From Rhizocola hellebori (GTDB lineage Bacteria; Actinomycetota; Actinomycetes; Mycobacteriales; Micromonosporaceae), in contig NZ_BONY01000005.1 of the NCBI RefSeq assembly GCF_016862955.1, forward strand, positions 124,001 to 188,000: a stretch of 64,000 bases of DNA. The letters are read 5' to 3'. This document shows positions 1 to 64,000 of the stretch, one piece after another. Each line of letters begins with the position of its first letter. Within the stretch, counting starts at the first letter, position 1. Made by a program: the position numbers and the translations under genes. The notes beneath the pieces are model-generated. The model ran no database searches and was not told the origin of the DNA. It saw only the letters and a list, made by a program, of their open reading frames with translations.

Positions 1-671
1 ACGACAGTCGCGGTTTCTTCACGAGCCGCGTCATCGGCACCTTCACCAACGAGGGCATCAGCATGCTCGGTGAGGGGCTCAACCCTTCCTCCATCGAACA
101 GGCCAGCGCCCAAGCCGGATACCCGGCGCCTGTGCTGTCGCTGATGGACGAGCTCACCCTCACCCTGCCCCGCAAAATCAGGCAGGAGACCGCCGAGGCT
201 GTCCGCGCCGCGGGCGGCACCTGGCTGGCGCACCCCGCCGACCTCGTCATAGACAGGATGATCGATGAGTTCGGCAGGCGTGGCCGCTCCACCGGCGCCG
301 GTTTCTACGACTACGACGACACCGGCAAACGAGCCGGGCTGTGGCCGGGCCTGTCCGAGCATTTCGGCAACGGCACCGAGATTCCGTTCGAAGACATGAA
401 GGAGCGCATGCTCTTCGCCGAGGCGCTCGAGTCCATCAAATGTCTCGAGGAGGGCGTGCTCACCTCTGTCGCCGATGCCAACGTCGGATCTATCCTCGGC
501 ATCGGCTTCCCCGCCTGGACAGGCGGTGTGCTGCAATACGTCAACCAATACCCTGGCGGGCTGCCCGGCTTTGTCAAGCGCGCTGCCGAGCTACAGGAAC
601 GCTACGGGGTCCGTTTCGCCGCCCCGCAACTGTTGCTGGACAAGGCCGCCAGCGGCGACGAGTTCCGCTAA
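1..671 (+). CDS. 3-hydroxyacyl-CoA dehydrogenase, C-terminal part (FadB-like), truncated by window edge
   Basis: The reading frame is open from base 3 to a TAA stop at 669-671, giving about 222 residues with no start in the window. The visible part looks like the tandem C-terminal 3-hydroxyacyl-CoA dehydrogenase domains of multifunctional fatty-acid oxidation proteins: FFTSR near the start, the GRSTGAGFYDY signature midway, and a final helical domain with EALESIKCLEEGV and GIGFPAWTGG. Such proteins hydrate enoyl-CoA and oxidise L-3-hydroxyacyl-CoA with NAD in the cytoplasm during beta-oxidation. The crotonase and NAD-binding parts would lie upstream. A strong hairpin terminator follows at once, so this is the last gene of its operon. 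Family is fairly sure; substrate range cannot be told. Confidence 0.85.
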   Translation, partial: DSRGFFTSRVIGTFTNEGISMLGEGLNPSSIEQASAQAGYPAPVLSLMDELTLTLPRKIRQETAEAVRAAGGTWLAHPADLVIDRMIDEFGRRGRSTGAGFYDYDDTGKRAGLWPGLSEHFGNGTEIPFEDMKERMLFAEALESIKCLEEGVLTSVADANVGSILGIGFPAWTGGVLQYVNQYPGGLPGFVKRAAELQERYGVRFAAPQLLLDKAASGDEFR

Positions 672-680
672 ACCAGGCAT

Positions 681-712
681 GCCCGGCCAGCGCTAAGCTC
701 CGCTGGCCGGGC
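681..712 (+). terminator. Rho-independent terminator after the beta-oxidation gene
   Basis: A perfect 12-bp GC-rich stem (GCCCGGCCAGCG at 681-692 pairing with 701-712) encloses an 8-base loop and is followed by CTTTCCT. It begins 9 bases after the TAA stop. The U-tract is weak, as is usual in actinobacteria. It may also serve the converging gene that ends at 840. Confidence 0.8.
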
Positions 713-839
713 TTTCCTGAGAAGCAAAACCTTTATTGCGCCGCTTCGTGGTGGTCCGTCGCCGCACCTCCCGGGCGGCAACGCCACGCCCGTGCTTGGC
801 CGCGCCCGGCGGCTGCGCCGCCGACCCGCGGGCGCTGGA

Positions 840-1592
840 TCAGTCGTCGGGTTCCACGGTGAACCACCAGTCGCCGGTGACATGGACCTGAAGCCTGGGG
901 CCGAGTTTCGTCTCGGTCCGCTGTGCCGGCGCGTCGGGTGGGGTGCCGGGAACGTAGGAGTAGTACCAATTCCATCGCCACGAGTCGTCGCGAAGGTGGA
1001 ACGAAGTGCCGGGGCCCCATCCACCTTTCTCGATCCGAAAAATGTCCACGTGGGATTGGTCGATCGCGTCGATCATCCGGGCGAATGCTGCCTCGCTCGC
1101 GGGGTCGAATGGCGGCTCGGGGTCGTCGGGATTGACACATTCCCGGTCGCGGTCCCGATAGGCGCCCTGCGACCAGGTGAACACGCGGCACGCCGGGCGA
1201 CCCCACGCCGCAGGCTCCTCGATGTACAGGAGAACTCCCAGCTCTTGGGTAGCCGGCAGCGCCCGAGACTCCAGGCTTGCGACATCGCGGAGCATCCGCT
1301 CACGCGGGTACAGGGGCGGGTTGCCTTGATTCGGCAGCGCATTCTCGTCGTACCCGAAAGGCATGGTGAATGTGCCGATGCCGGGCAGCTCGACCGGGCC
1401 GATCGCGGCGAGTCCAAGGACGGCGGCCAGCACGGCAGCCACGCCGCCCAGCGCACGCCGGCCCCGGCTGCGGCGCAACGCTCGCCGGGCGGCGGCGAGG
1501 GTGAGCCTGGCGTCGGGACCGGCCGCGGGCAGTCCGGGGGCACCGGCCCGCAGGCGGGCCACGACATCGTCATCGTGCAGCTGGACGCTCAT
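840..1592 (-). CDS. Single-pass membrane protein coupled to a SigE-type sigma factor
   Basis: The 250-residue protein has a short charged cytoplasmic N-terminus, one membrane segment at about residues 48-65 (Ala/Val/Leu rich) and a long extracytoplasmic part. This layout recalls the CU044_5270-like membrane proteins encoded next to SigE-type sigma factors in actinobacteria. I chose the ATG at 1592 because it forms a 4-base ATGA overlap with the stop of the sigma gene, implying translational coupling. A longer open frame reaches 1871, but its translation there is an Arg/Ala-rich shadow of the sigma gene. It may bind or sense for the sigma factor, but no zinc-binding anti-sigma motif (HxxxCxxC) is present, so that role is inference. 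Confidence 0.75.
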   Translation of the reverse strand: MSVQLHDDDVVARLRAGAPGLPAAGPDARLTLAAARRALRRSRGRRALGGVAAVLAAVLGLAAIGPVELPGIGTFTMPFGYDENALPNQGNPPLYPRERMLRDVASLESRALPATQELGVLLYIEEPAAWGRPACRVFTWSQGAYRDRDRECVNPDDPEPPFDPASEAAFARMIDAIDQSHVDIFRIEKGGWGPGTSFHLRDDSWRWNWYYSYVPGTPPDAPAQRTETKLGPRLQVHVTGDWWFTVEPDD

Positions 1593-2164
1593 TTCAGATC
1601 CCCTTCCGCGAAGATCTCGCGCAGTCGCGCGATGCCCCGCGCATGGTGGGACTTGACGGTGCCGACCGAAATCTCCAATTCCCGGGCAACCTCGGCTTCG
1701 GTGAGGTCGAGCAGATGCCGCAGCACCACGACCCGCCGCTGCGCCAGCGGCAGCCGGGCCAGAGCCTTGACCACGGCATTGCGGGCGACCACGGCCCCCA
1801 TATCGTCTGGTCCGGCCTGATCGGGCAGCGCGCCCGGATCGACGAGAACCTCGCGCCGCGTGCGCCGCCACCCATCGATGCGCAGGTTGACCAGCACCCG
1901 CCGCGCGTAGGCCTGCGGGTCGCCGTCTCGCGCCACCCGCCAGGAGCGATAGGTCCGCTCGTAGGTGGCCTGGACCAGCTCCTCCGCCCGGGCAGGATCA
2001 CCGCACAGCAACACGGCGGTGCGCAGCAGGTAGCGGCCGGACACGGCCACGAACTCAAGGAACTCCTGGTCACGCCGCCCCGCCGCCCGCCCGTCACCCC
2101 CGATCGGCGGCACGTCCGCGCCCACGGCGGACGGTTCGCTGTCAACGCTCACAACAGCCACCAC
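1589..2164 (-). CDS. SigE-family RNA polymerase sigma factor (ECF-like)
   Basis: This 191-residue protein contains sigma-70 region 2 (about residues 34-102, with YLLRTAVLLCGD, AEELVQATYER and YARRVLVNLRIDGWRR) and region 4 (about 130-183, with LPLAQRRVVVLRHLLDLTEAEVA and a helix-turn-helix around ISVGTVKSHHARG). Spacing and wording match the actinobacterial SigE-type group of small sigma factors. It would direct RNA polymerase to a small stress or envelope regulon. It overlaps the downstream membrane-protein gene by 4 bases and is divergent from the MFS gene, 130 bp away. The GTG at 2164 is the longest start; nearby downstream GTG codons would shorten it by only a few residues. Confidence 0.88.
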   Translation of the reverse strand: MVAVVSVDSEPSAVGADVPPIGGDGRAAGRRDQEFLEFVAVSGRYLLRTAVLLCGDPARAEELVQATYERTYRSWRVARDGDPQAYARRVLVNLRIDGWRRTRREVLVDPGALPDQAGPDDMGAVVARNAVVKALARLPLAQRRVVVLRHLLDLTEAEVARELEISVGTVKSHHARGIARLREIFAEGDLK

Positions 2165-2257
2165 GCAGCGACATCGCGGAACGTTGTCACGGGCTCGGAA
2201 GATCTATCCATTGGCCCGGGACTCAACCGGCCCACGGGCCGGACAGGGAACTGGACC

Positions 2258-2287
2258 TTACCGCTGGACCGGTTGCGGCCCTAGTGT
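2258..2287 (+). promoter_or_regulatory. Possible leaderless promoter of the MFS gene
   Basis: TTACCG (2258-2263), an 18-base spacer and TAGTGT (2282-2287) lie so that transcription would begin about at the ATG at 2295. No Shine-Dalgarno sequence precedes that ATG, which fits a leaderless message. The -35 match is poor, so this is tentative. Confidence 0.3.
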
Positions 2288-2294
2288 TCCGCTC

Positions 2295-3557
2295 ATGGTT
2301 CATTCCGCGCCGGAGGCCCCGATTCGGCCGATCGTGACCGGCCCCATGGCCCGGTTGCTCGTTGCGTCGATCGGCGCGCTCGGCAGTTTCTATCTGCTGA
2401 TGCCTGTCGTCCCGTCCTACGTGGCCACGGGCGGCGCGGGCGGGGTGGGCGCGGGTCTTTCCACCGGTGCCCTGATGCTCGGCACGGTGCTGGCCGAGCT
2501 AGCCGCGCCGGCTTGGGTCGGCAGATGGGGCTACCGCACGGCGATGGCATTTGCCTTGCTGGTGCTCGGGGCACCGGCCGCTGTGCTGCTGATTTCGTCG
2601 TGGCCGCCGGTGGTGCTCGGGGTCTGCCTGGTACGCGGAGCCGGGTTGGGGATCGTCTTCGTAGCGGGCGCAGCGTTGGCGGCGGAGCTGGCGCCGGCCG
2701 GTCGCCGCAGCGAAAGCCTGGGCCTGTACGGGGCGGCAGTCGGGATTCCGGCCATCGCCTGCCTCCCCGCGGGCGTGTGGCTGAGCGGACGCATCGGGTA
2801 TCCGCCCGTCTTTCTCGCCGGCGCCGTGCTGGCATTGCTTGCCTTAGCTGCCGTGCCGGGCCTGCCCGGGCGTGCCGTGCCGGCCGACTCCGTGCCGGTC
2901 GGTTCCGCGTCGGTCGGTGCCGTGCCGGTCGGTGCCGTCCCGGTCGGTGCCGTGCCGGTCGGTGCCGTGTCGGCTGGTTCCGTGTCGGCTGGTTCCGTGT
3001 CGGTCGGTTCTGCGTCGGCCGAAGGTCTTGCCGGACCGGCGATGGTCTTCGCGGCCGTGGCGCTGGTGGCCGGTGTGCTTCTGACCTTCCTGCCGCTGAG
3101 CCTGTCCGGGGCGTCGCCTCGGCTGGCCGCGGTGGCGCTGCTCGTACAGTCCTGCACCACGCCGCTGGCGCGGTGGGCGGCGGGCCGCTACGGCGCGCGG
3201 TACGGCGGCCGCATGCTCCTGCCCGCGGTCGTCGCGGTCGCCGTAGGGACCGCCGCGCTTGCGTGGGCACCCAACCCCTGGGCGGTCTTGGCCGGTGTCG
3301 GCCTGTTCGGCATCGGGTTCGGGGTAGCCCAGAACGTGACGCTGACGCTGATGTTCGCCCGGGTGCCCACCTCCCGTTTCGCTTGGGCCAGCGCGCTTTG
3401 GAACCTCGCCTATGACGGTGGCATGGGGATCGGCGCGGTCGGCTTCGGACTCCTGCTCGGCCCGATCGGCTACGCGGCGGGATATCTGTGCACCGCGGCG
3501 GTCCTGATCACCATCCTGGTGCCCGCGTGGCGGCAGAGGCACACCGGTCTGGCATGA
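2295..3557 (+). CDS. MFS transporter with a pentapeptide-repeat central loop
   Basis: A 420-residue membrane protein with about twelve hydrophobic segments and major facilitator features: PAWVGRWGYR after the second segment, a LVRGAGLG helix, and WNLAYDGGMGIG near the end. Such proteins exchange small molecules with protons at the cytoplasmic membrane; drug or metabolite efflux is likely but the substrate is unknown. The ATG at 2295 is preferred to the upstream GTG at 2184, whose extension is Arg/Gly rich and lies in the intergenic region. The central loop (about residues 193-243) is built of ten imperfect five-residue repeats of the VPVGA/VSAGS type. The gene converges on the secreted protein gene that ends at 3573. 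Confidence 0.87.
   Translation: MVHSAPEAPIRPIVTGPMARLLVASIGALGSFYLLMPVVPSYVATGGAGGVGAGLSTGALMLGTVLAELAAPAWVGRWGYRTAMAFALLVLGAPAAVLLISSWPPVVLGVCLVRGAGLGIVFVAGAALAAELAPAGRRSESLGLYGAAVGIPAIACLPAGVWLSGRIGYPPVFLAGAVLALLALAAVPGLPGRAVPADSVPVGSASVGAVPVGAVPVGAVPVGAVSAGSVSAGSVSVGSASAEGLAGPAMVFAAVALVAGVLLTFLPLSLSGASPRLAAVALLVQSCTTPLARWAAGRYGARYGGRMLLPAVVAVAVGTAALAWAPNPWAVLAGVGLFGIGFGVAQNVTLTLMFARVPTSRFAWASALWNLAYDGGMGIGAVGFGLLLGPIGYAAGYLCTAAVLITILVPAWRQRHTGLA
2874..3023 (+). repeat. 15-bp tandem repeat coding for (VPVGA)n inside the MFS loop
   Basis: About ten copies of a 15-base unit close to GTGCCGGTCGGTGCC run head to tail. The unit length keeps the frame, so copy-number change would lengthen or shorten the loop without breaking the protein. 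The central four copies are almost identical and the outer ones diverged. Confidence 0.85.
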
Positions 3558-3572
3558 CGATGCGGCCGGCTG

Positions 3573-4082
3573 TCAGCTCGATGGTGTTGGGGGGTCGGCG
3601 ACGATGGGAGCGTAATGCTGGGCGACGCCGCAATAGCTTGGGCGCGTTCCGAAAAGCGGGTGCCGGCAGACCTGGATGGTGACGCGGGTTATCCCGGCCG
3701 TCGTCGGGGCGGAAGGGCCGAGGGTCAGGCTGACCGCGACGACGGCGTTGTTGGCCCTGGCTTCCTGGCGCAGCTGCGCCGAGCCGGCGAAGGCGGTGTA
3801 GCTCGCGATCGTGAAGAAGCCGTCGTCGGCGCAGAGGAAGTTCTCGTTGGGGATGGGGTGGTCGATGACGGTGCCCCGGATTTCCACCGCGATCGGGCGA
3901 ATCGGGGCAGTGCTGCTGTATCGCCAGATCAGGGTTCCTTGGGTGCTGCCGTAACGGCAGTTGTCACCCGAGTCGGCCCGGAACGGGAACGAGGCGGAGG
4001 CCGCCTGGGCGGGGACGGCGGTCGCGAGCAGGCCGCCGACGACCGCGAGCGCGATCGTGGAAGCCAGGCGCAGGATCTTCAT
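3573..4082 (-). CDS. Small secreted protein of unknown function
   Basis: The 169-residue product starts with a clear Sec signal peptide (positive MKILR, hydrophobic core, cleavage after VPAQA near residue 27). The mature part of about 140 residues has four spaced cysteines (in NCRYG, LCADD, VCRHP and YCGVA), suggesting two disulfide bonds outside the cell, and a beta-rich composition. I do not recognise a family. RBS evidence is fair (AAGGAGT before the ATG). It is encoded alone, converging with the MFS gene and divergent from the beta-propeller gene. Confidence 0.75.
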   Translation of the reverse strand: MKILRLASTIALAVVGGLLATAVPAQAASASFPFRADSGDNCRYGSTQGTLIWRYSSTAPIRPIAVEIRGTVIDHPIPNENFLCADDGFFTIASYTAFAGSAQLRQEARANNAVVAVSLTLGPSAPTTAGITRVTIQVCRHPLFGTRPSYCGVAQHYAPIVADPPTPSS

Positions 4083-4215
4083 ACCGACTCCTTAATCTGA
4101 TAGATGGAAATCTAGCGATAGCATTGTAGGCGTCGTCTAATCTGGACGCACTCCAGACGCTTCTGGATCGAGACGTGCATTGTGAAGTGCATCGACGTCC
4201 TTCATAGTGACTGGT

Positions 4216-6504
4216 ATGAACCCCGTGATACGCGCGTTGACCGCGGCGTTGTTGGGTCTGGCGATGTTGGTGACCCCAACGGCAAGCCAGTGCCCGTTGT
4301 GCAACTTCATCATCGGCGAGGATCCCGAGGAAGAGCTCGAGGAGATGGCAGCCGGCGGTGGAATCGGGGCGCCCTACGGCGCTGACGAATGGATGACGAC
4401 CCAGCGGACTTATCCCGACAAGGCTGTCGACTTAGGACAGTCGCGCGCCAAGGCGATCGAACAGGCCAACGTGGTACGCGCCTCGGGCGGGTTCGCGGCC
4501 CAGGCAGCCTGGACGTCGCTTGGCCCGACGAACGTCGGCGGCCGGGTCACCGACATAGTGGTGGATCCGGTGCGCAGCAATACGGTCTATGCCGGCGCCG
4601 CCTCGGGCGGGGTGTGGAAGAGCACCAACGGCGGCACCAGTTTCAGCTACTCCTGGAACATCACCTTGCCCCAGTCGGTCGGCGCGCTGGCGATCAGCCC
4701 GGCCGGGGTGCTCTACGCGGGCACCGGCGAGGGCAACCCGGGCGGCGGGAGCGTCTCCTTCCCGGGCAACGGGATCTATCGGTCCAGCGACGGTGGGGTG
4801 ACCTGGACGCTGCTCGGGCTGACGGGGACCAACCGGATCGGGCGCATCGTGATCGACCCGGCCGACGCCAACCGCATCTTCGTGGCCGCCGCCGGGAACC
4901 TGTTCGTGCCGGGCGGGGCGCGCGGCCTCTACCGCAGCACCGATGCCGGCGCGACCTGGCAGCTGGTGCTCGCGGGCGCGAACTCCACCACCGGCGCGAT
5001 CGATCTCGCCATCAGTACTACCAGTGTGTATGTGTCGATGTGGGATCACGTGCGCACCCCCGGAACGCGCGTCTACGGTGGCGTGGGTTCGGGGATCTAT
5101 CGATCGACCGACGGCGGCGCCACCTGGGCACGCCTGGCCGGCGGACTGCCCGCATCAAGCTCGAACCTTGGGCGCATGGGCATCGCGGTCTCCAAGAGCA
5201 CCCCCACTCGCCTGTATGCCATAGCCGCCAACACCTCTGGCAATTTCCTGGGCATGTGGACCTCGACCAACAGCGGCACCAGCTGGACGGCGCTGACCAA
5301 CACCGGCCCGGTTTCCAGCTCGCAATCCACCTTCGGCTGGTGGTTCGGCCGCATCTTCGTCGACCCCGTGTCGTCGTCGCATCTGTGGGTGCCGGGTGTG
5401 CCCATGGTTGAGTCGACCAACTCCGGTAGCAGCTGGACGAGCAACTCCAGCTCGTTCCACGCCGACCAGCACGCGGTAGGCTTCGATCCGTTGGTGGCCA
5501 ACCGGGTCTTCATCGGCAACGACGGCGGGATCTACCGTTCCACCGCCAACGGTTCGCTCTCCGGAAGCTGGACCAAGACGACGAACCTGGCCAATATGCA
5601 GTTCTACACCGTCGCTGTGTCCAAACAGGACATATCTCGAATCAGCGGAGGCTTGCAGGACAACGGCTCCAGGCGCTCATGGTCGAACTGGGGATCCTAC
5701 TGGGGCGGCGACGGGCTTCAAAACCTGATCGATCCGACCAACCAGAACAAGGTCTACGCCTGCTCGCAGAACGGCAGCTGTGGCCGGTCCACCAACGGCG
5801 GCACCAGCATGTCGAACTTCGGCTCGACCACCTCGAGCCGGCGCGCCTGGCTCACCCCGGTCACCTTCGATCCCACCAACCCGGCGATCATGTACTACGG
5901 CGGCGAGCGGCTCAACCGCAGCACCAACTCGGCGCAGACCTGGGCGGCGATCAGCCCGGACCTGAGCCGCGGCAGCAGCGGTAGCTCCACCTTCAACACC
6001 ATCAGCACGATTGGTGTCGCTCCGTCGAATGGCGCCGTCATTTATGTGGGTACCGATGACGGCCGCATGTGGATCACCCGGAACACCGGTGGCAGCTGGA
6101 CCGAGATCACCGCCGGGCTACCCACCCGGTTCATGACCCGGGTCACCGTCGACCCGACGGATGCGAACCTCGCCTATGTGACGGTGTCCGGCTACACCGC
6201 CGGTGACATCGCCCCGCACGTGTTCCGTACCACGAACGGCGGCACGAGCTGGCAGGACATCTCGGGGAACCTGCCCAACGCCCCGGTCAACGACATCGTC
6301 TACAACCCGCAAAACCGCACCGTGCTTTTCGTCGCCACCGATGTCGGGGTTTTCACCTCGAGCGACACCGGAGTCACCTGGACCACGGCCGGCACCGGCC
6401 TGCCCAACGTGCCCGTGCTCGACCTCGACACGACAGTCTCCGCGGGAGTCACCCAACTCACCGCCGCCACCTATGGCCTGGGCATGTATCGCGTCGCCGT
6501 CTAA
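4216..6504 (+). CDS. Secreted BNR/Asp-box beta-propeller protein (VPS10/GH74-like fold)
   Basis: A 762-residue exported protein: signal peptide to about residue 24, a short Cys-containing acidic stretch (QCPLC, then EDPEEELEE), then repeated Asp-box motifs of the S-x-D/N-x-G-x-T-W type, such as RSSDGGVTW, RSTDGGATW, TSTNSGTSW and RTTNGGTSW. At least ten are visible. Asp-boxes mark the turns of sialidase-like or sortilin-like propeller blades and occur in GH74 xyloglucanases and in many non-catalytic secreted proteins. I cannot assign catalytic residues, so activity is open; the plant-polymer genes further along make a glycan role possible. ATG 4216 is preferred to GTG 4207. Codon 73 (4432-4434) is TTA, the rare leucine codon read by the bldA tRNA in streptomycetes. 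Confidence 0.8.
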   Translation: MNPVIRALTAALLGLAMLVTPTASQCPLCNFIIGEDPEEELEEMAAGGGIGAPYGADEWMTTQRTYPDKAVDLGQSRAKAIEQANVVRASGGFAAQAAWTSLGPTNVGGRVTDIVVDPVRSNTVYAGAASGGVWKSTNGGTSFSYSWNITLPQSVGALAISPAGVLYAGTGEGNPGGGSVSFPGNGIYRSSDGGVTWTLLGLTGTNRIGRIVIDPADANRIFVAAAGNLFVPGGARGLYRSTDAGATWQLVLAGANSTTGAIDLAISTTSVYVSMWDHVRTPGTRVYGGVGSGIYRSTDGGATWARLAGGLPASSSNLGRMGIAVSKSTPTRLYAIAANTSGNFLGMWTSTNSGTSWTALTNTGPVSSSQSTFGWWFGRIFVDPVSSSHLWVPGVPMVESTNSGSSWTSNSSSFHADQHAVGFDPLVANRVFIGNDGGIYRSTANGSLSGSWTKTTNLANMQFYTVAVSKQDISRISGGLQDNGSRRSWSNWGSYWGGDGLQNLIDPTNQNKVYACSQNGSCGRSTNGGTSMSNFGSTTSSRRAWLTPVTFDPTNPAIMYYGGERLNRSTNSAQTWAAISPDLSRGSSGSSTFNTISTIGVAPSNGAVIYVGTDDGRMWITRNTGGSWTEITAGLPTRFMTRVTVDPTDANLAYVTVSGYTAGDIAPHVFRTTNGGTSWQDISGNLPNAPVNDIVYNPQNRTVLFVATDVGVFTSSDTGVTWTTAGTGLPNVPVLDLDTTVSAGVTQLTAATYGLGMYRVAV

Positions 6505-6819
6505 TCGCACCGCCAAAACGCGGCCGGGGCGCGGGCGAGCAATCGCCGGCGCACCCGGCCGCCGTGCTGAGTACCAGGTTTGATCCGCGCGGTCGAGTGG
6601 CTGGCACAAGTCATTCGCAAGTGGATGACAAGTGAAACGAAAGTGGGTATTCCAATTCGCTGCAAATAAGCAAGAATTGTAGTCACTCCAGTCTATATAG
6701 ATTACTTTACATATCCTCTGACCGCATGCCATGGTGATTTAACACCGGCAAGCGCCGGATTCGGCGCAAGCGTCATTGAAATGGGTGCATCGCCGCAGCC
6801 CGCTCCCCTGGAGGCGATT
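6505..6819. other. Intergenic region with an AT-rich block
   Basis: No gene is seen here. The first half is ordinary GC-rich sequence. From about 6640 to 6745 the base composition drops sharply, with runs such as CTATATAGATTACTTTACATAT at 6693-6714, most likely the promoter zone for the membrane protein that starts at 6820. I could not place a -35/-10 pair with proper spacing. Confidence 0.5.
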
Positions 6820-7317
6820 ATGGACCAGCTGATCAACCCTGCCCAAAAAAGGCCCTGGCAAATCGAAAGCAGCAGGCTCTGGAATCGAAGAGTCGCGCAG
6901 CTGAAAACAGTCGCGGAACTCTATGCGCATACGTTGCTGCGCATCTCGCTGGGCCTGGTATTCCTATGGTTCGGCCTACTCAAATTCACCCCCGTCAGCC
7001 CGGTGGCGAAGCTCGTCGCCGACACGGTTCCGTTCGTCCCGGCCCGGGTCCTCGTACCTACCCTGGCCGCGCTCGAAGTGGTGATAGGAATCGCGCTGCT
7101 CCTCGGAAGATGGACCACCGCAGTGGTGGCGGTAATGATCGCCCACCTGTCCGGCACGTTCCTCGTGCTGGTGGTCCAGCCCACGGTCGCGTTCCAGAAC
7201 GGCAACCCGCTGGAGCTGACCATGACGGGCGAGTTTGTGGTCAAGAACGTCGTGCTCATCACGGCCGCGCTCGTCCTGCTCACCCGAGTGCGGGCGACGG
7301 CAGACCCGAACGACTGA
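6820..7317 (+). CDS. DUF417 (YkgB/RclC-like) or DoxX-type membrane protein
   Basis: A 165-residue protein with four predicted membrane segments. LLRISLGLVFLWFGLLKF near residues 35-52 and the late EFVVKNVVLITAALVLL resemble the DUF417 family, whose E. coli member RclC belongs to a reactive-chlorine response; DoxX-type proteins share the four-helix layout. It is probably a cytoplasmic membrane protein linked to redox stress, but its reaction is unknown. ATG 6820 is chosen because GGAGG sits just upstream; the in-frame ATG at 6781 has no good RBS. A strong terminator separates it from the Fur-family gene downstream. Confidence 0.75.
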   Translation: MDQLINPAQKRPWQIESSRLWNRRVAQLKTVAELYAHTLLRISLGLVFLWFGLLKFTPVSPVAKLVADTVPFVPARVLVPTLAALEVVIGIALLLGRWTTAVVAVMIAHLSGTFLVLVVQPTVAFQNGNPLELTMTGEFVVKNVVLITAALVLLTRVRATADPND

Positions 7318-7328
7318 GCAGATGCCCC

Positions 7329-7373
7329 CACCCGCCACCGTGAACGCTTCCCGCGCGGGCACGGTGGCGGGTG
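7329..7373 (+). terminator. Hairpin terminator between the DUF417-like gene and the fur-like gene
   Basis: A perfect 14-bp stem (CACCCGCCACCGTG at 7329-7342 with 7360-7373) encloses a 17-base loop that contains the self-complementary CCCGCGCGGG. It lies 12 bases after the TGA stop. There is no T-run, which is common for actinobacterial terminators. Confidence 0.75.
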
Positions 7374-7401
7374 AGTGCTTGATGGTTGTTGGAATGGATA
7401 G

Positions 7402-7836
7402 GTGTCTGGTGTGCTGAATTTCGCCGAGCTCTTGCGCATGCGGGGTCTGCGGGTGACAAAACCTCGTCTCACCGTGCTCGATATCCTTTCCCGCGGCGGC
7501 CATCTGGAGGTTGAGGAAGTCACCCGTCAGGTTCGTGCCCATCTGGATTCGGTTTCCACCCAGGCGATTTACGACGTGCTCGGTGTCTTGACCCGAGCGG
7601 GCCTGGCCCGGCGCATCGAGCCTGCTGGTTCACCGGCGCTGTACGAGGCCCGAGTCAACGACAACCACCATCACATCGTCTGCCGCGCCTGCGGCGCCAT
7701 CGTCGACGTCGAAGGCGCGATCGGGGAGAGCCCCTGCCTCGACCCGCCCCACACCCACGGCTACGACATCGACGAGACCGAGGTCACCTTCTGGGGCCTG
7801 TGCCCAGGCTGCCGCGAGCTGGCCGTCAACGACTAG
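7402..7836 (+). CDS. Fur-family metal- or peroxide-responsive repressor (FurA-like)
   Basis: This 144-residue protein has the Fur winged-helix domain (residues about 5-80: RVTKPRLTVLDIL and the recognition helix STQAIYDVLGVLTRAGL) followed by a dimerisation and metal-binding domain. The HHH at 89-91 and two CxxC pairs (C94/C97 in CRACG and C134/C137 in CPGC) are the expected sensory and structural metal ligands. The length and wording fit the FurA/PerR side of the family, which represses peroxide-defence genes. No katG follows; instead a YcnI copper protein does. The GTG at 7402 or that at 7411 could be the start. Confidence 0.88.
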   Translation: MSGVLNFAELLRMRGLRVTKPRLTVLDILSRGGHLEVEEVTRQVRAHLDSVSTQAIYDVLGVLTRAGLARRIEPAGSPALYEARVNDNHHHIVCRACGAIVDVEGAIGESPCLDPPHTHGYDIDETEVTFWGLCPGCRELAVND

Positions 7837-7956
7837 GCCGGTCCTGACCGACAGCAAAAAACGCTGGGAACTGTCCGGGCCAATCGGCCGACTGGTGTGA
7901 AGCGCGTGCCCCCGCAGGCGCGCCGCCCCCCGGTGTCGCAGACGAAGGACGACGAA

Positions 7957-8652
7957 ATGAAACTGACAGGCAAGAACGGGTTGCGGACCGCTGCCGTGCT
8001 GGCAGCCGTAACCGCGATGATCGGCGTTTCGGCCCTGCCCGCGGCCGCTCACGTGACGGTCAACCCCAAGGAGGCCACGGTCGGCGGCTACGCGCGGCTG
8101 AACTTCCGGGTCCCCAACGAAAGCGACTCCGAGTCCACGGTGAAGGTGGAGGTGGCCTTCCCCGAGGACGCGCCGTTCGCGAGCGTGTCGGTCAAGCCAT
8201 CGGCCGGCTGGACCGTCGCCACGGAGAAACGCAAGCTGAGCAAGCCGATAAAGAACCACGACTCGGAGATCACCGAGGCGGTGTCGAAGATCACCTGGAC
8301 CGCCGACGGGTCAGCCGCGGTCAAGCCCGGCCAGTTCCAGGAGTTCGACCTGTCGGTCGGGCCGGTACCCGACGTCAAGCAGATCATCTTCAAGGCCTTG
8401 CAGACCTACTCCGACGGCACGATTGTGCGCTGGATCGATGAGCCCAAGGAAGGGGCCGAGGTGGAGCATCCCGCCCCGGTGCTCAAAGTCGTCAAAGCGG
8501 CTGCGGCTGCCGCGCCCGCGCCCGCCGCGAAAGAGGAAAGCGGCGAGGGCAGCGGCGTCAGCTGGGCGATCGCGCTCGGTGCGGTGGCCCTGCTGGTCTC
8601 GCTGGCGGCCTTGGGGCTGAGCCTGCGCCGTCCCGCACCGCCCGCTGGCTAG
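7957..8652 (+). CDS. YcnI-type copper-binding membrane-anchored protein (DUF1775)
   Basis: A 231-residue exported protein: signal peptide to Ala31, mature chain beginning with His32 (AHVTVNPKEA), a DUF1775/YcnI domain to about residue 170 (YARLNFRVPNES, PGQFQEFDLSVG, VRWIDEP), an Ala/Pro linker and a C-terminal membrane helix at about 201-222 with an Arg stop. In YcnI the N-terminal histidine of the mature protein is part of the copper site, so this is likely a cell-surface copper chaperone. ATG 7957 is preferred over the GTG at 7897 because it gives a normal signal peptide and follows GAAGGA. No CopC or CopD gene is adjacent. It converges with the small Cys-rich protein gene. Confidence 0.88.
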   Translation: MKLTGKNGLRTAAVLAAVTAMIGVSALPAAAHVTVNPKEATVGGYARLNFRVPNESDSESTVKVEVAFPEDAPFASVSVKPSAGWTVATEKRKLSKPIKNHDSEITEAVSKITWTADGSAAVKPGQFQEFDLSVGPVPDVKQIIFKALQTYSDGTIVRWIDEPKEGAEVEHPAPVLKVVKAAAAAAPAPAAKEESGEGSGVSWAIALGAVALLVSLAALGLSLRRPAPPAG

Positions 8653-8676
8653 CGTGCTACGACGCCGTCGCGACGG

Positions 8677-8940
8677 TCAGTCGACAACGTAAGGGCAGTG
8701 CCGGCAGCCGCGCCCGCAACACGTGCCCCGGTCGGCCAGGAAGCGTGCGTTCAACACGAACAGGCCAGTCACCGGGTCGAGGTAACCCGGCTGGGCCGAC
8801 CGCAGCGATTCGTCATGTGCGAGCAGGATCTCTTTCCGGCCGGGATGATCGGCCGGAAGGCGCGACAGCGCGGGCTCGGCGAGGCCGCGCGCGGCCAGCG
8901 GCAGGCGACGCTCACCGGCACCGCCATCTTGCTTGTCCAT
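8677..8940 (-). CDS. Small cysteine-rich protein, DUF5522-like
   Basis: An 87-residue soluble protein whose C-terminus reads GTCCGRGCRHCPY, the conserved signature I associate with the DUF5522 family, found in bacteria and eukaryotes with no known function. Four cysteines and a histidine in twelve residues suggest a metal site, most simply zinc. The first half is charged and rich in Ala and Leu. Start at 8940 is supported by GGGAAG upstream, and gives an ordinary length; the open frame runs on to 9567 but without coding character. It is convergent with the YcnI gene and divergent from the next small gene. Confidence 0.7.
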   Translation of the reverse strand: MDKQDGGAGERRLPLAARGLAEPALSRLPADHPGRKEILLAHDESLRSAQPGYLDPVTGLFVLNARFLADRGTCCGRGCRHCPYVVD

Positions 8941-9168
8941 TCTGGGCGCTTCCCGTCTGAGTCCGGTCGCAGGCGGCGATGAGCATAACCGGTGGTGCCT
9001 TGCGCCGCTGGCGATTCCACAGCGCCATCGCCTGCACCGAACATGGCGCGCCGTAAACAAACGGCCTGCCTTCGTTGCGCCGGTGTACGGTGAAGGTATT
9101 CCGGACTCGACGACATCCCAAATCGTGAGGTGCGCGCCACACCGGCCTAAGCCTTTATGAGGGACAGC

Positions 9169-9381
9169 ATGTCCGACCAGATAAGCCCGGATCATCCAAC
9201 CGCAGTCCACATCGATAGAGCGGAGATCGTCGCGCTGCTGCGATCCAGGGGCATGGATGAGAGAGCCGACTGGGTCGACCGGGAACTTCCCGCCCTGGTC
9301 GACATCCGGGCGAATGAGGCCCTCCTGCGGATGCTGCGGATCGATCCGGCGGCGATATCCGGCGCCGACGGTCGCCACTGA
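9169..9381 (+). CDS. Small acidic protein of unknown function
   Basis: A 70-residue open frame following a good RBS (GAGGGA before ATG 9169). The product is hydrophilic and mostly helical: IDRAEIVALLRSRGMDERADWVDRELP is followed by an amphipathic ANEALLRMLRI. I do not recognise a family, but the helical pattern, RBS and GC-rich third positions support a real gene. It stands alone, divergent from the Cys-rich protein gene, and may encode a small regulatory or adaptor protein; that is a guess. Confidence 0.55.
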   Translation: MSDQISPDHPTAVHIDRAEIVALLRSRGMDERADWVDRELPALVDIRANEALLRMLRIDPAAISGADGRH

Positions 9382-9477
9382 CACCTGCCGGATTTCGTGC
9401 CGTGTCCGGCGCGGCAGGCTTGGCATTCCGCGCTGATAACCGCCAGCTCGCCTTGCGCCGTGTAGGGTATGGGACAT

Positions 9478-9762
9478 ATGGCTACCTATCGAAGTCCCGC
9501 AGTGTTGCTGTCCGCGGACGGCACAAGAACATCCGGCACCGCCGCGCTTTTCACCGAGCCCGCGCATAAAGGTGGCATTGCGCCTTGGGCGGGCGATTTC
9601 CGGCTCGCAGCCGGTTCCCCCGGCATAAAGAACCCCGTTGGCAAGATCTTGACTCTGGAGATGCCGGATGGCCGGTCGGGCCAGGTGGTCGTCCAGAGGC
9701 TCAAAGGTGCGTCGAAGAACGTCGTGTTAGCTCTCCTTGGTGAAGGCCTGGCCCCCTTCTGA
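9478..9762 (+). CDS. Small hypothetical protein, beta-rich
   Basis: A 94-residue protein with alternating hydrophobic pattern and glycine turns (AVLLSADG, GTAALF, WAGDFRLA, KILTLEMPDGRSGQVVV), suggesting a small beta-barrel domain. There is no signal peptide or membrane segment. ATG 9478 is preferred; ATG 9469 would add three residues. I do not recognise its family. It is followed closely by the methyltransferase gene, which seems to have its own promoter. Confidence 0.6.
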   Translation: MATYRSPAVLLSADGTRTSGTAALFTEPAHKGGIAPWAGDFRLAAGSPGIKNPVGKILTLEMPDGRSGQVVVQRLKGASKNVVLALLGEGLAPF

Positions 9763-9764
9763 TC

Positions 9765-9792
9765 TTGGAAGTGCCGTGATCTCCGGTAGGGT
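9765..9792 (+). promoter_or_regulatory. Possible leaderless promoter of the O-methyltransferase gene
   Basis: TTGGAA (9765-9770), a 16-base spacer and TAGGGT (9787-9792) put the expected start of transcription at or next to ATG 9799. No Shine-Dalgarno sequence lies before that ATG, so a leaderless message is plausible. Confidence 0.4.
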
Positions 9793-9798
9793 CTGGCC

Positions 9799-10803
9799 AT
9801 GGATGCATCGGCCAGACTGCTGGGGCTAATCAACGGTTATAGGGTGTCTCAGGCGGTTTACGTCGCCGCTCGGCTCGGTCTGGCGGATCACTTGGCCGAC
9901 GAGCCGATGACGATAGCCGGGTTGGCCTCCACTGTGGGCTGCGACGGGCCGGCGTTGCGGCGCTTGGTGCGGGGACTGGTGGCCGTCGAGGTGTTGGCGG
10001 AGCTCGATGATGGCCGGATTGCGTTGGCCCCCTTGGGTCAGCAGCTGCGCAGCGATGCCCCAGGCAAGCTCGGGGACTGGGCGGGATTCGTCGGCCGGCC
10101 CTCGACGTGGCAGGCATGGGGGGCGCTGGAGCACAGCGTGCGCACGGGCCAGAACGCTTTCGTCAGTGTGCATGGGCGCGACGTGTGGCAGTTTCGCGCG
10201 GAGGATCCGGCCGAAGGACAGATCTTCGACGCTGCCATGACCGCGATCGCCAATAACATCGTGGAGGCGATGCTGGCGGCCTACGACTTTTCCGGTATCG
10301 GCTCGGTGGCAGACATCGGCGGCGGGCACGGTGCCTTGCTCGCCGCCCTGCTGACCAGGTACCCGGCGATGAAGGGTATTTTGTTTGATCAGCCGCATGT
10401 GGTGGCCGGCGCGGCTGAGCCGGTGCGGCTGGCGGGCGTGGCCGATCGATGCGAAATCGTCGGCGGTGACTTCTTTGCGGCAGTTCCGTCCAATGTAGAC
10501 GCTTATCTGGTCAAGTCGGTGGTGCATGATTGGCCTGACGAGCAAGCCATCGCCATCCTGCGAAGCTGCCGGGCCGCGATGAAGCCATCCTCGAAAATTC
10601 TGCTGATAGAACGGGTGATCAGCGGTCCGCCGTATTTGCTGTCCTCGGTCATGTCCGATCTGAACATGCTGGTCGGCCCCGGCGGCCAGGAACGCTCCGA
10701 AGACGAGTACGCGCGCCTTCTGATCGCGGCAGGACTTAAGCTTTCCAAGGCGATTCCCACCGACAGCGGATTCTGGATCGTGGAAGCCAAGGCCGATAAC
10801 TAG
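9799..10803 (+). CDS. Small-molecule O-methyltransferase (COMT/acetylserotonin type)
   Basis: A 334-residue SAM-dependent methyltransferase. Residues 1-100 form the winged-helix dimerisation domain (GYRVSQAVYVAARLGLADHL, then LRRLVRGLVAVEVL). The catalytic domain has the SAM loop DIGGGHG at 172-178, a GGDFF motif near 222-226 and KSVVHDW with the likely general base His243. Members methylate phenolic hydroxyls of natural products or related small molecules in the cytoplasm. No biosynthetic cluster surrounds it, so the substrate is unknown. Its TAG stop overlaps that of the converging lacI gene by two bases. Confidence 0.87.
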   Translation: MDASARLLGLINGYRVSQAVYVAARLGLADHLADEPMTIAGLASTVGCDGPALRRLVRGLVAVEVLAELDDGRIALAPLGQQLRSDAPGKLGDWAGFVGRPSTWQAWGALEHSVRTGQNAFVSVHGRDVWQFRAEDPAEGQIFDAAMTAIANNIVEAMLAAYDFSGIGSVADIGGGHGALLAALLTRYPAMKGILFDQPHVVAGAAEPVRLAGVADRCEIVGGDFFAAVPSNVDAYLVKSVVHDWPDEQAIAILRSCRAAMKPSSKILLIERVISGPPYLLSSVMSDLNMLVGPGGQERSEDEYARLLIAAGLKLSKAIPTDSGFWIVEAKADN

Positions 10804-11858
10804 GACCGAGGTGGTGCGGTGCTGTCCCGGACCACCAGGGTGGTCGGCAGCTCGACGCGGGTCAGGGCCGGCACCGGGCCGGCGATCAACGCAAGCAGAA
10901 GGTTGGCGGCGGCGGCGCCGATGTCCCGAAACGGTTGCCGCACCGTGGTCAAAGCCGGGTCGCACCAGTTCCCCGCGTCAATGCCGTCGAATCCGACGAC
11001 GCTCAGGTCCTGGGGGATGCGCAAGCCCAGTTGGCGGGCTGCCTTGCAGACTCCCAGCGCCTGAAGGTCGTTGGCGCACAGCAGGGCCGTGGGCGGATCG
11101 GGTTGGCTGAGCAGCTCGCTGCCATGCGCCAGACCGGATTCGAAGGAGAACTCACCTGTCCTGGCCAGCCGAGGCCGCAGGGGTACCCCCGCAATCTCAA
11201 GCGCCGCACGGCAAGCCTCCATACGTTCCCTGGCATACAGGGATTCAACGGGTCCGCCGATCACACCGATCTGCCGGTGGCCCAGCTCGAGCAGGTGCCG
11301 GGTGGCCGCGACCGCGCCCTGCCAGTTGGCCGCGCTCACCGAGGGCACCGGCTGAGTCGGCTGCCCGTTGGGGTCCGCGGCGACCAGGGGGATCGCGCCA
11401 GCCGCTAGCTGCGCATGCTGTTCCGCGGTGAACTGCGAATGGACGATGATCACGCCGGTGGGCCGCTGGGTCAGCAGCCGATCGCACCAGGATCGCTGCC
11501 GCGCCGACGGATCGGCCGGCACTTCGGTGAAGCCCAACCCCAGATCGTGCTCATTGACGACCGCTTGCACGCCACGCATCATCTCGATGGCCAGGTTGGT
11601 CTCCAAACCGTAGAAGACCACCTCGATCCGGGGCGAGGGGAGGATCGCCCCGGGGCGGCGGTATCCGTGCTCGCGCAGCAGTTGTTCGACCCTGCGGCGG
11701 GTGTCGGCCGCGACGTCGGAGCGGCCGTTGAGGACCCTCGACACGGTGGGAGGCGACACCCCGGCCAGCCGCGCGATCGTTGCCACAGTCAACTCGCCGC
11801 GTCGACGCCCACGGCGCGCACCGAAGCCGCGGACTGTAGCCGAATCTCCACCCTCCAT
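10800..11858 (-). CDS. LacI-family repressor no. 1, last gene of a sugar-importer operon
   Basis: A 352-residue repressor. After a basic leader it has the LacI helix-turn-helix (VATIARLAGVSPPTVSRVLNG, with the ADTRRRVEQLLREHGYRR hinge at about 52-70), then a periplasmic-binding-protein-like sensor domain with ATRHLLELGHRQIGVIGGP, ALLCANDLQALGV and SVVGFDGID. It should bind an operator as a dimer and release it on sugar binding. The RBS GGGAGGTGAGG precedes ATG 11858. It lies 42 bp after the permease gene on the same strand and so is probably cotranscribed with the importer it controls. It resembles LacI no. 2 at 15542-16585. Confidence 0.9.
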   Translation of the reverse strand: MEGGDSATVRGFGARRGRRRGELTVATIARLAGVSPPTVSRVLNGRSDVAADTRRRVEQLLREHGYRRPGAILPSPRIEVVFYGLETNLAIEMMRGVQAVVNEHDLGLGFTEVPADPSARQRSWCDRLLTQRPTGVIIVHSQFTAEQHAQLAAGAIPLVAADPNGQPTQPVPSVSAANWQGAVAATRHLLELGHRQIGVIGGPVESLYARERMEACRAALEIAGVPLRPRLARTGEFSFESGLAHGSELLSQPDPPTALLCANDLQALGVCKAARQLGLRIPQDLSVVGFDGIDAGNWCDPALTTVRQPFRDIGAAAANLLLALIAGPVPALTRVELPTTLVVRDSTAPPRS

Positions 11859-11900
11859 GGCCTCACCTCCCTCTTCGACCGGAATCTGTTCGCTAAATCG

Positions 11901-12755
11901 TCAACCCTTCACGGCTCCGGTCAGGCCCCCCACGATCCGGCGCTGGAACAGGCTGAAGAAAACCAGCGCTGGCACCATAGACAAGGAGGTAAACGCCAGG
12001 ACCTTTGCTGTGTCGACCGAATACTGCGACGCGAAGGCCTGCACACCAAGGGGCAGCGTGAACGTTGTCTCCCGGTTGAGGATGAACAGCGGTAGCAGAT
12101 AGCTGTTCCAGCTGGCGATGAAGGTCAGGATAGCCACGGTGATGACGCCCGGCATGGACAGCGGCAGCACCATCCGCCAGAAAAAGCCCAACCGGCCACA
12201 GCCGTCGATCGCTGCCGCCTCCTGGATTTCGTCGGGGATTGCCCGCAGGAACGGGACCAGGATGATGATTGTCATCGGAATGGCGAACCCGATCTGGGGG
12301 AGGATCACCCCGGGCAGCGTGTTCATCAGCCCGACGGTCTTGACGAGGATGTACAGCGGCGTGATCGCCACGGTCAGCGGGAACATCAGGCCGGCGGCGA
12401 ACAGTGAGTACATCGCCCCTCGGCCCCGGAACCGGTAGCGCGCAAGGATAAAGCTCGTCATGAGGCCGAGGGTGACCACTCCTGCGGTGGTGCTTGTGGC
12501 CACGACGGTGGAGTTGATCACCTCGCGCCAGAACACCTCGCCGCCGAGCACGTCGAGATAGTTGTTCACATTCCAGGGATTTGGCCACCCCGCCGGGTCG
12601 GTGGTGATCTGCGCGTTCGTCCGGAAGCCACCGATGATGATGTAGACGACCGGGGCCAGCATCGCCCCGATGAGCAACAGCGCAAGAAGGTATACCGGCT
12701 GGTTCCCCGACGCGGGTCTCCGGCCGGATCGGATCGCTACAGTTGGTGTTGCCAT
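11901..12755 (-). CDS. CUT1 sugar ABC transporter permease (MalG-like)
   Basis: A 284-residue inner-membrane protein with six predicted helices and the EAA loop (EAAAIDGCGRLGFFWRMVLPL) that docks on the ATPase. It forms the membrane channel with the MalF-like partner and is fed by the lipoprotein encoded at 13761-15053. ATG 12755 overlaps the partner's stop as TGATG, so the two are translationally coupled; the TTG at 12758 is a weaker alternative. No ATPase gene lies in the operon, which fits actinobacterial systems that share one MsiK-like ATPase. The substrate is probably a plant-wall oligosaccharide, judged from neighbours only. Confidence 0.9.
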   Translation of the reverse strand: MATPTVAIRSGRRPASGNQPVYLLALLLIGAMLAPVVYIIIGGFRTNAQITTDPAGWPNPWNVNNYLDVLGGEVFWREVINSTVVATSTTAGVVTLGLMTSFILARYRFRGRGAMYSLFAAGLMFPLTVAITPLYILVKTVGLMNTLPGVILPQIGFAIPMTIIILVPFLRAIPDEIQEAAAIDGCGRLGFFWRMVLPLSMPGVITVAILTFIASWNSYLLPLFILNRETTFTLPLGVQAFASQYSVDTAKVLAFTSLSMVPALVFFSLFQRRIVGGLTGAVKG

Positions 12756-13747
12756 CAAATCCCCGCTCCGGTGATCGCGCCTTCGGTGTCACGGCGCAGG
12801 ACGAACCGTTGGTACAGCAGGGCAGCGGTGAGCGAGATGAGAAACAGAACCACAGCCACGGCGTTGCCGTACCCGTACTCCCCGGCGATGCGCCCGTTGG
12901 CGACCATATAGGTGGCCATGGTGGACGTCCCGGCCGTTGCGGCCACGTACTGACCCCAGATGATGTAAACAAGGTCGAACAGCTGGAGAGCGCCGATCAT
13001 CGACAGGAACGCCCAGATGCGGATCGTCGGCCCGAGCAGCGGCAGCGTGACCCGGCGCTGGATCTGCCAGTACGACGCCCCGTCGATCGCCGCGGCCTCC
13101 GTCAGCTCGTCGGGGATGCCCTGCAGGCCGGCGAGGAAGAGGATGACGGCGAAGCCGATGTACTTCCAGGTGAGGATGCCCATCAGTGTCCAGATCGCCA
13201 TCCCGGGGTCAGACAGCCAATCGTTGTGCAGCCAGCCCAGCCCGAAACGTTCGAGCAGGGCGTTGAAGGCGCCGTCGCCTTGCAGCATCAGGCTCCAGCC
13301 GGTTCCGACCACCACTTCGGAAATCACATAGGGCACGAAGACGAGCACCCGGATGAGCGTCTGCCCGCGCATCTTGCGGTTGAGGAGCAAGGCGAGCAGG
13401 ATGGCGGCCGGACCTTGGATGACCAGTGACAGCACGACGATGATGGCATTGTGCTTCAGCGCGTCGATGAAAGTGGTGTCCTGGAAGATGAGTATGTAGT
13501 TGCGAAAGCCGACGAAATTCGTGGGCGGGCCGTAGCCCTGCCAGCTGAAGAAGCCGTAATACGCCGCTACGGCAACCGGCAGGATGACGAAGGTGACGAA
13601 CACCAGCAGCGTCGGCCCGGTCATCAGGGCGATTTCCAGCCGGGCGGGCCACCCGATCCCTTTGCGGCCCTTGCGCATCCGGGGCAGGGCTGGAGGTGGC
13701 GCGACGACCGCGCCACCTCCAACGTTGTTGTGGTTCGAGCTAGACAT
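12755..13747 (-). CDS. CUT1 sugar ABC transporter permease (MalF-like)
   Basis: A 330-residue permease with a Gly/Pro-rich cytoplasmic leader, six membrane helices from about residue 40 onward, and the EAA loop EAAAIDGASYWQIQRRVTLPL near residue 240. It pairs with the MalG-like subunit encoded immediately downstream with a 1-base overlap. The binding-lipoprotein gene ends 13 bases upstream. The ATG at 13747 is the start of a run that aligns in length with the family; its leader is a little long and ATG 13678 is an alternative. Confidence 0.9.
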   Translation of the reverse strand: MSSSNHNNVGGGAVVAPPPALPRMRKGRKGIGWPARLEIALMTGPTLLVFVTFVILPVAVAAYYGFFSWQGYGPPTNFVGFRNYILIFQDTTFIDALKHNAIIVVLSLVIQGPAAILLALLLNRKMRGQTLIRVLVFVPYVISEVVVGTGWSLMLQGDGAFNALLERFGLGWLHNDWLSDPGMAIWTLMGILTWKYIGFAVILFLAGLQGIPDELTEAAAIDGASYWQIQRRVTLPLLGPTIRIWAFLSMIGALQLFDLVYIIWGQYVAATAGTSTMATYMVANGRIAGEYGYGNAVAVVLFLISLTAALLYQRFVLRRDTEGAITGAGI

Positions 13748-13760
13748 GGGTGGGGGATCT

Positions 13761-15053
13761 CTATGCCCTCTTGGCGGCGGTCTTGACCGCGTTGACGATG
13801 TCCTGGGCGGTACCCTTGCCGGCCAACAGGTTCACCACTGCAGTGTTGAGCGCGTTGCCGACGTTCTGCCCGTAGACCGTGTCGAGCCATTGCGAGACAT
13901 AGGGAGCCTTGCTGTAGGCCGCGAGCACGGACTTCAAGTACGGCTCGGACACCATGGCCTGCGCCTCGCTGTTCACCGGCGGCGCGTTGAAGGCCTTGTA
14001 GTAGGCCGACTGCACATCCGTCTTGGCGATGTAGTTGAGGAAGGCGGTGCATTCCGCCTTGGGCGCCTTGACCGAGCAGGAGTAACCGTCGACGCCGCCG
14101 AGGATGGAGCCGGGCTCACCGGCGCCGCCTTCGATGCTGGGGAAGGGGAACCAGTCGAGGTCGGGCAACGGCTTCTGGTCCGGCGTCAACGAGGCGATGA
14201 CCCCCGGGTTCCAGGCGCCCATGAGTTCCATCGCTGCCTTGTGGTTCGCGAGGAGACCGGCCGAGCTGCCCGCGCCCTGCTGGGCCGAGGTGGTCAGGAA
14301 GTCGTTGTTGAACGGTTTCGTCGCGGCGAAGTCCTGGACGTCCTGACCGGCCTTCAGCCAGCAGGCGTTGTCGAAGGCCAGCGTCTTGGCGGTCTCGCTG
14401 AGCGTGGCTGGGCTGCACTCGCGCAGCGCGAAGAAGTAGTAGTAGAAGGCGGCCGGCCAGGCGTCCTTGGCCCCGAGCGCGATCGGCTGGACGCCGGCGG
14501 TCTTCAGCTTGTCGACAGCGCTGCGCAGCTCGGCAAGCGTGGTCGGCGTCTGGGCGATGCCGGCCTTGGCGAACTGATCCTTGCTGTAGAAGAAGCCACC
14601 GGGCAGGACAGCCACCGGCATCGCGTAAACCTTGTTGTCGATCGTCTGCGCCTTGAATGACCCCGCCGAGATGACCTTCTTGGTGGCCTCGGTGATGGAG
14701 CCCGTGATGTCCATCAGCTGGCCCGCCTTGACCATCGCGGCCATCTTGCCGCCGCCGCGCTGCAAGAAGACGTCGGGTGCGTCGCCGGAGTTCAGGGCGG
14801 TCTGAAGTTTGCCGTCCATGTCCTCGTTCTGGATCGACTGGATTTCGATCTTCACGTTCGGGTTGGCGGCCTGGAAGTCGGCGACGGTTTTCTCCCAGAA
14901 GGCCTTGCCATCACCCGTTGTGGCGTTGTGCCAAAAGCTCATCGTCACCTTGCCACCGCTGCCGTCCCCCGAGTCGTCATCACCGCAGGCGGCGATTCCC
15001 AGGACCGCAGTCGCCAGGACAACCGACGTCGCTAAAAGCTTTCTCGCCCTCAT
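13761..15053 (-). CDS. Sugar-binding lipoprotein of ABC importer no. 1
   Basis: A 430-residue extracellular solute-binding protein (family 1 type). The signal peptide ends in a lipobox (VLGIAAC), so the mature protein is anchored by its N-terminal cysteine. Typical features follow: MSFWHNATTGDG, DAPDVFLQRGG, YAMPVAVLPGGFFYSKD. ATG 15053 follows AGAGGA, with TTG 15056 as a weaker alternative. It is the first gene of a minus-strand operon (lipoprotein, two permeases, LacI no. 1) and faces the regulatory gap 15054-15541. The ligand is likely an oligosaccharide but is not decided by the sequence. Confidence 0.9.
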   Translation of the reverse strand: MRARKLLATSVVLATAVLGIAACGDDDSGDGSGGKVTMSFWHNATTGDGKAFWEKTVADFQAANPNVKIEIQSIQNEDMDGKLQTALNSGDAPDVFLQRGGGKMAAMVKAGQLMDITGSITEATKKVISAGSFKAQTIDNKVYAMPVAVLPGGFFYSKDQFAKAGIAQTPTTLAELRSAVDKLKTAGVQPIALGAKDAWPAAFYYYFFALRECSPATLSETAKTLAFDNACWLKAGQDVQDFAATKPFNNDFLTTSAQQGAGSSAGLLANHKAAMELMGAWNPGVIASLTPDQKPLPDLDWFPFPSIEGGAGEPGSILGGVDGYSCSVKAPKAECTAFLNYIAKTDVQSAYYKAFNAPPVNSEAQAMVSEPYLKSVLAAYSKAPYVSQWLDTVYGQNVGNALNTAVVNLLAGKGTAQDIVNAVKTAAKRA

Positions 15054-15315
15054 CAACCTGTCCTCTCTGCTGAGTTAGCCCACGTGGGGCTTCAACAGCC
15101 AACAACCGGCCACCCATCGGAGGCCGTTAACGGATCGCATCTGAATTCCTTTGAGGGAATGGAGCCGTCCGGCCCAAATGTCCACTGTGGACACCGAGGG
15201 CTGTTCCCCGTGCCGACAGGCGCTGCCAGTGCCCGCCGCCGGTCGCAGTCGGCCCCAGAGAAGCCGGGCCGCCGTTCGGTAAGAGTCGCAGACGTGGCGG
15301 AAAAATACAAGCAAT

Positions 15316-15330
15316 CTTTCCGAAACTTCC
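15316..15330. promoter_or_regulatory. Putative LacI-type operator upstream of importer operon no. 1
   Basis: CTTTCCGAAACTTCC contains overlapping half-sites of the GGAA/TTTC type, similar to the GAAACTTTC sites beside lacI no. 2. It lies about 265 bp upstream of the lipoprotein start, far for a repressor site unless the leader is long. Candidate regulators are LacI no. 1 or no. 2. Confidence 0.4.
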
Positions 15331-15476
15331 AGGGGATCTGATCTTGTGGCCATCATGCTGGACCCTGCGGCTACTGGCTGCACAAATACGAAGCTTGCGG
15401 ATCGGCATCGCCCAGATGGGGCAGGCTGAGGGATGGTCGGCCGCCCGCGCGAGTCGGTTCACGGCCCATGTTGTAT

Positions 15477-15489
15477 CGGAACATTTCCG
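15477..15489. promoter_or_regulatory. Palindrome CGGAA-N3-TTCCG, putative LacI-type operator
   Basis: CGGAACATTTCCG is a perfect 5-3-5 palindrome in an AT-rich patch just downstream of lacI no. 2. It shares the GGAA/TTTCC words with the other sites in this region. It may act as an auxiliary operator. Confidence 0.35.
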
Positions 15490-15541
15490 AAATATTTTAG
15501 ATCGGCTGGTACCAGACGAAGCTGGCGAATCCGGCGCGGAT

Positions 15542-16585
15542 CTACCGCCGGGCGGGCGGGGCGGTGCTTTCCCGGATCACCATCTCCGTGGCCAGTTCCA
15601 GCCGTTTGGGCTGCGGCACCGTGCCCTGGGCCAGGTCCAGCACCATGCGGGCAGCTGCCGCACCCATCTCGGCCAGCGGCTGGCGGACGGTGGTCAACGG
15701 TGGCACCAGCCATCGGTCCAGGGGCTGGTAGTCGTCGAAGCCGACCACGCTCAGATCGCGCGGGACGTGCAGCCCGGCCAGGCTGGCCGCGTGGTAGACG
15801 CCGATGGCCATGCCGTCGTTGAAGGTGAAGATCGCTGTTGGCGGGTCGGAGAGCCGGAGCAGCTCGTTGGTGTGGGTGAGGCCATCGGCGATCTCGAAGC
15901 TGCCTTCCCGGATCAGCGCCGGATCGATCGGCACGCCTGCCGCGTCCAGCGCGGCCCTGTACCCGTCCAGCCGGGCCCGGCTCGACAGCGCCCACTTCGG
16001 ACCGGTTATCACGGCGACGCGGCGGTGCCCCAGCTCAAGCAGATGCCGGGTGGCGGACAGGCCACCGATCCAGTTGGTCGAGCCGACCGAGGGCACGTCG
16101 TCGTCGGGCACTCCGTTCGGGTCCAGGACCACCAACGGGATGCCGGCGGTGGCCAGCTGGGCTCGTTGCTGTGTGGACAGATCGGAGAACACCGGGATGA
16201 CGCCGATCGGGCGGCGGCGCAGCACCCCCTCGAGCCAGCCCCGGCCCGGGGTTTGGCTGCCCTGCGACTCCGACACGACGACCGCGACCTGGTGCTCGAC
16301 AGCGATCCGCTGCACACCTCGGAGGATGTCGACCGGGTAGATGCCCACCAGCTCGTGGAAGACCAGCTCCACAAGGGAGGACAGCTTCAAGGCCTTCCGC
16401 GTCGACCTGTACCCGTGCTCGTGCAACACCTCCAGCACGTGTTCGCGGGTATCGGCCGCCACCGTGGTGCGGCCGTTGAGCACCTTCGACACGGTCGGCG
16501 CGGAAACGCCTGCCAGCCGGGCGATCTCGGCGATGGTGGTCGATCGTTGGGCGTGCGGCGGTTGCGCACCGCTCGTCGGGACCAT
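15542..16585 (-). CDS. LacI-family repressor no. 2
   Basis: A 347-residue repressor with the LacI DNA-binding domain (IAEIARLAGVSAPTVSKVLNG, then ADTREHVLEVLHEHGYRS) and a sugar-sensing domain (ATRHLLELGHRRVAVITGP, AIFTFNDGMAIGV, SVVGFDDYQ). It resembles LacI no. 1 through the whole length, so the two probably arose by duplication and may read similar operators. ATG 16585 is preferred over the GTG at 16615, which adds ten residues not typical of the family. It is divergent from the secreted esterase gene, and two copies of one 12-base word in opposite orientation lie in the shared promoter region. Confidence 0.9.
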   Translation of the reverse strand: MVPTSGAQPPHAQRSTTIAEIARLAGVSAPTVSKVLNGRTTVAADTREHVLEVLHEHGYRSTRKALKLSSLVELVFHELVGIYPVDILRGVQRIAVEHQVAVVVSESQGSQTPGRGWLEGVLRRRPIGVIPVFSDLSTQQRAQLATAGIPLVVLDPNGVPDDDVPSVGSTNWIGGLSATRHLLELGHRRVAVITGPKWALSSRARLDGYRAALDAAGVPIDPALIREGSFEIADGLTHTNELLRLSDPPTAIFTFNDGMAIGVYHAASLAGLHVPRDLSVVGFDDYQPLDRWLVPPLTTVRQPLAEMGAAAARMVLDLAQGTVPQPKRLELATEMVIRESTAPPARR

Positions 16586-16620
16586 GGCCCGAAGTCTAAC
16601 GTCCACCCACGCCACGTCTC

Positions 16621-16632
16621 CAGAAACTTTCC
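16621..16632. promoter_or_regulatory. Operator-like word CAGAAACTTTCC, copy A
   Basis: It contains the 9-base palindrome GAAA-C-TTTC and lies 35 bp upstream of the lacI no. 2 start. An identical 12-base word occurs inverted at 16742-16753. Placement suggests autoregulation of lacI no. 2. Confidence 0.55.
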
Positions 16633-16741
16633 GTCACGATCCTGTCGTCTTCTTCGGCCCCGGCGGACGGCTCAGCTGGGAATCGAGTGCCCGAGATGCG
16701 TGCGCAGCTGGCCAGGGCCGTTCTCGGCAGCGTCTACGCTT

Positions 16742-16753
16742 GGAAAGTTTCTG
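16742..16753. promoter_or_regulatory. Operator-like word, inverted copy B
   Basis: GGAAAGTTTCTG is the exact reverse complement of copy A at 16621-16632. It lies about 95 bp upstream of the esterase start, where a repressor could block its promoter. Confidence 0.55.
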
Positions 16754-16795
16754 TCGATCTATGTTGCTATTTCTGTGACGCTCTGCGATCGTTGA

Positions 16796-18229
<1,434 letters not shown>

Positions 18230-18246
18230 AACCGTTGCGGTGACTA

Positions 18247-18288
18247 CCACCGGGCCAGCTGTCTGCTGGGTGACAGCTGGCCCGGTGG
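18247..18288. terminator. Bidirectional terminator between converging esterase and glycosidase genes
   Basis: A perfect 17-bp stem (18247-18263 pairing with 18272-18288) with an 8-base loop lies 18 bp after the esterase stop and 13 bp from the end of the minus-strand glycosidase gene. Confidence 0.85.
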
Positions 18289-18301
18289 CCTCTCCGCCAA
18301 A

Positions 18302-20140
18302 CTAGCGGCCCCACAGCCGCCAGGTCTGGTTGAGCGGACTGCCTTGGGCGGCCGCATTGCAGGTCCATTGGTGGACAAGCGCGCCCGCGGCAGTCGAAAC
18401 GCCGCTGACATCAACACATTTGCCGCTGTGGCGAGCGACGAGCTGATAGTCATGGGTGTCGTTGCCGGCATAGGTCACCTTGCGCAAGGTGAACTGCTGA
18501 TTCAGGGAACCGCTGTTGCAAGTCCATTGGATGACAGCAGCGCCATCGGCGGTCGAAACCCCATTGACGTCAAGGCATTTGCCGCTGTGCTGATTGACGA
18601 TGGTGTAAGTGTCGGCGGCCCCTGTCACCGGCACAAAGCTCCACAGCTGCTGGTTTCCGCCCTCGCAGGAGAACTGCTGCTGCTGTGTGCCGTTGGCGGT
18701 GGACCGGCTGGTGTCGTCGAGGCATTGCTGGGAGTGCTGGGCGACCGCGACCGAAATGAAGCCGGTGTTCGACGGCGGCAGCAAGGTGATGGTGAAAGTG
18801 TCGTCGACATTGCTGTGCGGCAGGTTCACCGTGGTGGCGTTGCCGGAGAGGCTGACCACGGTGTTGGAGATGGTGATCGGGCCCTGGACAGCGCCGCCGC
18901 CGTTGTGAGGGATGCGCTGCGCCAGCACGCGCACCTGATTGTTCTGCACTATGCCGCTGGTCGTGTCCAGCCGCTGGATGTTGACAGCGATGTTGCCGGT
19001 GGTCCCGCCGCCGCCAACCAGAATCTTGGCGACGCCGGAATCCTTTGTGGCGAAAGCGTCGTAAGCGGGGCTGGGTGTCACCGAGGAGATCAGGCCGGTC
19101 TGTGAGCCGTAGAAGCGGTAGACCCACCATTCGCCCTTGGGCAGGTGCACTCCAGCGGAGTTGCGGGTGAGCAGGTTGGCCAGGTCGTTGTGCAGGTTGC
19201 CGGCGCTGGCCCAGTTGGCGCGCAGCCCGTCAGCGCCGGCCCGTTCGAGGCGGGCGATGTACCAGGAGCCGTCGCCAGGGTTCTGCTCGTTGCTCGCGCC
19301 GTATTCGTTGATCTGGTAGGGACGCGGGTGCGCTATGGCGCGTGCGCTGAGGCTGCTGTTGGCGGCGTTGACGTTGGCGACCGGGTCGCTGGGCAGGCTG
19401 TGCCAGCTGAAGATGTCCGGCACGACGTTGTTGGCCTTGACGAAGTCCAGGTATTGGGTCCACCAGCCGGCTGAGGTGGTGGGTACTCCGGCGTGGCTTG
19501 GACCGACGATCAGATGGCTGGGGAACTCGGCGCGCAGCCGCTGATAGGTACGCCGCCACAGCTCGAAATACTGAGACTGGGGCCGGTTCCAGAACAGCGA
19601 CAGGTTCGGCTCGTTCCAGATGTCCCATTGCACAGTGATCCCGGCGGCGCGGACGTCGCTGATGAGCCTCGAAAGGAAGGCGTCGTAGTCGCTCCAGTTG
19701 CCGCTGTCGCCGGGGAATCGGGAAATCGGGAAGCCGTCGGCGCCCCACAGATCGTGCGGCAGGATGACGAATTGCCCGCCGAGGGCGAGTGTGCGCCGGG
19801 CTTGGGCGAGCGTGGCGTCCCAGCGGCGCTGGTAGCGTCCGGATACCCAGCCGCCGGGGGAGTCGAGTTGGGCCCCGCCGGCACGCATGTAGCGGAACCT
19901 CACGTCGGTGTAGAAGTGGTCGGCTGGGCCAGATGCGTTCTCGGTCATGCCGTAAATCCAGCCGGAGGCGCGGTAGGAGGGGGTTCCTGCGGCGTTCGAG
20001 AAGTTGACGGTGATCGTCTCGTCTGCCGCCGCGGCGGGTGAGGCGGCGAACGCGATGGAGCTTGTCACGAGGACTCCGGCGAGCAGATGCGCCAAGGTGC
20101 CGCGTCTGCGGCGGGGGACAGATGTTGGGGCGGTAGTCAC
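18302..20140 (-). CDS. Secreted clan GH-A glycosidase (GH39-like) with ricin-type module
   Basis: A 612-residue secreted enzyme: signal peptide to about Ala39, a TIM-barrel domain with DIWNEPN (acid/base Glu177) and QINEYG (nucleophile Glu279), a beta-sandwich near 350-455, and a ricin-type module (about 465-612) with [14 protein letters not shown] repeats. The WNEPN motif and layout recall GH39, which includes beta-xylosidases and arabinogalactan-acting arabinosidases. Exact specificity is not certain. GTG 20140 follows AAAGGAG at proper spacing. Two copies of the CGAATCGATTCG-type operator lie upstream, so LacI no. 3 probably represses it. Confidence 0.82.
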   Translation of the reverse strand: MTTAPTSVPRRRRGTLAHLLAGVLVTSSIAFAASPAAAADETITVNFSNAAGTPSYRASGWIYGMTENASGPADHFYTDVRFRYMRAGGAQLDSPGGWVSGRYQRRWDATLAQARRTLALGGQFVILPHDLWGADGFPISRFPGDSGNWSDYDAFLSRLISDVRAAGITVQWDIWNEPNLSLFWNRPQSQYFELWRRTYQRLRAEFPSHLIVGPSHAGVPTTSAGWWTQYLDFVKANNVVPDIFSWHSLPSDPVANVNAANSSLSARAIAHPRPYQINEYGASNEQNPGDGSWYIARLERAGADGLRANWASAGNLHNDLANLLTRNSAGVHLPKGEWWVYRFYGSQTGLISSVTPSPAYDAFATKDSGVAKILVGGGGTTGNIAVNIQRLDTTSGIVQNNQVRVLAQRIPHNGGGAVQGPITISNTVVSLSGNATTVNLPHSNVDDTFTITLLPPSNTGFISVAVAQHSQQCLDDTSRSTANGTQQQQFSCEGGNQQLWSFVPVTGAADTYTIVNQHSGKCLDVNGVSTADGAAVIQWTCNSGSLNQQFTLRKVTYAGNDTHDYQLVARHSGKCVDVSGVSTAAGALVHQWTCNAAAQGSPLNQTWRLWGR

Positions 20141-20191
20141 ATGCGACTCCTTTGGAAGACCAGCGGGCCGCTGGGGTTGCGTGAGTCCAGG

Positions 20192-20203
20192 GAATCGATT
20201 CGA
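20192..20203. promoter_or_regulatory. LacI no. 3 operator-like site 1
   Basis: GAATCGATTCGA holds the perfect palindrome GAATCGATTC about 50 bp upstream of the glycosidase start codon. It matches the sites at 20267, 21412, 21498, 21511 and 32651. Confidence 0.7.
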
Positions 20204-20266
20204 TGATCAGTGGTGCTGGTTTAGCTGTGATGACAAGACTCCGGGCGGTGACGTTCATCAGTTTGT

Positions 20267-20278
20267 CGAATCGATTCG
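20267..20278. promoter_or_regulatory. LacI no. 3 operator-like site 2
   Basis: CGAATCGATTCG is a perfect 12-bp palindrome preceded by TTGT. It lies between the end of lacI no. 3 and the glycosidase start, 75 bp from site 1, a spacing of about seven helical turns. Confidence 0.75.
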
Positions 20279-20345
20279 CCACGAGCGTAGGTTTGCCACG
20301 CGGGCGTGTCAACGACGGGCATCGCGAGGGCGGCGTGAGCCGTGG

Positions 20346-21356
20346 TCAGCGGCGGGCCGGGCCGGTGCTGCCGCGCAACGAAATGGGCGGGGTGAGCAGC
20401 AGGTGCTTCGGCGCCGCATCGGGGTCGGAGATGCACTCGGTGAGCAGACTTACCGCGTGGGCGCCCATGTCGAGGGCGGGGACGTCGGCTGCTGTCAGCT
20501 GTGGCCGGAAGTTCTCGGCCCAGTGGGAAGCGGCGACGCCGGTGACGGAGAAGTCGCCGGGGACGGTGAGCCCGGCTGACTCCAGGGCCCGCTGGATGCC
20601 GGGCAGCGCCGCCTCGTTGATGGTGGCGGCGGCCGTCACCTCGGGATGCTCACGCAGGATCTGCTGGAGACAGGCTTCTCCGGCGGCGCTGTCGTCGGCG
20701 CAGCAATAGTCGACCCCGGTGATCCCGCGCCGGCGGATGGCCTCCTTGAATCCGGCCAGAGCGCGATGAGCCGGACCGTAACCCGCGGCGACGAGCTCGG
20801 CGGAGCGGTTGATGAGCGCGACGTGGCGATGGCCGAGATCGGCCAGGTGGTTCACGCACTTGGCGATCAGCGCGGTGTAGTCGATGTCGACCCACCACAT
20901 GCCGTCGGGATGTGAGGTGCGGCCGATGCCGACAAAGGGAAGCCCGGCTTGCTGCAGGCGGCCGACCCTGGCGTCCTCCAGCCGGATCTCCATGAGGATG
21001 ACGCCGTCGACCCGCCGGCCGGTGACGACCCGCTCGAAGGAGCGGTCGTGATCACCACCGGAGGGCGACAGCAGCACGTCAAGATCGGCATGGGCGGCGG
21101 CGTCCACGACGGCTGCGACGAAGTCGAGCTGCATGTCGGTCAGCCGCCGGCTCGCCGGTGGGATCACCAGGCCGATGGTGCGGGTGCGGCCCTCCTTGAG
21201 CGCGCGGGCGTTGGCGTTCGGGCGGTAGTCCAGCTCGTCGATGACGTGCTGGATGCGTCTGCGGGTGGCCTCGGAGACCGTCCGTTTGCCGCTGATCGCG
21301 TAGGAGACCGTGCTGCGTGACACTCCCGCCCGGCGGGCGATCTCCCCGATGTTCAT
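20346..21356 (-). CDS. LacI-family repressor no. 3
   Basis: A 336-residue repressor beginning MNIGEIARRAGVSRSTVSYAISGKRTVSEATRRR, the typical N-terminal helix-turn-helix, followed by the sensor domain (TIGLVIPP, DGVILMEIRLED, HVALINRS, ATINEAALPGIQ). I chose ATG 21356, preceded by GAGGAG; the open frame extends to 21554 but that part is the operator region read through. It differs clearly from LacI no. 1 and 2, including WVDIDY in the sensor. The palindromes beside its own promoter, the glycosidase gene, the importer and the GH54 gene suggest it controls all of them and itself. Confidence 0.9.
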   Translation of the reverse strand: MNIGEIARRAGVSRSTVSYAISGKRTVSEATRRRIQHVIDELDYRPNANARALKEGRTRTIGLVIPPASRRLTDMQLDFVAAVVDAAAHADLDVLLSPSGGDHDRSFERVVTGRRVDGVILMEIRLEDARVGRLQQAGLPFVGIGRTSHPDGMWWVDIDYTALIAKCVNHLADLGHRHVALINRSAELVAAGYGPAHRALAGFKEAIRRRGITGVDYCCADDSAAGEACLQQILREHPEVTAAATINEAALPGIQRALESAGLTVPGDFSVTGVAASHWAENFRPQLTAADVPALDMGAHAVSLLTECISDPDAAPKHLLLTPPISLRGSTGPARR

Positions 21357-21411
21357 CGCACTCCTCACGTCGGCCTGAGCCTGCCATACCGGCGTTGGCG
21401 GCGTAATCCCT

Positions 21412-21423
21412 CGAACCGATTCG
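21412..21423. promoter_or_regulatory. LacI no. 3 operator-like site 3
   Basis: CGAACCGATTCG differs from the perfect palindrome at one position. It lies 56 bp upstream of lacI no. 3, which fits autoregulation. Confidence 0.65.
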
Positions 21424-21493
21424 CTGAGGATAGCCAGGTTAGCGTGCTTGCGTCCACGAGCCCGTTGACGCGTGGCGACAACGCGCCTATGTT

Positions 21494-21526
21494 TTGTCGA
21501 ATCGATTCGTCGAATCGGTTCGACAA
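21494..21526. promoter_or_regulatory. Double LacI no. 3 operator upstream of importer no. 2
   Basis: Two sites, CGAATCGATTCG (21498-21509) and CGAATCGGTTCG (21511-21522), are separated by one base. Together with flanking TTGT and ACAA they form a 33-bp palindrome with a single mismatched pair. It ends 19 bp before the GTG start of the binding lipoprotein. Confidence 0.8.
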
Positions 21527-21545
21527 CGCGGCGAAGGGATGAGCT

Positions 21546-22790
21546 GTGAACCAACTGGCATCACGGTGGCGTGGCCTGGGTGTCACGCTGGTCGCGCTGG
21601 TGACGGCGGGTGGGCTGGTCGCCTGCTCGTCATCGGACGGCACCACCGGCGGCTCCACGTACACCATCTGGGATCCTTACCCGCAGTTCGATGACTCGTC
21701 GAACTGGGTGAAGCTGTTGTCCGACTGCGGCAGCAAGGCCGGCGTCACGGTCAAGCGGACCGCGTTCGACACCAGCGACCTGACCAGCAAGACGCTGCTG
21801 GCCGCGCAGCAGGGCAACGCGCCCGATGTCCTGATCGTCGACAACCCGGTCATCTCCACGCTGGCCGAGGCGGGCGTTCTCACGACCAGCGACGACAACA
21901 AGCTCGACACCTCAGCGATCGACCAGAACCTGCTCGGCGCCGGGCAGAGCGGCGGCAAGACCTACGGAATCCCCATCGGCGCCAACACCTTGGCTCTCTA
22001 CTACAACAAGGCGGTGCTGCAGGCGTCCGGAGTGGACATCGCCTCGGTGAAGGACTGGGCGTCGCTGACCGCGGCGCTGGCGAAGACTACGGCCGCGGGA
22101 AAGAAGGGCATCACCTTCTCGGCGATCGGCACCGAGGAGGGCAGCTTCCAATTCCTGCCGTGGTTCTGGGGTTCCGGCGCGCACCTGACCAAACTCGACT
22201 CCGCTGAGGCGGTGTCCGCGGTGACGCTGTGGACCGACTGGCTCAAGAAGGGCTACGCCCCGAACTCGGCCATCAACAACACCCAGACCACCAGCTGGCA
22301 GGAGTTCGCCACCGGCCAGTACGCGTTCGCCGAGAACGGCACCTGGCAGCTCGCCAACGCCAAGAAGACCGGGTTCGAGTACGGCATCATCGCCATCCCC
22401 GCCATCAACGGTGGCACCGCCGCCGCACCGACCGGCGGCGAGTTCGTTTCCGTTCCGGTGCAGAAGACGACCAGCCGGTACGCGGTGTCGCAGAAGCTGG
22501 TGGCCTGCCTCACCGACAGCGACAACTCGCTGACCACCACGACCACGCTGTCCTACATCGCCCCCACCGCCGCCGTGCAGGCCAAGCAGGTCGCGGCCAA
22601 CCCTGAGCTCAAAGTGTGGGTCGAGGCGGTCGGCGCAGCCAAGGGCCGCACCGGTGACAACCTGGGCACCAAGTACCCCAAAATCTCGCAGCCACTGTGG
22701 ACCGCGATGCAGGCGGCCCTGTCCGGATCGGCGACGCCGCAAGCCGCGCTGACCACGGCGCAGGCCGCCGCTGCCGCAGCCACCAAGTAG
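21546..22790 (+). CDS. Sugar-binding lipoprotein of ABC importer no. 2
   Basis: A 414-residue solute-binding lipoprotein. The leader ends with GGLVAC, the lipobox cysteine being about residue 27. The mature part shows YTIWDPYPQFDDSS, NAPDVLIVDNP, IPIGANTLALYYNK and QYAFAENGTW, all usual for CUT1 oligosaccharide receptors. It starts at GTG 21546 and leads a plus-strand operon with two permeases and an intracellular glycosidase. The double palindrome just upstream indicates control by LacI no. 3. The ligand is probably an arabinose- or galactose-containing oligosaccharide, inferred from the coregulated enzymes. Confidence 0.9.
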   Translation: MNQLASRWRGLGVTLVALVTAGGLVACSSSDGTTGGSTYTIWDPYPQFDDSSNWVKLLSDCGSKAGVTVKRTAFDTSDLTSKTLLAAQQGNAPDVLIVDNPVISTLAEAGVLTTSDDNKLDTSAIDQNLLGAGQSGGKTYGIPIGANTLALYYNKAVLQASGVDIASVKDWASLTAALAKTTAAGKKGITFSAIGTEEGSFQFLPWFWGSGAHLTKLDSAEAVSAVTLWTDWLKKGYAPNSAINNTQTTSWQEFATGQYAFAENGTWQLANAKKTGFEYGIIAIPAINGGTAAAPTGGEFVSVPVQKTTSRYAVSQKLVACLTDSDNSLTTTTTLSYIAPTAAVQAKQVAANPELKVWVEAVGAAKGRTGDNLGTKYPKISQPLWTAMQAALSGSATPQAALTTAQAAAAAATK

Positions 22791-22812
22791 CCGGGCGAAG
22801 ACGGCGACGCCC

Positions 22813-23787
22813 ATGAATCAGACGACGCAGACACCGACCGGGTTGTCTGTGCGTGGCCTCGGCGGGTCTGCATCCGGCCCGCCGAGGGCCCGCGCCCGGC
22901 GCCGGTTGCACTCCGAGCAGTGGGCGGCCTGGGCCTTCCTCACCCCGGTAACCGTCTATCTGTTGGCGTTCTTCGCCTACCCGCTCTACCGCAACCTTGA
23001 CCTCAGCCTGCGCGACTACACCGTGCGGTCCTTCGTGTCCGGCGGTGCCGAGTTCATTGGACTGGCCAATCACCGCAAGGTGCTCGGCGACCCCGCGTTC
23101 GCGCCCGCGCTGACCCACACCGTCGTGTTCACGTTGGTGTCGCTGGCTTTCCAGTTCGCCATCGGCCTCGCCCTGGCCGTGTTTTTCGCCAAGTCGTTCC
23201 GGCTGTCGGCGATCCTTCGGGCGCTGTTTCTCGTACCGTGGCTGCTTCCGCTGATCGTTTCGGCGTCGACCTGGTCGTGGATGCTCAACAGCGACTCCGG
23301 CGTTGTCAACGCCGCGCTGCGTCTGGTGGGGATCGCTCCGGTGCACTGGCTGACCTCGCCGCAATGGTCATTGCTATCGGTGATCCTCGCGAATGTCTGG
23401 ATCGGCATTCCGTTCAATCTGGTGGTGCTCTACAACGGCCTGCAATCGATCCCGGCCCAGCTCTACGAGGCGGCCCAGATCGACGGGGCCAACGGCTGGC
23501 AGCAATTCTGGCGTGTCACCTTCCCGCTGCTGCGGCCGGTCTCGGCGATCACCCTGCTGCTGGGGCTGGTCTACACGCTGAAGGTCTTCGACCTCATCTG
23601 GATCATGACCCGGGGTGGGCCCAGCGATTCCTCGACGACGCTCGCCACGTGGTCCTACCGGCTGAGCTTCGGGAACCTGCTGCCCGAGTTCGGGCCTGGT
23701 GCCGCGGTGGGCAATCTGCTCATCGTCATGGCGCTCGCCGCCGGTCTGATCTACATACGCGCGCAGAAGAGGCAGTACCAACGATGA
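22813..23787 (+). CDS. CUT1 sugar ABC transporter permease (MalF-like), importer no. 2
   Basis: A 324-residue permease with an Arg-rich cytoplasmic leader, six membrane helices from about residue 40 and the EAA loop EAAQIDGANGWQQFWRVTFPL. It forms a heterodimeric channel with the next gene product. ATG 22813 lies 22 bp after the lipoprotein gene, and the stop overlaps the next start by four bases (ATGA). No ATPase is encoded nearby. Confidence 0.9.
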   Translation: MNQTTQTPTGLSVRGLGGSASGPPRARARRRLHSEQWAAWAFLTPVTVYLLAFFAYPLYRNLDLSLRDYTVRSFVSGGAEFIGLANHRKVLGDPAFAPALTHTVVFTLVSLAFQFAIGLALAVFFAKSFRLSAILRALFLVPWLLPLIVSASTWSWMLNSDSGVVNAALRLVGIAPVHWLTSPQWSLLSVILANVWIGIPFNLVVLYNGLQSIPAQLYEAAQIDGANGWQQFWRVTFPLLRPVSAITLLLGLVYTLKVFDLIWIMTRGGPSDSSTTLATWSYRLSFGNLLPEFGPGAAVGNLLIVMALAAGLIYIRAQKRQYQR

Positions 23788-24602
23788 CAGCACAGCGCAG
23801 TTGGCCCAGGACGGTGCTCGGGCTGGTGCTCACCGGCGTCATGTTGTTCCCGGTGTACTGGATGATCAACGTCTCGTTCACGCGGCAAGGCGACATGCGC
23901 AAGAGCCCGCCGAACTGGTTCCCGGTCGACGGCACTGTCGAAGGCTATCGCAGCGTCCTCCGCGACCAGCTGCCCTACCTGGGCACGAGCCTGCTCGTGG
24001 GACTGGGCACCGTGGCATTGACCCTCATAGTTGCGGCGCCCGCGGCCTACTCGCTGGCCAAGCTGAACCCGCGCGGCGGCCGAGCGCTCAGCTTCGTCCT
24101 GCTTATGGCGCAAATGATTCCGGGCATCATCATGGCGATGGGCTTCTACGCCATCTACCTCAACCTGGGTCTGCTCAACTCCGTCGCCGGGCTCATCGTG
24201 GCCGACTCGACCATCGCGGTGCCGTTCGCCGTGTTGATCTTTACTGCTTTCATGGCCGGCATCCCCGACGAGGTCATGCACGCGGCGAAGGTCGACGGCG
24301 CGGGCCCGTGGCGCACCTTCTGGTCCGTGGCGCTGCCGGTCAGCCGCAACGCGACCGTCACCGTTTCGCTCTTCGCGTTCCTGTGGGCCTGGTCCGACTT
24401 CGTCTACGCCAGCACCCTCGACAGCGGCGGCGCACAACGGCCGATCACCCTCGGCATCTACCACTACATCGGCAACAACAACCAGGAATGGAATGCGATC
24501 ATGGCGACAGCGGTGGTCGCCTCGATCCCCGCCACCGTTCTGATCATCATCGCCCAGCGTTACGTCGCCGCGGGCGTGACCTCCGGCGCGGTCAAGGACT
24601 GA
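23784..24602 (+). CDS. CUT1 sugar ABC transporter permease (MalG-like), importer no. 2
   Basis: A 272-residue permease starting MTAQRSWPRTVLGLVL, with six membrane helices and an EAA-type loop (HAAKVDGAGPWRTFWSVALPV). ATG 23784 is chosen because it overlaps the upstream stop as ATGA; the frame is open back to 23238, but only as a shadow of the previous gene. It ends with SGAVKD, a usual C-terminus for this subunit. The glycosidase gene follows after 39 bp. Confidence 0.92.
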   Translation: MTAQRSWPRTVLGLVLTGVMLFPVYWMINVSFTRQGDMRKSPPNWFPVDGTVEGYRSVLRDQLPYLGTSLLVGLGTVALTLIVAAPAAYSLAKLNPRGGRALSFVLLMAQMIPGIIMAMGFYAIYLNLGLLNSVAGLIVADSTIAVPFAVLIFTAFMAGIPDEVMHAAKVDGAGPWRTFWSVALPVSRNATVTVSLFAFLWAWSDFVYASTLDSGGAQRPITLGIYHYIGNNNQEWNAIMATAVVASIPATVLIIIAQRYVAAGVTSGAVKD

Positions 24603-24641
24603 CGGTCACCCACACGCATATCGAAGAAACGGACGTTATCT

Positions 24642-26357
24642 ATGATCCTCGCCCCGTCCGGCCCGACGTTCACGGTCCAGGAGATTCCGTTCAGCTACTA
24701 CGGATCCTGGCTGAACATCTCGCCCGTGGTAGCGAAGGACACCTATGCCGGGGACCTACACCTGATCTCGCACCAGACGGGCCTGCACGCCATCCTGCGG
24801 CTGATTCCCAGCGACGGCCGCAACCGGGTCGACACGACGGTGACTGCCACACCCGCCAAACTCACCTGGGAGCATCAGCGGGGACGTGTCGAGGCCGCTT
24901 TTGAGACCGCCGACATTATCCGGGTACGCGGGCAGGGCCTCGGCATGCGCATCCGCGCGGCTATCCCGGCCCTGACTCCGTTCAGCGGCGTCTACCTCTA
25001 TCGTGACCCGGTCGACGGCGCGTTCATCTTCACCAGCTACGAGACGGGACGCCGTTACCGAATCACCGTCCTGTCCAGACAGACGCAGGTGACTGGCGCA
25101 CAGGCGCTTGGGGTCGCCGAACGCCAACTTACGCTACCTGCTGACACGCCGTGGGAGATCGTGATCGAGGAGTTCGACAACGCCAGGCCTCCCTATCACC
25201 TCAGCCATGACTTCGACCAGATCGCCGCCGCGGCGCACGATACGTTCACCTCGTTCGCCGACGCTGTCGCACCCTGGCGCGGCCCCGAAACCCCGGCCGC
25301 GGAGTTGGCCGCATACGTGCTGTGGTCGGCGACTGTGCGCCCGCGCGGCTTTCTTCGCCGCCCCGCCGTTCTCATGTCCAAACATTGGATGGACAAGGTG
25401 TGGAGCTGGGACCATTGCTTCAACGCGATCGCGCTCGCCGCAGGCGCACCAGATTTGGCGTGGGATCAGTTCCTCATTCCCTTCGACCACCAGGACCCGG
25501 CGGGCGCGATCCCTGACTCGGTGACCCACTCAGAGGTCCTCTACAACTTCGTGAAACCCCCAATCCACGGCTGGGCGCTCACCCGCCTGCGTGAGCGGCT
25601 TGCCGATGACCTGAGCCGCGAGCAGCTGGCCGTTGTCTACCAGAGGTTGTCGGCGTGGACCCGATTCTGGCTCGACGCCCGACGCGCCCCCGGACAGCTG
25701 CTGTCCCACTATCACCACGGCAATGACTCCGGATGGGACAACGCCACCACCTTCGACAGAGAACGGGTCGTCCAGACCGGTGACCTGGCCGCGTTCATGA
25801 CCATCCAGTTGCGCGTCCTCGCCGATCTCGCCACCGAGCTAGGTGACGATGCCGCCGCAGCTTCATGGGCGCACACCGCCGGCCAGATCCGGGACGCGAT
25901 GCTGAGCCGGTTGTGGAACGGTGCCGCGTTCACCGCCCGCGCCGTCGAATCCGAAACGGCGTGGACCACGTCGAGCCTGCTCGACCTCATGCCCATCGTG
26001 CTTGGACAGGACCTGCCCGCCGACATCGCCAACGCCCTCGCCGACCGTGTCAAGGCCCATCTGACGCGCCACGGATTGGCGACCGAGCTGCCGCAATCGG
26101 CCAGCTATCAAGGCGACGGATACTGGCGCGGGCCGATCTGGGCACCGGCCACCACACTCATCGAGGATGGCCTGCGCCGCGCCGGATTCGAGGCACTGGC
26201 CGACGACATCAGCGCCAGATTCCGGGCCTTGTGCGAGAAGTCAGGATTCGCCGAGAACTTCAACGCCCTCACCGGCTCCGGGCTACGCGATCGCGCGTAC
26301 ACCTGGACGGCAAGCGCCTACCTGATCCTCGCTGCTGCGCATGTGAAATCGTCCTAG
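24642..26357 (+). CDS. Cytoplasmic (alpha/alpha)6-barrel glycosidase, GH63-like
   Basis: A 571-residue protein with no signal peptide. Residues 1-200 form a beta-sandwich; 210-571 form an (alpha/alpha)6 barrel with KVWSWDHCFNAIALA (253-267), HQDPAGAIPDSVTH, GNDSGWDNATTFD (360-372) and a late GYWRGPIWAP. These are features of the GH63 / mannosylglycerate-hydrolase-like group; Asp362 or Asp366 is a likely catalytic acid, as inferred from family wording. As last gene of the importer operon it should cleave the imported oligosaccharide in the cytoplasm. Specificity is not known. It converges with the esterase gene that ends at 26448. Confidence 0.78.
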   Translation: MILAPSGPTFTVQEIPFSYYGSWLNISPVVAKDTYAGDLHLISHQTGLHAILRLIPSDGRNRVDTTVTATPAKLTWEHQRGRVEAAFETADIIRVRGQGLGMRIRAAIPALTPFSGVYLYRDPVDGAFIFTSYETGRRYRITVLSRQTQVTGAQALGVAERQLTLPADTPWEIVIEEFDNARPPYHLSHDFDQIAAAAHDTFTSFADAVAPWRGPETPAAELAAYVLWSATVRPRGFLRRPAVLMSKHWMDKVWSWDHCFNAIALAAGAPDLAWDQFLIPFDHQDPAGAIPDSVTHSEVLYNFVKPPIHGWALTRLRERLADDLSREQLAVVYQRLSAWTRFWLDARRAPGQLLSHYHHGNDSGWDNATTFDRERVVQTGDLAAFMTIQLRVLADLATELGDDAAAASWAHTAGQIRDAMLSRLWNGAAFTARAVESETAWTTSSLLDLMPIVLGQDLPADIANALADRVKAHLTRHGLATELPQSASYQGDGYWRGPIWAPATTLIEDGLRRAGFEALADDISARFRALCEKSGFAENFNALTGSGLRDRAYTWTASAYLILAAAHVKSS

Positions 26358-26447
26358 CGGTGGCCCGGATCAGACCCTTGCGCCCGACCCGAACGGAATT
26401 GAAGGATGCGCCGGAGGTCTGGACCGCCGGCGCTTCTCGCTACAGGG

Positions 26448-27812
<1,365 letters not shown>

Positions 27813-28010
27813 TTACTGGGAAAGAGGGCGCGCGTGTGGAAGTGGTCGGGCCGTCGGGGAAGCCTGCTTTGCCTGGGCGCGCGGCCAGGCACACCGGCCA
27901 CCTATCGGCGGTCGTCCAGGCCGGGCGGCCCGGAGCGTCAGGTTCGCTGACAGCGAGGTGTTGGCTGGGCCGCCGCGATGTGCGGCCCAGCCGTTGTCCA
28001 GGTGCGGCGG

Positions 28011-35120
<7,110 letters not shown>

Positions 35121-35204
35121 TCAATGAAAAGGATGCATCGACCGGCGCATTCGAAGGATCCCGGCCTACTCGGAATGCGCGCGAGTGAGTTTGGTGCCAG
35201 GGGC

Positions 35205-35234
35205 AACATAAGTCGTATGATGTATGATGTCAAC
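35205..35234 (-). promoter_or_regulatory. Promoter/operator module, copy 1 (drives the beta-helix gene)
   Basis: Exact reverse complement, over 30 bp, of the module at 36094-36123. Read on the minus strand it has TTGACA, then tandem ATCATAC ATCATAC, then TATGTT, with an 18-base -35/-10 spacer. Transcription would start near 35197 and leave a leader of about 85 bases before the beta-helix gene. Confidence 0.8.
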
Positions 35235-35270
35235 GTCGAGACGCGCAAATTCGCAAATATACGTGACTAT

Positions 35271-36041
35271 CTAACGCTGCAGCCGGACCGGGTCGCCTGA
35301 GGCGCCGCGACGGACCAGCCATGCCTCCGTGATATGCGTGAACATGGCCTCGGCGGCCCCCGCCGGATCATGGGCGGCGATGCGTTCGTAGACCCGGCGA
35401 TGCCCACGGTTGGACGCCACGCATAGCGAGCGTTCGGTCCGGCCCACGTACCTGGCCGTGTTGATGACCTGGCGTTCAAGGGAGCGCACCACGGCGCGCG
35501 CTATGCGGTTGCCTGAGCTCTGCATGATCACGTCGTGGAACTCACGGTCGTGATCGTGGTAGGTCGCCGTGTCGTCGACCAGCTCGTCCATCTTGTCGAC
35601 CAGCACGCCCAGCCGCTCGACGACTTCCTCGGTCGCGAGCCGGGCCGCCATGTTGGCCATATCTGATTCCAGGAGGCGCCGGGTGACCACGAGGTCGTCG
35701 AGCACCGAAAGGCTGTCGTCTTCTGCGATGGTCGCGCCCAGGATCAGCTCGTCGAGCATGTTCCACTTGGTCGGCGCCGTCACGATGGTCCCGGCCCCCT
35801 GACGGACCTGAACCAATCCCTTCTCCTGCAACACTTTGACGGCCTCGCGCACGACCGTGCGGCTCACGCCGAACGTGGCGCACAGGGCAGGTTCGGGGGG
35901 AAGTGGGCTGCCCGACGGGTGTCGTCCTTGGACGATCCGCTCCACCAGCTCGGCCGCCAGCGCTTGGGTGAGGTTCGCCGGCCGTTGCACCCAGGCCGGT
36001 GGCTGCCGGGTGCTCGCGGTCGATCGCGCAGGCAGCGTCAT
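35271..36041 (-). CDS. GntR-family regulator (FadR subfamily)
   Basis: A 256-residue regulator with the GntR winged helix (about residues 25-95: LTQALAAELVERIVQGRH, then LCATFGVSRTVVREAVKVLQEKGLV) and the all-helical FCD effector domain (about 110-245). The FCD metal/ligand residues are visible in DREFHDVI and later in the NRGHRRVYERI segment. ATG 36041 is preferred, with GGAGG at correct spacing; the frame is open to 36104 but would run through the promoter/operator. Two identical 30-bp modules flank this gene, so it likely represses both the beta-helix gene and the importer operon and responds to a sugar acid. Confidence 0.9.
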   Translation of the reverse strand: MTLPARSTASTRQPPAWVQRPANLTQALAAELVERIVQGRHPSGSPLPPEPALCATFGVSRTVVREAVKVLQEKGLVQVRQGAGTIVTAPTKWNMLDELILGATIAEDDSLSVLDDLVVTRRLLESDMANMAARLATEEVVERLGVLVDKMDELVDDTATYHDHDREFHDVIMQSSGNRIARAVVRSLERQVINTARYVGRTERSLCVASNRGHRRVYERIAAHDPAGAAEAMFTHITEAWLVRRGASGDPVRLQR

Positions 36042-36093
36042 GACGTCCTCCGGTGGCCGACAACCGAACTTGGGGGAAGTGTACCGTCCGGGA

Positions 36094-36123
36094 GTTGACA
36101 TCATACATCATACGACTTATGTT
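36094..36123 (+). promoter_or_regulatory. Promoter/operator module, copy 2 (drives importer no. 3)
   Basis: Contains a consensus TTGACA (36095-36100), tandem ATCATAC repeats (about 36101-36114) in the spacer, and TATGTT (36119-36124) as -10. A repressor bound to the repeats would cover the promoter core. The module is repeated exactly, inverted, at 35205-35234. Confidence 0.8.
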
Positions 36124-36185
36124 TTCGGCTATCTATCTCTGACTGACCGGCCATCGTATGGCCTCTACTTCGAGAGCGAGTAGCC

Positions 36186-37454
36186 ATGAAACAGCGATCA
36201 ATGTGGCTCGCCGTCCTGGTCGCGGCGCTGGTCATGGCGGGCTGCGGCAGCGCCACGGGGACGGGTTCGAATTCCGGCGACACGAGCGGCAAGCTCGTGG
36301 TCTGGGACTGGAAGTCCGGCGACAAGACCGCGGCGAGCTATGTAGAGAAGGCAAAAGCCGACTTCGCCAAAGCACATCCGGGCGTGACGGTGGAGTTCGT
36401 CGCGCAGCCGTTCGATCAGTACTACACCCTGCTCGGCGCGGCCATCCAGGCCGGCAAAGGACCCGATGTCATTCTCTTCAACGGGGGTGGCCAGATCCGC
36501 GACCGGGTGAGTTCCTTGTTGCCGCTGGACGAATATGTGGCCAAGGACAAGCAGCGGCTTGCCGGGTGGGAAGCCTTCGCCACCGGCGGCAAGACCTACG
36601 CCGCCCCCGTGACGCTGCAAGGCCACCCGATCTACTACAACAAGGCACTGTACAAAAAGGCCGGTCTCGATCCGGAGAAGCCGGCGACCACATGGAGCGG
36701 CCTGGCCGGTGATTGTGCCGCGATCACGAAGGCGTCCGGCGCCAGTTGCTTCGCGGTGGGCAACAAGGAAGGCGCGGGCATACAGTTCTTCATGTCGGGA
36801 CTGGGTTCGGGCATTCTCACCCCACCGGAATACGACAACTGGATCGCCGGGAAGCGGGATTGGCAGTCGCCCAATGTCAAGCGCATCTTCCAGCTCTGGA
36901 AGGAGGCCAACGACACCGGCCTCAACAACCAGGGGGCCAACTCGACCGCGCTGTTCACCGACGCGTTCACAGTCTTCCAGTCAAGCAAGGCCGCGCACAT
37001 GATCGGCTTGATGTCGGACATCGGGCACTGGAAGGACTTCAACGAGTTCCTCGGCGCGGACAACGTCGGCGTGATGCCGGCACTCGTGATTACCAGTGGC
37101 GCCACGCCGAGCCTTCCCTACGATGGCGGCATCGGCTATGGGGTTGCCAAATGGACCAAGGATCCGGCTCTCGCGGCGGACCTGGTGCGGTCGCTGACTT
37201 CGACAGAAGCCTTGCGCGCCTTCTACACCGGCGCTGGCGCTATTGTCTCGGACACCACTGTGGACACTTCGGGAAGCGGTCCGGCCGCGGCAAAAATCGT
37301 GTCGCAGCTCAAGACCGGCAAGCCCGCGCTGCACGTCGCGCTCTCCGCCAAGACCCAGGAGCTGATGGGCCGGTTGTCTCAGCAGCTGCTGTCCGGCTCG
37401 GTCAGCGTCGACGACACCGTCACCCAATTGGCCGCCGCCGACAAGACGAGCTGA
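36186..37454 (+). CDS. Sugar-binding lipoprotein of ABC importer no. 3
   Basis: A 422-residue lipoprotein with a lipobox VMAGC (Cys about residue 20), followed by LVVWDWKSGDKT, GKGPDVILFNGG, GHPIYYNKALYKKAG and the late SLPYDGGIGYG. It is a family 1 type receptor for CUT1 importers. It heads an operon of lipoprotein, two permeases and an enolase-superfamily enzyme. The promoter upstream is covered by the putative GntR operator. The cytoplasmic enzyme suggests a ligand containing a sugar acid, such as an aldonic or uronic acid residue; that is inference. Confidence 0.9.
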   Translation: MKQRSMWLAVLVAALVMAGCGSATGTGSNSGDTSGKLVVWDWKSGDKTAASYVEKAKADFAKAHPGVTVEFVAQPFDQYYTLLGAAIQAGKGPDVILFNGGGQIRDRVSSLLPLDEYVAKDKQRLAGWEAFATGGKTYAAPVTLQGHPIYYNKALYKKAGLDPEKPATTWSGLAGDCAAITKASGASCFAVGNKEGAGIQFFMSGLGSGILTPPEYDNWIAGKRDWQSPNVKRIFQLWKEANDTGLNNQGANSTALFTDAFTVFQSSKAAHMIGLMSDIGHWKDFNEFLGADNVGVMPALVITSGATPSLPYDGGIGYGVAKWTKDPALAADLVRSLTSTEALRAFYTGAGAIVSDTTVDTSGSGPAAAKIVSQLKTGKPALHVALSAKTQELMGRLSQQLLSGSVSVDDTVTQLAAADKTS

Positions 37455-37458
37455 CCTC

Positions 37459-38403
37459 GTGCCGATCGGGGACGCACCGCCGTTGGTCCGCCCTATCGTG
37501 GGGCGGGCCAACCGGCCGGCCATCACCAGCCATCGCGGCCGGGCGCGATGGGAGCGGCTGGCGCCCTACCTGCTGATCGCTCCCGCTGTTCTGGTCATCG
37601 TGCTGTTCCGGTTGTGGCCGCTGCTGCTCGGCGTGAACTTCTCGTTCACCGGCGACGGCGACCGCAACGGCACGCCGGTGGGCCTCGACAACTACACCGA
37701 CCTGTGGAACGACCCGGTCTTCCGGATCGCGTTGCGCAATGTCGGCCTGCTGGTGCTGTTGCTTCCGGTCGCGGTCGCGATCCCCGGCCTGCTCGCGACA
37801 TTTATTTTTTTGCGGGTACCGGGAAATCGGCTCTATCGCACGGTTTACTTCTTCCCCGCGGTGCTCTCCCCGGTGATCATCGGTTCCATTTTCAATCTGC
37901 TGCTCGCCTACGACGGTCCCCTCAATGAACTTCTCCAGACCGCCGGGCTGGGCTCGGTGGACTGGCTCGGCGACCCGAAGGTGGCCATATTCACCGTGGT
38001 AGGTGTGCACATCTGGGCGACCTTCGGGATGGCGCTGGTGGTTTTCCTGGCCGGCTTCGCCACGCTGGACACCACCTTGCTGGACGCGGCACGCTCGGAC
38101 GGAGCCTCGCTGCCGCAAGTGATCTGGCACGTGATCGTTCCCGGCCTGTCGCGCACCATCCAGTTCGTGTTCGTCACCACCATGATCGGCATGTTGACCT
38201 CGATGTTCGGCCTGCTCTACGTGATGACCAGTGGCGGGCCCGGTGGGTCGACCTACCTGCCGGAGTACTACATCTGGATTCAGCAAGGACAGATGAACCG
38301 GCCCGCGTTGGCTTCCGCCGCGTCCACAGTGCTGTTCCTCGTCATGCTCGTGGTGGGCCTGGCCCAGATCGGCCTGCTTCGCAAGGCGGGGAGGGAGGAC
38401 TGA
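37459..38403 (+). CDS. CUT1 sugar ABC transporter permease (MalF-like), importer no. 3
   Basis: A 314-residue permease with a short basic leader and six membrane helices; a weak EAA-type loop is DAARSDGASLPQVIWHVIVPG. The start is GTG 37459, five bases after the lipoprotein stop. A run of seven T residues (37805-37811) lies within the codons for FIFLR, unusual in such GC-rich DNA. Its stop overlaps the next start as TGATG. Confidence 0.9.
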   Translation: MPIGDAPPLVRPIVGRANRPAITSHRGRARWERLAPYLLIAPAVLVIVLFRLWPLLLGVNFSFTGDGDRNGTPVGLDNYTDLWNDPVFRIALRNVGLLVLLLPVAVAIPGLLATFIFLRVPGNRLYRTVYFFPAVLSPVIIGSIFNLLLAYDGPLNELLQTAGLGSVDWLGDPKVAIFTVVGVHIWATFGMALVVFLAGFATLDTTLLDAARSDGASLPQVIWHVIVPGLSRTIQFVFVTTMIGMLTSMFGLLYVMTSGGPGGSTYLPEYYIWIQQGQMNRPALASAASTVLFLVMLVVGLAQIGLLRKAGRED

Positions 38404-39230
38404 TGCGCGAGCTTCGCGTGACCAAATGGGTCGCCGCCGTGCCGATGATGGCGATCGCGTTGGCGACCATCTACCCGCTGATCTTCACACTCAACGTCGC
38501 CCTGAAGACGAGACACGAGTACATTTTGGACAGATTCTCGCTCACCGAATCGTTGCGGTGGGACAACCTCGGCGCGGCGTGGACGAGTGGCGGGATCTCC
38601 AGGTACTTCATCAATTCGCTCATCGTGGTGGGCTTTGCCGTCGCGCTGCTCTTGCTGTTCGGCTCGATGGCCGGATTCGCGTTGAGCCATCTGCGGTTTC
38701 GCGGCTCGCGCACGCTCTTCTTGGCATGCTTGGCCGCGCTGTTCATCCCGTTCCAGGTGATCATGGTGCCCCTCGCCCGCACCATGGCCGACACCGGTTT
38801 GATGGACACCTATCCCGGACTGATTCTCGCCTACGTGGCCCAGTTCCTGCCCTTCACGATCTATCTCATGGCCAGTTACTACAACGGGATACCGGCTGAG
38901 ATCGTCGACGCGGCCAGGATCGATGGGAACGGCCCGTTCGGGGTGTACCGGCGGATCATGGTGCCGCTGGGGGCGCCCGCGCTGCTGTCGGTCGGCATCC
39001 TCGACGCCCTGTTCTGCTGGAACGACGTCCTCATTGCCCTGCTGATGATGCCGTCGGCGCAACATCGGACGCTCATGATCGGTGTCACCTCGCTGCGTGG
39101 GCAGTACTCCTCAGACATCCCCACTTTCTCCGCGGGAGTGCTGATCGCCGCGGTGCCGGTCTTGGCGGTCTATCTGTTCTTCCAGCGGCAGATCGCCGAG
39201 GCCGTCACCGCCGGTTCGATGAAAGGCTGA
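38403..39230 (+). CDS. CUT1 sugar ABC transporter permease (MalG-like), importer no. 3
   Basis: A 275-residue permease with six membrane helices and the EAA loop (DAARIDGNGPFGVYRRIMVPL). The C-terminus (FFQRQIAEAVTAGSMKG) is typical for the MalG-type subunit. ATG 38403 overlaps the previous stop by one base. The enolase-superfamily gene starts three bases after the stop, so the four genes form one tight operon. No ATPase gene is present. Confidence 0.92.
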   Translation: MRELRVTKWVAAVPMMAIALATIYPLIFTLNVALKTRHEYILDRFSLTESLRWDNLGAAWTSGGISRYFINSLIVVGFAVALLLLFGSMAGFALSHLRFRGSRTLFLACLAALFIPFQVIMVPLARTMADTGLMDTYPGLILAYVAQFLPFTIYLMASYYNGIPAEIVDAARIDGNGPFGVYRRIMVPLGAPALLSVGILDALFCWNDVLIALLMMPSAQHRTLMIGVTSLRGQYSSDIPTFSAGVLIAAVPVLAVYLFFQRQIAEAVTAGSMKG

Positions 39231-39232
39231 GT

Positions 39233-40414
39233 ATGCGAATCATTGGGTATCGTGCCTTGACCACCGTGCAGGAATGGGGCCGGCCCGTTGGCGATGCCAA
39301 TGGCGTTTACCCCAAAGGAGTCGTCACCATTCCCCTCGTGGTGGTGGACACCGACGAGGGCATCTCGGGTGTCGGGATAGGACCGCATGTGGAGCTGGAC
39401 TCCATCTTCGCGGCCATCGACGGCCAGGACCCGCGCGGTGTCACCGCGCTCTACGATCGCATGCTGCGGCAGACCTTCAAAGCCGGGCACGCCGGAGTCG
39501 TCTTCGGCGCCATCGGCGCGATCGACACGGCCCTGTGGGATATCAAGGCGAAGGCGCTCGGGCAGCCGCTGTGGCGGCTACTCGGCGGGCTCGACCGGCG
39601 AGTGACCGCCTACGCCTCCGGTCTGGACATCGCGCTGACCGATGACGAGCTGGCGGTGGCGTACCAGGCGTATGCCGAGCGGGGCCTGCGCGCGGCCAAA
39701 CTCAAAGGCGGGCTCGACGTCGAACGAGACCGACAACGGCTCACCTTGGTGCGAGACGTGCTTACCTTGGCGGGCAACGACATCAGGCCCGGCCTGATGC
39801 TCGACGCCAACGAGGCCTGGAGCCGCAAGCAGGCCGTCCGCCACGTCTGCGAGCTGGAGCAGACCCTGGATCTGATCTGGGTCGAGGAACCCGTGCGGCG
39901 CTGGGACGCCGAGGGACTGGCCATGGTCGGGCGGGGGATCCGCGCGTCGGTGGCAACCGGGGAGAACCTCACCGGGCTGGAGCAATTCCGCCCGCTGCTG
40001 GCCGCCGGAGCGGTCGACATCGTGCAGACCGCGGCAGTCTGGGGGGTGACCCACTTCCTCCGGGTCGCCGCCCTGGCCCATGCCCATGACCTTCCGGTGA
40101 GCCCGATCGGAAACATGCCGATCGGGTTGTTGCACGCAGCCACGTCGGTGCCCAACCATCTTGCGAGCGAGCTGCAAGACCTGTCTCCGCCGGTCGGGCT
40201 GTCCCTCGACCTGTCCATTGAGGACGGTGGGTTCACGCTGGGCGACTCACCCGGAGTGGGAATTCAGGTCGACGAAGACACGATTGCCGCGTGCCGTCTG
40301 CCAGCCGACATCTCGGCATCCGGCAGTCCCAATATCCGGCCGGAGCATGCTGGCCGGCGTCTGCTGGCCGCGACCAACCATGTGGCCCAAACCGGTGCCG
40401 CGAAGGCATATTGA
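39233..40414 (+). CDS. Enolase-superfamily enzyme (mandelate racemase/muconate lactonizing type)
   Basis: A 393-residue cytoplasmic enzyme with the N-terminal capping domain (1-125) and a modified TIM barrel. Visible are the KxK pair (Lys156, Lys158), the three metal ligands Asp191 (LDANEAW), Glu218 or 219 (WVEEP) and Glu244 (GENL), and Asp262. Such enzymes abstract a proton next to a carboxylate: sugar-acid dehydration, racemisation or cycloisomerisation. At the seventh strand, where mandelate-racemase-type members carry His, the sequence reads SPIGN, so chemistry may rely on the KxK side. As last gene of the importer operon it probably acts on an imported sugar acid. Confidence 0.85.
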   Translation: MRIIGYRALTTVQEWGRPVGDANGVYPKGVVTIPLVVVDTDEGISGVGIGPHVELDSIFAAIDGQDPRGVTALYDRMLRQTFKAGHAGVVFGAIGAIDTALWDIKAKALGQPLWRLLGGLDRRVTAYASGLDIALTDDELAVAYQAYAERGLRAAKLKGGLDVERDRQRLTLVRDVLTLAGNDIRPGLMLDANEAWSRKQAVRHVCELEQTLDLIWVEEPVRRWDAEGLAMVGRGIRASVATGENLTGLEQFRPLLAAGAVDIVQTAAVWGVTHFLRVAALAHAHDLPVSPIGNMPIGLLHAATSVPNHLASELQDLSPPVGLSLDLSIEDGGFTLGDSPGVGIQVDEDTIAACRLPADISASGSPNIRPEHAGRRLLAATNHVAQTGAAKAY

Positions 40415-40425
40415 GCCGCAGGGGT

Positions 40426-41307
40426 TCAGCGAGTCGCGCGACCGGCTCGGGTGCCGTCTTGCCTTGGCGTGGCAGCGCTGCGCGCTGGGGGTGGTGCTCC
40501 GCCTGGTTTCTGGGCCAGCAGAGCCCGGAACTCGGCCTCGGCGTCGGCCGCGACGGCGTCGTGCACGCGGCGGTAGGTTTCATAGCTGCGGCTGGCCGGC
40601 CACTTCGGGTCCATGAACTCGCGCGGCAGCCGGGGATCTACTCGCAGCAGCGCCAGCCAGTCGGCCACCAGCATCGCGCGCAGACTCAACGCGGTGCCCG
40701 CGTTCAGAGAGGGCGAGCGGGTCCAGGTCTTGATGAAGCTGAGATGCTCACCGCGGATCGCCTCGATGTCCCAGGCGGCTTTGACACTCTCCGCGACGGG
40801 GTAGCCGGGAAGCTCCCGAGCGTGGAAGGCGAGGACGGCGTTGGGTGGAAGCTCCTCGCGCAAGGGTTGCAGGGCCGAGGCGAGGTCGACTTCGCCGGGC
40901 GCGAGCCAGAGCCCGTCGCGCAGAGGGGCAAACCCCGCCCAGGTCAGGGTGGATCGAAGATGATGCCGCAGGGTCCGTTGCTCCTCGGGAACCGAAAAGG
41001 TCACCAGCGTCCAGCCGCTGCCCACCGGGTCGAAGGGATGGGAGCTGCGCACGCGTCCGGCGGCTTCTCTGAGCACCGCGGTGCCGTGCTCGGTGAGCGC
41101 GAAAAGGATCTCCCGCCCGCTGCGGCTGCGTTCGAGGAAGCCGGAGGTGACGAGGCGGTCGAGGGTGGCGCGGGTCGCGGGGGCCGCTATGCCGGCCCCT
41201 TCAAGCACGTTGAGCAGGACACTCGCCCGGATCGGGCCGGGGTCGTCGTCGAGGACGTGTTCGCCCAGGAACGCGAAGAGAAGCTGCCTGGGCTGACGAC
41301 TCCGCAC
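40426..41307 (-). CDS. PaaX-family transcriptional regulator
   Basis: A protein of about 293 residues with an N-terminal winged helix (RQLLFAFLGEHVLDD to LDRLVTSGFLERSRSGRE), a middle domain (TLVTFSVPEEQRTLRHHLRSTLTWAGFAPLRDGLWLAP) and a C-terminal domain ending in the family's LLRVDPRLPREFMDPKWP segment. PaaX repressors sense CoA thioesters, such as phenylacetyl-CoA, and control degradation genes. I favour GTG 41307, which has GGGAGG upstream; TTG 41340 would overlap the ATPase stop. It is the last gene of the importer operon and probably controls both arms of the island, which includes a CoA ligase. Confidence 0.87.
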   Translation of the reverse strand: MRSRQPRQLLFAFLGEHVLDDDPGPIRASVLLNVLEGAGIAAPATRATLDRLVTSGFLERSRSGREILFALTEHGTAVLREAAGRVRSSHPFDPVGSGWTLVTFSVPEEQRTLRHHLRSTLTWAGFAPLRDGLWLAPGEVDLASALQPLREELPPNAVLAFHARELPGYPVAESVKAAWDIEAIRGEHLSFIKTWTRSPSLNAGTALSLRAMLVADWLALLRVDPRLPREFMDPKWPASRSYETYRRVHDAVAADAEAEFRALLAQKPGGAPPPARSAATPRQDGTRAGRATR

Positions 41308-41336
41308 TGTCCTGTCCCTCCCTGCCGACTGCGTGA

Positions 41337-42122
41337 TCAACGTGCTTTGGCCCGCTGGATGTGACCGTACACATGGGTGCGCAGCTCGGTGAAGCGTGGC
41401 AGGGCCCGCGTCGTGATCTGATCACGGTCATCCGGGAGATCGATCTTCAGGCTCTCCTCCACGCGCGTCGGGGACTTGGACAGGACCAGGACGCGTTCGC
41501 CCAGGTACACCGATTCATCGATGTCGTGGGTGACGAACAGAATCGACACACCTCGGCTGCGGTGTAGGTCGCGAACCAGATCTTCCAGATCGGCACGGGT
41601 TTGAGCATCGACGGCGGCGAACGGTTCATCCATGATCAGTATCTCGGGCTCGTAGGCGATGGCGCGAGCGATCGCCACCCGCTGCTGCATCCCCCCGGAA
41701 AGCTGCCAGGGGTGGCTCTTTGCGGCGTGGGCCAGGCCGACCGCCTCCAGCGACTCATCGATGAGCCGATCGCGCCGCGCGCGGGGGAGCTTCTTGTGCC
41801 GCAGCGGAAGCTCCACATTGGATCGAACGGTCAGCCACGGGTAGAGGCTGCGGCCGTACTCCTGGAATACCAATGCCATCGAGGGGGTCGGTCCGGTCAC
41901 CCGCACGCCGTCCATCTCGACCACGCCATCGCTGGGACGTAGCAGACCCGCGATGCACTTGAGCAGTGTGGTCTTGCCGCAGCCGGAGGGTCCCACGATG
42001 CAGACCAGCTCGCCTGCGCCCATGGTGAAGCTGAGGTCCCCGATGGCTTCGACGTCGCCCCTGGGCGATTCATAGACCTTGCGCAGGTGGTCCACCCGCA
42101 ACATGGTGGTCCGCTCAGCCAC
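41337..42122 (-). CDS. ABC transporter ATPase (SsuB/TauB/NrtD-like)
   Basis: A 261-residue ATPase with Walker A GPSGCGKTT (44-52), Q-loop in VFQEYGRSLYPW, signature LSGGMQQR (about 143-150), Walker B ILIMDEP and the H-loop FVTHDIDES. Its wording fits the nitrate/sulfonate/taurine importer group. It powers uptake through the two permeases encoded upstream. GTG 42122 overlaps the permease stop by eight bases. Unlike the three sugar importers in the window, this system carries its own ATPase. Confidence 0.92.
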   Translation of the reverse strand: MAERTTMLRVDHLRKVYESPRGDVEAIGDLSFTMGAGELVCIVGPSGCGKTTLLKCIAGLLRPSDGVVEMDGVRVTGPTPSMALVFQEYGRSLYPWLTVRSNVELPLRHKKLPRARRDRLIDESLEAVGLAHAAKSHPWQLSGGMQQRVAIARAIAYEPEILIMDEPFAAVDAQTRADLEDLVRDLHRSRGVSILFVTHDIDESVYLGERVLVLSKSPTRVEESLKIDLPDDRDQITTRALPRFTELRTHVYGHIQRAKAR

Positions 42123-42921
42123 GCTCGACCTCCAGCATTCCGTGGTACCAACGAAGGATGCGACGTTCGGCGAAACCGAAGATCGCCGCGAGGAGGACGC
42201 CGGTGAGGCCCAGCAACACGATGCCGCTCCAGCTTTCGGCGATGAGGAAGTTGCGCTGGAAGTAGACGATCCGGTAGCCCAGACCCGACGACGAGGCGAA
42301 CATCTCCGAGATCACCATCAGGATCAGCGCTACCGACAGGCCCGTTCGCACGCCGGTCATGATGCGCGGGCTGGCGGCCGGCAAAACGAGGTACCACAGG
42401 CGTTGCCACCGGGTGATCCGGAACGCGTCGGCGGTTTCGGTCATGATGCTGTCGGTGGCCCGTACCCCATCAATGGTGTTCAAAAGGATCGGCCACACCG
42501 CCCCGGAGACGATGACCGCAATCTTCATGGTGTCGGTGATGCCTAACAGCAACATGACGATGGGGATCAGGGCGGGAGGTGGGATGGCGCGGAAGAACTC
42601 CAGCACCGGCTCGGTGAGCTCGCGCAGCCACGGCAACAGACCGATCACCGTGCCAGCGGCGACGCCGGCGACAATGGACACGACGATTCCGATGCCGAGC
42701 CGGTAGAGACTTGGCAATACCTCGTGGGCGAAGGCGGGGCCGATCCAGTTGTCGGCGAACGCGCGGCCGACGGTCACCGGGTCTGGGTAGAACTTCTCGG
42801 CGCCGACCGCCTCGTCGGGCTTCTTGGCCAGCGCGTTCCAGGCGACCAGGATCAGCACCGGCAGTCCGGCCGCGAAAAGCAGGTTGGCAACGATGGTCTT
42901 GATCCGGGCGGCGGCGCTCAC
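42115..42921 (-). CDS. ABC transporter permease (SsuC-like), second copy
   Basis: A 268-residue permease with six predicted helices and a cytoplasmic loop ETADAFRITRWQRLWYLVLPAASPRI of the binding-protein-dependent family. GTG 42921 overlaps the stop of the first permease gene by four bases (GTGA) and follows GGAGGAG. Having two related permease genes in one operon suggests a heterodimeric channel. Confidence 0.9.
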   Translation of the reverse strand: MSAAARIKTIVANLLFAAGLPVLILVAWNALAKKPDEAVGAEKFYPDPVTVGRAFADNWIGPAFAHEVLPSLYRLGIGIVVSIVAGVAAGTVIGLLPWLRELTEPVLEFFRAIPPPALIPIVMLLLGITDTMKIAVIVSGAVWPILLNTIDGVRATDSIMTETADAFRITRWQRLWYLVLPAASPRIMTGVRTGLSVALILMVISEMFASSSGLGYRIVYFQRNFLIAESWSGIVLLGLTGVLLAAIFGFAERRILRWYHGMLEVERG

Positions 42922-43721
42922 AGGATCTCCTCCCCGCGGATGGACTGGTGCCAGTGCAACACTCGGCGTTCGATGCGACGGAAGACGGCGTTGATGGTGA
43001 CGCCGAGCAGGCCCGCGACGACGACGAAGGCGTAGAGACCGGCTGCGTCTCCAGGTGTTGAGCGAGACAGCATGATCAGTGTTCCCAGCCCGGGGTTGCC
43101 GATCACCATTTCGGCGGTGATGGCGAGGATGAGCGCGACAGATGCGGCCAGGCGCAGACCCGTCATCACGTAGGGCAGGGCGGTGGGCAGGACCAGTTTC
43201 GTCAGCCGTTCGGTCATCGTGAGGCCGAAACTGCGGGCGGTGTCACGGGCGACGGCATCGACATCGGCGACGCCGTAGAGAACCTGGACGAACATCTGCC
43301 AGAACGACGCATAGACAGTAATGATCAGTGCTGCCTCGATGCTGATGCCTTGGATGATGACGGCGACAGGCACGATGGCCACCGACGGGATGGGCCGCAG
43401 GAACTCGACCGTGGTGTGGGTGGCGCGCCGCAGGAAGGGGACCAGGCCGATGACCGCGCCCAGGGCAAGCGCCGCCAGCGAAGCGATGGTCAGGCCGATC
43501 GCCCATGCCTGCATCGTGAGGCCCAGCCGACGCCAGAACGCCAGGTCCACCAGCTCTTGCGTGAGCCGTGCCGCGACATCGGTGGGGTAGGGCAGGTACT
43601 CCCGGTCGATCAGACCCAGCATCGGGATCAGTTGCCAGACGGCCAGGAAACCGAGCAGTCCGGCGGCGCCCAGCAACGGCTTGCGGGCGCGGCGCAACAA
43701 GGGGACGGACCGTAAGGACAT
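42918..43721 (-). CDS. ABC transporter permease (SsuC-like), first copy
   Basis: A 267-residue permease beginning MSLRSVPLLRRARKPLL, with six helices and the loop DTARSFGLTMTERLTKLVLPTALPYVMTG. ATG 43721 is chosen because residues upstream in the open frame (to 43910) are a Ser/Arg-rich shadow of the binding-protein gene. It is about 52 bp downstream of that gene. It pairs with the product of 42115-42921. Confidence 0.88.
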   Translation of the reverse strand: MSLRSVPLLRRARKPLLGAAGLLGFLAVWQLIPMLGLIDREYLPYPTDVAARLTQELVDLAFWRRLGLTMQAWAIGLTIASLAALALGAVIGLVPFLRRATHTTVEFLRPIPSVAIVPVAVIIQGISIEAALIITVYASFWQMFVQVLYGVADVDAVARDTARSFGLTMTERLTKLVLPTALPYVMTGLRLAASVALILAITAEMVIGNPGLGTLIMLSRSTPGDAAGLYAFVVVAGLLGVTINAVFRRIERRVLHWHQSIRGEEIL

Positions 43722-43773
43722 GCCGGGTGTGCCCTCACCCAAACCGTGGAAGGAGGGCACACCCGATGACTGG

Positions 43774-44751
43774 TTACTTCTGCTGGACAAGACGGTCGAG
43801 GTTCGGCGACTTGGGGAGCACCTTGTACTTGACGGCGAGGTCGACCAGTTTCTGCAGGCTCGCCTTGTCGACCTGCCAGCCGTAGTTCGGCAGGCGCAGG
43901 GAGTCGGCAACCGCCGGCGGGAGTGAGGTCAGGCCGGCCTTGAGCGCCTGGCGCAGCGCCGCATTGTTCGCTGCCTCCTTCGCCCACGCGAGGGTCTCCT
44001 TCATCGCCGCGGCGAAGTCGTTGACCACTGCCGGTTTCTCCGTGAGCAGCTTGGTGGTGGTGAAGGTGGTCAGCGTGGTGAGGCCCGCGATGGTGTTCTG
44101 GTAGGGCGCCACCACGAAGGTGTCTCCACGTCCCTTGAGCTGTGACACGAAGGGCTCGGGAACCCAACCGGCATCGATGTTTCCAGCCTGGAGCTGGGCC
44201 GGCACGTCGGGGAACGCGACCTCGACGAACTTGACGGTGCTGGGGTCGCCGCCGTCCTTGGCCACGGACTCCATGATGGTGACATCCCCTGCTGCCCCAA
44301 GGCTGTTGACGGAAACCTTGCGGCCGGCCAGATCCCGTGGGCGGGTGATGCCTGATGCTTTCGAAGCTACGACCGCGTTGATGTCGTCGCCGGTGGCGTA
44401 AGACGAGGCATAGTTACCGATGATGACCACGCCGAGATCCTGAAGGTCCGCCCGGAACGGGCCGAACGGCTGCCCGATCGCGAAGTCGAGATCACCTTTG
44501 GTGAGGGCGGGAATGGCGAGCGCGCCACCCTGCGCGGGCAGCACCTCCACCTCCAGGCCATGGCGCGTGAAAATGCCCTGCGAGATGCCGGCCCAGAGCG
44601 CGGCCGTCTCGGCGATGGGCAGGGCCGCGACGCGAACGTGGCGCAGGCCCGCGCTGGTCGGGGCGGTGTTCGTCGGCGCATCGGAGTCGGTGCATCCACT
44701 CAGGCTGATCGCCACGGTGGCGATCAGCGATAGAGCAAGAACCTTCTTCAT
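43774..44751 (-). CDS. SsuA/NMT1-type substrate-binding lipoprotein
   Basis: A 325-residue lipoprotein with lipobox SLSGC (Cys about residue 20) and features of the nitrate/sulfonate/thiamine-precursor receptor family: VRVAALPIAETAALWAGISQGIF, GGALAIPALTKGDLDFAIGQP, DLAGRKVSVNSLGA and DAGWVPEPFVSQ. Such receptors bind small organic anions or heterocycles. ATG 44751 is chosen for the signal peptide; the frame is open to 44877. It heads the minus-strand operon (receptor, two permeases, ATPase, PaaX), divergent from the catabolic genes. The ligand is probably the carboxylate degraded by those genes. Confidence 0.9.
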   Translation of the reverse strand: MKKVLALSLIATVAISLSGCTDSDAPTNTAPTSAGLRHVRVAALPIAETAALWAGISQGIFTRHGLEVEVLPAQGGALAIPALTKGDLDFAIGQPFGPFRADLQDLGVVIIGNYASSYATGDDINAVVASKASGITRPRDLAGRKVSVNSLGAAGDVTIMESVAKDGGDPSTVKFVEVAFPDVPAQLQAGNIDAGWVPEPFVSQLKGRGDTFVVAPYQNTIAGLTTLTTFTTTKLLTEKPAVVNDFAAAMKETLAWAKEAANNAALRQALKAGLTSLPPAVADSLRLPNYGWQVDKASLQKLVDLAVKYKVLPKSPNLDRLVQQK

Positions 44752-44947
44752 AGGAGGCCCTTCCAAGGGACGGGGTGCGGGACGGGCAGTGGGCGCCCGG
44801 GCCGCGGAATCGCTGGTCCACTGCGCGGGGACGCCCGTATGTTCGCTCATCGTGGGCCAGGGCACACTCAAAGTCAATATTTCTATAACGCTCGTCTTGG
44901 TTCAGTTGAAAGATGACGGTCGACTGGATGCCATGTAACATCCGTCC

Positions 44948-45736
44948 ATGTTGGATGAGGTGGTTGCCCTTCCCGCTTCGCTGATCCTGGAACGCAGCGG
45001 CGAGGCGGCCGTCCTGATGCTCAACCGCCCCGAGAAACGCAACGCCCTGGACGATGCCACGATCGTCGCCATTGGCGAGTTCTTCGCCCGGCCGCCGTCG
45101 TGGGCCAGAGCCGTCGTGCTTGCCGCCGTGGGGCCACACTTCTCGGCCGGACTGGACCTCGGCGAGCTGACCGAACGCGACGCGGTCGACGGGTTCTTTC
45201 ACTCGCGGATGTGGCACGAGGCCTTCGCGCGCATCGAGTCGGGAACGCTGCCGGTCATTGCCGTGCTTACGGGCGCGGTCGTCGGTGGGGGCCTCGAGCT
45301 CGCCGCCGCGGCGCACCTGCGCGTTGCCGAGGAATCGGCGTTCTTCGCCCTGCCCGAGGGGCAGCGGGGGCTTTTCGTCGGCGGCGGCGCTTCGGTGCGG
45401 GTACCCCGGCTGGTCGGGGCGCACCGGATGACCGACATGATGCTGACCGGCCGGGTGCTGACCGCGGACGAAGGCGCGGTGGCCGGGCTGGTCAACTATC
45501 GGGTGGCCAATGGCGAAGGGCTGGCGAAGGCGCTCGAGCTGGCCACCTCCATCGCCGGCAACTCCGCGATCACCAACTACGCGGTAATCCATGCCCTGCC
45601 CCGGATCGTGCAGGCCGCTCCGGAGACCGGGCTGCTGCTGGAATCATTGATGGCCGCGGTCGCGCAGAGCAGTCAGGAAGCCAAGGAACGGATGAACGCG
45701 TTCCTCAACGGCCACGGGCGCAAGGTCGGTGAATGA
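44948..45736 (+). CDS. Crotonase-family enzyme (enoyl-CoA hydratase/isomerase or C-C hydrolase)
   Basis: A 262-residue crotonase with NRPEKRNALD, the first oxyanion-hole segment HFSAGLDLGEL, the second at VVGGGLELAAAAHLRVAEES, and a catalytic-region Glu in ALPEGQRGLFVGGG. Members hydrate or isomerise enoyl-CoAs or cleave beta-diketone-type CoA esters. It is the first gene of a tight plus-strand operon; its stop overlaps the next start (ATGA). An AACAT-N6-ATGTT inverted repeat (44937-44952) overlaps its start codon and may be a regulatory site. Which reaction it performs cannot be read from sequence. Confidence 0.88.
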   Translation: MLDEVVALPASLILERSGEAAVLMLNRPEKRNALDDATIVAIGEFFARPPSWARAVVLAAVGPHFSAGLDLGELTERDAVDGFFHSRMWHEAFARIESGTLPVIAVLTGAVVGGGLELAAAAHLRVAEESAFFALPEGQRGLFVGGGASVRVPRLVGAHRMTDMMLTGRVLTADEGAVAGLVNYRVANGEGLAKALELATSIAGNSAITNYAVIHALPRIVQAAPETGLLLESLMAAVAQSSQEAKERMNAFLNGHGRKVGE

Positions 45737-47712
45737 GCGTGAACGATCAATTGCGGCCCGAGCTTCTCTACCAGCTGGCCCCCGAGCGGGTCGCGCGCAC
45801 CCGCGTCAGAGACTTCCAGCGTTGGCTCGCGACGGAACGAAGGCTGGACCTGCCCTCCTATGCCGACCTGCACGCGTGGTCAGTGTCGCATTTGGACATT
45901 TTCTAGGAGGCGGTCTGGCAATATTTCGCGATCCAGGCCCCCACACCGTACGAGAAGGTGCTGGGGGAGCGGACGATGCCGGGCACCCGCTGGTTCCCCG
46001 GCGCCACCCTCAACTACGCCCAGCACTGCTTCGGCACGTCCGAAGACGCGGACACCGTCGCCGTCGTCGCCTACTCGCAGACCCGCTCTCCCGTGCAGCT
46101 GACCTTCGCCGAACTCGCCGAGCAGGTGCGCCGCGTCCGTGAAGGGCTGCGCGGGCTGGGCGTGAAAAGCGGCGATCGGGTGGTCGGTTACCTGCCCAAC
46201 TGTCCCGAGGCGCTGATAGCTTTCCTTGCCACGGCCAGCCTGGGCGCCATCTGGGCCAGCTGCGCGCCCGAGTTCGGCCCGCACAGCGTCGTGGACAGGT
46301 TCGCCCAGATCGAACCGAGCGTGATGTTCGCTGTGGCGGGATACACCTACGGCGACAAGCAAATCGACCGGCGCGGCGAGGTCGCCGAGATCGGCGCCCA
46401 AATCCCCTCCCTTCGGCACATCGTGCATGTGCCCTACGGTCCGCACAACCTGCCCGCAGCCGTCGCCTGGGACGACCTGACAGCCCCGACACCTGAGCCG
46501 CTGGAGTTCGTGCCGGTGCCGTTCGACCACCCGCTCTACGTCCTGTTCTCGTCCGGGACCACCGGCCGGGCCAAGGCGATCGTGCACGGGCACGGCGGCA
46601 TTCTGCTGGAGCACCTGAAGAATCTGGCCCTGCATTGGGATCTCGGGCCGGGCGACCGGTTGCTCTGGTTCACCACGACCGCCTGGATGATGTGGAACTC
46701 TCTGGTCTCGGCGCTGCTGGTGCGGGCCTCACTCGTGATGATCGACGGAAACCCGCTCTACCCCGATCTATTGCAGCAGTGGCGTTTGGCGGAGCAGACC
46801 GGGGCCACGCTCATGGGTGCCAGCCCGAGTTTCCTGATGGCGTGCCGCAAGGCCGAGCTGCGCCCGGCGCAACAATTCGATCTTTCCCGGCTCCGGCAGA
46901 TCGGCGTAGCGGGAAGCCCGTTCCCGGCAGAGGGCTACCGCTGGGTGGCCGAACAATTCGGGGAAGCGGTGCTGTTGAACGTGGGCAGCGGCGGCACGGA
47001 CGTCTGCACCGGCCTGGTTCAGGCCTCACCGCTGCTGCCCGTCTGGGTGGGGGAGATGTCAGGACCGAGCCTCGGGGTGGACATCAAAGCGTTCGACGAG
47101 CACGGCCGCGTTGTGGTGGGCGAGCTGGGTGAGCTGGTCATCACCTCGCCGATGCCGTCCATGCCGGTCGGCCTCTGGGGCGACGCCGACGGTAGCCGGC
47201 TGCGGGAGTCCTACTTCTCCCAATATCCGGGTGCCTTCCGGTTCGGGGACTGGTGCCGCTTCTCGGCCGCCGGGACGTGTGTCATCACGGGCCGTTCTGA
47301 TGCCACCCTCAACCGGGGCGGGGTGCGCTTGGGCACCGCGGAGTTCTACCGTGTGCTGCAAGACGTTGCCGAGGTGGCGGACAGCGTCGTGGTACACCTT
47401 GAAGACCCTTCTGGTGGACCCGGCGAACTTCTCCTCTTCGTGGTGCCTCAGCCGGGCGTCACCGTCGATGACGCGCTGCGCCATAAGCTTTCCACCCAGA
47501 TTCGCACCGCGTTGTCGCCGCGCCACGTGCCCGACCGCATTGTCGGGGTGCAGGCGATCCCCTACTCGCGCACCGGTAAGAAGCTGGAGGTGCCCGTGAA
47601 GAGGATTCTGAGTGGCGCCGATCCTGACGCGGTGGCCTCCCCGGGCGCTCTGGTAGATCCCGGTGCGCTCGACGCGTTTGTCGACTACTACCGGCTGCAG
47701 GCCAAGGCATGA
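45733..47712 (+). pseudogene. Acetoacetyl-CoA-synthetase-like acyl-CoA ligase with an in-frame TAG at codon 58
   Basis: The frame from ATG 45733 (overlapping the crotonase stop) through 47712 would give 659 residues, the normal length for acetoacetyl-CoA synthetases, but codon 58 (45904-45906) is TAG. Homologous wording continues without shift on both sides: VSHLDIF, stop, EAVWQYFAIQAPTPYEK. Family proteins usually have FW at this spot, so TAG looks like a one-base change of TGG. Further on are WFPGATLNYA, the nucleotide loop YVLFSSGTTGRAKAI, GSGGTDVCTG, TGRSDATLNRGGVRLGTAEFYR and the SRTGKK lysine. It should activate a beta-keto acid to its CoA ester. Options: true nonsense mutation, reinitiation at GTG 45958 or ATG 45976 (losing about 75-81 residues), amber readthrough, or a sequencing error. 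Confidence 0.85.
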
Positions 47713-48677
47713 GCGCCAACTCCAACGTCGATGCGTTGCCGACACCGCGTCGCGTCACCGTCATCGGCACCGGCGTCATAGGCTCCGGCTGGGCCGCGTT
47801 GTTCCTGGCCCGCGGGCTGGATGTGGTGGCCTTCGACCCGGCCCCTGACGCGCCGGCGCGGCTTCGCCAAGCCGTCGATGACGCTTGGCCGTCGCTGACC
47901 AGGCTCGGGCTGGCCGATACCGCCGACCGCTCCCGCCTTCGTTTCGCGACCGGCATCGCCGACGCCGTGCGTACGGCGCATTTCGTGCAGGAGAGCGGTC
48001 CGGAGGATGCGGCGCTCAAACAGGAGCTCGTCGCGCAACTCGACGCGGCAACGCCGGCATACGTGCCGATTGTGAGCAGTTCCTCGGGGTTGACGCCGTC
48101 GCAGATCCAGCAGGGGTGCACCGTGGCACCGCAGCGGGTGCTCGTGGGACACCCCTTCCATCCGGCCTATCTGGTGCCGCTGGTCGAAGTGGTGCCAAGT
48201 CCCCGTACCGATCCGGCGGTGACCGAAAGGTGCATGGAGTTCTATTCATGGCTCGGCAAGCGTCCCGTTCACGTTCGCCAAGAAGTCCCAGGGCATTTGG
48301 CCAACCGCCTCCAGGCCGCACTCTGGCGCGAGGCCTACTCTCTGGTGGAGCGAGGCGTAGCCTCGGTGGCCGACATCGACACGGCGATCGCGCATGGCCC
48401 GGGTCTGCGCTGGGCGCTGCTGGGTCCGCTTGTCAGCCAACACCTCGCCGGCGGCGCCGGCGGAATGGCGCACACGTTGGCGCATCTCGGCCCACCGGCG
48501 CAAGCGTGGATGGACGACCTCGGCCAGCCGCGCCTGACGCCGCAACTGACCCGGCTGCTCATCGGCGGGGTGGATGACGAGCTGCACGGAGTCGACCAGT
48601 CGCGCATGGTCGCCGAGCGCGACGAAATGCTCGTTCTGCTGCTGCAGCACAAGGCGCGCCACACCGCCCTGCCCTGA
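47709..48677 (+). CDS. 3-hydroxyacyl-CoA dehydrogenase family, L-carnitine-dehydrogenase-like
   Basis: A 322-residue NAD-dependent dehydrogenase. The Rossmann motif GTGVIGSGWAALFLARGLDV lies at 20-39; the catalytic region VGHPFHPAYLVPLVEVVPS and the helical C-terminal domain with NRLQAALWREAYSLVERGVAS follow. Length and wording match L-carnitine dehydrogenase and related enzymes that oxidise free 3-hydroxy acids rather than fatty acyl-CoA. The start overlaps the ligase stop as ATGA. A plausible order is hydroxy acid to keto acid here, then CoA activation by the neighbour ligase. Confidence 0.88.
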   Translation: MSANSNVDALPTPRRVTVIGTGVIGSGWAALFLARGLDVVAFDPAPDAPARLRQAVDDAWPSLTRLGLADTADRSRLRFATGIADAVRTAHFVQESGPEDAALKQELVAQLDAATPAYVPIVSSSSGLTPSQIQQGCTVAPQRVLVGHPFHPAYLVPLVEVVPSPRTDPAVTERCMEFYSWLGKRPVHVRQEVPGHLANRLQAALWREAYSLVERGVASVADIDTAIAHGPGLRWALLGPLVSQHLAGGAGGMAHTLAHLGPPAQAWMDDLGQPRLTPQLTRLLIGGVDDELHGVDQSRMVAERDEMLVLLLQHKARHTALP

Positions 48678-48703
48678 GAACCAGCCGACCCGAGAGGGGC
48701 GCA

Positions 48704-49594
48704 ATGACCGCTTCCTATGTCTGCCGCATCGACCCGAACGCCATCGTGGCGCTGGACATGCACGTGCACATCGAAGCCGACAGCCATGGCCACTTCTCTC
48801 TGGACCAGCCGCTGATGGAGGCGTCGGCCGCCTATTTCAAGGCGGGCAGCGACCGCGCCCCAACGTTGGACCGGGTCGCCGCCTACTACCGTGAGCGCGA
48901 AATGGCCGCGGTGGTCTTTACCGTGGACGCCGGGACCGCACGGGGCCACCCGCCCCTGTCAAGCGCCGAGATCGCGCAGGGCGCGGCCGCCCACGCCGAT
49001 GTGCTGATCCCGTTCGGCTCTGTGGATCCGCTTCGTGGGGCCGACGCCGTCGATCAGGCTCGGCGGCTCGTCGAAGATTTCGGTGTACGCGGCTTCAAGT
49101 TCCATCCGAGCCTGCAGGCGTTCTCGCCCAACGACCGCGAGCACTACCCGCTCTGGCAGACACTCTCTGAGTTGGGCGTGGTGGCGCTGTTCCACACCGG
49201 ACAGACGGGTATAGGCGCCGGAATGCCAGGCGGCTACGGCATCAAGCTGCGCTACTCCGACCCGATGCTGCTCGACGATGTCGCCGCCGATTTCCCCGAC
49301 CTCACCATGATCCTTGCTCATCCCTCAGTGCCGTGGGTCGACAGCTCGCTTTCGATCGCCACTCACAAGGCGAACGTCTACCTGGACCTGTCGGGCTGGT
49401 CGCCGAAATACTTCCCGCCACAGCTGGTAAGGCAGGCCGGTACTCTGCTGCGGCACAAGGTTCTCTTCGGATCGGACTTTCCCCTTCTCACACCAGACCG
49501 ATGGCTGGCCGACTTCGCCGATCTCGACGTCAAAGACGAGGCGCGTCCCCTCATCCTCAAAGAGAACGCGCTGCGCCTGCTCGGCCTCAGGTGA
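48704..49594 (+). CDS. Amidohydrolase-family metal enzyme (ACMSD/resorcylate-decarboxylase type)
   Basis: A 296-residue TIM-barrel protein of the amidohydrolase-2 group. Metal ligands visible: the HxH pair His20/His22 (MHVH), His in LFHTGQTG, His in LAHPS and Asp in LFGSDFPLL, with a FKFHP segment after the third strand. This group includes non-oxidative decarboxylases (2-amino-3-carboxymuconate-semialdehyde, gamma-resorcylate) and lactone hydrolases. RBS GAGAGGGGC precedes ATG 48704. It is the last gene of the operon before a strong terminator. Its role may be a hydrolysis or decarboxylation in the same pathway. Confidence 0.88.
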   Translation: MTASYVCRIDPNAIVALDMHVHIEADSHGHFSLDQPLMEASAAYFKAGSDRAPTLDRVAAYYREREMAAVVFTVDAGTARGHPPLSSAEIAQGAAAHADVLIPFGSVDPLRGADAVDQARRLVEDFGVRGFKFHPSLQAFSPNDREHYPLWQTLSELGVVALFHTGQTGIGAGMPGGYGIKLRYSDPMLLDDVAADFPDLTMILAHPSVPWVDSSLSIATHKANVYLDLSGWSPKYFPPQLVRQAGTLLRHKVLFGSDFPLLTPDRWLADFADLDVKDEARPLILKENALRLLGLR

Positions 49595-49601
49595 AAGCCG
49601 A

Positions 49602-49637
49602 GGCGTCCCTGCCAAGAAACCTGATGGCAGGGACGCC
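49602..49637 (+). terminator. Terminator after the catabolic operon
   Basis: A perfect 13-bp stem (GGCGTCCCTGCCA at 49602-49614 with 49625-49637) and a 10-base loop start 8 bp after the amidohydrolase stop. It can work for both converging transcripts. Confidence 0.8.
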
Positions 49638-49648
49638 CGGTTCGTGGT

Positions 49649-50980
49649 TCAGGCGATGCTGCACGCCGTCCCGTTGAGGGTGAATGCGTTGGGCCTGCCG
49701 GTGTTGCCGGTGTGATTGGCCTGGAAGCCGAAGCTCACCGAGGCGTTGCGGGCGATCGTGGCGTTGAAGGACACGTTGCGTGCGGTTACCGCACCACTAT
49801 TGGGCGAGATAGTCGCGTTCCATGCGCCGGTGATGGTCTGTCCACTGGGGAGAGTGAAGGCCAGCGCCCAGCCGTTGATGGCGGCCGTGCCGGTGTTGGT
49901 GATGGTGACCTGTGCGGTGAGCCCGGTGTTCCACGGGTTCACGGTGTAGCCGATGCGGCATCCAGGCGGGACCGGCGTCGACGGTGACGGGCTCGGGCTC
50001 GGGCTGGGGGAGGGCGACGGGCTCGCGCTGGGCGAAGGCGACGGGCCGGCGCGGTCGAGGCCGAAGAACTGGATCGCGGCAAGGGCCATGCCGCTCATGG
50101 GCAGGCTGTGTCCTGCGCCTTGGATGCTGTAGGCCTCGACCTGAACGGTGCCCCCGCTGGCGTAGCGCCGGCGGTTCCAGCTGGGCTGTGGCGTGTCGGT
50201 CGACGTCGGTGTCTGGCTGAGCCCGAACACGTTGGTCCACTGTTCGATGGTCTCTTGCAACAGCTGGAAGGGTACGAGGGTGTCGTTGGTGCCGTGCCAC
50301 AGCTGCACCCGCGGGCGGGCGCCGGTGTAGCCGGGGAACGCCTGGCGCACGGCGTCACCCCACTGCTGCGGCGTGCGGTCCATCTGCCCGTTGACGCACC
50401 GGCTGTTGGTGGGCGGGAAGTCGGCCGCGTTGGCGAAGCAGGTGAACGGCACCCCCATGAAGGCCGCCCCGGCCTTGTACAGGTCGGGGTAGAGGGCGAG
50501 CAGCGCGTTGGTCTCCATGCCACCTGACGAGCTGCCGGTGGCGAAGATGCGCTGCCGGTCGCCGTTGTAGCGCTGCAGCGCGTAGTTGACCATCGAGGCG
50601 ATGGACACGGGATCGCTGCCGCCGCCGCGGCGTTTGGACGCGTCGGACCACACGTCGAAGCAGTTGCCGAAACCTGCCTGCTGGGTGGCGGTCGGGTAGA
50701 TGACGATGAAGCCGTACTGATCGGCCAGCGAAGCGAACTGGCTGCCGGAGAAGAAACCGGGGCCAGATCCGCCGCAGCCGTGCATGGCTACGAGGATCGC
50801 TGGGTTGGCCGGATGCACATCCGGGACATAAATGTGCATCCGGGCACCGCCGGGGTTGTCCCCGAAGTTGGTCACCTCGACCAAGGTGGCGGCGGAAGCG
50901 GGTGACGGCAGGACGATGCCGCCGAGGGCGAGGAGCATGGCGCCGGCTAACGCTGCCGACGCGGTCCTGATTCTGTTCAT
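49649..50980 (-). CDS. Secreted CE1-type esterase (PHB-depolymerase-like) with CBM2
   Basis: A 443-residue secreted enzyme. Signal peptide to about Ala30; catalytic domain (about 31-310) with MHGCGGS, nucleophile Ser151 in GSSSGG, and a late His in GAGHSLPM; a Ser/Pro linker (SPSPSPSPSP); and a C-terminal CBM2 (about 345-443) with PWNTGLTAQVTITN, NGWALAFTLPSGQTITGAWN and a disulfide Cys pair. It should deacetylate or deferuloylate hemicellulose while bound to cellulose. ATG 50980 follows GGAGGAA; the GTG at 50995 is less likely. It differs from the CBM13 esterases in the catalytic domain as well as the binding module. Confidence 0.88.
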   Translation of the reverse strand: MNRIRTASAALAGAMLLALGGIVLPSPASAATLVEVTNFGDNPGGARMHIYVPDVHPANPAILVAMHGCGGSGPGFFSGSQFASLADQYGFIVIYPTATQQAGFGNCFDVWSDASKRRGGGSDPVSIASMVNYALQRYNGDRQRIFATGSSSGGMETNALLALYPDLYKAGAAFMGVPFTCFANAADFPPTNSRCVNGQMDRTPQQWGDAVRQAFPGYTGARPRVQLWHGTNDTLVPFQLLQETIEQWTNVFGLSQTPTSTDTPQPSWNRRRYASGGTVQVEAYSIQGAGHSLPMSGMALAAIQFFGLDRAGPSPSPSASPSPSPSPSPSPSPSTPVPPGCRIGYTVNPWNTGLTAQVTITNTGTAAINGWALAFTLPSGQTITGAWNATISPNSGAVTARNVSFNATIARNASVSFGFQANHTGNTGRPNAFTLNGTACSIA

Positions 50981-51110
50981 CGCACGTTCCTCCATCGATG
51001 AATGTCAGTCAGTCGCTAGCCGCACACATTAGACGTATAGATGACGATCGTCAACACAACGCAGAACGTCGATGCGGCTATCGCGGAGGACGCGCAGAAG
51101 CTTCTCAGGG

Positions 51111-51920
51111 CTATTGCTTGGTAGCGCAGTAGCGCAGGTATTCCCAGTCCATTGCTCCGCCGCCGAGGTCATGACGGCGGCCGAGATCGGCTAGAGCCTC
51201 GTCAAGTTCTTGCGTCTTGCCGGGATCGCCGGCGATGTTTCGGTACACGGCAATCGTGGGGCCGTAATTCTGTTTGAAGTAGTCGCGGAACATCTCAGCG
51301 TTCGAGAAGTGTCCGATGCGGACGGTCTTGACTTGCGCCTTGACGTTGGCAACCCGATCGCCGAACAGCGAGGCGACGTGATCGGGGTCGCCCCACAACG
51401 GCGGCGGCTGGGCCCCGGGCGGCGGTGGCGCGGCGAAGGGCTTCATGGCGGCGAACATCTGCCCGATGAACCCTTGCGGCGTCCAGTTGATCAGGCCAAT
51501 CGTGCCGCCGGACTTCGTGACCCGCACCAATTCATCGGCCCCGCGCTGGTGGAAGGGGGCAAACATGACCCCGACGCACGACATGACCACGTCGAAGGAA
51601 CTGTCCGTAAAGGACAGTGCTTCCGCGTCTTCGACCCGCCACTCCAGTTTCAGGCCTTGCTCTTGCGCGAGCTTCTCGCCCACGTCGAGCAGCTCCGGCG
51701 TGAGATCGCTGGCGGTGACCTGGGCACCGGCCTGGGCGGCCGCGATCGCCGCGTTACCGGAGCCGGCGGCCACGTCGAGCACCTGTTGACCCTCGCGGAC
51801 GCCACACGCCGCGACGAGATCCTGGCCAAGCGGAGCGATCAGGTCACTGGCCACCGCCGCATAGTTGCCCATGGCCCACATAGCGCGGTGTTTTGTCTTG
51901 ATTACAGCATCTTCCCCCAT
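51111..51920 (-). CDS. Class I SAM-dependent methyltransferase
   Basis: A 269-residue methyltransferase of the UbiE/Methyltransf_11 type with the SAM loop VLDVAAGSGNAAIAAAQAGA, the acidic residue after the second strand in ASDLTPELLD, and SFDVVMSCVGVMFAPFH. The substrate is unknown. ATG 51920 is preferred; the frame extends to 52019 but without coding character. It is divergent from the phosphoesterase gene and unrelated to the surrounding glycan genes. Confidence 0.85.
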   Translation of the reverse strand: MGEDAVIKTKHRAMWAMGNYAAVASDLIAPLGQDLVAACGVREGQQVLDVAAGSGNAAIAAAQAGAQVTASDLTPELLDVGEKLAQEQGLKLEWRVEDAEALSFTDSSFDVVMSCVGVMFAPFHQRGADELVRVTKSGGTIGLINWTPQGFIGQMFAAMKPFAAPPPPGAQPPPLWGDPDHVASLFGDRVANVKAQVKTVRIGHFSNAEMFRDYFKQNYGPTIAVYRNIAGDPGKTQELDEALADLGRRHDLGGGAMDWEYLRYCATKQ

Positions 51921-52036
51921 GTCTTCAACACTAGAAGATCGGATTTGTCGGCTGGGTACAGAATCGGTATCCGCCCCGACCGGCCAAGACGTAACGTAGT
52001 TCCGGTGGTGCCCCGCCACCGGCGTATCGTGGGCGG

Positions 52037-52534
52037 GTGCGATTGGTGATCATGGCCGACACCCATGTGCCGGCTCGGGCGCGCGACCTACCGGAGCAGC
52101 TGTGGGCTGCGGTGGATGCCGCGGATGTGGTTGTTCATGCCGGTGACTGGGTTGATGTGGGCACCCTGGACGCGCTGTCGCGCCGGTCGCAGCGTCTCAT
52201 TGCCGTGTACGGCAACAACGATGGGGCGGCACTGCGGGCACGCCTGCCCGAGATCGATTATGCCGATCTCGAAGGTGTGCGCATCGCCGTGGTGCACGAG
52301 ACGGGCCCAGCTGCCGGCCGCGAAAGCCGGTGCCAAGCGCTATTCCCCGACAGCGATGTGCTTTTCTTCGGCCATTCCCATATCCCTTGGGATACCACCA
52401 CACCTAACGGCTTGCGGTTGCTCAACCCGGGCTCGCCCACCGACCGCCGCCGCCAGCCCCACGCCACATACCTCACCGCGAGGATCGTGCAGGGTCACCT
52501 CGACGAGGTGACCCTGCACGCGCTGACCCGTTAG
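52037..52534 (+). CDS. YfcE/MJ0936-type metallophosphoesterase
   Basis: A 165-residue calcineurin-like phosphoesterase with the metal ligands in ADTHVP (motif 1), VVHAGDW (motif 2), GNND (motif 3), VVHETG (motif 4) and GHSHIP (motif 5). Small proteins of this group hydrolyse phosphodiesters in the cytoplasm; the natural substrate is not known. GTG 52037 is the start. Near its 3' end the coding sequence itself forms a perfect 33-base palindrome (52487-52519). It converges with the GH6 gene at a distance of only 6 bp. Confidence 0.88.
   Translation: MRLVIMADTHVPARARDLPEQLWAAVDAADVVVHAGDWVDVGTLDALSRRSQRLIAVYGNNDGAALRARLPEIDYADLEGVRIAVVHETGPAAGRESRCQALFPDSDVLFFGHSHIPWDTTTPNGLRLLNPGSPTDRRRQPHATYLTARIVQGHLDEVTLHALTR
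52487..52519 (+). terminator. Perfect hairpin inside the 3' end of the phosphoesterase gene
   Basis: A 16-bp perfect stem around a single central base (52503) codes for VQGHLDEVTLH and stops 15 bases before the stop codon. As the two converging genes have almost no gap, this element probably acts as the terminator for one or both. Confidence 0.65.
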
Positions 52535-52540
52535 CCGCGG

Positions 52541-53929
52541 CTAGGAGCAGGTTGCGTTGTTGAGGCGGAAGCCCGAAGCCGGGCCGTTGGTGCCGCTGTA
52601 GGTGGCCTGGAAGCCGAAGCTTGCCGTGCCGTTGGTGGCGATCGGGCCGTTCCAGCCGCCGTCGCGAGCGGTTACCTGGCTGCCCGATTGGGTTACCCCG
52701 GCGTTCCACGCGCCGGTGATCTGCTGGTTGCCCGGGAATCCGAACAGCAGCGTCCAGGTCGTGATCGCCGGACCGCGATTGGTGATGGTCACCGTGGCGG
52801 TGAAGCCGTTCTGCCACTGGCTGTCCACCCGATAGGCCACCGAACACCCGCCGGTGGGCACCGAGGGTGAAGGTGACGGTGACGCCGACGGCGAGGTCGA
52901 TGGCGAGATCGATGGCGACGGCGAAGGCGATGGGGAACGGGTGGGTGACGACGTCGGTGATGGCGAAGAGGTTGGGCCGATTCCGTTGAGCGCTAGCTGA
53001 TAGGCCAGCTCGGGAACAAATGTCCCAGCCGCGGCGGCGCAGCCGTCGGCCTCGCCGGGGGGCTTGCCCCAGACGAAAGCGTCCACGGTGGCTTCGCCGG
53101 TGTTGGTGGTCGCCGCGACCCCGGTGCCCCGGCCGGCCGGATCGCACCACTCGCTGCCCAGCGGCCCGCGCCCGTTGCGGCTCACGTCAATGACCTGGTG
53201 CAGCGACGAGTTGCCGAGGGCGTTGAGCACGTTGCGGCCAAAGTTGATCTCTTCTGAGGTCAACCGGAAGTTGGACATGTTCGAATAGAACCCGGCCGAG
53301 CTGGCCACGCCGGCTGCCGATAGCCGCGAGGCGGTTTCGGAGGCGCTGTTCCAAGCCGAGTGTCCCGCGTCCAGATAGACCTTCACATTGGGGTTCACGG
53401 TGCGCATGGCGCGCACGGCTGAACTGATCGATGCGTTGCGGGTGGACTTCTCCGCTGCCGACAAACATGTTTGAAGCGCGAGCGAGTCGGGCTCCAGGAG
53501 CACCACGGCGGTCCGGTTGCCCAGGCCGTTGGCGAAGCTCTGCGCCCACGTGTTGTAGGCCGGGTAGGTGGGGGCGCCGCCTGCGCTGGCGCCGCCGCAG
53601 TCGCGGTTGGGCACCATGTAGGGGATGAGAACCGGGATCAGGTTCGCCGCGTTGGCGGCGTTAACGTAGGCGGTGACTTCGGATTGGATGGTGTTCGGGT
53701 TGTAGGACGCGAACCACCGCCCCTGCGGCTGGCTTCCGATCCGCGCCGCGATGGTCGGGGCTCGGGAATCGCCGGGGTTGGCGGCCAGCCATTGCTTGAC
53801 CTTTGAGTTGGGATCGGCATAGAAGCTGCCGGAGAGCGTTCCCGCGCTGGCGGGGCTGCCGATGAGCAGCCAGCCGGCCAGGCCGGTCGCCAAGATCGTC
53901 ATGACCGCGACCAGAAGGCGTTTTGACAC
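52541..53929 (-). CDS. Secreted GH6 cellulase with CBM2
   Basis: A 462-residue secreted enzyme: signal peptide to about Ala29 (GSPASAG), GH6 domain (about 35-330) with SFYADP, catalytic acid Asp110 in NRDCGG, Asp148 in LLEPDSL and late GEADGC, then a long Ser/Pro linker (TSSPSPTSSP and more) and a C-terminal CBM2 (about 365-462). The size and short loops fit an endo-beta-1,4-glucanase more than a cellobiohydrolase. It cuts cellulose outside the cell. Start 53929 is supported by AAGGAG. The promoter lies in the long gap shared with the GH95 gene; AGACGTCT (53942-53949) is a perfect palindrome just upstream. Confidence 0.9.
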   Translation of the reverse strand: MSKRLLVAVMTILATGLAGWLLIGSPASAGTLSGSFYADPNSKVKQWLAANPGDSRAPTIAARIGSQPQGRWFASYNPNTIQSEVTAYVNAANAANLIPVLIPYMVPNRDCGGASAGGAPTYPAYNTWAQSFANGLGNRTAVVLLEPDSLALQTCLSAAEKSTRNASISSAVRAMRTVNPNVKVYLDAGHSAWNSASETASRLSAAGVASSAGFYSNMSNFRLTSEEINFGRNVLNALGNSSLHQVIDVSRNGRGPLGSEWCDPAGRGTGVAATTNTGEATVDAFVWGKPPGEADGCAAAAGTFVPELAYQLALNGIGPTSSPSPTSSPTRSPSPSPSPSISPSTSPSASPSPSPSVPTGGCSVAYRVDSQWQNGFTATVTITNRGPAITTWTLLFGFPGNQQITGAWNAGVTQSGSQVTARDGGWNGPIATNGTASFGFQATYSGTNGPASGFRLNNATCS

Positions 53930-54621
53930 AAGGACTCCTTGAGACGTCTAAAAGGGACGTCGCAGGTGCCCAGCTCCCGAGGTGATTCTAGCCCAGCTGC
54001 GCGGAAACCTCGGCATGCCCAATCCCGCTACGCGGATCAGTGTGCGGCCGACCCGGCGTCGGCGTGGGGTGACCTGCATTAACGGCTGGCTAGCGGATCG
54101 GTCGGCGCCATTTACGGTCCGTGCTAGGAAGCCTGCCCGCAACCGTGCGACCAACTCGCAAGGCCCGCCATAACACTTTGCGGATAGACATGTCGAAAGA
54201 AGAGTCTTCAAAGAAAATGGCTCGGCAAAGTGTTATCCGAATCGGCGGTAAGAGTCGCGCAAACCTTTGGCGGGCTTAAGGAAAGTCGCATTGACTGAGC
54301 CTGTTTTCTTGGCTAGCTTGATGGTGACCAAAGTTGTTAGCGCTCACATTGGTCGCAGGACAATACCCGCGCGGCTTTTCCAAGGGCAGGATGCTGCGCT
54401 CACATGATGCTGCGTGGTTGATGGCCGGGAGCCGACCGCAGCCGCTCACCCGGGCAACGCCGACACGTGACACGCATTCATGCCTTTGGTCGAGCCAACA
54501 AGGGCAGGCGAATGTTCGGGCGGTGGGGTGAGACCGCGGGGCTGCCGTTTCGTCCGCCGAGCGTCACGGCGGCCCCGCGTTGCTGCCTCGAAAACTCTGC
54601 TGCTTCAACATTGGAGGAAGG
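53930..54621. other. 692-bp divergent promoter region between GH6 and GH95 genes
   Basis: No gene with coding bias is found. It must hold promoters for both the GH6 gene and the large GH95-GH10 gene set. A less GC-rich core at 54170-54350 contains a 12-bp inverted repeat, listed separately, and a patch GAAAGAAGAGTCTTC. I saw no copy of the CGAATCGATTCG or GAAACTTTC words here. Confidence 0.6.
54170..54236. promoter_or_regulatory. 12-bp inverted repeat in the GH6/GH95 promoter region
   Basis: ATAACACTTTGC at 54170-54181 is exactly complementary, inverted, to GCAAAGTGTTAT at 54225-54236, with 43 bases between. The spacing is too wide for a typical hairpin; two half-operators or two sites read by one regulator are more likely. 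Confidence 0.5.
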
Positions 54622-57468
54622 ATGTCAGACCTGTCACGAAGGAAGGTGCTGAAAGCGGGAGCTGCTGGTGCTGGAGCGCTGTTGTTGCCGACACCATGGA
54701 CAGCGGCCGCCCGAGCTGGTTCCGTCGCGCCTGCGCAAGTGCTTGCTATCAATGACTTTGCTTTGTGGTACGACGAGAGCGCCGGCACCGATTGGCTGCG
54801 CGCACTGCCGATCGGCAACGGCCGGCTGGGCGCCATGGTGTTCGGTAACGTTGATACGGAGCGGTTGCAGCTCAACGAGGACACCGTCTGGGCGGGTGGG
54901 CCCTACGACGCCAGCAACACGCGCGGCGCGGGGGCGCTGGCGGAGATCCGGCGGCTGGTGTTCGCCAATCAGTGGAGTCAGGCACAGAGCCTGGTCGACC
55001 AGAACATGCTCGGTAGGCCCGGGGGACAGCTGGCCTATCAGACCGTCGGCAACCTGCGGCTCACTTTTCCCAGCGGCGCAGGGGTTTCGGAATACTTGCG
55101 TCATCTCGACCTGACCAATGCCACCACAGCGGTCTCGTACCTGCAAAACGGGGTGCGGCATCAGCGCGAGGTGTTCGCCAGCGCGCCCGACCAGGTGATC
55201 GCCATCCGGCTGACCGCCGACCGGTCCGGCTCCATCACCTTCTCCGCACGGTTCGACAGTCCACAACGGACAACCGTGTCGAGTCCGGACAGCGCGACGG
55301 TGGCCATCGACGGTCTCTCCGGCGACATGGAGGGCTTGACCGGCCGGGTGAGGTTCCTGGCGCTGGCTCGGGCCATCGTCGAAGGTGGCACGCTCAGCAG
55401 CTCCGGTGGCACGCTTCAGGTCAGCAACGCCAGCGCCGTGACGGTGCTCATCTCCATCGGATCCAGCTATGTCAACTATTCAAATGTTGGCGGCGACTAC
55501 CAGGGCATCGCCCGGCAGCACCTCAATGCCGCGGCCGGAATCGCCTATGCCACCTTGCGGAGCAGGCACGTCGCCGACTACCAGCGGCTGTTCGGGCGGG
55601 TAAGCATAGATCTCGGCCGCACCGCCGCGGCCGACCAGCCGACCGATGTCCGGATCGCCCAGCACAACTCAGTCAGCGATCCTCAGTTCTCCGCGCTGCT
55701 CTTCCAGTACGGCCGATACCTGCTGATCTCGTCATCGCGGCCCGGCAGCCAGCCGGCCAATCTACAGGGCATCTGGAACGACTCGCTGGCCCCGCAGTGG
55801 GACTCGAAGTACACCATCAACGCGAATCTGCCGATGAACTACTGGCACACCGACACCACCAATCTGGCGGAGTGCCACGAGCCGTTGCTGCGGATGATTA
55901 ACGACCTCACAGTCACCGGTGCGCGAACCGCGCAGGTGCAGTACGGTGCGGGCGGCTGGGTGACGCACCACAACACCGACGGGTGGCGGGCCAGCTCGGT
56001 GGTCGACGGGGCGTTTTGGGGCATGTGGCAAACCGGTGGCGCCTGGCTGGCCAGCACGATCTGGGACCACTATCTGTTCACCGGCGACATAAACCAGCTG
56101 CGCCAGTACTATCCGGCTCTGAAAGGGGCCGCACAGTTCTTCCTCGACACGCTGGTGCAGGAGCCGGCCCTCGGCTACCTGGTCACCAACCCGTCGAACT
56201 CGCCGGAACTGGCCCATCACTCGGGCGTCAGCGTGTGCGCCGGGCCCACCATGGACAACCAGATCCTGCGGGACCTGTTCAACGGGTGCGCCCAGGCGAG
56301 CCAGGTGCTCGGCGTCGACGCCGACTTCCGGACCCGCGTGCTCGCCACGCGCGACCGGCTGCCCCCGATGAAGGTGGGTTCCCGTGGCAACGTCATGGAG
56401 TGGCTCTACGACTGGGTCGAGCCGGAGACCAACCACCGGCACGTCTCCCACCTCTACGGCCTTCACCCCAGCAACCAGATCACCAAACGCGGCACCCCCA
56501 CGCTGTACAACGCCGCGCGGCGGACCCTCGAACTACGCGGTGACGACGGGACCGGGTGGTCGCTCGCCTGGAAGATCAACTACTGGGCGCGGATGGAGGA
56601 AGGCGCGCGGGCGCATGACCTGATCCGCCTCCTCGCGACCACCGCCCGGCTCGCGCCGAACATGTTCGACCTGCACCCGCCATTCCAGATCGATGGCAAC
56701 TTCGGCGCCACCTCCGGCATCGCCGAGATGCTGTTGCACAGTCACGCCGGCGAGCTGCACCTGTTGCCCGCGCTGCCGCCCGCCTGGCCCACCGGCCGGG
56801 TCACCGGGCTGCGGGCTAGGGGCGGCTACACGGTCACCGTGGCGTGGAGCGCTTCGGGTCAGGAGTTCCTCATCACGCCCGATCGCGACGGCACGGTCAA
56901 GTTGCGTGCCAGGATATTCGCCACCACCTTCACCGTGCTCGACACCACCGACGGCACAACGCCGAGCGTGGTGCGGCTTGAGACCGATGCCGTCCAGCTC
57001 AGCGTCCGCGCGGGTCACGTCTATCGCGTGCAGGGCTCGGGTAGCTCTGTTCCCACCGGTTACGTGCGGATCGTCAACGTCACCACCGGTCTGGTCCTCG
57101 ACAGCGGCGGGAGTGTCGCCTCCGGGTCCAACGTGAAGCAGTGGACTTCGGGCAGCAGCACCAACCTGCAGTGGCAACTGGTCGACGTGGGTGGCGGGTT
57201 CTACCGGATCGTCAACCGTACCAACGCGATGGTCGCCGACAGCTGGGGCAACACGGCCAACGGCGCGCCCTGCCGGCAGGCGGCGTGGAACGGCGGCAAC
57301 AACCAGCAATGGCGGCTCACCAGCGTCGGCAACGGCCGGTACCAGATCGTCAACCGTGGCACCAACACCGCCCTGGACGGCATGGGCCTCACCGCGGTCG
57401 GCTCCACCGTGGGCCTGTGGACTCCGAACAGCAACACCAACAATCACTGGACCTTGGCCACTGTCTAA
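54622..57468 (+). CDS. Tat-exported GH95 alpha-L-fucosidase/galactosidase with CBM13-like module
   Basis: A 948-residue enzyme. It starts with a twin-arginine signal (SRRKVLKAG, then hydrophobic to about Ala32), unlike the Sec signals of its neighbours. The GH95 part (about 45-800) has an N-terminal beta-domain starting [24 protein letters not shown] and an (alpha/alpha)6 barrel with [39 protein letters not shown]-type segment ([13 protein letters not shown]) and [16 protein letters not shown] ricin-type module follows (about 815-948). GH95 enzymes remove alpha-1,2-L-fucose or L-galactose, for example from xyloglucan. ATG 54622 follows GGAGGAAGG. It is the first gene of the GH set. Confidence 0.88.
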
Positions 57469-57502
57469 AGAAGACACCGCAGACTCCACTAGGGAGAAGC
57501 GA

Positions 57503-59137
57503 ATGAGGAAAATACTTGTTTCGAGCGCGGCTGCGCTATTGACCCTCGCTGTGGGATTGGTCGCCGTGCTGCGCGTGGCACCGCCGGCGCAGGCCCTCGA
57601 GAATGGGGTGGCGCGAACCCCGCCGATGGGCTGGAACACCTGGAACACGTTCGGCTGCAACATCAATGAGACGCTCATCCGGCAGATGGCCGACGCGATC
57701 GTGAGCAACGGCATGCGGGATCTGGGCTACAAGTACGTGGTGGTCGACGACTGCTGGTTCAACCCGAACCGCGACTCACAAGGCAATCTGCAGGGTGACC
57801 CGAGCCGGTTCTCCAGCGGGATGCGGGCACTGGGCGACTATCTGCACTCCCGAGGGCTGCTCTTCGGGATCTACCAGGTGCCGGCGGCGGAAACCTGCGC
57901 GCAGTATTTCAATGGCTACCCGGGCGCGACCGGCAGCCTGGGCCATGAGGCGCAGGACGCGCGCCAGTTCGCCGCTTGGGGAGTCGACTACCTCAAATAC
58001 GACTGGTGCTCGCCGGCCGGGAGCATCAACGACCAGGTTGTGGCGTTCGCCCGGATGCGCGACGCACTGGCGGCGACGGGACGCCCGATTGTCTACAGCA
58101 TCAACCCGAACAGCATCCACGAGAAGACCGGCCCGCTGCGCAATTGGGGTGACGTGGCGAACATGTGGCGTACCACGGAGGACATCACCAACGCGTGGGA
58201 CACCGGGCAGAGCAACGGGTTTCCGATGGGAATCCAGAACATAGTCAACGTCAACGTGCCGCTGGCCTCCTACGCCCGGCCCGGCGGATTCACCGATCCC
58301 GACATGATGGAGGTCGGCCGCGGCGGGATGACCGACACCGAGATGCGCTCACACTTCGCCCTGTGGGCCGTCATGGCCTCGCCGCTGATCGCCGGCAACG
58401 ACCTGCGCAGCGCGTCGGCCGCGACACTGACCATTCTGCGTAACCAGAACCTGATCGCGATCAATCAGGATGCGCTGGCCTTGCAGGCGGCGCAGGTGTC
58501 CAACGATGGCACCCGCCGGGTACTGGCCAAGCGACTGTCCAATGGGGATGTCGCGGTGGCTCTGTTCAACCAGGGCTCCTCCACCACCACGGTCAGCACC
58601 ACAGCGGCCGCGATAGGCAAGAGCGGCAGTTCCTTTACGCTGCGCGACGCCTGGACCGACGTCACCTCCACCACGTCGGGAAGCATCTCGGCGTCCGTGC
58701 CCGGTCATGGCACGGTCGTCTACCGGGTCAGCGGTGGCGGGACGGCATCTCCACCGGTCACATTCCGGCTGCGCGGCGAGGCGTCGGGGCGCTGCCTTGA
58801 CGTGAACAACAGCGGCACAGCCAACGGCACGCAGCTTCTGATCTGGGACTGCCACACCGCCGCCAACCAGCAGTTCACGCAGAACGGGCAAGCGCTGCAG
58901 GTCCTCGGCAAGTGCCTGGACGCGCCGACCAGCACCGTCGCCGGAACGCGGGTGCAGATCTGGGACTGCAATGGCAGCACCAACCAGCAATGGATTTTTA
59001 ACGGCAACGGAACCATTTCCAGCGTGCGATTCCCAGCGCTGTGCCTGGACGTCAACGGCGCCGCTACCGCAAACGGTTCGGCTGTCATCGCCTGGACCTG
59101 TCACGGTGCGGCCAATCAACGCTGGACACGCGCATAA
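57503..59137 (+). CDS. Secreted GH27 alpha-galactosidase with CBM13 module
   Basis: A 544-residue enzyme with a signal peptide to about Ala31, a GH27 barrel starting TPPMGWNTWNTFGC, nucleophile Asp167 in KYDWC, acid/base Asp227 in WRTTEDI, the C-terminal beta-domain to about 415, and a CBM13 trefoil (about 420-544) with GRCLDVNNSGTANG and NQQW motifs. It removes alpha-galactosyl side groups. ATG 57503 follows AGGGAGAAG, 34 bp after the GH95 gene; the longer open frame to 57191 is a shadow of that gene's 3' part. Confidence 0.92.
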   Translation: MRKILVSSAAALLTLAVGLVAVLRVAPPAQALENGVARTPPMGWNTWNTFGCNINETLIRQMADAIVSNGMRDLGYKYVVVDDCWFNPNRDSQGNLQGDPSRFSSGMRALGDYLHSRGLLFGIYQVPAAETCAQYFNGYPGATGSLGHEAQDARQFAAWGVDYLKYDWCSPAGSINDQVVAFARMRDALAATGRPIVYSINPNSIHEKTGPLRNWGDVANMWRTTEDITNAWDTGQSNGFPMGIQNIVNVNVPLASYARPGGFTDPDMMEVGRGGMTDTEMRSHFALWAVMASPLIAGNDLRSASAATLTILRNQNLIAINQDALALQAAQVSNDGTRRVLAKRLSNGDVAVALFNQGSSTTTVSTTAAAIGKSGSSFTLRDAWTDVTSTTSGSISASVPGHGTVVYRVSGGGTASPPVTFRLRGEASGRCLDVNNSGTANGTQLLIWDCHTAANQQFTQNGQALQVLGKCLDAPTSTVAGTRVQIWDCNGSTNQQWIFNGNGTISSVRFPALCLDVNGAATANGSAVIAWTCHGAANQRWTRA

Positions 59138-59164
59138 CCCTTCGGGAATGAGAAAGGACTTCAC

Positions 59165-60967
59165 ATGATCATCTCCAGGCGCCTTGTCGTGGCGTTTGCC
59201 AGCCTGCTATGCCTTGCGGCGTTGCTTCCGGCTGTTGGTGCTAGGGCGGACAACCCGATTGTGCGGCATATCTATACGGCCGACCCGGCGCCGTTGGTGT
59301 TCAACGGCCGGGTCTATCTGTACACCGGCCATGACGAGGACGGCTCCACGTTCTTCACGATGCGTGAGTGGCGGGTGTGGTCGTCGGCGGACATGGTGAA
59401 CTGGACCGATCACGGCTCGCCGATGAACCTGGCCACGTTCAGCTGGGCGAGTTCGGATGCGTGGGCAGGGCAGGCCATCTTCCGTAACGGCAAGTTCTAC
59501 TGGTACGTGCCGGTGCGGATGGCCAACGGATCCAACGCGATCGGCGTCGGTGTGGCCGACAGCCCAACCGGGCCGTTCCGCGACGCGCTGGGCCGTCCGC
59601 TGATCCAGAACGCTGAGATCGATCCGACGGTCTACATCGACGATGATGGGCAGGCCTACCTGTACTACGGCAACCCACGCCTGTGGTTTGTGCGCCTCAA
59701 CAGCGACATGATCTCCTTCTCGGGCAGCCCGACTCAGATCCCGCTGACCACGGCCGGGTTCGGCACCCGTACCGGGGACGCGAACCGGCCCACCCTTTAT
59801 GAGGAAGGGCCCTGGTTCTACCGGCGTAACGGGCTGTATTACATGGTGTTCGCCGCGAAATGCTGCTCGGAGTTCATCGCTTACTCCACCTCATCCTCAC
59901 CGACCGGGCCGTGGACCTACCGGGGCACCATCATGCCCACCCAAGGGGCCAGTTTCACCAACCACGCCGGCCTGATCGACTTCAATGGCGGCTCCTACTT
60001 CTTCTACCACAACGGCGCCCTACCCGGCGGCGGCGGCTTCACCCGCTCGGTGGCGGTGGAAAAGTTCACCTACAACGGCGACGGCACCATCCCCACCATC
60101 AACATGAGCACCGGTGGCGCACCTCAGATCGGGACCCTCAACCCGTATGTGCGTCAGGAAGCCGAAACGCTGGCCCAAAGCAACGGCATCGAAACCGAAC
60201 CGGCCAGCGAAGGCGGCATGAACATCGGCTGGATCGACAACGGCGACTGGACCAAGACCAAAGGCGTCGCTTTTGGTACCGGCGCTGCCTCGTTCACCGC
60301 CAGAGTCGCCTCCGCGGGCAGTGGCGGCAACATCGAAGTCCGCCTGGACAGCGCCACCGGCACCGTGGTCGGGACGTGCACCGCGCCGGGCACCGGCGGC
60401 TGGCAAACCTGGACCACCATCACCTGCCCGGTCAACAACACCACCGGAACACACGACCTCTACCTCAGATTTACCGGCGGCATCAACCTCAACTGGTGGC
60501 AGTTCACCCCCACCGGCGGTGGAGGCGGCGGGAACATTCTGACCAACGGCAACACGGAGAGCGGCACAACCGGTTGGAGCGCCTTCGGTGGAACACTCTC
60601 CTCCAACACCAGCGTGGTGCACGACGGCACGCGTTCCCTGGCGATCACGGGGCGTACCGCTTCGTGGAACGGCCCGAGCCAGAACGTGACCGCGAACCTC
60701 ACCAATGGCAAGAGCTACACGACAAGTGTTTGGGTGAGGACACAGAGCGGGACGCCAAGCGCGAAAGCCACGTTGGCTTACACCGTCAACGGCACCACGA
60801 ACTACCTCGCGCTGACCCCAGCTGCCGCAGTGAACTCGGGCGGCTGGACCCAGCTGTCCGGCACCGCCACGGTCTCGTGGACCGGGACGCTGTCCAGCGC
60901 CACCTTCTACGTCGAAACCACCTCGGGCACCGACAGCTTCTACATCGACGACGTGTCACTCCAATAG
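59165..60967 (+). CDS. Secreted GH43 arabinofuranosidase/xylosidase with CBM6 and CBM4/9-like modules
   Basis: A 600-residue enzyme: signal peptide to about Ala28, five-bladed GH43 domain (about 30-325) with Asp40 (TADPAPL), Asp153 (EIDPTVYI) and Glu214 (YEEGPW) as the catalytic triad, a CBM6 (about 330-460, VRQEAETLAQSNGI to GGINLNWWQF), a Gly-rich linker and a jelly-roll module (about 465-600, NILTNGNTESGTTGW to SFYIDDVSL) of the CBM4/9 kind. It probably removes arabinofuranose from arabinoxylan. It follows the GH27 gene by 27 bp. Its stop lies in a small palindrome ATAGGA-N3-TCCTAT (60964-60978). Confidence 0.88.
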   Translation: MIISRRLVVAFASLLCLAALLPAVGARADNPIVRHIYTADPAPLVFNGRVYLYTGHDEDGSTFFTMREWRVWSSADMVNWTDHGSPMNLATFSWASSDAWAGQAIFRNGKFYWYVPVRMANGSNAIGVGVADSPTGPFRDALGRPLIQNAEIDPTVYIDDDGQAYLYYGNPRLWFVRLNSDMISFSGSPTQIPLTTAGFGTRTGDANRPTLYEEGPWFYRRNGLYYMVFAAKCCSEFIAYSTSSSPTGPWTYRGTIMPTQGASFTNHAGLIDFNGGSYFFYHNGALPGGGGFTRSVAVEKFTYNGDGTIPTINMSTGGAPQIGTLNPYVRQEAETLAQSNGIETEPASEGGMNIGWIDNGDWTKTKGVAFGTGAASFTARVASAGSGGNIEVRLDSATGTVVGTCTAPGTGGWQTWTTITCPVNNTTGTHDLYLRFTGGINLNWWQFTPTGGGGGGNILTNGNTESGTTGWSAFGGTLSSNTSVVHDGTRSLAITGRTASWNGPSQNVTANLTNGKSYTTSVWVRTQSGTPSAKATLAYTVNGTTNYLALTPAAAVNSGGWTQLSGTATVSWTGTLSSATFYVETTSGTDSFYIDDVSLQ

Positions 60968-60994
60968 GAACGTCCTATCGAAGGAGGTTCAACA

Positions 60995-64000
<3,006 letters not shown>

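Follow-up and report, generated by a model that had tools for sequence, protein, structure and literature searches.

The stretch of DNA analysed here (the window) comprises 64,000 nucleotides of the Rhizocola hellebori genome and contains a gene for a predicted acetoacetate–CoA ligase (acetoacetyl-CoA synthetase, AACS), the frame of which is broken by an amber codon (Table 1). This frame counts 660 codons with its final stop, corresponding to 659 residues, and the TAG at codon 58 is its sole internal stop, embedded in the context F-stop-EAVWQYF. It starts at ATG 45733, inside the stop codon of the upstream enoyl-CoA hydratase (ECH) gene, while its own stop overlaps the start of the next gene at ATG 47709, with an ATGA overlap in both cases. 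When the TAG is read as Trp, the product scores well above the cut-offs of the two acetoacetate–CoA ligase profiles, with 862 bits against NF002937 (NCBIfam; cut-off 639) and 744 bits against TIGR01217 (cut-off 521), and shows the Pfam domains ACAS_N (residues 43–99), AMP-binding (106–473) and AMP-binding_C (542–616). Likeness to known acetoacetyl-CoA synthetases extends over the full length, before as well as after the stop, and the acetoacetyl-CoA synthetase structure 4WD1 matches residues 8–643 with an E-value of 1.8e-211. Unlike these enzymes, the window AACS carries a TAG at codon 58, and acetoacetate is here a putative substrate. The initial annotation, made from the letters of the window, had thus described the single amber, its surroundings, the two gene overlaps and the identity of the enzyme correctly.

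Table 1. Features of the interrupted AACS gene and its operon, in window coordinates
Feature	Position	Strand
Crotonase / enoyl-CoA hydratase family gene (NF006013), ATGA overlap with AACS	44948..45736	+
Acetoacetate–CoA ligase (AACS) frame, 660 codons, broken at codon 58	45733..47712	+
In-frame amber codon (TAG) at AACS codon 58, replacing an invariant Trp	45904..45906	+
GGGGGAG, Shine-Dalgarno-like, 6 nt ahead of ATG 45976	45963..45969	+
Possible 578-aa product beginning at Met82, conditional on internal initiation	45976..47712	+
3-hydroxyacyl-CoA dehydrogenase family gene, ATGA overlap with AACS	47709..48677	+
Amidohydro_2 gene, final operon gene	48704..49594	+

The three other operon genes in the window have frames that are open throughout. 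The product of the dehydrogenase gene is nearest to L-carnitine dehydrogenase, but stays under the cut-off of that model. The order enoyl-CoA hydratase, AACS, 3-hydroxyacyl-CoA dehydrogenase and Amidohydro_2 on one strand recurs in 47 of 80 named loci, in 34 of which the Amidohydro_2 gene follows directly. Within the family, matches to the window AACS at 63–65% identity occur in 4 of 355 genomes, the other listed matches reaching at most 60%, and in the tree the window AACS is placed among copies from other actinobacterial families. On these grounds, the operon looks accessory within its family, and its sequence relationships suggest that it may have been acquired horizontally. Literature searches returned nothing specific to this operon or to the stop allele. 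Divergent from the operon, at 40426–44877, lie a regulator gene that looks PaaX-like by its sequence and genes for a sulfonate/taurine-type ABC transporter; related transporter genes (51–67%) are found near the operon in two Blastococcus loci (L167 and L181). Positions 49649–50995 of the minus strand encode an esterase of the short-chain PHA depolymerase type that also carries a Ser-Pro linker and a CBM2 cellulose-binding domain.

The genome possesses a second AACS gene (C53:8859-10607), 59% identical to the window copy and with an open frame of 687 codons. In the tree, this paralog clusters with AACS copies from further members of the family, in a lineage typical of it. Stops were also listed for two ligase matches in the genome: the frame of one (L015) appears to be that of an intact ligase, the stop being its own terminal one, and for the other (L009) the printed strand and frame differ from those of the ligase.

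The codon at which the frame is broken was compared in 110 homologs with an aligned position 58, drawn from the 355 family genomes and from named GTDB genomes, with no second genome of the genus among them; the nearest named relatives, about 71–76% identical to the window AACS, include Frankia nepalensis, Streptomyces fragilis, S. abyssomicinicus and Actinomadura physcomitrii. Position 58 is Trp in every one of the 110 and amber in none, the window genome alone among those compared carrying a stop. The initial annotation had proposed that a conserved Trp was replaced, and this comparison confirms it; as in a nonsense pseudogene, the in-frame stop occupies a residue that relatives keep. Together with the homology on both sides of the stop, the invariance of this Trp demonstrates that we are not dealing with a chance open frame. 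All 110 homologs also continue upstream of position 58, indicating that the native start lies ahead of the stop. The idea that the gene natively starts downstream is thereby refuted, while accidental initiation at ATG 45976 is possible.

Apart from codon 58, the gene shows almost no decay, in line with the first reading of the sequence. It has no other stop, and of the 121 columns at which all other homologs agree it deviates at 2, comparable to several intact relatives, which deviate at 1–3; GC3 is 0.81 before the stop and 0.85 after it. Neutral evolution would be expected to add approximately 58 new stops to this gene per substitution per site. As it contains none besides that at codon 58, the neutral time since the latter arose is limited to d < ~0.05, and the invariant columns limit it to d ~0.025. 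The end branch of the window AACS in the tree measures 0.25 amino-acid changes per column. Given this near-absence of other decay, the stop is either a base-call error or recent, its age being under roughly 0.03–0.05 neutral substitutions per site.

We consider it probable that the gene, as part of an accessory four-gene catabolic operon, has undergone a recent TGG-to-TAG nonsense mutation, an option already named in the initial annotation and supported by the absent decay, the invariant Trp and the second, intact AACS. RF1 would then end translation at codon 58, leaving full-length AACS essentially absent, and the allele would abolish function or, at most, be leaky via an internal start. Its loss would be tolerated owing to the operon not being general in the family and to the intact C53 gene, which could compensate for the window copy; however, a paralog of such limited identity may act on another acid. 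In having a lone stop that other species do not share, a frame and codon composition that are otherwise intact, and another intact gene of the same family in the genome, the window AACS resembles recent single-nonsense bacterial pseudogenes, from which it differs in nothing essential, its one peculiarity being a strong, probably accidental, internal Shine-Dalgarno sequence before Met82. The chief rival, that the TAG stems from a base-call or assembly error, the organism itself carrying TGG and making a normal enzyme, is unlikely, and less likely than a recent nonsense allele. It involves a single base in a draft assembly of 207 contigs, in a gene that is otherwise under normal constraint and at a Trp that is invariant elsewhere, and about 275 kb of the genome contained no further interrupted gene. 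Against it, the sampled sequence holds no similar stops or frameshifts, meaning that errors are not widespread in the assembly, and G-to-A changes are common as natural mutations. We infer that the base is real.

The strong internal Shine-Dalgarno sequence could nevertheless let some activity survive the mutation. Ribosomes might start at ATG 45976, the first well-placed in-frame start past the stop, by way of GGGGGAG, and produce a partly functional enzyme that lacks residues 1–81 and keeps the AMP-binding core. The duplex energy with the anti-Shine-Dalgarno sequence is −9.9 kcal/mol at this ATG, near the −10.5 kcal/mol of the native start, while GTG 45958 is weak (−3.0). Ahead of the same Met in 90 homologs it averages −5.5 kcal/mol (sd 2.0, minimum −9.3), all of them weaker than in the window. 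In addition, relatives of solved structure, benzoate-CoA ligases among them, begin to align only at about residue 87–92. However, every homolog retains the N-terminal extension, to which most of ACAS_N belongs, suggesting that AACS needs it; the ATG sits 69 nt past the stop, and the Shine-Dalgarno strength is one outlier in 91, noticed after the fact. Since prokaryotes are considered to reinitiate frequently (PMC5972666), some shortened protein from Met82 is plausible, yet a partly functional enzyme arising in this way is decidedly unlikely. Still further removed, and very improbable, is that amber and Shine-Dalgarno sequence together switch the gene to an N-terminally shortened, still active enzyme with changed properties; this would constitute a start-site change made by one mutation. 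If initiation at Met82 proved true, it would test the dispensability of an extension found throughout the acetoacetyl-CoA synthetases. The mutation itself creates the sequence TAGGAGG, which we discarded as a Shine-Dalgarno candidate in view of there being no in-frame ATG, GTG or TTG at suitable spacing downstream.

It was also proposed that the amber is read through, which, whether by a suppressor tRNA, by pyrrolysine or by programmed readthrough, would give the pathway a translational control point. Frame and constraint do persist past the stop, but this is equally expected after a recent mutation. To search for a suppressor tRNA, as the initial annotation had advised, tRNAs were collected as Rfam matches and the loci around them analysed with ARAGORN, a census that leaves weaker tRNAs and draft gaps uncovered. 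The 64 RF00005 matches in the genome yielded 44 isotype-anticodon types and 70 distinct sequences (some maybe one gene cut differently), with no CUA, UCA or UUA anticodon among the 44 types. RF1 is intact, scoring 480 bits against a cut-off of 423, and has no internal stop. The best PylS match in the genome reaches 24.8 bits against a cut-off of 178, and similarly weak matches occur in most control genomes. We further scanned about 275 kb, comprising the window and partly overlapping loci from the same genome, for stops with coding-like composition before and after them. The codon-58 stop was recovered twice (in the window and in L004), together with two further stops, of which one, at 49947, is on the strand opposite the esterase-CBM2 gene and the other, in L014, looks, in our reading, like a gene start right after a stop. 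A second convincing stop-interrupted gene was absent from this sequence, which argues against a generally stop-ridden genome. The hallmarks of amber recoding, namely a CUA tRNA, PylS presence or RF1 loss, and conserved or multiple ambers, are therefore all missing from what was searched. As the searches for a CUA tRNA, PylS, RF1 loss and a second case gave nothing, regulated readthrough is unsupported, nothing points to a translational control point, and we regard readthrough by any of the three routes named above as extremely improbable. The case is mainly a caution against taking a lone stop in a frame that is otherwise intact to mean recoding; the parts that recoding requires were looked for in this genome and not found.

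Two tRNA loci stood out in their own right. At C1:125017-125102 (minus strand), a low-scoring class-II-like tRNA (34.8 bits), reported by ARAGORN as 'tRNA-???', has UCG in its anticodon loop as judged by eye and is followed by a hairpin and a T run resembling an intrinsic terminator. At C8:69517-70426, some eleven tRNA genes representing many isotypes, several of them low-scoring, form a dense array on one strand; they resemble a second set of tRNAs, which a mobile element may carry.
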